Source: a virus. Taken from it: 32,300 nt of DNA. The notes under the pieces were generated by a model. The model was not told the DNA's origin. It did no database searches and was given only the letters and a program-made list of their open reading frames with translations. Positions 1 through 32,300 of the stretch are shown one piece after another. Numbering within the stretch: the stretch's first letter is position 1; the number at the start of each line of letters is the position of its first letter. The stretch is taken from positions 1 to 32,300 of IMG/VR virus record IMGVR_UViG_3300028766_000022, one strand, 5' to 3'. The position numbers were made by a program, and so were the translations under genes.

Positions 1-1
1 A

Positions 2-154
2 ACGACTAGCTTTACAAGCAAGCTCGCACTTTTTGCGTCACTACAAAAGAAAAATGCGAAATCTGCAATCTTAGTTTTTGGTATTTGTCTTGGTATTGAA
101 TACGCAATCGAAGCTACGAACATGGAGGACGTTAAATGTCAGACCTTGCAGTAA
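2..154 (+). CDS. 3' end of an unidentified gene cut by the window edge
   Basis: One forward frame is open from base 2 to a TAA at 152-154, giving about 50 C-terminal residues with no start in view. The peptide has a hydrophobic stretch around the sequence AILVFGICLGIEYAIEA and ends in a short polar tail. It overlaps the start of the next gene by 19 bases, the kind of tight packing seen throughout this arm, and the next gene's GGAGG ribosome binding site lies inside it. I do not recognise the family. It could be chance read-through, since only 50 codons are visible. Confidence 0.45.
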   Translation, partial: TTSFTSKLALFASLQKKNAKSAILVFGICLGIEYAIEATNMEDVKCQTLQ

Positions 155-816
155 GGCAGAAGCCTATAGTCAATAGCCAAGGGCGGATTCTAACTGGGCT
201 GGCCGCACGAAAAGCACAGCTTGCAGTAGAACTAGGAATCCGAGAGGAACTAAAGCCCGCGCAGATGGAGCATAGAATCGGGATAGTATTCGATGATTCT
301 GGTTCTATGGGACGCGCACAGAGCGAGGACGCACACGAGGGCTGCGAGGAATTTCTTCGCTCCTGCGAGCAGAATAAAACCGCTGTAGCTATATATCCGA
401 TGAATGCTGCTCCGATGCTGCTTTGCACCAATCTCCCCGCCTTGGCGATTATGGTTAAGAGTATTTGTGCAACCGGCGGTACGCCGCTTGTGCAGAAGCT
501 CGGAGAGATGCTGAAGAAAAATAGCTTAACGCGAGCAATCGTATTCAGCGATGGTTGTCCGCAGAGCTATAGCGAACTGGAATATGACTCAATTAAAAGC
601 AAAAAGATTCCAGTTGATACTGTATATATCAGTGACGGATATAAACAAGAACGCGCCGCTGAATTTATGGAAAAACTCGCTCGCGACACAGGTGGAATAT
701 ATCTGTGTTTTGAGCGCGGGAAGTCTAATTTTCGTACAGCGTTTAAATATCTTAGCCCGGGGCTTCGATATATGCTTGCGGACAAGAGTTTCGCAGATAA
801 GCTACAGGGGAGGTAA
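136..816 (+). CDS. von Willebrand factor A (VWA) domain protein
   Basis: A 226-residue protein with a recognisable metal-ion-dependent adhesion site. The DxSxS motif is at about D53-S55-S57 within VFDDSGSMG, the distal threonine is in GGTPL near residue 116, and the conserved aspartate is in VFSDG near residue 139. These are the three loops that bind Mg2+ in VWA domains. The first 45 residues are a polar leader and there is no signal peptide or membrane segment, so it acts in the cytoplasm. The start has GGAGG at 124-128. In other phages and bacteria cytoplasmic VWA proteins often pair with a MoxR-type AAA+ ATPase (family knowledge). No such ATPase is in view here; the next clear partner is the FtsK-like motor two genes downstream. 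Domain identity is secure, role unknown. Confidence 0.82.
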   Translation: MSDLAVRQKPIVNSQGRILTGLAARKAQLAVELGIREELKPAQMEHRIGIVFDDSGSMGRAQSEDAHEGCEEFLRSCEQNKTAVAIYPMNAAPMLLCTNLPALAIMVKSICATGGTPLVQKLGEMLKKNSLTRAIVFSDGCPQSYSELEYDSIKSKKIPVDTVYISDGYKQERAAEFMEKLARDTGGIYLCFERGKSNFRTAFKYLSPGLRYMLADKSFADKLQGR

Positions 817-817
817 T

Positions 818-1021
818 ATGGTTACTCCAACAGAAGCACTTAGCGAAATAACAGCAAGGCAAAGAGATTCTAAAATATCAAAACAGCATCGTTTTGTACT
901 AAGTGTTTTATTTCTTCTTTGTCAAAATGCTGTTGCGCGATATAAACGAGTTAAAGAACTAGACGCTCGTGTTCGAGTACTAGAATCAAAAATGCGGGAT
1001 ATACATCCTGATTTGCACTAG
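818..1021 (+). CDS. small protein, possible coiled coil
   Basis: A 67-codon gene starting one base after the VWA stop, with a strong GGGGAGG ribosome binding site just upstream. An upstream in-frame ATG at 551 exists, but it lies inside the VWA gene and has no binding site, so I chose 818. The middle has a hydrophobic helix (FVLSVLFLL), and the C-terminal third (KRVKELDARVRVLESK) has heptad-like spacing suggesting a short coiled coil. Placement between the VWA protein and the FtsK-like motor suggests co-translation with both. No family recognised. Confidence 0.6.
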   Translation: MVTPTEALSEITARQRDSKISKQHRFVLSVLFLLCQNAVARYKRVKELDARVRVLESKMRDIHPDLH

Positions 1022-1029
1022 GAGATAGC

Positions 1030-2151
1030 GTGCCACTAACTCAAGAACAAGCAACTGTATTCTCACAACTCGCACTCAAGCTCTCTGCGCTGCGTATTAA
1101 CGCATCGTTCGAGAGCGCTGAGGCGGGGCCAATAGTCACCACATATTACATGCGTCTCGGTGCTGCTGTTCCGATTGCTAAGATTATGCGTGCCGAAGAA
1201 GATCTCGCACTCGCCGTCGGAGCACCGAGCGTACTAATAACACGAAAGGGGGCTTCAATTGCGATTGCGATACCGAATACGCGCAGAGATGTCGTTTCTT
1301 ATGATGTTTGCTTGCATACTCTTATGCAAGATACTATTTGTAAGTTGCCGATTATGCTTGGCGTTGACACAAAAGGTAATGCAGCACATATCGACCTTAC
1401 CGAGTCACCCCACATTCTTATCGCGGGCAGCACTGGAGCAGGTAAATCGGTATTACTTTCCGCCATCATTAGTGCTCTGGCTGCAAGCCGCAGTAAGCAC
1501 GAACTCAAACTAATGCTCGTCGATACCAAGCAGCTCGACCTCACATTATTCGCAGACCTCCCACATGTCGTGGAGGTCGCGGATAATGTGGAGAAAGTGC
1601 ACGCATTATTCACGCGCTTAATGGCAATCGTTCGTCAGCGTACAGAGAAAATGAAAGGGGTAGCACGAAACCTTCATGAATACAATGCAATCTCTCCAAC
1701 GTCGCTCCCGTATTACGTCGTTATTATCGACGAGCTCGCCGACGTTATTGGCGAAGATAACAGCCTCGCAAAATCTGGCTTGGAACCAGTTGCTGGCTAT
1801 GAAAGAATCGCCCGCAGACTACAGGCGCTCACTCAAATATGCCGAGCAGTTGGAGTCCACGTTATATGTGCTACGCAAAGACCGAGTGTTAAGATCATCA
1901 CTGGTGACATTAAAGCAAATTTCACAACTAGAATCGCACTACGCCTACCAACTGGCGCAGATTCTCGCACGATACTTAACGAGTATGGAGCGGAGTCGTT
2001 GCTCGGAAAGGGAGATATGCTCGTCGAAAGCCCGTGCTTCGATCAGATAACGAGATTTCATGGGCCGTTTGTAAGCATGGATCATATTGCTAATGTGCTG
2101 ATAAATTGTGACTCGATTCGAGATTCATATAGGAGGGCGCCAAATGTCTAA
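1030..2151 (+). CDS. FtsK/SpoIIIE-like DNA translocase
   Basis: A 373-residue RecA-fold motor. Residues about 30-95 match the FtsK alpha domain (GPIVTTYYMRLG then IAIPNTRRDVV). Walker A is GSTGAGKS at 133-140, Walker B is VVIIDELAD at about 230-238, and a conserved VHVICATQRPS strand follows near 280. This is the double-stranded DNA pump of the FtsK family. It lacks both the N-terminal membrane domain and the C-terminal winged-helix gamma domain, so it is a minimal soluble motor. It starts with GTG after GGAGA. An FtsK-type pump is unusual in a tailed phage that already has a terminase; it might act in genome segregation, entry or transfer (inference). The last codons overlap the next gene. 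Confidence 0.88.
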   Translation: MPLTQEQATVFSQLALKLSALRINASFESAEAGPIVTTYYMRLGAAVPIAKIMRAEEDLALAVGAPSVLITRKGASIAIAIPNTRRDVVSYDVCLHTLMQDTICKLPIMLGVDTKGNAAHIDLTESPHILIAGSTGAGKSVLLSAIISALAASRSKHELKLMLVDTKQLDLTLFADLPHVVEVADNVEKVHALFTRLMAIVRQRTEKMKGVARNLHEYNAISPTSLPYYVVIIDELADVIGEDNSLAKSGLEPVAGYERIARRLQALTQICRAVGVHVICATQRPSVKIITGDIKANFTTRIALRLPTGADSRTILNEYGAESLLGKGDMLVESPCFDQITRFHGPFVSMDHIANVLINCDSIRDSYRRAPNV

Positions 2152-2374
2152 AATGTTTGCCTTATGCGAACCAGATTTTGATTCAATTAAAATTCGATTT
2201 TCAGGCGCCGATAAGCAGTTGTATATTTTTCGTAGCTCCTCCGATGCTAGAGATTATGTAGCAGCGAACCCAGAATTTACTGCGTATAGACTTTGTACTA
2301 TTTGTGATTTTTCTATTACCGATTACGAACCGGGCGAGCGTGCCGGGCTTGATGCGCCCTTCGATGCCGGGTGA
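2144..2374 (+). CDS. small hypothetical protein
   Basis: A 76-residue gene whose ATG sits inside the last codons of the FtsK-like gene, preceded by AGGAGG at 2131-2136. That binding site decides the start over an in-frame GTG at 2108. The sequence is mixed alpha/beta, with a CTIC pair in the middle and an acidic tail. No domain recognised. Overlap and shared binding site imply translational coupling to the FtsK-like motor. A G-rich tract begins immediately after its stop codon. Confidence 0.65.
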   Translation: MSKMFALCEPDFDSIKIRFSGADKQLYIFRSSSDARDYVAANPEFTAYRLCTICDFSITDYEPGERAGLDAPFDAG

Positions 2375-2375
2375 C

Positions 2376-2406
2376 GGGCGGGGGGCGGGGGTTTGGGTCG
2401 GCTGGG
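2376..2406 (+). other. G-run cluster, possible G-quadruplex
   Basis: Five runs of three or more G occur within 31 bases on the + strand: 2376-2378, 2380-2385, 2387-2391, 2395-2397 and 2404-2406. Spacers are C, C, TTT and TCGGCT. This meets the usual four-run pattern for a G-quadruplex and stands out sharply from the AT-rich surroundings. It starts one base after a stop codon and leads into a hairpin and a promoter, so it may act in the transcript or in DNA. Confidence 0.6.
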
Positions 2407-2448
2407 CGTATGTCGCTGATATGAGGCGATTTAGGGGCGTCATACGCC
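2405..2448 (+). promoter_or_regulatory. stem-loop upstream of promoter
   Basis: The segment 2405-2416 (GGCGTATGTCGC) is complementary to 2437-2448 (GCGTCATACGCC) except at one position, giving a 12-bp stem with a 20-base loop. There is no T-run after it, so it is not a classical intrinsic terminator. It shares its first bases with the last G-run of the preceding G-rich cluster, so the two structures would compete. Confidence 0.55.
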
Positions 2449-2470
2449 ATCTATCAGGGCCATATCGACC

Positions 2471-2510
2471 TTGACACTGACCGTCCGGTAGAGCTATACT
2501 GACTATAGTC
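2471..2510 (+). promoter_or_regulatory. sigma70-type promoter with palindromic site
   Basis: TTGACA at 2471-2476 and TATACT at 2495-2500 are separated by 18 bases, a near-consensus housekeeping promoter. Immediately after the -10 box, GACTATAGTC at 2501-2510 is a perfect 10-bp palindrome over the likely start point, a natural operator position. It would drive the block beginning at 2563, whose first product has a helix-turn-helix and is a candidate autoregulator (inference). Confidence 0.7.
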
Positions 2511-2562
2511 GCTAGGGTAATACACTACCTCGCCACCCGCATAAAAGGAATCCCCACAAACT

Positions 2563-2910
2563 ATGAAAACAACACAAACAGTCCGAGCATTTGATGGATA
2601 CCACAAAAATACCGGGCGAAAAACAGAACTGGCGTCATTTCGGATTTTCAAAGACCAGAACGCGGAGTTGAGTCTCCGTTATACTGGCAACAGATCGGTA
2701 TTGACCAGGATTTTATTGGAGCAGTTTCTCAGCGGTAAGTTACCGAGTGTTGAAGCGGAATTTGAACAGATTACGAAGAAAACGCATATACCATTGGCGG
2801 CTGCGATTATAGATAATTATGCGACAACAAATAACACTCCGAGTGAGACTGCCGCTGAGATTGGCGTATCAGCGCAAAGAGCACATCAAATTTTACATCC
2901 AGAAAGATAA
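2563..2910 (+). CDS. probable DNA-binding protein with C-terminal HTH
   Basis: A 115-residue basic protein, first gene after the promoter at 2471-2500. The C-terminal segment SETAAEIGVSAQRAHQIL reads as a helix-turn-helix resembling sigma region 4 or small phage regulators. The central part, with RSVLTRILLEQFLSGKLP, is amphipathic and could dimerise. The position directly behind a promoter overlapped by a palindrome suggests an early regulator that may repress its own transcription (inference). A weak AAGGA site lies about 13 bases before the ATG. Not recognised at family level. Confidence 0.6.
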   Translation: MKTTQTVRAFDGYHKNTGRKTELASFRIFKDQNAELSLRYTGNRSVLTRILLEQFLSGKLPSVEAEFEQITKKTHIPLAAAIIDNYATTNNTPSETAAEIGVSAQRAHQILHPER

Positions 2911-2921
2911 AAGGAGTAAGT

Positions 2922-3533
2922 ATGGCGAGGTTCGATGTTGATACTATCCCAATATGCGTTAAGTGTGACGCAAAGGATGAGACTAAGGTTTGTTTAAAAT
3001 GCAAAATTGTGTATTGTGCACACTACGCATCCGTTACTGATAATCGATTCTGCGCTAATTGCATATCTGATTTCAGACTGAAAGAAACAATAGTCGAGAA
3101 GCAGGTTGAGCATATCCGACCGGATGGCTCGGTTACATTCTCAAGAAAGTACCAAGCGAGGTGTCTACATCTTATGGGGAATGATTGGTTGTTCGCATCT
3201 ACGCTAATCTCAGAGATGAATGATGCTGAGATTGAAGCGACTATTGAGTATCATAAGGCGAATGTTTCGCTGATGCTTATGGAGAGGGAATCGCGGAAGC
3301 TAGAGCGGTATCATAAGCTCGCGGGCGTGAAGATTGTTAATATCAAGCATGAATCGCAGGAAGATCGAGAGAAGCGCGAGGAGAAGGAAGCGAGAGCAGC
3401 AGAGCGCAAGACTCGTGTTAAGGTCAAGGATAAAACTCCGAGCGCGGATGATGCTGTGGCGATGATCACTAAGCTGGCGAAGATGGGACTGAGTCAGGAA
3501 GCGATTTTGAATATGCTGGGGAAAAGAAAATAA
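2922..3533 (+). CDS. zinc-finger protein with charged coiled-coil region
   Basis: A 203-residue protein. The first 50 residues hold eight possible zinc ligands: C12, C15, C24, C27, C32, H34, C44 and C47. This spacing resembles a cross-brace (RING, FYVE or B-box-like) finger more than a simple ribbon. Residues about 100-165 are helical and highly charged (many E, K and R), probably a coiled coil. The last 30 residues form a small helical segment (AVAMITKLAKMGLSQEAILNML). An AAGGAG site precedes the ATG. It sits between the HTH protein and the DUF3310 gene. Function unknown; a nucleic-acid or protein adaptor is plausible. Confidence 0.65.
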   Translation: MARFDVDTIPICVKCDAKDETKVCLKCKIVYCAHYASVTDNRFCANCISDFRLKETIVEKQVEHIRPDGSVTFSRKYQARCLHLMGNDWLFASTLISEMNDAEIEATIEYHKANVSLMLMERESRKLERYHKLAGVKIVNIKHESQEDREKREEKEARAAERKTRVKVKDKTPSADDAVAMITKLAKMGLSQEAILNMLGKRK

Positions 3534-3585
3534 AATGGCCTATACTGGTTGCCCGGGTAATATTTATAAAGAAGAGGAGGAGAAA

Positions 3586-3987
3586 ATGAGAGTTACATAT
3601 CATAGCATAAGCGGGATTGGTACTTTTGAAGATCCGTATTATTGTACGTCCAGTAAACAAGAAGCTAAAGACTGTCCAGTATGTGTATCTCGCATACCAG
3701 CCCTTAGAGAGGCTATGAAAAATGCGCAGAATGTGCAAGCTTGGTCTCCGATTAGGGACTTAATAAACTATCCCTCCCACTATACCGATGGTGGAATTGA
3801 AACGATTGATTTCATCGAAGCTAAGAAATTGAATTATAATCTCGGGAATGCTGTGAAGTATATCAGCAGAGCAGGGAAGAAAGTGCAAAATAACGGACAA
3901 GATGTTCTAACAGAAACGGCGATAATTGATATTGAAAAAGCAATCTGGTATTTAAATCGTGAGCTAAGCACCCTAAAGGGAAAATAA
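3586..3987 (+). CDS. DUF3310 protein, T7 gp1.7-like
   Basis: 133 residues from the ATG behind a strong GAGGAGGAG site; an in-frame ATG 17 codons earlier at 3535 has no such site. Residues about 61-125 carry the DUF3310 signature: NYPSHYTDGGIETIDFIEA, then YNLGNAVKYISRAGKK, then DIEKAIWYLNRE. T7 gp1.7, a nucleotide kinase, contains this domain (established knowledge), so a role in phage nucleotide supply is likely but not proven for this copy. The N-terminal 55 residues include a CPVC pair (30-33) that may bind metal and is not part of the core domain. Confidence 0.82.
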   Translation: MRVTYHSISGIGTFEDPYYCTSSKQEAKDCPVCVSRIPALREAMKNAQNVQAWSPIRDLINYPSHYTDGGIETIDFIEAKKLNYNLGNAVKYISRAGKKVQNNGQDVLTETAIIDIEKAIWYLNRELSTLKGK

Positions 3988-3988
3988 T

Positions 3989-5023
3989 ATGAATATCGGC
4001 GAAGCAGTATCAAAGTATCATTGGTTCAAGCGTGGAGAAGATGGTGTAATTGAGATGTTCCTCGACCACCATGCACTTGCAACCTTTCGCAGTTGCGAAG
4101 CATCTTTTGAACTTTCAATGATGGCGAATATCAGGCCATTGCATAAGAGTTGGAATCTTGAGTTTGGGATTTTATTTCACAAGATGATCGAAGAATTCTA
4201 TATCGCCAAACGCGACGATAAATTCGAGATCGCATCGTGGCTACAGCTCGCGGTCGGACTATGGCAAGAATACAACATGCACGAACAGTTCTCAGAGCAT
4301 AAGATGTATAAAATGCTTGGGGGCGTGTATGGATTTATTAATATGCTTGCGCAGTATGCGGATCATTTCGCTGCGGAAGTTGATAGGCTGAGAGTTATTG
4401 GAGTTGAGATTTCGTTTGGGAAAAAGCGGGAGGTTCCGCTTGGCGCTTTTGATCTTATCAATCCTGAGCCCCAATTTACTTTAGGCTCGAAGACAATAGT
4501 ACGCTGCTACCTCACAGGCCGTATTGACTTCCTAATGGACTCCGGTAATGCTATCGGCCCGCTCGATCACAAAACAACCGCATTCTTCAAAGGAAACCCA
4601 GCAAATTCCTACGACCCTCAAGAAGGAATGACTGGGTATATATTCGCGGTACAGAATATAATGAAGAAGAGCTTTCCTGAACTACTCGGCCAACGTAAGG
4701 TTGATCGTATTTGGATGAACTTTGCGCAAATATCACCGTGCTCTGACCCATTGCAGCGATTCAAGCGGGTGCCAGTATTCAAAACAGATTGGCAGCTAGA
4801 ACAATATCGTCTTCGTCAGCTTCGTACATTTCATAAGATTTATGATATGCTAATCCTTGGCGAGCGCGCAGATTGGAATACTTCCGTCTGCAATAACATG
4901 TTCCATAACGAATGTCAGTATCGTAATTTGCATCGCCAGAATACAAACGATGCAATGATTCAGGTACTCAAGAGTGATTTCAAAATAGCTCCCGCATGGG
5001 ACCCAGAAAATGTGGAGGATTGA
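3989..5023 (+). CDS. RecB/Cas4-like PD-(D/E)XK exonuclease
   Basis: A 344-residue protein with the ordered motifs of RecB-family nucleases: GILFH near residue 60 (H64), GVEISF (E140), GRIDFL (D180), LDHKTT (D193, K195) and QEGMTGY near 211-217. These residues form the two-metal nuclease site. A cysteine at about 36 and two more near the C-terminus (CNNMFHNEC) could in principle hold an iron-sulfur cluster as in Cas4/AddB, but the full four-cysteine set is not evident. Together with the Sak4-like ATPase and DUF669-like protein downstream it makes a recombination module: resection, annealing, ssDNA binding (inference from family pairings). Confidence 0.85.
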   Translation: MNIGEAVSKYHWFKRGEDGVIEMFLDHHALATFRSCEASFELSMMANIRPLHKSWNLEFGILFHKMIEEFYIAKRDDKFEIASWLQLAVGLWQEYNMHEQFSEHKMYKMLGGVYGFINMLAQYADHFAAEVDRLRVIGVEISFGKKREVPLGAFDLINPEPQFTLGSKTIVRCYLTGRIDFLMDSGNAIGPLDHKTTAFFKGNPANSYDPQEGMTGYIFAVQNIMKKSFPELLGQRKVDRIWMNFAQISPCSDPLQRFKRVPVFKTDWQLEQYRLRQLRTFHKIYDMLILGERADWNTSVCNNMFHNECQYRNLHRQNTNDAMIQVLKSDFKIAPAWDPENVED

Positions 5024-5024
5024 T

Positions 5025-5222
5025 ATGAACCTTGGCCCAAGATGTAATTTCATGCTTGAAAACCATTGTCAGTGTCCGAATACTGCTACCGCGGATTCTG
5101 ATATGTGCTTGCTGCATAAGGAATTTGAAACAGAGCAAGCTATTGCAGTAGAACAAGAGAAGATTGAAAACATGGAGAAGCAAGATGCCGAAACTGCCCA
5201 AACCAACGAAAATATCGTGTAA
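5025..5222 (+). CDS. small cysteine-rich protein
   Basis: 65 residues, starting one base after the nuclease stop with GGAGG inside the nuclease's last codons. The N-terminal half carries C7, C15, C17, C28 and a histidine at 31 (CNFMLENHCQC then CLLH), a plausible single zinc site. The C-terminal half is an acidic, glutamine-rich helix. Its 3' end overlaps the next small gene by 38 bases in another frame. No family recognised. Confidence 0.55.
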   Translation: MNLGPRCNFMLENHCQCPNTATADSDMCLLHKEFETEQAIAVEQEKIENMEKQDAETAQTNENIV

Positions 5223-5355
5223 GCATATAATGGCGGCAATAGAGGCCGCGCCAGGTGAGTTAGAGTTTAAAAAGTATTGGCTGCATACGACTCTATACCG
5301 TGTAAATAAATCTGGTGGCTATGCTGGTATACGGATAACATGGACAATTAAATAA
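5185..5355 (+). CDS. small basic hypothetical protein
   Basis: 56 residues from ATG 5185, overlapping the preceding small gene out of frame. The N-terminus is lysine/proline-rich (MPKLPKPTK), and the C-terminal half has beta-strand character (YWLHTTLYRV, GIRITWTI). The binding site is weak (GAGAAG). An earlier in-frame TTG at 5164 is possible. No homologue recognised; evidence is the open frame, close packing and the absence of another gene here. Confidence 0.42.
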   Translation: MPKLPKPTKISCKHIMAAIEAAPGELEFKKYWLHTTLYRVNKSGGYAGIRITWTIK

Positions 5356-5366
5356 GAGGGAAATAA

Positions 5367-6149
5367 ATGCCATACGAAAATATCCAAGGGCTTGTCGATT
5401 TGGAGTCGGAGCCTAAGTTTAAGATCGCTGTTGTAGGCGAGCCAAAAGCAGGAAAGAGCTGGTTCGCTATGACCGCGCCGGGAACAATCTTCGAGGCAGA
5501 TTTCGATGATCGTTCGGAGAGTATACGATCTTTTATATCAAAAACCAAACGTACAGATATAGATGCTAAAACATACAAGGAGTTGAATCCTGCGCAACCG
5601 CACGCTATTAGTGATTTTGAAACTGATATTAGTATGTTTGAATATCTGAAGCAGCAGGGAAAGCCGATACCAGAATGGTTTATTCTGGATTCTATGACAT
5701 ACTTGCGTGTTGCATGTGAGCATGAGCTTATAAAGCAACATCCGAGTATGAGTCGCACGGTTAAGATGGGAACGACGATAGTTAAAATCCCATCGCACTA
5801 TGATATTATAAACGGCAATCGCGCGTATATGGAATACTTGATTGGACGACTATCCGAGCTTGGAAACGTAATAGCAATATTTCACGAAATGGATGAAAAA
5901 GATGCCCAATCTTCTACAAAAGAGCAGAAGGCTTATACAGGACGTAAAACAGTACAACCTCAGTACCTTAGTTCGCTTCTTAGTCTTTTTAACGATGTTT
6001 TTAGAATCACTATTGATTATTCTGGTAATCGAATTGTTACTGTGCAGCCCAGTGGTGATTTTATGGCTTCTACATCAATGAGATTAGACGCTACGGAACC
6101 CGCGAATCTCGCAGATATGCTCACAAAGCATAAGAAAGCACTCCTATGA
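5367..6149 (+). CDS. Sak4-like RecA-fold ATPase (AAA_24 type)
   Basis: A 260-residue RecA-like core. Walker A is GEPKAGKS at 24-31, followed by a strand reading TIFEADFDD. A Walker B-like strand WFILDSM is near 104-110, and the sensor strand NVIAIFHEMDE follows near 170-180. This layout is that of phage nucleotide-binding proteins of the Sak4 type, RAD51-related proteins that support single-strand annealing or recombination. It lies between the RecB-like nuclease and a DUF669-like ssDNA-binding protein, the usual genomic company of Sak4 (family knowledge). GAGGG precedes the ATG. Fold confident; annealase role inferred. Confidence 0.82.
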   Translation: MPYENIQGLVDLESEPKFKIAVVGEPKAGKSWFAMTAPGTIFEADFDDRSESIRSFISKTKRTDIDAKTYKELNPAQPHAISDFETDISMFEYLKQQGKPIPEWFILDSMTYLRVACEHELIKQHPSMSRTVKMGTTIVKIPSHYDIINGNRAYMEYLIGRLSELGNVIAIFHEMDEKDAQSSTKEQKAYTGRKTVQPQYLSSLLSLFNDVFRITIDYSGNRIVTVQPSGDFMASTSMRLDATEPANLADMLTKHKKALL

Positions 6150-6184
6150 CGCGAGAAGTAGCAAAACGAGTTTAACCATTTATT

Positions 6185-6261
6185 GCGCCTGTAGCTCAAT
6201 TAGTAAGAGCAACAAACTCATAATTTGTCGGCTCTCGGTTCGAGTCCGAGCAGGCGCACCA
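6185..6261 (+). tRNA. tRNA-Met (anticodon CAT), possibly Ile2
   Basis: A full cloverleaf: acceptor 6185-6191/6251-6257 (7/7 pairs), D stem GCTC/GAGC, anticodon stem ACAAA/TTTGT with loop CTCATAA, T stem CTCGG/CCGAG with a TTCGAGT loop, discriminator A and an encoded CCA at 6259-6261. The anticodon at 6219-6221 is CAT. The AT-rich anticodon stem lacks the three G-C pairs of initiators, so it is an elongator Met tRNA or a lysidine-modified tRNA-Ile(CAU). The D loop reads AATTAGTAA, so position 18 is A rather than the nearly universal G. Confidence 0.95.
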
Positions 6262-6265
6262 AGTT

Positions 6266-6285
6266 TAGCACATACCACCGTGCTA
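6266..6285 (+). other. short hairpin 3' of the tRNA
   Basis: TAGCAC at 6266-6271 and GTGCTA at 6280-6285 form a 6-bp stem with an 8-base loop, starting five bases after the encoded CCA. There is no T-run, so it is more likely a processing or stability element for the tRNA 3' end than a terminator. It may also be chance. Confidence 0.3.
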
Positions 6286-6334
6286 GTTACCAAACGAACA
6301 AACAATTAAAATAAAACAAAACGAGGGTACAAAA

Positions 6335-6838
6335 ATGAGTGGATTTTCAATGAAAGTTAGCAACGACAAGCTCGAAGGTTTGGATGTAGTTCCCCCCGGC
6401 CCGTATGATATTAAGCTAGTTGGATTCAATGTCAAGGTATCAAAAAAGGGAGATTCATTCAATCTGAATCCGTGCATGGAGATTGTTGGGCATCCTGAGT
6501 TTGCCGGGCGCAAGGTATTTGATACTTTGAACTCCGGCGGAGCTTGGACATGGCCTGATTTTGTGCACTGCTTTGGCTTGCCGATGGAGACGGACGGTAA
6601 GGAGAGTTGGATTCCGGGTTCATGGGATGGAGATAAGGCTAAGTATAAGGCCGATGATCCTAATACATGGAAGTATGCTGGCCCGCTGCTTGGGCGTTCG
6701 GGTAAGGTTAATATCGCTGTGGATAATTACAACGGTAAGGACTCGAATAAAGTTGAGCGGTATATTTGTGCTGTACCCGATTGTGCAAGCAAGTTCCCGA
6801 AGATTCGACATATCGCGGATTTGCTGAAGCGGAAGTAA
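6335..6838 (+). CDS. DUF669-like single-stranded DNA-binding protein
   Basis: 167 residues with the layout of phage DUF669 proteins: an N-terminal beta strand reading VVPPGPYDIKLVGF, a variable middle with NSGGAWTWPDFVHCFGLP, and a C-terminal strand pair. In many phages this family is encoded next to the Sak4/AAA_24 ATPase and behaves as an ssDNA-binding partner (family knowledge), and that is the arrangement here with only the tRNA between. A GAGGG site lies before the ATG. No acidic C-terminal SSB tail is visible; the end is basic (LLKRK). Assignment rests on overall pattern and neighbourhood rather than catalytic motifs. Confidence 0.65.
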   Translation: MSGFSMKVSNDKLEGLDVVPPGPYDIKLVGFNVKVSKKGDSFNLNPCMEIVGHPEFAGRKVFDTLNSGGAWTWPDFVHCFGLPMETDGKESWIPGSWDGDKAKYKADDPNTWKYAGPLLGRSGKVNIAVDNYNGKDSNKVERYICAVPDCASKFPKIRHIADLLKRK

Positions 6839-6848
6839 AGGAGATAAC

Positions 6849-7019
6849 ATGGGAAGCAAGAATTTGAATATTGAAGATAAAGTTGAACAGTTTGATACAG
6901 TAAAAGCTGCTAGACTTCGTGTGAGTATCAAAGAGCTGGAAAGACAAATAGCAAGACAAAAAACACTACTCGCTGCACTTACAAAATATCCTGAAATCGA
7001 ACCGTATTTGTCGAACTAA
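6849..7019 (+). CDS. small coiled-coil protein
   Basis: 56 residues with a good AAAGGAG site. Residues about 15-45 form an uninterrupted amphipathic helix (VKAARLRVSIKELERQIARQ) with leucine and isoleucine at heptad spacing, followed by a short C-terminal tail. It follows the DUF669-like gene by ten bases and ends just ahead of a terminator, so it is the last gene of that transcript segment. No family recognised. Confidence 0.6.
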   Translation: MGSKNLNIEDKVEQFDTVKAARLRVSIKELERQIARQKTLLAALTKYPEIEPYLSN

Positions 7020-7025
7020 GTATGT

Positions 7026-7055
7026 GGGCGGGCTTCCACAGCCGCCCAGCTTTTT
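7026..7055 (+). terminator. probable rho-independent terminator
   Basis: GGGCGG at 7026-7031 pairs with CCGCCC at 7042-7047, extended by one C-G pair past a bulged G. A five-T run follows at 7051-7055 after a three-base gap. It lies directly behind the small coiled-coil gene and before a fresh AGGAGAG site, fitting partial termination between the recombination block and the polymerase block. Confidence 0.6.
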
Positions 7056-7074
7056 CAATTAAAAAGGAGAGAGT

Positions 7075-7218
7075 ATGATAAAAGAGTGTGAAGAGTGTGG
7101 TGAGGTGTTTGAAGCAGAAGCAGCGGATGAGCAAAACTGTGAAGATTGTTTAAATTATTTTTCGGACAAAGATGAGGCGGAGGACGACGATGAAATTACC
7201 GATGTCGAGGAAGCCTGA
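7075..7218 (+). CDS. small acidic zinc-ribbon protein
   Basis: 47 residues with AAAAGGAGAG upstream. Two CxxC pairs (C5/C8 and C22/C25) separated by a short loop define a minimal zinc ribbon, followed by a very acidic tail (EADDDDE, EE). Such peptides are common in phage early regions and may bind protein or mimic nucleic acid. It overlaps the next gene by 29 bases. Confidence 0.6.
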   Translation: MIKECEECGEVFEAEAADEQNCEDCLNYFSDKDEAEDDDEITDVEEA

Positions 7219-7363
7219 TAAACTCCAACAATGGAAAACTAAAGTACGAGAACTGCCACTCCCCTCAAAATATCAACTCGAACTAATAATCGAATCTGGC
7301 GAAGCGTCACACGCGCAAGCACGAATCCTTGCTACATATGCACTTGACATAACATACAAGTAA
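7190..7363 (+). CDS. small basic hypothetical protein
   Basis: 57 residues from ATG 7190, six bases after GGAGG at 7179-7183, inside the previous gene's tail. The N-terminus is basic (MKLPMSRKPDK), followed by a predicted helical body (KYQLELIIESGEASHAQARILATYAL). An in-frame ATG at 7202 is an alternative. No family recognised. It ends 12 bases before the UDG-exonuclease gene and is probably co-translated with it. Confidence 0.55.
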   Translation: MKLPMSRKPDKLQQWKTKVRELPLPSKYQLELIIESGEASHAQARILATYALDITYK

Positions 7364-7375
7364 AGAGGCTTTATC

Positions 7376-8512
7376 TTGGATAAATTTATAGCAAATAACG
7401 GAAACCCTGACAGCCCTGTATGGGTGCTGCTTAATAGGCCACTTCCCGGAGACGAGGACAAAGGCTATTTATTCAGCGCCCCTATGGGGTATGTTTTTGA
7501 TAAGATGATGCGAGAAGCCGGGCTGCCTGACTATTATGTAACTTGTTACCTACCAATCGTAGGAAAATCCACAGGCGGCGATTGGCATTGTTATCTGAAG
7601 CATCATAAACCCGCTATAATAATCCCACTGGGCGTCGCAGGATCTGGTGTATGCCATGAACTAGAACCAAAGTATCGTGGCCCTAAATATAACCCCGAGC
7701 GAGATTCTGAAATATCCAAGTATTGTGGATCGTTACTTAAATTAAAACAAACAAATGTGAGCGGGCCGAATGATTGGGAGCATTATGTAGTTCCAACATT
7801 CGAGCCGATTGATATTGTAAAGCAATGGAAACTTCGCGATGTGGTCATAAGCTGCGATCTCGCGAAAGCGGCCAGTGAGCTGGAGTATTGGAAAACACAC
7901 GCAAAGACAATGCAGCCATTGCCTAAACGCGAGCCAAAAATTCACTTCGAATGCTTTGACGAATTGCTTGCTATTCTGGATACTTTTTTCAACTACCCGA
8001 TTATCTCAAACGACATTGAGACAATCTATCCACGCGCGCCGACAAAGACGCAGCCATCTCAGTTCTATAAAATTCTCCCAGGGTATCCAATTACAATTGG
8101 TCTAGCTCCTCGGACTGACTTTGGTATTAGTTTTGATTTCTTTCGTGAGTCTACGGTAGAGACCCGCGAGCTATGGAAAAAACTTGCCAAGCTCCTTTGG
8201 GAAGTTCCATCGCTCGGCCAGAATTTTTTCAACTTCGATGCGAATTTCTATGAGATGCTGGGATTTAGGCTCCCGCTAGAGAAATGCCGCGATACAATGA
8301 TCCAGCATCAGCAACTATGGCCAGAGCTTCCACACAAGTTACAATTTCTAGCCCGACAATATACCCGCGAGGTATACTGGAAAGACGAGGGCGCGGGATG
8401 GAGTATTAAGAACATGGATGCTATGAAGATATATAATTGCAAGGACGTTATGTGTACTCTAGAGATATACTATGCACAACTAGAGGAAATGAAAGAAAGG
8501 GGGTTGGAATGA
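7376..8512 (+). CDS. UDG-like domain fused to DnaQ-type 3'-5' exonuclease: N-terminal half of a split family A polymerase
   Basis: 378 residues from a TTG start, seven bases after AGAGG. Residues about 14-150 resemble family 4 uracil-DNA glycosylases of the type fused to phage SPO1 DNA polymerase: LLNRPLPGDEDKGYLFSAPMG matches the motif 1 region and YVTCYLPI follows. The second catalytic motif, usually HPS-like, reads PTFEPID, so the histidine is missing and glycosylase activity is doubtful. Residues about 205-360 are a proofreading exonuclease: ExoI D213-x-E215, ExoII N283 to D288, D306, and ExoIII Y353-x3-D357, all metal ligands present. The polymerase domain is absent here and occurs 1.2 kb downstream as a separate gene. 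The two halves presumably assemble. Confidence 0.85.
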   Translation: MDKFIANNGNPDSPVWVLLNRPLPGDEDKGYLFSAPMGYVFDKMMREAGLPDYYVTCYLPIVGKSTGGDWHCYLKHHKPAIIIPLGVAGSGVCHELEPKYRGPKYNPERDSEISKYCGSLLKLKQTNVSGPNDWEHYVVPTFEPIDIVKQWKLRDVVISCDLAKAASELEYWKTHAKTMQPLPKREPKIHFECFDELLAILDTFFNYPIISNDIETIYPRAPTKTQPSQFYKILPGYPITIGLAPRTDFGISFDFFRESTVETRELWKKLAKLLWEVPSLGQNFFNFDANFYEMLGFRLPLEKCRDTMIQHQQLWPELPHKLQFLARQYTREVYWKDEGAGWSIKNMDAMKIYNCKDVMCTLEIYYAQLEEMKERGLE

Positions 8513-8709
8513 GTTATCATGATCTTAGTGAATGCACGCTTACAAATGACGAGCGTGTAGAAGAGAAGAATAGAATACTATCAAGATTACTTGATATGGA
8601 TATTGAATTTACAGATAGTGAGCGTAAATTCATATTTGGTATGGAATACCAAGAAAATGTAACAGTCAAACAACTCTTCTGGCTCCGTGATATTAACAAC
8701 AAATATTGA
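8509..8709 (+). CDS. small hypothetical protein
   Basis: 66 residues. Its ATG overlaps the exonuclease stop (ATGA at 8509-8512) and a GGGGG-rich binding site precedes it, so translation is coupled to the exonuclease. The sequence is acidic and helical (VEEKNRILSRLLDMDIEFTDSERKFIFGME) with no cysteine cluster. It is the first of four genes lying between the two halves of the polymerase. No family recognised. Confidence 0.6.
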   Translation: MSYHDLSECTLTNDERVEEKNRILSRLLDMDIEFTDSERKFIFGMEYQENVTVKQLFWLRDINNKY

Positions 8710-8717
8710 GGAAAACA

Positions 8718-8921
8718 ATGGCTGAAATCAGTGCATTTACACAAGAAAAACTCGCGGAGGAAATAAACTCCCAGTTTAAAAATCTCGCCGAGCTTCTCCT
8801 CGAACATCACGAGGCATATAAGCTCGCATACGCATTGAATGGCAAGTTCGTAGAATACTGCGAGCACGCCAGAATACTAACCCAGCACACAAAACAGAAC
8901 GTATCCATAGGAGGATACTAG
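8718..8921 (+). CDS. small helical hypothetical protein
   Basis: 67 residues preceded by TGAGGAAAA. It is almost entirely predicted helix (EKLAEEINSQFKNLAELLLE), with a short glycine-ending tail. Its stop is immediately followed by the ATG of the Ala/Thr-rich gene, whose binding site GGAGG lies within its last codons. No family recognised. Confidence 0.58.
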   Translation: MAEISAFTQEKLAEEINSQFKNLAELLLEHHEAYKLAYALNGKFVEYCEHARILTQHTKQNVSIGGY

Positions 8922-9479
8922 ATGGCAGCCCAGACTTACAATATAATCTTCAACTGTACGCCAGCACAGTTTAACACTGCAATGTCTACCACATTCCCAG
9001 CATTTGGGTGGGCAGCTATTCAAGCACCTATTAAGTTTTCAGGTATCGCAATAACTGGGACGTTTACAACCACAGCTACCACAAACACTAGCACAGCCCT
9101 CACAGCAATCGCCAGCACTGCCGGTTGGTATGTGGGTATGGGTATAACGGGTTCTGGCGTTCAAGCTGGAACTACAATCGTATCCTTTACATCCACAACT
9201 GCTGTGCTTTCTTTGGCTACTACAACTTCCGTAGCAGGTACTGCAGTAACACTCGCAGCCACTGCTGCCGGGAATCAGGTAGATTTTGCGTATGACGGCG
9301 CATATTTCCTACGTTTCTTTGACGCCGCCCCAGCAGCCCCATTACAGCAAGCGCAAACCGGAATTCCACAATCACAACTAACTCCAAATTTCATCGCATC
9401 CGTAACTGCGATGTTCGCTCCGACGCTAGGAGCGCCAATCGCGTCGAATGCTGCTAACGTACCCGGCCCGGCTGCTTAA
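8922..9479 (+). CDS. Ala/Thr-rich structural-type protein with Ig-like repeat motif
   Basis: 185 residues, extremely rich in alanine and threonine and with few charged residues. The middle carries a motif common in phage virion and surface proteins: STAGWYVGMGITGSGVQAG, followed by TTIVSF and alternating strands (VLSLATTTSVAGTAVTL). This predicts an all-beta Ig-like or decoration fold. It has a good GGAGG site and is followed by a perfect 10-bp hairpin, both fitting high expression. A virion-type gene in the middle of the polymerase cluster, far from the capsid genes and on the other strand, is odd. Function unknown; capsid decoration is one possibility. Confidence 0.62.
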   Translation: MAAQTYNIIFNCTPAQFNTAMSTTFPAFGWAAIQAPIKFSGIAITGTFTTTATTNTSTALTAIASTAGWYVGMGITGSGVQAGTTIVSFTSTTAVLSLATTTSVAGTAVTLAATAAGNQVDFAYDGAYFLRFFDAAPAAPLQQAQTGIPQSQLTPNFIASVTAMFAPTLGAPIASNAANVPGPAA

Positions 9480-9492
9480 TAGTAAATCAAAC

Positions 9493-9516
9493 TAGAGGGG
9501 CATTTCTGCCCCTCTA
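9493..9516 (+). terminator. perfect hairpin after the Ala/Thr-rich gene
   Basis: TAGAGGGGCA at 9493-9502 and TGCCCCTCTA at 9507-9516 form a perfect 10-bp stem with the tetraloop TTTC. There is no T-run; the next bases are the AGGAGG ribosome binding site of the following gene. It may act as a 3' stability element for the upstream message, a weak terminator, or a structure that limits access to the next start. Confidence 0.6.
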
Positions 9517-9526
9517 AGGAGGTTTA

Positions 9527-9745
9527 ATGCTATCTCGAATGTATTATAGTGTAATTTACTGGCGCATAAGACGCTTTCTTAAGTGGTTTTGTTATAAAAC
9601 AAAAATGCAGTGTTGTGGTAAAAGAAAGATTAATTATGCTGTTGAGTGGTGTAGTCTTTATGCTTTTCATGATAATGCCTGCAAAAGTTTTTCGGGCGAA
9701 GTATTTACGGATACTGTAAAGGAACAAGAACTTGCAGCCAAATAA
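9527..9745 (+). CDS. small basic cysteine-containing protein
   Basis: 72 residues with a very strong AAGGAGG site. The N-terminal 30 residues are aromatic and basic (YYSVIYWRIRRFLKWFCYK), possibly membrane-associated or DNA-binding, followed by CC, C and C residues that could bind metal. It ends 14 bases inside the polymerase gene, and so probably couples its translation. No family recognised. Confidence 0.55.
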   Translation: MLSRMYYSVIYWRIRRFLKWFCYKTKMQCCGKRKINYAVEWCSLYAFHDNACKSFSGEVFTDTVKEQELAAK

Positions 9746-11273
9746 AATCACCAGTGAGTATTTACATGCTTTGCAGAGTGTCTATCATCGCATAGACAGC
9801 CGTGGAATTCTAGTCTCCAAGGAGCGACTTAAAGATGCATCAGACTATATTAACACTGATATTACCAAGCAGTGCGCTATTGTCAGTTCTGTGTGGTCTT
9901 TACCTTGTTACATCGGTGCCGGAAACAAACCTGAAATTAGTCTGGGGAATAGCATTAATCTTAACTCCTCTTCTGGTAATAATACCCCACTTGGGCAACT
10001 AAAACGAATGGGGTATAAAATTCCAAAAGTTTCAGCGAGGGATGAAAATGGAAATTACATAGCGAAGGAGTCATTAAATGAGCTTGTCTTGCAAAAGATA
10101 TACGCTACCAATCAATTTGCAACCCCCGGAGGCGATCCAGCATTACGCGCACTTCTGCGAATACGCGAACTGGGAACTCTCCGCGCGCGGTATATCAACG
10201 CAAATCTCTATGTGCGGAACGGAGAAAGCCTCTTTCTTACAAATTACAACATTGCTGGAACAGTCACAGGTCGTAGAGGCTCTCGAAAGCATACGTTCGG
10301 GTTTGGGGGAAATGCACAAAATTTCCCGAAACACGGAGAGCTTGCTAAAGTTTACAGACGGTGCCTCGTTGCAAGGCCAGGAAAAATCCTCCTTAACATA
10401 GATCAAATGCAGGCCGAGGACTGGCCAACTTCAGCACTAGCGAATAACACGGAGGCTTTGGATGATTTACGTAATAATGTGGATCGTCATAGGAAACTGG
10501 GCTGTCTCATTTTTGATCTTCCGTGGGATTATTATACCGACGAACAATGGAAAGATTCAATCGAGCGATACCTTGGTAAGAAAACTCGGCACGCGAATAA
10601 CTATGGTATGCGTGCTAATACTATGTCTGATTCTCTTGCTAAAGAAGGGCATTCTGTAACTCCCGATCAGTGCAAAGCTATTCTTGAAAAAGTAAACAAA
10701 CACGATCCATCCGTCGAGCACGTATTCCACAAGTACATAAAGGACTGTCTCTATGCAAACCGAACTCTTCGAACTCCCTTCTTCCGCGAACGAATCTTCT
10801 TCGGACTCCGCGCAGGAGAAGCAGGAAGTAATAATAAGATTTTCAACGAAGCCTTTAGCTATATACCACAGTCTGTTGTCGGCGATAATACAGGATTTGC
10901 AGTCTATGAACTTGAAACCGGAGATGACAAAACCAGAGGTCATATTATACAAGAATGCCATGATTCGATTATGCAGGAGATTGACGACTCTGTGGACGTT
11001 ATCTGGGGTCATATCCAAGAAGCTAAGAAAGCATTTAATCGGACAATTCGTTTCCACAACGGAATTGAAATTAACATCCCAATCGAAGGAGAGATAGGGT
11101 ATGATTTCGCATCATCCGTTAGTTTAAAGTCCGGCAGTACCGGAACCAAGAAGCTAGATGACATTAGTTACGGAGATGTTCAAGCAGCTTTCTATAGACT
11201 GCAAGAGCTAAAACAAAAGGAAGTATCAGATGGCCAGAAAGCTAATTCAGAATTGGATCTCGTCTTACGTTAA
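9732..11273 (+). CDS. family A DNA polymerase, polymerase domain only
   Basis: 513 residues covering thumb, palm and fingers of a PolI-type enzyme without its exonuclease. GTVTGRRGS (176-184) and GGNAQNFPK (192-200) match the conserved TGR and QN regions. Motif A is LNIDQMQAED with catalytic D224. The O-helix reads R279, K283, H287, Y291-G292, and motif C is ECHDS with D411. Two deviations stand out: H287 where E. coli PolI has F762, and serine after the motif C aspartate where HDE is usual. The start is TTG with AAAGGAAC upstream, overlapping the previous gene by 14 bases. It should work with the separate exonuclease encoded at 7376-8512. Confidence 0.9.
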   Translation: MQPNKITSEYLHALQSVYHRIDSRGILVSKERLKDASDYINTDITKQCAIVSSVWSLPCYIGAGNKPEISLGNSINLNSSSGNNTPLGQLKRMGYKIPKVSARDENGNYIAKESLNELVLQKIYATNQFATPGGDPALRALLRIRELGTLRARYINANLYVRNGESLFLTNYNIAGTVTGRRGSRKHTFGFGGNAQNFPKHGELAKVYRRCLVARPGKILLNIDQMQAEDWPTSALANNTEALDDLRNNVDRHRKLGCLIFDLPWDYYTDEQWKDSIERYLGKKTRHANNYGMRANTMSDSLAKEGHSVTPDQCKAILEKVNKHDPSVEHVFHKYIKDCLYANRTLRTPFFRERIFFGLRAGEAGSNNKIFNEAFSYIPQSVVGDNTGFAVYELETGDDKTRGHIIQECHDSIMQEIDDSVDVIWGHIQEAKKAFNRTIRFHNGIEINIPIEGEIGYDFASSVSLKSGSTGTKKLDDISYGDVQAAFYRLQELKQKEVSDGQKANSELDLVLR

Positions 11274-12483
11274 TGCGATTACTCCGATTACTGAAGCACC
11301 TGATGCTTATGTTTATTGGTCAGCTATATCAGTAGTCAGTGCAGTTCTTAAGAAGAAAGTATGGGTACAACGTGGAACATTCAAAGTCTATCCAAATCAA
11401 TATATTATATTGGTTGGGCCACCCGGTGTTGGAAAAGGAACAGCCATGCATCCAGCCCATGCTTATATTAAAGAATACAAACCAGAACTCTCAAACTATT
11501 TGTCAGATAGAATCACAGCACCAGAAATCATCAGTAGACTCGCAGCAGGATTTCAAACTCAGTCCATTGTTAACGGTCATGTCGTTACAAGTACAGAGTC
11601 AACCGCCTGCATAATGGCAACAGAACTTTCAACCTTCCTCGGCAGCAGTGATTGGATGACCTCCTTTCTCTGCGATACTTGGGATCGGAGTAAATTTGAA
11701 TACGGGACTAAAAACAAAGGTAGCTATGCTATCAAGGACATGTGTGTTTCTCTCATTGGCGCTTGTGTTCCGGATTTTATACGGAAGATTAATGGCAAGA
11801 CTAATTCCGCAGAAGCTGTTAATAGCGGTTTCACGGCTCGTACTGTATTCGTATTCGCGAATGAAAAATCCAAAAAGCTCCCTTGGCCTATTCGATTAGA
11901 GGATATGAAGGGTGGGCCGGAGATTATTAAGAGTTTGAGAGGTGATCTTGAAGAAATATCGCAACTTACGGGAGAATTTACATTCACACAGGATGCTATT
12001 GATACATTTAATCAATGGTATGCAAAGCTCGGGGCTATTGACACAGACTCAGATGTAGTACGGCATTTCAAAAGTCGCCAAGATGTTCACGTATTCAAAG
12101 TCGCAATGTGCCTCGCGGCTGCGACTAACGATAAACTTGTAATAGATCGGTGGTGTTTATTCACAGCAATTGCTCTAGTACAGGGTGTGCTTGACACACT
12201 CGATATTACATTCCGTGGCGTCGGCGAAAGCACACTATCAGAAGCGACCGCAAAAGTTCAAACATATCTAGAGCGCAAAGGGATTGCTACTCGTGCGGAG
12301 CTTGTACGAGATATGTCCCGTCACGCAACGATGGAAGATTTAGATAGAATCATTCTAACACTACATACCATCGGTATAGTAAAACCATTCAGCCAGGGAG
12401 GGCGTCAATTCTATGAATACAATAGCAAGGGAGCAGGAAATGTTGGGGCGGCGGGAGCCGGAGTTGGAAACATCCAGCCTTGA
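11230..12483 (+). CDS. DUF3987/YfjI-like P-loop ATPase, putative replicative helicase
   Basis: 417 residues overlapping the polymerase gene by 44 bases. The N-terminal EAPDAYVYWSAISVVSAVL leads into a strand ending YPNQYIILVGPPGVGKGT, a Walker A at about 63-71. A Walker B-like region (CIMATELSTFL) follows, then CVSLIGACVP and a helical C-terminal domain (TLSEATAKVQTYLERKGIATRAELV) resembling a winged helix. This family is encoded with phage polymerases and primases and is thought to be the replicative helicase or loader (inference from family context). The last 20 residues are low-complexity Gly/Ala. An AAGGAAG site precedes the ATG. Confidence 0.8.
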   Translation: MARKLIQNWISSYVNAITPITEAPDAYVYWSAISVVSAVLKKKVWVQRGTFKVYPNQYIILVGPPGVGKGTAMHPAHAYIKEYKPELSNYLSDRITAPEIISRLAAGFQTQSIVNGHVVTSTESTACIMATELSTFLGSSDWMTSFLCDTWDRSKFEYGTKNKGSYAIKDMCVSLIGACVPDFIRKINGKTNSAEAVNSGFTARTVFVFANEKSKKLPWPIRLEDMKGGPEIIKSLRGDLEEISQLTGEFTFTQDAIDTFNQWYAKLGAIDTDSDVVRHFKSRQDVHVFKVAMCLAAATNDKLVIDRWCLFTAIALVQGVLDTLDITFRGVGESTLSEATAKVQTYLERKGIATRAELVRDMSRHATMEDLDRIILTLHTIGIVKPFSQGGRQFYEYNSKGAGNVGAAGAGVGNIQP

Positions 12484-13009
12484 TAATACTATTTTTGTCG
12501 TAGCTGGAAAGCTTGGGCTTGAGGCAATTGAGGATAAGATTCTTATTCTTATTGATAAGTTCAAATCCGGCTACGAATGCAAGGATTGTAATGAAACTGG
12601 AATTTATATCAGTTGCGAATGTGAACGTCGTGGAACACCAGGGAGGTATATCAATGGCAATATAGACAGAGAATGCAGAATTTGTAACGGAAATTACGAA
12701 TCCCGGCGGGGAACAACGTGCCCATCTTGTAAAGGAACTGGCCAGACAATAATCATGCCTGACAACGCCAAGGCTATCCCTACTAGTGGAGTTATCGTCA
12801 GCGCTGGCCCAAGATGCAAAACTAGAAAAATCGCTGAGCGCGTGTTGTTCGGCGCGCACACCGGATATTTTCTCCCCTTCAAGGGAAATGCAAAAATCCG
12901 CTGTATGCGCGAAGACGAGCCGCTTTGCAAAATCCACTCCCTCGACGCGACCCAAATGCTAGGAGATTTCATGCAAATTGAGGATTCGATTGAAACACTT
13001 AATAGATAA
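12413..13009 (+). CDS. DnaJ-type zinc-finger domain protein
   Basis: 198 residues. The middle contains the DnaJ cysteine-rich pattern: C56xxC59 (CKDCNETG), C68xC70, C88xxC91 (CRICNGN) and C103xxC106 (CPSCKGTG), enough for two zinc sites. There is no J domain (no HPD), so it is not a co-chaperone of the usual kind. The C-terminal 80 residues include GYFLPFKGNAKIRC and an acidic end. Start 12413 follows AGGGAGGG; ATG 12440 with AAGGGAG is an equally good choice. It overlaps the ATPase gene and is the last + strand gene before the terminator. A nucleic-acid or protein-binding adaptor is likely. Confidence 0.68.
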   Translation: MNTIAREQEMLGRREPELETSSLDNTIFVVAGKLGLEAIEDKILILIDKFKSGYECKDCNETGIYISCECERRGTPGRYINGNIDRECRICNGNYESRRGTTCPSCKGTGQTIIMPDNAKAIPTSGVIVSAGPRCKTRKIAERVLFGAHTGYFLPFKGNAKIRCMREDEPLCKIHSLDATQMLGDFMQIEDSIETLNR

Positions 13010-13036
13010 TTAAGACTGAAGATATAGTGCAAAAAT

Positions 13037-13068
13037 AACCCCACCCTAGATTAATAGGGTGGGGTTTT
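13037..13068. terminator. bidirectional intrinsic terminator
   Basis: AACCCCACCCTA at 13037-13048 and TAGGGTGGGGTT at 13055-13066 form a perfect 12-bp stem with a 6-base loop. An A-run precedes it (13031-13035) and a T-run follows (13065-13068), so it works in both directions. It sits between the convergent + strand replication arm and - strand virion arm. Confidence 0.92.
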
Positions 13069-13090
13069 ATTTGTTTTATATTTTCTCTTA

Positions 13091-13113
13091 GTAAACCCTA
13101 CGCGCTGTCATGC
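13091..13113 (-). repeat. 23-bp dispersed repeat, copy 1
   Basis: This 23-base segment containing CCCTACGCGCTGTCATGC recurs at 14159-14181 with a single difference. Read on the - strand, both copies continue into ACTA plus a GAGAAA-type sequence. In copy 2 that is the ribosome binding site and start of the signal-peptide gene at 14142; in copy 1 it runs into the terminator with no gene. Confidence 0.8.
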
Positions 13114-13191
13114 AGCCCCATAGTGTGCCGGTGCCTGATGTAATCGTGCCCTATATGTTGAAGTAGTTGCTGACGCTTTACAACCTTTCAT
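13108..13191 (-). CDS. possible 27-codon peptide
   Basis: A short - strand frame with a reasonable GGAG site five bases before its ATG at 13191, ending in a TGA inside repeat copy 1. The peptide is basic and low-complexity (KASATTSTYRARLH). It could be real, but could equally be the degraded remnant of a longer tail gene, given the repeat at its 3' end. Weak evidence only. Confidence 0.25.
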   Translation of the reverse strand: MKGCKASATTSTYRARLHQAPAHYGAA

Positions 13192-13223
13192 TACATCTCC
13201 ACACTGCTCAACACTTTCAATAA

Positions 13224-13685
13224 CTAACTCTCCGTGTAGTACACGACACACGAACCGACCTTGGTTGCCGGATTGCCGTAGGCAGAGTCAATATTCTGCC
13301 AGTTAATCAAAAGGCTGGAATTGAAGCGCAGTGGTGCTTCCTTGAAATATCGGTACCCGGTCCAATAAGTTACTGCGTCGGATGTGCCAAGATTCTGGCC
13401 CTGAAAAGCAATTGCCTGCCCACACTCATCGCCACGCGTTAGTCCGTTCTGCCCGTAGAATTGAGTGCCAAAGAAATCCTCACACCCACGATAGGTAAAG
13501 GTATTCCCGTCGAATGCAATTACAGGAGCGACTTCAAGCCAGTTGGTAGCCCCATAAATAGCTCCCGCTGCTGAGGAGACAAAGTAAATGCTTTCCAATT
13601 CACCGGTTATACCGGTGGTGGACGGGAAAAAGGTAGTAACCTGATCCGGCACAATGGAAGATGTTCTCCAATCGTTCGTCACCAT
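13224..13685 (-). CDS. DUF2961/GH172-like jelly-roll domain, probably reached by frameshift
   Basis: 153 residues from ATG 13685, but this ATG has no ribosome binding site and the frame is open upstream to 13787, overlapping the end of the preceding gene in the +1 frame. The added residues (YSQVEYYSGAAPAGLYP) look like genuine protein. The C-terminal part resembles DUF2961 (family GH172): FDGNTFTYRGCEDFFGTQFYG parallels the GTEDYF region, and GYRYFKEAPLRFNSSLLINW parallels the later YR...F motif. GH172 enzymes act on carbohydrates (family knowledge), so this may be a polysaccharide-binding or cleaving tail component. Most likely it forms the C-terminal half of a fusion with the gene at 13744-14142. 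Confidence 0.6.
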   Translation of the reverse strand: MVTNDWRTSSIVPDQVTTFFPSTTGITGELESIYFVSSAAGAIYGATNWLEVAPVIAFDGNTFTYRGCEDFFGTQFYGQNGLTRGDECGQAIAFQGQNLGTSDAVTYWTGYRYFKEAPLRFNSSLLINWQNIDSAYGNPATKVGSCVVYYTES

Positions 13686-13743
13686 GTGAAAGACATTCTG
13701 TGTTGCGGGATACAGCCCCGCTGGAGCTGCTCCCGAATAGTAT

Positions 13744-14142
13744 TCAACCTGAGAATAAACAAAGATTGATTGAACCGTTAACAGTAGTCAGCACCGGAGA
13801 ACCATTACTCTTCAACGATCCCGTACCACTCGTAATCACATTCAGGCTAGTATTCACCGGCTGCGTTATCGTCTGCGTTGCCATTGGGTCGGTCTTTACC
13901 AAATCGGTGGGGACCCCCAGAATCCACCCGCTGACGCTGCAGACGTAAGATGTGTTCGGAGTCGATGCCGTATTCAAGTACGGTTGCCCATAGTTGGCTG
14001 TTGTGCAGGCCACTGGGATTGAAGTAGGAAGCCCAGCACCAGTGATGGCGGGCCACTTGATCTGCGTGGCCGGGTTAATCTGTTGTTGCGCAAAAGTCTG
14101 TGCAGCAAGCAGAAGCAGCAGTGGTCCGATGAGTCTCTTCAT
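13744..14142 (-). CDS. Sec-signal-bearing tail-type protein, N-terminal half of a probable frameshifted gene
   Basis: 132 residues behind a clear GGAGAAAG site. It begins with a textbook Sec signal: basic MKR, a leucine/alanine core (LIGPLLLLLAA), then QTFAQQQ, a probable cleavage site. The mature part has beta-rich phage-fibre style sequence (NYGQPYLNTASTPNTSYVCSVSGW) and stops abruptly after NLCLFSG. In the 44-base window 13744-13787 the +1 frame is also open and continues into the DUF2961-like protein at 13224-13685. A programmed +1 shift, a recent indel or a sequencing error would each join them into a secreted protein of about 290 residues. Confidence 0.7.
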   Translation of the reverse strand: MKRLIGPLLLLLAAQTFAQQQINPATQIKWPAITGAGLPTSIPVACTTANYGQPYLNTASTPNTSYVCSVSGWILGVPTDLVKTDPMATQTITQPVNTSLNVITSGTGSLKSNGSPVLTTVNGSINLCLFSG

Positions 14143-14158
14143 GCTTTCTCCTATCCTA

Positions 14159-14181
14159 GTGAACCCTACGCGCTGTCATGC
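14159..14181 (-). repeat. 23-bp dispersed repeat, copy 2
   Basis: Partner of the copy at 13091-13113 (one mismatch). It lies 26 bases past the stop of the SGNH hydrolase gene on the - strand and 16 bases before the start of the next gene. The stop-proximal bases also resemble the end of the DUF2961-like gene (ACACGGAGA followed by TTAG), suggesting duplicated gene-end modules. Confidence 0.8.
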
Positions 14182-14207
14182 CGCTAATTCTCCGTGTATG
14201 CGTGAGA

Positions 14208-16223
14208 TTAGAAGCTCCAGATGCACCCTGCCGTGGTCTTTGATAGCTGTGTGACGATAAGATTTGTGACGTGCGGCCCAGTCGGAAGAGTCACAGCACT
14301 GGCCGATCCGTTAATCGTTTGCCCGCTCACACCTTCGACTACTGTTACAGCGTTGCTGTTGGTGACGTTGATTGTATAAGTCGCTCCACCCTGTAGCCCA
14401 TAGCATGTCGGCATGGTGATCGCCGTGTTGGTGGCAGGAGTGACCAAATTGAATACTTGGCTATTGAGCAGCGTTGCAGTTGTTGCAGTTATTAGGTTCG
14501 GATTTCCTGCGTTCTGGCCACCCAAGTAATTCATCTCTGCAACAGCCTCAGCATTCATTGCATTCTGACCGGTCTGATTGGGATGCGTGCCGTCAGACAG
14601 AAAATCTGAGCCAGAATATGCGCCATCGGCACCTAACAACGGGTTAGATGAAAATACAACTTCCCCCGCAGCCCCCCATGCTTTCCAGTTATCCGCTACG
14701 ATAGCATCCCAACTATTTTTAAGGCTATCCATCGTAGGGTTCCCTGTTGCATTACTATTCCCAGTTCGCGAAATCATGTCTGCGACTAAAACTTTGCATC
14801 CGGCATTCGTATACTTAGATATAACCCCCGCCATGTTGGATTGGATGTTGGCAATGGTCCCGTAAGATCCATAGTATAGATCGTTAGTGGCGGCATCCAA
14901 TATCAACCAAACTGGACCGTAATCCCCTTTGCAGTAAGTAGCCATGCGATCTGGCTCCATCGCAGCTATCTGCCAAAGTGTTATTCCGACTACGCCAAGT
15001 ATTCGAGTAGTGTATACTGGCTGTCCGGCGTCCAGCGAAAAGGATGTGCAGTAGGGAGTGGTTACGCCAAGACCATAGGTTATCGAATCACCAACACAAT
15101 TAATCGTTGGGACTGCCTGACGAATGTTAATTGGGGAAATCTGTATACCTCGCGCAAGGGCGTCGGACCGAAGTATGCTATCAACCGCCTGAGCTTGGCT
15201 AGGCGTAAGCTGCTGAGAAAACAAGGTAGCTCTCGGCAACATCCCAAACAGGCTGTTGTTTGCAAAAACCCCCGAATTTACTGAGCCTAGATAAAAATTA
15301 CCTCCCGCTGGTGCATAACCTCCATCCGTTGTCTGGTTTGTGTATCCTGTTTCTTGGCCGTCAATGTAAATATGGGTCAGCCCGGTTCCAACACCCGATC
15401 CAATAGTTACAATCGCTGTGTGAAATCCGCTAGTTGAATTAACGCCTTGCGTCCCATTAGCATTATTGGCATAGATTCCTATGCCAAACGACCCAGAGGC
15501 AGACCCACCTCCAACAGGGTGCAACCAATTTAGGATATTAAATCCACTCCCAACATTCGAACTCGTCAGAAATGTCCCGAAGGCTGGGAATGCTATTCCT
15601 CCAGAAATAGTCGGAGGAATGTTGTCATAAAAACTAAACGCAAACGACTGTGCTGCATTGACTGCAGACGGCAATAACACTCCGTCTCCTCGTGTGTTGT
15701 CATAGACTCCGGTAGTTAGGTTGGTATTGAAACTCAATCCCTGCGGAGTTACCGTAGGAAGTGTTGCACTGCCACCGCCGAGCGTACCGTCATATCCATT
15801 TCCGCTACTGTCTATCAATGTCGTACCAACCACGTTGCGCGTGTCATAGTCTGCTAGTGGTTGGTACGGCCAGTTGAACGTCCCCGTAATAGTTTCCGGA
15901 GTTAGTACCTTGCTGGGGTTCTCAACGTATACCTGCCCCGGTGTCGGCGCGGTCGCAGAGACGGGATTGCCCTGAAGCGAGGTCGCGTTGCCACCACTGC
16001 CACTTCCCGGATTGCATGGCTGCCACGGTCCTCCTGATGTCGCTTGGCAGTATAGTCCTATCGCGGGTGGAGTAAAAGAAAGAGATCCAAAACCTCCAGA
16101 AGAAGTCCACGGGTTCCATGTGCCAGCCGACAGAGATAAGTAAGCGGCCATTGGCACAGGCTTCTGCGCCCCAACCGTCAGCGTCAACGCGAGAATTGAA
16201 AGCAGTAAGCAAACTTTTTTCAT
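14208..16223 (-). CDS. secreted LamG plus SGNH/GDSL hydrolase, tail-spike-like
   Basis: 671 residues. Residues 1-19 are a Sec signal (MKKVCLLLSILALTLTVGA). Residues about 80-105 contain LQGNPVSATAPTPGQVYVE, a motif common in phage fibres. Residues about 128-345 look like a LamG/concanavalin-type lectin sandwich. An SGNH hydrolase follows: block I CVGDSITYG (S380), block III NDLYYG near 447, block V DGTHPN (D544, H547), giving a complete Ser-Asp-His set. The last 100 residues are a beta-rich fibre-type end. Such enzymes deacetylate or de-esterify polysaccharides (family knowledge). A secretion signal is unusual for a virion protein; it may be exported by the infected host instead. AGAGGAAG precedes the ATG. 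Confidence 0.85.
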   Translation of the reverse strand: MKKVCLLLSILALTLTVGAQKPVPMAAYLSLSAGTWNPWTSSGGFGSLSFTPPAIGLYCQATSGGPWQPCNPGSGSGGNATSLQGNPVSATAPTPGQVYVENPSKVLTPETITGTFNWPYQPLADYDTRNVVGTTLIDSSGNGYDGTLGGGSATLPTVTPQGLSFNTNLTTGVYDNTRGDGVLLPSAVNAAQSFAFSFYDNIPPTISGGIAFPAFGTFLTSSNVGSGFNILNWLHPVGGGSASGSFGIGIYANNANGTQGVNSTSGFHTAIVTIGSGVGTGLTHIYIDGQETGYTNQTTDGGYAPAGGNFYLGSVNSGVFANNSLFGMLPRATLFSQQLTPSQAQAVDSILRSDALARGIQISPINIRQAVPTINCVGDSITYGLGVTTPYCTSFSLDAGQPVYTTRILGVVGITLWQIAAMEPDRMATYCKGDYGPVWLILDAATNDLYYGSYGTIANIQSNMAGVISKYTNAGCKVLVADMISRTGNSNATGNPTMDSLKNSWDAIVADNWKAWGAAGEVVFSSNPLLGADGAYSGSDFLSDGTHPNQTGQNAMNAEAVAEMNYLGGQNAGNPNLITATTATLLNSQVFNLVTPATNTAITMPTCYGLQGGATYTINVTNSNAVTVVEGVSGQTINGSASAVTLPTGPHVTNLIVTQLSKTTAGCIWSF

Positions 16224-16232
16224 GGCTTCCTC

Positions 16233-16583
16233 TCAGTCATCCCCTCTTCGCCGCGTCAGTGGCCCATCGCCACCATAGTACGACGGCACACAGCAATTAC
16301 CCCTGTTCTCGTTCGCCGGAACACTCTCGTCAACAAAGCTCGACTTGTGCTTCATCGCGTCGCAGGACAGGCGCGCGTTATCCTCCGGCGAAGCGATCTC
16401 CACCTTCGGGACATACTGCCCATACTTGCCGGGGACGATCGAAGGAACGTACTCCTCCGTGTACCGCTTCGCCAAGCGCGACTGGTCAATGAACCTGCCC
16501 TGATTCATCGACTTCGAGTTGACGCTGATTTTGTGGTCGCCGCGCTCCACCTGCCGAAAGGTTCCTAAACCGTCAGTGCTCAT
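16233..16583 (-). CDS. hypothetical protein of the virion block
   Basis: 116 residues; its ATG overlaps the preceding gene's stop (ATGA at 16583-16580), so translation is coupled. The protein is polar and rich in tyrosine and proline (YVPSIVPGKYGQYVPKVE), with three scattered cysteines and a basic, then acidic C-terminus. Position between the connector-type genes and the tail hydrolase suggests a structural or assembly role. No family recognised. Confidence 0.62.
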   Translation of the reverse strand: MSTDGLGTFRQVERGDHKISVNSKSMNQGRFIDQSRLAKRYTEEYVPSIVPGKYGQYVPKVEIASPEDNARLSCDAMKHKSSFVDESVPANENRGNCCVPSYYGGDGPLTRRRGDD

Positions 16584-16924
16584 TGCTGTACCCCCGAAAA
16601 TTTTCTCTGGTAGCGATCTCCCACCGTGTATGCCTGCTGCTGCTTCGGCCTGTCCCAGTTCGCCCGATCCATGTTCGTCGGGATGTGGTTGAAGTGGAAC
16701 CGGCTCTCTGCCTCTTCCAGTTGCCGCCTACTGGTCACGCGAACTTTCTCGCCGCGCTCGTCGTAGATATGCTCCAAGGTGAGCGACCCATCGTTGTGGA
16801 ACGGGTTGTCGGGGTCAGCGATAACAGTATCCCGCGAGCAGCCGCAGTCCACGCCCAGCCACTTCCCCGCGCTGAAGCGTGTACGAAAAACCGGGACTCC
16901 ACAACTACCACAGGCTTGACTCAT
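16580..16924 (-). CDS. zinc-ribbon protein of the virion block
   Basis: 114 residues from ATG 16924, which overlaps the upstream gene's TGA and has GGAGG nearby; a longer GTG start at 16960 is less likely. The N-terminus has C5xxC8 (CGSCGVP) and a second cysteine pair (DCGCSR), forming a probable zinc ribbon, followed by a helical charged segment (VTSRRQLEEAESRFHFNH). It lies between a connector-type gene and a small polar gene. Function unknown. Confidence 0.62.
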   Translation of the reverse strand: MSQACGSCGVPVFRTRFSAGKWLGVDCGCSRDTVIADPDNPFHNDGSLTLEHIYDERGEKVRVTSRRQLEEAESRFHFNHIPTNMDRANWDRPKQQQAYTVGDRYQRKFSGVQQ

Positions 16925-17937
16925 AACTCGTATCCTCCTCCACTTCCTCCAGCCGCGCAAAGATGGGTCGCATTGAACAGTGCGCCTCCACTCTGGTAGT
17001 ATGGCATATCCTCTCCCATCTTTGTGACTTCAGTACGATAGAGATTTTCGTCGGCGTTGGCCATGCGAAGGATTTCTCCCTCGTAATCTTGGCGCTTAAT
17101 CCTCGACTCGGCTGGATCGTAGTACCTATTATTCTTGGGGCCTCCGATGACTAGCGCGTCTGCAATTACGTCTTTAATAATTACATCTGCGCGAAAATAC
17201 GGAGGGAAGGGATCAGAGTCGTTTACCAAGTTGAATGGTTGGATATATGCTTGGAACGGAAACGCTTGCTGAATCCACGAAGCGGGATAAAGCTCTTGGA
17301 GATACGAACCGTCCTGCGCAAGAGGCATCCCTGCGGATATATAGGGGAAGTTCTGGTTGGATCTCCAGGCGTCCAGGGTGTTGAGTCCGTCTTGCGTCCA
17401 GTGCAGATCAAACTTGTAACCAAGTTGGGTGTTAATCATGGTCTTCAAGTATTTGACGTTAGGCCCGAAGTTGAAATAATACTGAACAATGAAATACCCC
17501 GATGTAACCGAAGGGCTGCCCCAAGGCAATTCGAGTGTCAACGTCTGCGGCGTTGCTGTGTCATCCACGGCCACAATCGAGTAGATGGGGCAATTGTAGC
17601 CAATTCTGAACTGTTGACCAACGAGAGCCTGCGTCCAGACGGTGCCCGTGCCGACTACGATAGGCGACCCAAGGGTAGTCGTCGCCTGCCCCTTTGTGGT
17701 GGCTTGTGGTGCGATCACTTGCCCTTTGACGAAGAGGCTCGCCCAGGTTTTACGGTCTACCGTTCGACGGAGTGAGTTGTTGAGAAGACCGAGTATTTTA
17801 GGTTGGGAGAGATCGGGATTCCAGAACTGAACTTGTCCGATCGCCTGCCCAGTATTCATCTGATTGACCGCGGGGTTCGACCCATCAGGAAGAACTTGCT
17901 GTGGTATCACAACGCCCGGACTCGGAACAATCGGCAT
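16921..17937 (-). CDS. head completion/connector-type virion protein
   Basis: 338 residues. Residues about 85-155 hold a beta-sandwich insert with a phage adaptor-like pattern (VVGTGTVWTQALVGQQFRI, then LTLELPWGS and SGYFIVQYYF). The remainder includes an aromatic helical part (KYLKTMINTQLGYKFDLHW) and a Gly-rich C-terminus. It follows the decoration-type genes at the place where head-tail adaptors are normally encoded, which is the main basis for the call. A binding site GAGAGGGTGA precedes the ATG, and a hairpin lies just upstream. Exact family not recognised. Confidence 0.6.
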   Translation of the reverse strand: MPIVPSPGVVIPQQVLPDGSNPAVNQMNTGQAIGQVQFWNPDLSQPKILGLLNNSLRRTVDRKTWASLFVKGQVIAPQATTKGQATTTLGSPIVVGTGTVWTQALVGQQFRIGYNCPIYSIVAVDDTATPQTLTLELPWGSPSVTSGYFIVQYYFNFGPNVKYLKTMINTQLGYKFDLHWTQDGLNTLDAWRSNQNFPYISAGMPLAQDGSYLQELYPASWIQQAFPFQAYIQPFNLVNDSDPFPPYFRADVIIKDVIADALVIGGPKNNRYYDPAESRIKRQDYEGEILRMANADENLYRTEVTKMGEDMPYYQSGGALFNATHLCAAGGSGGGYEL

Positions 17938-17957
17938 TCACCCTCTCAGATAACAAG

Positions 17958-17983
17958 AGGGAGAGGGCGACTGCCCCCTCCCT
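17958..17983 (-). terminator. hairpin between two virion genes
   Basis: On the - strand, bases 17983-17973 pair with 17968-17958 (11 bp with one G-U pair) around the loop AGTC. The following bases are CTCTTGTTATC, only moderately T-rich. It could attenuate transcription between the gene at 18002-18367 and the connector gene, or protect the capsid-side message. Confidence 0.5.
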
Positions 17984-18001
17984 TCTTAGAACTACGAGCC
18001 G

Positions 18002-18367
18002 TCACCACCCGAGTACGAGGGCTGCCCAGGAGCATCCGCTCAGATCGGTCGAGGCGGCAACCTCTGTGAATGCTCCACCGCCGCTGGTCGAGTCCACCAC
18101 CTTCAGGTTCAACTGCGTTCCAACCGCAGGAGTCGTCCCAAAGAGAGCCGTTGGCTCGACGAACTGCGCGAGGTAGGTTGCGCCCGCAGAGTTGGTTCCG
18201 AGGAGCATCGCGCCCACGAGGTAGCTGAGTTCGACTTGAGCCGCAGTGATTGGATATCCGCCCGTAACGTAGTCGGACACGGACGGCTTGAACGTGAATC
18301 CGTTCATAATACCCGACTCTCCGAGGAAGTACCGGATGTCCGGGATTTTCGTGATTGTCAATGCCAT
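18002..18367 (-). CDS. small virion protein, possible head decoration
   Basis: 121 residues with GAGGAG upstream. The sequence is beta-rich and low in charge (MALTITKIPDIRYFLGESG, then GYPITAAQVELSYLVGAMLLG), like decoration or head-stabilising proteins downstream of major capsid genes. No catalytic motif. It shares the MAxxI start style and low-charge composition with the 209-residue neighbour upstream. Family not recognised; role inferred from position. Confidence 0.6.
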   Translation of the reverse strand: MALTITKIPDIRYFLGESGIMNGFTFKPSVSDYVTGGYPITAAQVELSYLVGAMLLGTNSAGATYLAQFVEPTALFGTTPAVGTQLNLKVVDSTSGGGAFTEVAASTDLSGCSWAALVLGW

Positions 18368-18415
18368 TGCGAGTTCTCCTCAAACAGGTTCAGCGCAGCC
18401 GGTCGTTCTCCACGA

Positions 18416-19045
18416 TCAGACGATGAGCGGGACGTACAGATCGGCCAGGTTCGATGACGCTGCCGCAACCAAGATACCGGCGACCTCGTTCGTGATGTTC
18501 GATCCGGGGGCAATGTACGCGTTGGCTCCAAAGGTGCTGGATGCACCGATGATTACTCCGCCAGCTGCGGTTCCGGTCGTGACATACGCTCCAGGCAAGT
18601 ATCCGCCCACCTGAATCCAGACGAAGTTGCCATTGACCAGAGCGGCCTGCTGCGCCGCAGTCTGCCCGCTCGCCAGTGGGGTCGTGGTCGTGTTGAACAG
18701 CAGCCAGCCGGCAATCAGGTTGATGCTCAGGGCTTCGGACGCCAGTCCGGTGACGGTCGTGAAGGTGTTGTCCTTCCAGTACACAAGCTGCGGCCCGGTC
18801 AGGAAGTTCTGGCTGACGGTCGGGTTATAGCGAACGTACTTGAAGTAGTTGTTCTGGCCGATCCCCTTGGTCGCGGCCCCAACTACTCCGAGACTCAGCG
18901 GAGCCTGGTAGATGCTGCCAAGCGGCTGGTTCGCGCCGTTGTTCTCCAGTGCCGTGTTGTACGTGTCAACCGCCGTGTAAACGGTGGTTCCAGCGGTGAG
19001 CGGATTGGTTGCGCCAAAGTCCGGGTAGTCGATTCCGAAAGCCAT
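18416..19045 (-). CDS. virion protein next to the capsid gene
   Basis: 209 residues, Gly/Ala/Thr-rich with few charges, predicted all-beta. The C-terminal segment GGYLPGAYVTTGTAAGGVIIG and the closing VAAASSNLADLYVPLIV resemble beta-barrel decoration proteins that sit on phage capsids. It is the first gene after the major capsid gene. An AGGAGAAGC site precedes the ATG. Likely abundant in the virion; exact family not recognised. Confidence 0.62.
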   Translation of the reverse strand: MAFGIDYPDFGATNPLTAGTTVYTAVDTYNTALENNGANQPLGSIYQAPLSLGVVGAATKGIGQNNYFKYVRYNPTVSQNFLTGPQLVYWKDNTFTTVTGLASEALSINLIAGWLLFNTTTTPLASGQTAAQQAALVNGNFVWIQVGGYLPGAYVTTGTAAGGVIIGASSTFGANAYIAPGSNITNEVAGILVAAASSNLADLYVPLIV

Positions 19046-19098
19046 GATGCTTCTCCTGTGGTACGAAAATCAAAACCTTGCCAAGCAGCCGACTACGA

Positions 19099-20067
19099 TC
19101 AGCCAGTTATTCCGGCCAACACAAAGCCCAAGCGAGGTGCGCTCACAACGATGTTGCCGCCGAAGATGCACTGCGAAGCCGCGTCGAGCGAGTTCGGCAG
19201 TTCCTTGAACCCGGTCCAGCCGAAGCCGAAGAGTTCGTGGTCGGAGACCCATGCGTTGAGGAAGCCCGTATTCATGCCGAACAGGTATCCTGCCGGGCAA
19301 TACTGGTCAACCACGAGACGCCGGTTGTTGTACCGGATGGCCTCGTAGCCGTAGCTAACCAGATCCGGGGTGGCATCGGCGACGCGCTGCATCGGGGTCA
19401 GTTTGTTGAAAATCTGATTGTAGATGCTCTGCGTGGTCGCAAGCAGATTCGGCTGGTGATTGCCGAAGGTGGCCTGTCCATACGCCTTCTGGAGCCCGGT
19501 CAGCGACAGCGGGCCGGCTACGTTCTGGTAGTAGCCGTTGATGCCGGTGTTCGCGCCGGAACCGATGGCCGCGCGCGCGATGTTGCCGTACGACGGGTAG
19601 TTGGTTCCGTCGTCGTACCCGGCGAGGATTCCGTCGAGCGCGATCTGCGAAGACACTACGCCCTGACCGTCGGCGAAGAAGTCGGTAGCCAAAGCCTGCA
19701 CGAGCGCCTGCGAACCGTTAACCATCTTCTCTTCGACGTAGGACATCTTGGCGTCGGCACCGCGGTTCAGCGCGAGGTCGGTGGCGCGAATGGTGACGTT
19801 GGCGTAGTAGAACTTCACGTTGAACATCATAGCCGTGTCCGTCTGGACGTAGCTGATGTCGAATGTGCCGCCCGGCGCAAAGGCGCCGGCCTTCAGCGGC
19901 GCGTACTGGATCGGCTGCTGGATCTGGAGACCGCCAGGGAACGACTTCTGGCCCTCACTCTTGAAGATCAGAGTGAATACCGGGGAGACTTTGTAGTATT
20001 CGTCCACGATCTCCGGGATGATGTGATTCGTGGTGATCGCGCTGATGTCGTTGTATGTAAGAGCCAC
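19099..20067 (-). CDS. major capsid protein (HK97-type fold)
   Basis: 322 residues with the look of a tailed-phage coat protein: N-terminal arm (ALTYNDISAITTNHIIPEIVDEYYKVSP), a region reading GGLQIQQPIQYAPLKAGAFAPG, a long helix around ALVQALATDFF (spine-helix position), and a C-terminal part with GYEAIRYNNRRLVVDQYCPAGYLFGMN, where coat proteins normally describe a strand leading to the capsomer centre. There is no long N-terminal delta domain, so assembly probably uses the separate scaffold-like protein encoded just upstream at 20092-20814. Gene order terminase, portal, scaffold, capsid supports the call strongly. Confidence 0.87.
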   Translation of the reverse strand: MALTYNDISAITTNHIIPEIVDEYYKVSPVFTLIFKSEGQKSFPGGLQIQQPIQYAPLKAGAFAPGGTFDISYVQTDTAMMFNVKFYYANVTIRATDLALNRGADAKMSYVEEKMVNGSQALVQALATDFFADGQGVVSSQIALDGILAGYDDGTNYPSYGNIARAAIGSGANTGINGYYQNVAGPLSLTGLQKAYGQATFGNHQPNLLATTQSIYNQIFNKLTPMQRVADATPDLVSYGYEAIRYNNRRLVVDQYCPAGYLFGMNTGFLNAWVSDHELFGFGWTGFKELPNSLDAASQCIFGGNIVVSAPRLGFVLAGITG

Positions 20068-20091
20068 TGGAATTGCCTCCGTTAAAAATCG

Positions 20092-20814
20092 TTATGCTAC
20101 GTGCTCTCCGCGCGATTCGAGACGTTCCTCAAGAGCGCGCGCAGCCTTGTCCAAATGTGTTCCTGAATCGGTTGACCCGTTCGGCCTCTTGTGCAGCATG
20201 GTCAGCATCGGGCTTGCCGCTGTCGGCGTAACTCCTGGGACAGCACCGGATGCGCGATCCTTGAGCTTCTCGCGGACGCCGGACTCAATTCCTGCGGCAA
20301 CCTGCTTGTCGATCCGCGCCTGCCGCGTCATGTCTTCGTAGGCGTCGGTGACGGTACGGAAGGGGCGACCGATAGCAGTGGCGGAGTCAATGTGCGCCTG
20401 GAGCTTCGCGTCATCCATGTCCTCGCCGAAGTCTGCGCGGTTACGCGCATCGAGACGGGTAAGGTCTCGGACGATCCTGATGGAGTCGGCGACTGCTCCG
20501 CTGCGGAGTTCCGCGCCACGGGCTTCGACAATTTTGTTGACGCCTTCCTTGATCTTCTCGTCGATGTTTCCAAGTCCGTCAAGCCGCGCCATGATCTGCG
20601 CCAAGGTCTCATCTCCGGCTCCAGTGGCCGAACGAACAGTGGGAGGCGCCTCGCGCACACGCGGCGCAGTGGGAGGGGTCTCGGTGTCGCCGTCGTAGAA
20701 GCTCATAATCTCGCTGGCGCGGCTAAGGCGCGTCACAGCATCGGGGGTGGCGCGCAGCTTGTCGGCTGCTTCTTTGCCCAGGAACCCTTCGAGATCGGTC
20801 AATAGGTCTGCCAT
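20092..20814 (-). CDS. scaffolding-like protein
   Basis: 240 residues, highly charged and mostly helical, with a central coiled coil (IMARLDGLGNIDEKIKEGVNKIVEARGAEL) and a basic, Ala-rich C-terminal helix (HLDKAARALEERLESRGE). It lacks cysteines and a hydrophobic core, as expected for a scaffold that leaves the capsid. It is immediately upstream of the major capsid gene. No protease motif (Ser/His pair) is evident. Role inferred from composition and position. Confidence 0.7.
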   Translation of the reverse strand: MADLLTDLEGFLGKEAADKLRATPDAVTRLSRASEIMSFYDGDTETPPTAPRVREAPPTVRSATGAGDETLAQIMARLDGLGNIDEKIKEGVNKIVEARGAELRSGAVADSIRIVRDLTRLDARNRADFGEDMDDAKLQAHIDSATAIGRPFRTVTDAYEDMTRQARIDKQVAAGIESGVREKLKDRASGAVPGVTPTAASPMLTMLHKRPNGSTDSGTHLDKAARALEERLESRGEHVA

Positions 20815-20835
20815 AATTCACTCTCCTCGTCTTGG

Positions 20836-21192
20836 TTAATCTGCGGTGTTTGATCCCGTCGTCGCCACGTCAGGGGGTGGTGTCGCGGTGTTCGATGATG
20901 CGTCAGCAGGGGGTGGTACAGGTGGAGGTGTTGCGTCTTTGTCGTCGTCCAGCGTCGAAGGATCGCCCTTCAGAACGTTGGCGACTGCATCCTTCATAGC
21001 CTTCTTCGCCACGGTGAGTTTCTCGGCCAGGGCTGGATTCATGGCTTCCATCTTCTTCAGGGCTTTGAAAATCCCATGGAAGCCTTTCATCAACTCCTCA
21101 ACGTCCGCGTCTTTCTTGGGCGGAGGCATGGGGCCGGGCATAGACGCCATGTTCGAGTACGGATTCGGAGGGGCTGCGGCTGGCTCTGGCAT
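20836..21192 (-). CDS. proline-rich small protein of the head block
   Basis: 118 residues with three zones: a Pro/Ala/Met-rich start (about 1-25), a helical lysine/alanine middle (DVEELMKGFHGIFKALKKMEAM), and a Pro/Asp/Thr-rich disordered tail. Its ATG shares one base with the stop of the preceding gene (TAATG at 21194-21190), so the two are coupled. It might be an accessory scaffold or head-assembly factor. No family recognised. Confidence 0.58.
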   Translation of the reverse strand: MPEPAAAPPNPYSNMASMPGPMPPPKKDADVEELMKGFHGIFKALKKMEAMNPALAEKLTVAKKAMKDAVANVLKGDPSTLDDDKDATPPPVPPPADASSNTATPPPDVATTGSNTAD

Positions 21193-21377
21193 TATGCCTT
21201 CTGGTTGCCGGGGTAGCCGGTCTTGGTGTTTACGCTCGTGGGCTTGCCGCCGAGCTTGCCGTCGTGAACGGTGTCGCCGAAGATTTCAATGCCACCCTTC
21301 GACAATGCGACCTGCGGAATGCGATGGCCGAAGGACTCTTCGGTGTAGCTCTGGCCAGGCTTGGATTTCGTTGCCAT
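21192..21377 (-). CDS. small protein of the head block
   Basis: 61 residues, Lys/Gly-rich and polar, with AGAGAGG before the ATG. A central strand motif (KGGIEIFGDTVHDGKLGG) is the only structured-looking part. It sits between the 22-codon basic peptide and the proline-rich protein and is coupled to the latter. No family recognised. Confidence 0.55.
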   Translation of the reverse strand: MATKSKPGQSYTEESFGHRIPQVALSKGGIEIFGDTVHDGKLGGKPTSVNTKTGYPGNQKA

Positions 21378-21401
21378 GAGAATTTGCCTCTCTCGTGTTG
21401 T

Positions 21402-21425
21402 GGGAGCCGGATTACTCCGGCCCCC
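21402..21425 (-). other. hairpin after the basic micro-gene
   Basis: On the - strand, GGGGGCCGG (21425-21417) pairs with CCGGCTCCC (21410-21402) through one G-U pair, around the loop AGTAAT. It lies between the 22-codon gene and the 61-residue gene. There is no T-run, so an RNA stability or processing element is more likely than a terminator. Confidence 0.45.
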
Positions 21426-21450
21426 GGATTGGTTGAGGAGCAGCGCGAAC

Positions 21451-21519
21451 TTAGCCGCGCTTGCTGTGACGCTTCGCCTTACGTTCCTTCTTGCTGCGCT
21501 TTACGATCTTGCGTGCCAT
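21451..21519 (-). CDS. 22-residue highly basic micro-protein
   Basis: A complete short frame with an excellent AAAGGAG site ending five bases before the ATG at 21519, and a TAA at 21453-21451. Fifteen of its 22 residues are Lys, Arg or His (it begins MARKIVKRSKKERKAKR), so it should bind DNA, RNA or an acidic partner. It sits alone between the portal gene and the head genes, flanked by a 208-base spacer and a hairpin. Short length limits certainty, but ribosome site and composition argue for a real gene. Confidence 0.6.
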   Translation of the reverse strand: MARKIVKRSKKERKAKRHSKRG

Positions 21520-21727
21520 TGTTTCTCCTTTGGGTTTCCCCATCGAATCACGGTTTGATTTGAGTCAGCCTGCACTGACTTTCAGGCGGATTGTTTCTGC
21601 CTCGCCTCTTACGTTGCTACAACGGAAAACAAAACGCAATGCCTCACACACGCTGAGAAGCGATTATTTTGAAATTATTTTTTAGGCTTGAAAACGCTGG
21701 ATTGGCGCACACTGCAAGCATCAACGG
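21520..21727 (-). other. spacer between portal and head genes
   Basis: 208 bases without a convincing gene in an otherwise tightly packed operon. It contains a stem-loop at 21563-21580 (AGTCAG, loop CCTGCA, CTGACT) and an AT-rich stretch at about 21660-21690. The AT-rich part could hold a - strand promoter for the capsid genes, but I find no pair of boxes good enough to call. Confidence 0.4.
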
Positions 21728-23539
21728 CTATTTCTTACCGCCATGATGTCCGCCGCCCGCCGCGCCGATGAGTCCTTGAACGCCCGCTGCCTGCATGGCT
21801 TCCGCAAGCAATTCCTGCTCGTTCTGCTTGATGTCGAAATTCGGATCGAGCTTCAACAACAGTCGCGTCCGGCTGATGTCCTTATTTTTTCTAAGTCCGA
21901 AAGCGATCGTCAAATCCTCGCTTCGCTCTGCGGCCATGTTGAGTTTGCGAATACTGAAGCTCATCGAACGCACGAACTCTTCCGGCTCCATTCCCGCCGG
22001 TTTCATCTCGCCATACGACTTTGTGAAATCCGAATCCAGAATCCCTGTTCCGCCGAATAGTTGCGCTCTGCGCTTTACCGGCGAGAACTGCATAATGTTC
22101 GCTGCGGTCATCGCGCCAACTTCCGTGAGATAGCTCTTGAGATTCTTCCCCATCAAGCGAATGTTGACGGACTTGCTGTTGAGAATCATGTCGAGCGAAT
22201 CGCCGCTCGGGACCTGCTTCTTCTGCAATGACTGGTTCATCGCCGCAGAGCCGGAGGACATGTCCTGCTCTTTTTCGAGTCCCTGTTTGACGGCGAGAAC
22301 GTACGAAGCAAGCTCAGGCGGCTTGCGAAACTCAGGAATCTTCGGCGTGTTGTTGTTGTACCGCAGCTTTCCACCGGGCGCGCCGGGGTCCATCGAATCC
22401 CACGACTGGTCAGAGAACGCGGCCTTCGGTGCAATAAGCGTCGGCTCGATCGCGGCATTGACGGTATCCATCACGCCGCCGTTGATGCGGTTCAGGATGT
22501 TCTGAATTGCTGCCATCGGTTCAAGTGCCGACAATCCTTTGGAACTCCACGGCATCCGGTATGGTCGATACTTCGCAAACGGATGATTTCCGTGCCAGTA
22601 GGGATTGCAACTGTCCGCAAGAATCTTTCTTCCCGCCGATACGACGAGACGGCCACGCGGATAGATCGGCATTCCAGGCTCGACGATGTAGCTCCAGTTC
22701 GCATTCTCCGGCCCGACGCGGAAACTCGTGCTCGACTCGTTCTGTGAATCGTCCTTGAACCAGAACTCCTTCATCAACGCGATGGGGTACTTCGTGCCGA
22801 TCATGCCGTCTTTCTTCTGGCCGAGCATGTTCTGGAGGGACTTCGGGAGCTTAGACCACTGCGATGCCGACATTTTCGCCGGACGCATCATCTGTGCCGG
22901 CTGGTTCTGCATATTAGAATCGGGCTTGATGAAATCCGCAATACTACCATACCTCCGCTTGAGGTACTGAAGGGTTACAGGGACGCGGTAGATGACGCAC
23001 TCCGCCTCTTTGAGCTTGTTGTCGGTGCCTACTTCCATCAGGTTGACCGGTGAGATTGGAATGTACTCGTTGTCGCCGTAGCCGTTGGCGAGCGCGGGGT
23101 TCCACTGGACTTTCCCGTAGCCGGTGTGCAACAGCCCGTAGATTACGGTCTGGCTGAGGTCTCCCTCGAAGTCGGTGTTCTCTGCCCAAAGGCTGATGTA
23201 CTGGTTCAGTAGGCTTTCGAGTTCCGAGAATCCTTCGGGGTGGTCGTGGAACGTGACTTTGAAGTCCGGCAGGATGTCGGTCAACTGCCCCACCATCTCG
23301 ATGAACTGGCGAACGAAGCGGTTCTCGACCGGGCGAGAGCGACCAAACCGAGCCTGCGGACTCCACTGGCGCCCCTCTATGTAGTCGATCAGTTTGCCGG
23401 TAAGTTTGAGTTCCTTCGAGTCCGAAAGCTCGCGCTCCGCCTCGTCGTAGACTGATTCAGTCCATTCCAGCACCTCATGTTCGAGGCGTTGTTCCGGCGT
23501 TTCGTTGAGTAGTTCCGCAGCGGCCATAGTCGATTTCAT
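21728..23539 (-). CDS. portal protein
   Basis: 603 residues, the usual size of a large portal. The N-terminal region (KLIDYIEGRQWSPQARFGRSRPVENRFVRQFIEMVGQLTD) is the typical portal opening, where clip-side residues follow a W-x-P motif. The centre has HPFAKYRPYRMPWSSKGLSALEPMAAIQNILNRINGG, a strong portal-family hallmark, and a helical crown-proximal segment (VLAVKQGLEKEQDMSSGSAAM) follows. The C-terminus ends in a His/Gly/Lys tail. The gene is preceded in transcription by the large terminase, as usual. Starts at 23539 or 23527 are both possible; neither has a strong binding site. Confidence 0.88.
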   Translation of the reverse strand: MKSTMAAAELLNETPEQRLEHEVLEWTESVYDEAERELSDSKELKLTGKLIDYIEGRQWSPQARFGRSRPVENRFVRQFIEMVGQLTDILPDFKVTFHDHPEGFSELESLLNQYISLWAENTDFEGDLSQTVIYGLLHTGYGKVQWNPALANGYGDNEYIPISPVNLMEVGTDNKLKEAECVIYRVPVTLQYLKRRYGSIADFIKPDSNMQNQPAQMMRPAKMSASQWSKLPKSLQNMLGQKKDGMIGTKYPIALMKEFWFKDDSQNESSTSFRVGPENANWSYIVEPGMPIYPRGRLVVSAGRKILADSCNPYWHGNHPFAKYRPYRMPWSSKGLSALEPMAAIQNILNRINGGVMDTVNAAIEPTLIAPKAAFSDQSWDSMDPGAPGGKLRYNNNTPKIPEFRKPPELASYVLAVKQGLEKEQDMSSGSAAMNQSLQKKQVPSGDSLDMILNSKSVNIRLMGKNLKSYLTEVGAMTAANIMQFSPVKRRAQLFGGTGILDSDFTKSYGEMKPAGMEPEEFVRSMSFSIRKLNMAAERSEDLTIAFGLRKNKDISRTRLLLKLDPNFDIKQNEQELLAEAMQAAGVQGLIGAAGGGHHGGKK

Positions 23540-23586
23540 CCTACCGCGAAATGGCTGCGGAGTGGGGAGTTAGCGCGAGAGAATTT

Positions 23587-23655
23587 CTAGTGAAGGCAGA
23601 AATACAACGCAAATCCAAACACGATGGCGATAAAGGGGAGCATTATGTTTTTCAT
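23587..23655 (-). CDS. 22-residue hydrophobic micro-protein
   Basis: A complete short frame whose ATG at 23655 overlaps the stop of the zinc-ribbon gene (ATGA), ending in TAG at 23589-23587. After MKN it is a single continuous hydrophobic segment (MLPFIAIVFGFALYFCL) that would span a membrane. The coupled start is the same style as other genes in this operon. Position before the portal gene is unusual for a membrane peptide; a lysis-related or membrane-sensing role is possible but not shown. It could still be a chance frame. Confidence 0.45.
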   Translation of the reverse strand: MKNIMLPFIAIVFGFALYFCLH

Positions 23656-24158
23656 ACCGGAGCCTGAACGCCTGCCCCTTGGAAGAGGGACTGCATGAGA
23701 GAAATCTTCTCTTCCGCCGTCTGCAACTGCGCTTCGAGGGTCTTCGCAACTTCGAGCGCAGCGACCATCTCCGAGCCGTTCTTGACCCCGAGTTTCCGCA
23801 GATGCGCCGCCTGTCCGCCGTCGATGATGACTGGCTCGCCGACCAGATAGAGCCGCAGAATCGACTCGACCGTGGCGTTGACCTGTGCCGGATACTTGGC
23901 CGCGAACTGAGTCCAGATGTCCTTGTTGACCCAGACCTCTACCTTCGTATCGTTCGGTCCGGGAGTCTCCTTCGGGATGAGTTTGATTAGTTCCGGCTCC
24001 ATCGCCATGAGTTCCGCGTAGGCTTTGAAGACGTGTCCGTTTGCGCAGCGGAAGGCGTCCGGGTCGCGCACCAGTTCGACGACCTTAAGGGAAGCGTTGC
24101 TGGTGATGTTCGCCAAATTTCGGCAGGTTGGGCAGTACATCATTGCTCGGTCTGACAT
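23652..24158 (-). CDS. zinc-ribbon protein adjacent to terminase
   Basis: 168 residues from ATG 24158, which has GAGGAGAAC before it; a longer frame start inside the terminase gene is rejected. The N-terminus has C9xxC12 (CPTC) and C38 with a following NGH (RCANGH), a zinc ribbon. The middle reads VWVNKDIWTQFAAKYPAQVNATVESILRLYL, helical, and the C-terminus forms a coiled coil (ALEVAKTLEAQLQTAEEKI). It lies between the large terminase and portal, so a packaging accessory role is possible. No family recognised. Confidence 0.65.
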   Translation of the reverse strand: MSDRAMMYCPTCRNLANITSNASLKVVELVRDPDAFRCANGHVFKAYAELMAMEPELIKLIPKETPGPNDTKVEVWVNKDIWTQFAAKYPAQVNATVESILRLYLVGEPVIIDGGQAAHLRKLGVKNGSEMVAALEVAKTLEAQLQTAEEKISLMQSLFQGAGVQAPV

Positions 24159-24174
24159 AGTGTTCTCCTCGTCT

Positions 24175-26355
24175 TTACCAATCTGAATCGTTGGAACTGT
24201 TGCCGCCAATCGCGGCTTGATCGTAGGCCGCTTTGAAGCTCGAAACCAGTGCAGGCACGATCTCATCCGATGATAAACCATGCGCATGTCGCAGTTTGAA
24301 CTCCGCGCTGTTTGGGTCGTCATACGTCGGAGAGTACATCGTGTTCGCCTTGCAAATCAGGATGGGCTGCACTGTCCACCCCGGCTTGCCTTCGATGACG
24401 CCCAGAGCAACCAGCCTGTCCTGATACTGCCCCCGCTGGCGCATGATGTTGTCGTAGACCCCATAGACGTTGATGTCGCCAACATGCTCGGATGAGGAGC
24501 GATCGTTTGCCGTCCCTTTGAGGTGAGTTGTCGTCTCCCTCATGCAGTAGAGCGCGATCATCAGGCCGAAAACCGAGTCATCGTGATTTCCCTGCCCCTC
24601 CATCCTTCCGCCGGTCGATCCGAAGTCGATCATCTCGTCCAGAAGTTCGACGGAGCGCAGAATTACTCCGGGATCGCCCTTGCGGTTGTGGTGCAGCAGG
24701 GCTTCGTTCATCGTCGAGATGATGGCGTCGCGGGTCTTGATGTTTGTGACGAAGTGGAAATACGGCTTGTAGGCGCCGCCGGGCCGGTCCTTCATCCGTT
24801 CGCGGTAGAGGTTCGGGTAATCCAGTTCCACCAGTTTGTCGCCGGTCGAGATGCCTGGCCCTTGATACTCGGTCGCAACCTCCGCTCCGTTGTACCAGTA
24901 GCCGAGAGCGCAGTTGATACGCGCGAACTCTTCTGGAGGGCAGTGGCCCCACCATTCGGCAACCTGCGTATCCGAAGCAGAGCCCTGTCCGCAACGGAAG
25001 ACAGAGGCCACGCTATAGTCTCCTCCGTAAACTCCTAATGCTGAATCACTTCCGACGTAGTACGTCTCCCCGACTTCTGGCAACTCCCAGACATGAAGCC
25101 GTGCCGATGGCCTGTCGCTTTTTCGTTTCGTCAGAATCTCGTCGTCCATCACCTCGCGGATCATGTCTGTGTTCGGAGTTTTGTTATCGAATGCCAGCGA
25201 AATCTCACCCGCGAAGATCGGCTTGCAGATGTACTTCATCTCCTGTTCTTCGAGGGATTCACGGTCGAACGCGCAGATGCCGGATGCTTGGAACGCTTGC
25301 GCCGGGGTTAGCGGATACGATTCAATGAATCCCGCTTTCGCTTGTCCCCTCTTCGCGGCGAGCATACCGATTCGATGGAAGTTCCAGAACTCTTTCGGGA
25401 TGCTGAAGTGTTCTTCCTTCTCAACGCGGGAGTTGAACTTTTCTTCGTCGTCTCGCAGCGTGAAGGCGTCACGCAGTGCATCGTTCTTGGCCGGGTTCCG
25501 GCGATTGAACGGCAGGTAATACTTCTTCGACCGATAGACAGGAATGAAGACCGCACGGTATCCCGTGTCTCCCTCGACCGAGCCGCGCCATTGATCGTAG
25601 AAGAATCCTTGCCGCCCGAATCCAGTGGATTCGATGACAGCAAACGTATCGCGCGCATTCATCGACGGCTTGATGTCAGCCTCGAACATGCCATCGTCAG
25701 GCCATCTCGACGCCTCGCTCGCGTGAAGATTACGCAGTGATCGACCGATGGCAACTCCGCTCATCTTCATCGCGTTCGAGCACTTCAGAATCGAACCAAG
25801 TCCTGGGTTCACGGATCGTTCCGCGTCATCCTCGCGCTGAAATACAATCTCGTCACCCTTCGTCTTGTAGAGGAACTCTGGGCGAATCCACCACGGGAGC
25901 GCGTGGTAGGCGTTGATGCTCATGTTGTAAAGATGCTCAGACGTGTCGCCGTTCTGACCGACGATCATCGAGTAGGAGTTCGGAACGAAGATGGTTCGGT
26001 GAAAAATGGCTCCGGCGGTCCACGTCGAGATTCCCGACTGCCGCGGCTTCACGGCGATGATCTTGCACTGGCCGTTCTCCGCCAACTCTTCTTCGATGGC
26101 CTCGTACAGAATCTCCTGATACTCGAACCACGGATAGAACGATTTCCAGTTTCCGTTTTCGTCTTGGATGCAGTGGTAATTTTCGAGGTAGTAGCGCAGG
26201 TATAAACACTGCTCAGTCTCGCCGTAGATAAACGACTTGTCGCTGTCGTCCAGCATCGAGTAGGCGACCTTCTGGTTCTTGTTAGCGCGGACGTACAGGT
26301 CATCGAGGTATTCGATGGCATCGTTCAACGTCGGGTCTTTGCGAGCAATACTCAC
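24175..26355 (-). CDS. terminase large subunit
   Basis: 726 residues, large for the family. The ATPase domain has Walker A KPRQSGIST at about 103-111 (the phage terminase variant) and an acidic segment near FAVIESTGFG. The nuclease domain shows GSDSALGVYGGDYSV with metal-binding aspartates, and a later HDDSVFGLMIAL that supplies the final aspartate. It pumps DNA into the prohead through the portal and cuts genome ends. It starts with GTG in a GTGA overlap with the small terminase stop (26355-26352), so the two subunits are translationally coupled. The last 30 residues are serine- and asparagine-rich. Confidence 0.92.
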   Translation of the reverse strand: MSIARKDPTLNDAIEYLDDLYVRANKNQKVAYSMLDDSDKSFIYGETEQCLYLRYYLENYHCIQDENGNWKSFYPWFEYQEILYEAIEEELAENGQCKIIAVKPRQSGISTWTAGAIFHRTIFVPNSYSMIVGQNGDTSEHLYNMSINAYHALPWWIRPEFLYKTKGDEIVFQREDDAERSVNPGLGSILKCSNAMKMSGVAIGRSLRNLHASEASRWPDDGMFEADIKPSMNARDTFAVIESTGFGRQGFFYDQWRGSVEGDTGYRAVFIPVYRSKKYYLPFNRRNPAKNDALRDAFTLRDDEEKFNSRVEKEEHFSIPKEFWNFHRIGMLAAKRGQAKAGFIESYPLTPAQAFQASGICAFDRESLEEQEMKYICKPIFAGEISLAFDNKTPNTDMIREVMDDEILTKRKSDRPSARLHVWELPEVGETYYVGSDSALGVYGGDYSVASVFRCGQGSASDTQVAEWWGHCPPEEFARINCALGYWYNGAEVATEYQGPGISTGDKLVELDYPNLYRERMKDRPGGAYKPYFHFVTNIKTRDAIISTMNEALLHHNRKGDPGVILRSVELLDEMIDFGSTGGRMEGQGNHDDSVFGLMIALYCMRETTTHLKGTANDRSSSEHVGDINVYGVYDNIMRQRGQYQDRLVALGVIEGKPGWTVQPILICKANTMYSPTYDDPNSAEFKLRHAHGLSSDEIVPALVSSFKAAYDQAAIGGNSSNDSDW

Positions 26356-27020
26356 TCGTCACCCTCGTCGTCGCCCTCGTCGTCGTCATCCTCTTCGGGG
26401 ATCTCAATGCCAATCTCCGCCAACTCTTCGGCGATCCCGCCTTGCTCTACGTCTTCAAAATCTGCGTCGGGTATGCCAGCGTCATTGGAAATTCCCTTGC
26501 TCTCGCGTATCTGGCGCAGCCGGGTCTCGTAATCGAATCCACGTCCGCTCACCGCCCCGTCTTGCTGGCCCCCGGCGGCATTGATTTGCTGATTGAATTG
26601 GATTCCGCCGCCCCTTGGCCGCGTCGTGTCCATGAGGGTCTTCATCATCTCGACACTCTTCAACCGGGTTGCGTGGTCGGCCACCTTGCGCATGATGACG
26701 TTCTTGCCGCGCCCAACATTCTCGGTCGTCGTCGCCTTCATGCCGTCGATGAGGACTTTGGCTGCTTGCGGCAGGGCTTGGCCGATAATCAGGCGGTTTA
26801 CTTCGAGATCAACTTCCGCGTTGTCGAACTGCGCGCGCCAGAGTTCGTGCCGCCCAATCGCGGCTTTCACTGCCAACTCTGTCATCTTGAATCGAACGGC
26901 AAGCTGGTCGTCTGTCCAGCCCTTCTTTTTCCCCAGCCAGAGTTCGCGCTCCCGCTTCGTCGTCTTCGTGATGAAGCCGGGGGGAGATTCCAAAAGTGCC
27001 AGTGCTGTGTTGGTCGCCAT
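26352..27020 (-). CDS. probable terminase small subunit
   Basis: 222 residues. An N-terminal helix-turn-helix (GWTDDQLAVRFKMTELAVKAAIGRH) would bind the packaging site, a central helical segment includes RKVADHATRLKSVEMMKTL, and the C-terminal 50 residues are strongly acidic (EEDDDDEGDDEGDE). It is directly upstream of, and coupled to, the large terminase. Family-level identity is not certain, but HTH, length and position all match small terminases. Confidence 0.75.
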   Translation of the reverse strand: MATNTALALLESPPGFITKTTKRERELWLGKKKGWTDDQLAVRFKMTELAVKAAIGRHELWRAQFDNAEVDLEVNRLIIGQALPQAAKVLIDGMKATTTENVGRGKNVIMRKVADHATRLKSVEMMKTLMDTTRPRGGGIQFNQQINAAGGQQDGAVSGRGFDYETRLRQIRESKGISNDAGIPDADFEDVEQGGIAEELAEIGIEIPEEDDDDEGDDEGDE

Positions 27021-27023
27021 TGC

Positions 27024-27374
27024 CTATGCCGGTACTTTCCTGTTTTCCACGTAGAGTTCGAATCGTTTGAAAGCGGCCTCTCCGTCGATCAGGGCACCCT
27101 CCCTACGCGCCGCCTCTTTCCCTTGCTCGTAACCAAACTTGAATCCCTCTTGCTCTGCCGCTTCTTTTAGCCGGATGAGGTCTATCTTGGTTGCTGGGTT
27201 TGGTTCAGAGAGGCATACCATCACCTCGTACCACGGCATCTCCTGCCATTCCTCCTCGCCTTCCCATCTGACCTCCAGTTTTTCTTCGGACACACGGAAT
27301 TGGATGAATCCACAGAGATGCGGATTGCAGGAAGTGGACTCCACCGTAAACGTCGTGCCGACAGTCGCCTTCAT
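27024..27374 (-). CDS. hypothetical protein
   Basis: 116 residues, ATG overlapping the stop of the upstream gene (27374-27371). The first half is beta-rich with cysteines (TSCNPHLCGFIQFRVSEEKLEV), the second half helical and charged (LKEAAEQEGFKFGYEQGKEAARREG). It sits between a membrane/coiled-coil protein and the small terminase. No family recognised. Confidence 0.6.
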   Translation of the reverse strand: MKATVGTTFTVESTSCNPHLCGFIQFRVSEEKLEVRWEGEEEWQEMPWYEVMVCLSEPNPATKIDLIRLKEAAEQEGFKFGYEQGKEAARREGALIDGEAAFKRFELYVENRKVPA

Positions 27375-27925
27375 TCCGCCGCCACCCCAGAGAACAATGG
27401 CGCATCATCTTCCGATTGCGCCCTCTGGTCAGCCTGATCGAGCCGCGCTGACTCGCTAATGCTGGAGTATATCGTATCGCCAGCCGCGTACTCTTCGGGG
27501 AGCAAGTCCGCCGCGCCTTCGGGAACCTCGTGCGTCACCAAGAGAGCCTGAAGTGTGCTGGCAACCCTCACCAGCGTTGCGGACGCATTGAAAATCTTGA
27601 TCGAAGCCGCCTCCAGCGCTGTAGGGTTGAATTTGCCGATGGCATCGCGGAATCCAGCATCGTGCGCCTTGAGCGCAGCCGCCAAGAGCTTATCCTGCCT
27701 CTCCTGCGAGGTCTTGATCTCCTGCCGGATGCCGGTGAAGCTCGACCGCGCGCCATCGACAAGGACGGTCAAGTCCGTCTTGTATTGCGTCAGAAAGGCG
27801 GCGAGTTCCTTGTTCGCCTTCTGCGCCCGGAGATGGAGAATAATCAGCGCGGCAAGCCCCAAGACGATGATGAGCAGGATGAAACTGGCGAAGACGGAGA
27901 TGATCGAGACGGCTACCGTGGACAT
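27371..27925 (-). CDS. membrane-anchored coiled-coil protein
   Basis: 184 residues from ATG 27925; no strong binding site is visible, so the start is less certain. Residues about 6-33 form one strong transmembrane helix (SIISVFASFILLIIVLGLAALIILHL), followed by a long helical region (KELAAFLTQYKTDLTVLV, then IKTSQERQDKLLAAALKAHD) likely to form a coiled coil outside the membrane or in the cytoplasm. The C-terminal 45 residues are acidic. It is the first gene of the terminase operon. A membrane role in lysis or superinfection is conceivable; no holin or spanin signature is present. Confidence 0.62.
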   Translation of the reverse strand: MSTVAVSIISVFASFILLIIVLGLAALIILHLRAQKANKELAAFLTQYKTDLTVLVDGARSSFTGIRQEIKTSQERQDKLLAAALKAHDAGFRDAIGKFNPTALEAASIKIFNASATLVRVASTLQALLVTHEVPEGAADLLPEEYAAGDTIYSSISESARLDQADQRAQSEDDAPLFSGVAAE

Positions 27926-27973
27926 GAATTTACTGTACGACGCTTGCAGTTGGATTGCAAGGGAAAATAGAAC

Positions 27974-28029
27974 GGCTGGCGACCTCGACCCATGCTTACC
28001 CTTGGAAGAGGATGGGGAGATCGCCAGCC
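27974..28029. repeat. long imperfect hairpin upstream of the terminase operon
   Basis: GGCTGGCGACCTC at 27974-27986 is complementary to GAGATCGCCAGCC at 28017-28029 except for one base. An inner pair CCCAT/ATGGG (27989-27993, 28012-28016) extends it. The loop carries the 14-bp direct repeat GCTTACCCTTGGAA. It could be an RNA structure in the terminase leader or a DNA-binding site. Confidence 0.65.
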
Positions 28030-28129
28030 AGATGAGATCGCCGCCAGGCAAGCCCATACAAACTATTATGACATAAATTATGGGTTAGGGGTTGCTTTTT
28101 TTTTCAACTAGTGAGAAATTGGAATACGA

Positions 28130-28143
28130 GCTTACCCTTGGAA
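28130..28143. repeat. second copy of 14-bp direct repeat
   Basis: GCTTACCCTTGGAA here is identical to 27994-28007. In this copy too it lies in a small hairpin: GCTTA at 28130-28134 pairs with TAAGC at 28147-28151. Both copies therefore expose the same CCCTTGG core in a loop. Confidence 0.6.
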
Positions 28144-28540
28144 AGATAAGCCCGGCACCTAAATTCCCGTCTCCCGAACACCTGGAGCCGATAAATAAAT
28201 CGCCACTATAACGACACGGAAGAGTTGTGTCCGAAATGAGGCGTGGGGGAATGGTCGGCTTATTGCGAGCTTCCAGAGTCCTCCGATTCCGCGAGACGGC
28301 CAAGAATTTTTGGTTGGGTAGGAACTCACTCTGGAATAGGCAATGCGCTCTCGGGCTCACTGAACCGACAGCACACGCTAAGGCTAATGTTGCGACGGGC
28401 GAATACGCTTTCGTGCGCACTCATTAGTCTTGGTGCGCCCCCAGGTCTTCAGTCCCGACATAATAGAAACAAAGACAAAAGCAAAAGAACAGTAGAAACT
28501 TAATGGATTTTATGTAGAATCAGATTACTGAGGTGCAAGC

Positions 28541-29182
28541 ATGAACCGCCCACAAACACTTCGATTTCTCATTAAACAGCAGCGAATCATCGGACTTGCG
28601 CCACAAGAACTCCATGCCAACATAGGCACCATCGACGGATTTATCCTCGAAGCAGGATTACGCCCCGTCGTTCCGCCGGACACTCGCAGTTTGATTGATC
28701 GGATTCGCCGACCCAAATCTGGCCCCGTACCCCAGTACGAGTTCGATGGGTTGAAACTGGTCTGCAACCCGCAGATCCCCGGCGGAGCGATCATCCTGCG
28801 ACCGGCGATGCTGATGGGCGACCCCGACTGGCTGGGCCATGTTCAGTTCAAGGAATCCCCTGAGATTCCTCAGAATGACGAGCAGGGTGGCCTACAGCGT
28901 CTTCCTGCGGACGGATCGACTCCGTGGCTCACCAAGGGGCAAAACACGCCACAGCCGCCACAGGAGGCCGCTGGCGACCCCGTGCAGCAACTTCAGCAAG
29001 AGTGTGGGGCTGACTGTACCTCGATACTCATCAAGGCAATGGAGGGCATGGATTCGGTCGATGACGTTGTTGTAATGAGATTTCACAAGAGCGGCGACGT
29101 TTCAATGTGTTCGAGTATGGACAAATTCCGCATAATCGGGGCCCTGCAGATGGGAATGGCCTACGCAATGCGGCAGAATTAG
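28541..29182 (+). CDS. hypothetical protein, lone + strand gene of the right arm
   Basis: 213 residues with a GAGGTG site before the ATG. The N-terminal 100 residues look globular (RFLIKQQRIIGLAPQELHANIG, then PQYEFDGLKLV). The middle is a proline/glutamine-rich linker. The C-terminal 55 residues (KAMEGMDSVDDVVVMRFHKSGDV) resemble in layout the small protein encoded convergently at 29179-29415. The stop codons of the two genes overlap by four bases. Opposite orientation to everything around it suggests independent expression, as for a moron or early gene. Function unknown. Confidence 0.65.
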   Translation: MNRPQTLRFLIKQQRIIGLAPQELHANIGTIDGFILEAGLRPVVPPDTRSLIDRIRRPKSGPVPQYEFDGLKLVCNPQIPGGAIILRPAMLMGDPDWLGHVQFKESPEIPQNDEQGGLQRLPADGSTPWLTKGQNTPQPPQEAAGDPVQQLQQECGADCTSILIKAMEGMDSVDDVVVMRFHKSGDVSMCSSMDKFRIIGALQMGMAYAMRQN

Positions 29183-29415
29183 TTGACGAGTTCCTTTGGC
29201 GTCGGCCCTTCGTCAATCGCCGAGGTCCGCCGAACTTCCTCTTCGAGGCAGACTTTGACGTAGCTCACGAGTCCGAGGTTAGCCGAGATTCTATCGCGGC
29301 ACTCATGCCAACTGATCGAGCCGTCACTGTGGCTGATAATAAGCATCGCGTCTTCCGCGTCCTTGAGTTCGTCCAGCGTGTCCGCGATCATCTCTTTTGC
29401 GCTGCGTTCTTTCAT
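29179..29415 (-). CDS. small hypothetical protein
   Basis: 78 residues from ATG 29415 in an ATGA overlap with the upstream gene, with GGGAGG before it. The layout is helix, two strands, helix: IADTLDELKDAEDAMLIISHSDGSISW then ANLGLVSYVKV. This pattern is frequent among small phage accessory proteins and is similar to the C-terminal part of the convergent gene ending at 29182. Last gene of the accessory operon. Function unknown. Confidence 0.65.
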   Translation of the reverse strand: MKERSAKEMIADTLDELKDAEDAMLIISHSDGSISWHECRDRISANLGLVSYVKVCLEEEVRRTSAIDEGPTPKELVN

Positions 29416-29822
29416 CGTGTTCCTCCCCAGGCCGATTCTTTGTCGATTCCATAAGGTAAATCTGTTCCTTCCGGCAGCATCCATAGGATTCGTATGTGCA
29501 TCTTCGACACCACCTCGCGTGGATAGATTTCAACTCCGAGTTGGTCCGCGCCAAACAGTTCGTTCTTGATGCGGAGAACATCGTTCCATGTGACCGGCAA
29601 CAAGTGGCCGTGGTGGGCGATCACAACCTGGACGACCCCGCCGATACTGGTTGCACAGTTGAACGTCTGCACCTCGAACTTCGAGTTCGCATAGATTTTC
29701 GCAACGCGCTTCATCTGTGGAGAGGAGTCTCTAATCTCATCGGTGATTGGCACTTCTTGCCACGCGGTCCAAACCTTACTCATGCGCTGCATCTTGTGAC
29801 GCTCTTGTGTGGCTTTGCTCAA
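29412..29822 (-). CDS. hypothetical protein
   Basis: 136 residues if it starts at the TTG overlapping the previous stop (TTGA at 29822-29819), which has AGAGG seven bases ahead and matches the coupled style of this operon. ATG 29792 is an alternative, and a GTG at 29846 lacks a binding site. The sequence is mixed alpha/beta (VVQVVIAHHGHLLPVTW, then VVSKMHIRILWMLP) with no obvious motif. No family recognised. Confidence 0.58.
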   Translation of the reverse strand: MSKATQERHKMQRMSKVWTAWQEVPITDEIRDSSPQMKRVAKIYANSKFEVQTFNCATSIGGVVQVVIAHHGHLLPVTWNDVLRIKNELFGADQLGVEIYPREVVSKMHIRILWMLPEGTDLPYGIDKESAWGGTR

Positions 29823-30070
29823 AGTTGTGCCTCTTTCTTTTTCCACTCATCGTCGCTAAATGCGCCGGGATGATCGGGTGCATGATGCGTCAAAACATCG
29901 TACCCCAGATTATTTACTTCTAGCAGTGGACCGCAGGGGCAATCCTTCGATAGTTCATGGTCGCCGCTACGAACATACTCGCCCTCGATCACAACGCACG
30001 GCATGACATGGAAGGAAATAAACTCGTCGTCATCGTCCCACTGCTCGTAGACGCCCCAAATCATACTCAT
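29819..30070 (-). CDS. small acidic hypothetical protein
   Basis: 83 residues, ATG overlapping the stop of the nuclease-fusion gene (30070-30067). Rich in Asp, Glu and His, with CPCGPLL in the middle and HHAPDHP near the end that could bind a metal. Start region MIWGVYEQWDDDDEF is very acidic. No family recognised. Confidence 0.58.
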   Translation of the reverse strand: MSMIWGVYEQWDDDDEFISFHVMPCVVIEGEYVRSGDHELSKDCPCGPLLEVNNLGYDVLTHHAPDHPGAFSDDEWKKKEAQL

Positions 30071-30666
30071 GGCATCATCTCCAATACGTCATTGATTGCG
30101 TCTCCTCGCTCGACCATTGCGGTTGAGTAGCGAAGGACTCTCCATCCAAGTTTTGTTGCTTCGTTGTACTTTTTTGCATCTCCCTCAAATCCACCTCCGA
30201 AACTGTGGCGCGATTTGCCGAATGAAGTTCCACCCTCAATCTCGACTGCGATATTCCTGCTTATGAAGGCGAAGTCGAATCTCCATTTTCTATCGCAGAA
30301 TTGGTACTCGCGTATCGGAGTCAATCCGTACGCCTTGCACTGGAGCGCGAATGTTTCTTCGCCAATACTGAGCGGATTGGGGATTTTGCTCACTTCGGTT
30401 CTCCTCGAAAGTTGATGTCCGTCGCGCACATAGCCCTCGGTGTCCTCAAACTCGCCGCCGCCATAGGCGTTTCGATTACGGGCCTTCGACGTGGTACCAG
30501 ATAACTCACCGAGTCCATACGGCGGGTCGGTGATGACGCAATCTGCCGTCAACAACGGTAGGAATTCACGCGCGTCGCCGTGGTAGATTGTGATGCCGCC
30601 ATGCTCATAATATGCGGGCGGGACGGCTACCGGAGTAGCCGCCGTGGGGGAAGGGGTATTGCTCAT
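30067..30666 (-). CDS. truncated DNA methyltransferase fused to a PD-(D/E)XK-like endonuclease domain
   Basis: 199 residues from ATG 30666 (ATGA overlap, AAGGGAG site). Residues about 18-75 match the start of a phage N4/N6 DNA methyltransferase: ITIYHGDAREFLPLL then CVITDPPYGLGE, with catalytic DPPY at 47-50. The rest of the methyltransferase, including the FxGxG SAM-binding motif that comes later in this class, is missing. From about residue 97 it becomes a small endonuclease found in many phages: IGEETFALQCKAYGL, then WRFDFAF (D131) and IAVEIEGG (E142, E144), then DAKKYNEATKLGWRVLR. The nuclease looks intact; methylation is unlikely. It may be a deletion fusion of neighbouring genes or a genuine two-domain protein. 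Confidence 0.78.
   Translation of the reverse strand: MSNTPSPTAATPVAVPPAYYEHGGITIYHGDAREFLPLLTADCVITDPPYGLGELSGTTSKARNRNAYGGGEFEDTEGYVRDGHQLSRRTEVSKIPNPLSIGEETFALQCKAYGLTPIREYQFCDRKWRFDFAFISRNIAVEIEGGTSFGKSRHSFGGGFEGDAKKYNEATKLGWRVLRYSTAMVERGDAINDVLEMMP
30637..30657 (-). repeat. 21-bp exact direct repeat, copy 1
   Basis: Identical to 30867-30887; the core GCCGCCGTGGGGGAAGGGG is visible in both. It encodes the same TPSPTAA peptide near the N-terminus of two consecutive genes (the nuclease fusion and the DUF551 protein). Confidence 0.9.
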
Positions 30667-30914
30667 TGGACTCCCTTTGGCGGTTCGGGCAATGGCATCC
30701 AGTGAGTGACACACCCTACCCATTGCCGTGCGTGTTGGTCACCGAAACATCTAGCAATCTCGATCCAAGAGCCGATGCCGTTTCCGACGCGGTAAACTAG
30801 GACATCACAATCAGTTTTCGGCAACCGATCTTTCACGCTGATCCAGGCGGGAGCGGCCCCAGATGGAGCCGCCGTGGGGGAAGGGGTTTGCGATGCGGAG
30901 TGTGACGGAATCAT
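30663..30914 (-). CDS. DUF551 domain protein
   Basis: 83 residues from ATG 30914 (ATGA overlap with the gene upstream). After a Pro/Ser/Ala-rich leader of about 22 residues, the DUF551 signature follows: WISVKDRLPKTDCDVLVYRVG, then the closing VTHWMPLPEPP. DUF551 proteins are small phage and prophage accessory proteins of unknown function. The leader contains the 21-bp repeat shared with the next gene, suggesting it was copied between them. Confidence 0.85.
   Translation of the reverse strand: MIPSHSASQTPSPTAAPSGAAPAWISVKDRLPKTDCDVLVYRVGNGIGSWIEIARCFGDQHARQWVGCVTHWMPLPEPPKGVQ
30867..30887 (-). repeat. 21-bp exact direct repeat, copy 2
   Basis: Second copy of the repeat at 30637-30657, inside the leader codons of the DUF551 gene. 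Same reading frame in both genes, so the peptide is preserved as well as the DNA. Confidence 0.9.
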
Positions 30915-31123
30915 TGTACGCGCTGACCTTTCCATCTCTTTTCGTAAAGTCGTTTCTGAGCCTTCTGATCTTTCGAGAGCGGGCCAGCTTGCAGTGATTG
31001 ATGGAAGTCAACCTCGTCAGGTTTGTGCCGGTGGCAGAAGATAACCGGGCTGCTGAATTTTCCCTTGTAGACCTCATCGCAGATGTAGCACTCAGCCGAT
31101 TCAAATACGCGTTCATCCATCAT
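30911..31123 (-). CDS. small zinc-finger protein
   Basis: 70 residues from ATG 31123, chosen because GAGAGGAGTGAA stands directly before it. CYICDEVY and FCHRH give a C-x2-C ... C-x-H set for one zinc ion, followed by a basic helical tail (KDQKAQKRLYEKRWKGQR). The start region is one of two copies of a 28-29 base leader repeat. Function unknown. Confidence 0.65.
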   Translation of the reverse strand: MMDERVFESAECYICDEVYKGKFSSPVIFCHRHKPDEVDFHQSLQAGPLSKDQKAQKRLYEKRWKGQRVQ

Positions 31124-31149
31124 TTCACTCCTCTCGCCCGCTGGGGCTA
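31121..31149 (-). repeat. translation-leader repeat, copy 1
   Basis: On the - strand this reads TAGCCCCAGCGG, then a GAGAGGAGTGAAATG start region. It matches 31237-31264 apart from one extra base and one substitution. It includes the stop of the 30-codon gene and the ribosome binding site and ATG of the zinc-finger gene. Confidence 0.8.
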
Positions 31150-31239
31150 TGCCCACTGGTTTGTGTAAATAAGCTGCATGTAGATTACTCGGCCTTCATC
31201 ATCGCGCCACATTCGATACCACTCAAATACTGGATTCAT
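31147..31239 (-). CDS. 30-residue micro-protein
   Basis: ATG at 31239 behind AAAGGAGTGAA and a TAG at 31149-31147. The peptide is aromatic-rich (NPVFEWYRMWRDDEGRVIYM). Its binding site is a duplicate of that of the next gene, so it is almost certainly ribosome-accessible. It is the only frame in the 110 bases between its neighbours. No family recognised. Confidence 0.55.
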   Translation of the reverse strand: MNPVFEWYRMWRDDEGRVIYMQLIYTNQWA

Positions 31240-31264
31240 TTCACTCCTTTCGCCGCTGGGGCTA
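31237..31264 (-). repeat. translation-leader repeat, copy 2
   Basis: Near-identical partner of 31121-31149. Contains the binding site and ATG of the 30-residue gene. The repeated unit is exactly the intergenic leader, pointing to duplication of a gene-plus-leader cassette or repeated insertion at the same leader. Confidence 0.8.
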
Positions 31265-31268
31265 CTGC

Positions 31269-31583
31269 TTAGTCTTCTAAAAGCATTGCAAGATGAGGTG
31301 TTTTGTCTGCACATCTATCATGTACAAACATCCTCTTTGGCTCACAGATAAACTTTGCCATGTCCTCATCCGTCCCCATTACAGCGGCAACAGCAGGAGA
31401 ACCTAACATCATTTCAAGCCCAGCATGCCGCCGGATAGCTCTTCTGTCCAACATGGCACGCGATATTTCCACGACGTAGAAAACCGGCAGTCCTTCTGAA
31501 TCCCCGATCTTTTTGTGACATACGCCGCAGCTTCCTAGAGCAACCAGCTCCGCTTGTTTCATGCCCTTCAACTCTTCAGCCAT
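31269..31583 (-). CDS. small protein with CxxC pair
   Basis: 104 residues. ATG 31583 shares a base with the upstream stop (TGATG) and has AGAAAGAGG before it, so I prefer it over an in-frame start at 31634. An early CGVCHKKIG could be half of a zinc site, with FICEPKRMFVHDRC near the C-terminus as the other half. The central part is helical. No family recognised. Confidence 0.62.
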   Translation of the reverse strand: MAEELKGMKQAELVALGSCGVCHKKIGDSEGLPVFYVVEISRAMLDRRAIRRHAGLEMMLGSPAVAAVMGTDEDMAKFICEPKRMFVHDRCADKTPHLAMLLED

Positions 31584-32032
31584 CACCGTACCTCTTTCTC
31601 GCCACCCACAGTCCGAGAATACTCCCAGCAACAAAGTTCGCAGTAGACGACTCGCTCCATCGTAATGTAATCAATTTTATCCTGCCATCTATGAGGGCAT
31701 TTCCCCGGCTCTAATTTGGAAACCGCTTCCGGCACATCTGGCCCTGGGGCGAGTAACATGCGGCGCTGCCACTCGGTAATCATCCATATCCACCCGTTGT
31801 ATCCGTTTAATGAATTGCTGAGTTTCACGCATTCTTTGGCTAAGGATCTTAATTGCTCCTTCGTCGGAACAATCGGGTTATCCAAGAGCCATCTCAGGGA
31901 GGCTTCGACGGCGATCCTTGCGATGTGTAGTTCTCCGGGCCCATGGCCAGGGATATAAGTCTTCATCTTAGATGAAACTGCTTGCCAAGCCGCTGTCAAC
32001 ATACCTTCAGGAATTACGATCTTCTTCTCCAT
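31583..32032 (-). CDS. hypothetical protein with C-terminal cysteines
   Basis: 149 residues from ATG 32032 in a TGATG overlap with the upstream gene. The N-terminal half is helical (GELHIARIAVEASLRWLLDNP, then LRSLAKECVKLSNSLNGY). The C-terminal 40 residues contain CPHRW and CELCCWEY, a likely zinc ribbon. No family recognised. Confidence 0.6.
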   Translation of the reverse strand: MEKKIVIPEGMLTAAWQAVSSKMKTYIPGHGPGELHIARIAVEASLRWLLDNPIVPTKEQLRSLAKECVKLSNSLNGYNGWIWMITEWQRRMLLAPGPDVPEAVSKLEPGKCPHRWQDKIDYITMERVVYCELCCWEYSRTVGGEKEVR

Positions 32033-32292
32033 CACCTCACCTCTTTAATATCTACAACCTGCTTTTCGTTCCAACTGATCCTCAACTCGCTGTCCCAGTG
32101 CGCTGACTTGTGGCCAGCATCGAGGACGCAGACAGCGTACTTGCCGACCTGCTTGCGGATCGCCCCGCAGGGTTTCAACTGCTTCAGGCACCGCTTGCAG
32201 GTGATCTCCCCAGGGTTTATTCCAAGCTTGGCAATAGTTACTGGAACATTGCACATCGGCTGCCCATCCTCGCCAAGATAGTGAATTCTCAT
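32032..32292 (-). CDS. small zinc-ribbon-like protein
   Basis: 86 residues, ATG at 32292 eight bases from the window edge, so its binding site is only partly visible (GGGAAGCG). CKRCLKQL with flanking cysteines (C14, C42, C55) suggests a zinc site. The C-terminus has the DAGHKSAHWDSEL stretch. First visible gene of the accessory operon, coupled to the next through TGATG. Confidence 0.6.
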   Translation of the reverse strand: MRIHYLGEDGQPMCNVPVTIAKLGINPGEITCKRCLKQLKPCGAIRKQVGKYAVCVLDAGHKSAHWDSELRISWNEKQVVDIKEVR

Positions 32293-32300
32293 CGCTTCCC

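Follow-up and report, generated by a model that had tools for sequence, protein, structure and literature searches.

A phage family A DNA polymerase encoded as separate exonuclease and polymerase genes in one replication operon

The polymerase and the proofreading exonuclease are encoded separately in all phages of the LUZ24 group (PMC3517423). In these phages (Bruynoghevirus), the exonuclease gene is DNA polymerase part I (gp25) and the polymerase gene is part II (gp34). They lie on the same strand of the replication module, and in LUZ24 eight small ORFs are located between them. The exonuclease half is 169 aa long and has no UDG-like domain, and an intron lies inside the LUZ24 polymerase half (PMC3517423). 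The same paper, citing Savalia 2008, attributes a similar organisation with a separate exonuclease gene to phiEco32, and PMC3517423 and PMC3890496 describe exonuclease and polymerase genes that are separate, with small genes lying between them, in phiEco32 and in the LUZ24 group. We confirmed the exonuclease subunit (phrog_38876/403) in a Kuravirus record. However, this subunit was without a UDG-like domain, the polymerase gene was elsewhere, and the neighbouring gene belonged to a nucleotidyltransferase family. Synechococcus phage DSL-LC07 also carries two genes, which overlap each other. Its polymerase is T7-type, with neither a UDG-like domain nor a cassette of intervening genes. The OM43 phages MEP401 and MEP402 (PMC10580990) and cyanophage Mic1 (PMC7156551) have a family A polymerase in two ORFs as well, but the cut is within the polymerase domain and the authors suspected an intron (PMC10580990, PMC7156551).

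We analysed a record of an uncultured virus over its whole length of 32.3 kb, referred to here as the window. An exonuclease subunit was encoded at 7376..8512 (+ strand, TTG start, 378 aa), with a UDG-like N-terminal domain at approximately residues 1-175 and a 3'-5' exonuclease domain at approximately residues 176-378. A family A polymerase subunit with thumb, palm and fingers was encoded at 9732..11273 (+ strand, TTG start, 513 aa). PHROG profile search matched the exonuclease gene to positions 562-831 of phrog_17 (DNA polymerase) and the polymerase protein to positions 841-1242 of the same profile (5e-25). Since the two stretches adjoin, the two genes make up one PolA that is cut between the exonuclease and polymerase domains. 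The polymerase protein also matched PF00476 above the cut-off (1.3e-18), and a PDB search with it returned PolA structures. The PF01612 match of the exonuclease protein on its own was weak (0.0096), and among its homologues PF01612 was matched in 9/14 and the UDG family PF03167 in 8/14. The AlphaFold model of the exonuclease protein had a pLDDT of 91 and a pTM of 0.89. In structure comparison, its N-terminal half resembled uracil-DNA glycosylases and its C-terminal half resembled the Klenow exonuclease.

The catalytic residues were complete on both sides. The DEDDy 3'-5' exonuclease site (D213, E215, D288, Y353, D357) was intact on a gene separate from the polymerase, and together with N283 and D306 it was unchanged in all 40 relatives of the lineage described below. 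In the polymerase, the Asp, Lys, Tyr and His-Asp of motifs A (D224/E229), B (K283-H287-Y291) and C (H410-D411) placed the protein in family A. D224, E229, K283, H287 and Y291 were unchanged in 40/40 relatives, and H410-D411 was unchanged wherever the sequence of the relatives extended that far. Compared with the nearest informative relative, dN/dS was approximately 0.10 for the exonuclease gene and 0.06 for the polymerase gene, values that indicate purifying selection on each. The coordinates and residues of the original prediction were correct on re-check. Its central claim, one UDG-exonuclease-polymerase enzyme held as two intact genes that look functional and undecayed, was borne out by the adjacent phrog_17 parts, the invariant active sites and the low dN/dS. 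It had also proposed TTG starts, which are plausible because TTG is the sole start codon at the conserved N-terminus of either gene and most relatives have ATG there. A second, complete PolA would have spoken against the split, and none was found in the window, in a near-identical 40.4-kb contig or in 20 other relatives.

IMG/VR was scanned with single proteins and with alignments, which yielded loci L002-L024 and L028-L128. The halves were separate and in the same order in all 40 non-redundant relatives whose polymerase identity was 41% or more. A search for the same split in related contigs had been suggested, and exonuclease and polymerase, which share one chain in a PolA, were on two ORFs in every member of the lineage. 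In relatives below approximately 34% polymerase identity, a single ORF was found in 20/20 tested, carrying UDG, exonuclease and polymerase apart from truncated or frameshifted contigs. In the polymerase tree, the split set formed one side of one branch with a support of 100. Across 22 contigs, the phrog_17 break fell almost always at positions 829-850, which corresponded to the boundary of the exonuclease domain and the thumb. Since the close relatives were all split and the more distant relatives all single-ORF, these comparisons indicate that the split arose once, long ago, in this lineage. Distances of exonuclease and polymerase correlated with r = 0.95, as expected of neighbouring genes even without contact. 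A genome scan for cellular homologues gave just one match, which was partial (31%).

The nearest outgroup was formed by fused UDG-exonuclease-polymerase proteins (L084-L106, ctMlz233 and Desulfofustis phage LS06). Their three domains match those of the window in kind and order, but lie in one ORF, and their UDG catalytic motifs are mostly intact. SPO1-like phages have the fused form too and were more distant. The break in the LUZ24 group was at the same profile position as in the window, since gp25 ended at phrog_17 position 844 and gp34 started at 836, compared with 831 and 841 here. In DSL-LC07, phrog_17 was also cut there (828/836). However, LUZ24 belongs to a different PolA branch. In a tree with LUZ24, DSL-LC07 and the fused relatives, the present lineage was on a different branch from both, and the AU test rejected one clade of all split polymerases that included LUZ24-type and DSL-LC07 proteins (p of about 4e-61); the branches in this comparison are long and call for some caution. 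These phylogenetic results indicate that the split here was independent of that in LUZ24 (AU p of about 1e-61). PolA has clearly been split more than once in phages at the same exonuclease/polymerase boundary, and it can be cut there repeatedly and stably. The arrangement had been called unusual. Its novelty was overstated, because PMC3517423 and PMC3890496 already report exonuclease and polymerase on separate genes in phiEco32 and the LUZ24 group, and DSL-LC07 has such genes as well. The split is thus real, old, apparently functional and independently evolved, but of a documented kind. What this lineage adds to the known splits is a proofreading half with a motif-less UDG-like domain and a junction that is prone to insertion.

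The presence of a UDG in the exonuclease gene was confirmed for the fold but not for the catalytic motifs. Foldseek matched the domain to 1vk2, 1ui0 and UdgX with E values of 1e-8 to 1e-7 and TM scores of at most 0.66 by target. Where the alignment covered them, GE[AC]PGxxE and HP[SA] were present in most of the fused relatives. However, GExPG was absent from 40/40 split proteins, most of which read x-x-x-P-[LYFM]-x-x-D, and the HP motif was left in just 2/40. The UDG-like domain was also less conserved than the exonuclease domain, with mean identities to the window of 42% and 57%, respectively. Since the canonical motifs were missing, the domain probably has no uracil glycosylase activity; it has kept the fold, whereas the chemistry was probably lost. 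It is more likely to act as a DNA-binding or docking module. A motif-less UDG-like domain on the exonuclease half, with motifs conserved in the fused relatives, looks like a new feature. A further and rather doubtful extension is that the domain was stripped of its chemistry after the split and became the module by which a detachable proofreading subunit docks or holds DNA, so that proofreading could be tuned or exchanged independently of polymerisation.

We consider it probable that the two genes encode subunits of a proofreading, replicative family A polymerase, which associate non-covalently in a Klenow-like manner. The ancestor of the lineage would have had a single UDG-exonuclease-polymerase gene, divided at the exonuclease/thumb boundary to give two cistrons within a single replication operon, where both halves would have stayed together ever since. 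If the products associate without a covalent link in the Klenow-like arrangement, a mispaired primer end could leave the polymerase site and enter the exonuclease site on the other subunit. We infer the physical complex and proofreading in trans in this sense. Structure prediction was performed on the L024 pair, which is naturally in frame. Its read-through joined chain, with stops read as Gly and an artificial linker of approximately 50 residues, gave a pTM of 0.84, and low confidence was largely limited to the linker and a small number of loops. The joint exonuclease-polymerase alignment was built from read-through rows. Klenow fragments could be aligned to the model along its exonuclease and polymerase halves alike (TM 0.73-0.77 by target). 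This prediction is compatible with Klenow-like packing of the halves, although it is not an independent test, since the linker holds the two halves close to each other and the Klenow arrangement is already familiar to AlphaFold. The lineage would offer a Klenow-like enzyme that is naturally in two chains, on which proofreading in trans can be studied.

The exonuclease protein might instead be a free-standing DNA-processing nuclease apart from the polymerase, which would then replicate without proofreading. ExnV1, a phage-type PolA exonuclease that stands alone, is a soluble monomer (PMC9629493), and the two proteins of our lineage are translated separately across gaps of up to 1.66 kb. However, in 40 relatives the pair was never parted, neither half was lost and the operon order was constant, and the exonuclease had kept its complete active site and its PolA-type fold, which makes an independent nuclease unlikely compared with a proofreading subunit. 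The uncultured origin of the record raised the concern of an assembly chimera or of decaying gene remnants. This was refuted by the comparative data, since the same layout was present in 40 non-redundant sequences taken from many metagenome contigs, the active sites were conserved and dN/dS was low.

It was also considered whether a mobile element interrupts one gene, whose parts are rejoined by RNA or protein splicing through a group I intron or a split intein. Introns are known to occupy phage PolA genes, as in the polymerase half of LUZ24 (PMC3517423), and HNH endonucleases occur in some gaps. However, each gene had a separate start codon, and the Rfam search for a group I intron in the gap gave no match at gathering or relaxed thresholds, even at E values up to 1. 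The exonuclease ORF ended and the polymerase ORF started at the domain edge, and neither half had a terminal extension of intein size that could hold intein blocks. The cassettes contained complete unrelated genes, and the L013 and L040 genes overlapped out of frame, which left no room for an intron. Splicing was therefore judged very improbable, and two separately translated subunits remain the preferred reading.

The two genes had been described as distant, with four small genes in about 1.2 kb between them. The count and spacing were accurate, as four ORFs lay in the 1,219 nt between the halves. "Distant" was overstated, because both genes share one closely packed operon in which stop and start codons overlap in most cases. 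Intervening ORF 1 (8509..8709, +, 66 aa) started over the exonuclease stop as ATGA and was not conserved in the lineage, and ORF 2 (8718..8921, +, approximately 67 aa) was present only in the nearest relatives. ORF 3 (8922..9479, +, 185 aa) was found in near relatives only and consisted of a removable middle domain between two conserved ends. This middle domain (approximately residues 48-117) had a weak likeness to virion-protein domains, and it was present in some relatives and cleanly missing in others. ORF 4 (9527..9745, +, 72 aa) overlapped the polymerase start by 14 nt at its 3' end. A copy of ORF 4 with 52% identity was located elsewhere, upstream in L012 (L012:5430-5591), which suggests from the sequence that ORF 4 may be a mobile small gene. 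A strong RNA hairpin (9492..9517, +), perfect and GC-rich (z = -4.5), was directly upstream of its ribosome-binding site. Promoter-like sites between the two genes were just moderately above shuffles.

Across the lineage, the gap ranged from -26 nt, a 26-nt overlap in L013 and L040, to 1,664 nt, and it was approximately 140-180 nt in twelve loci. It differed even between close relatives (1,336 nt in L043 versus 158 nt in L056). The contents varied likewise and included ThyX (L030), GNAT (L038) and many small ORFs of no known kind. Because of this variation in length and contents, the cassette, which had been taken as part of the arrangement, is better described as a site of variable insertion within a split that is older than it. 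Given the overlapping and short-gap relatives, the insertion of a cassette was rejected as a requirement for the split. An HNH endonuclease was in the gap of 5/39 relatives (L052, L062, L064, L076, L083), an excess with 5/14 matches in 5.4% of the sequence (p of approximately 6e-4), and some HNH genes outside the gap abutted the exonuclease or polymerase gene. This pattern resembles intronless homing into the polymerase locus. The former junction would have become a tolerated site where accessory genes, HNH endonucleases among them, were gained and lost, and the lineage provides a clear example of a gene junction at which accessory and endonuclease genes have come to insert.

The left arm of the window, on the + strand, formed the replication module. 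Upstream of the exonuclease gene were a Sak4-like ATPase gene for single-strand annealing/recombination (5367..6149, +) and a single-strand-binding-like gene (6335..6838, +; DUF669/SSB-like, weak). A primase/helicase-like gene of the same operon (11230..12483, +; DUF3987, phrog_14296) lay downstream and overlapped the polymerase gene at its 3' end. The early region also had an FtsK/SpoIIIE-like ATPase gene at 1030-2151 (phrog_1358, 5e-74). The right arm, on the - strand, carried portal and terminase, and the large ORFs of this structural arm at 14208-16223 (-) and 16921-17937 (-), of 671 and 338 aa, had no PHROG match. A strong terminator-like hairpin at 13037-13066 lay between the two arms.

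Several minor features were observed in the polymerase gene. Residue 287 in motif B, the equivalent of E. coli Phe762, was His throughout the lineage (K-x3-H-x3-Y), and not the Phe, Tyr or Leu known from phage PolA proteins. Between L004 and L005, the exonuclease gene was identical and the flanks were near-identical, whereas a 290-bp polymerase tract spanning the fingers and motif B (L004:10717-11003) had only approximately 60% nucleotide identity, a sharp mosaic swap. The window and L002 differed at fewer than 20 positions across more than 13 kb, and 8 of the differences were clustered at polymerase motif C (10961-11042) in a small conversion-like tract.
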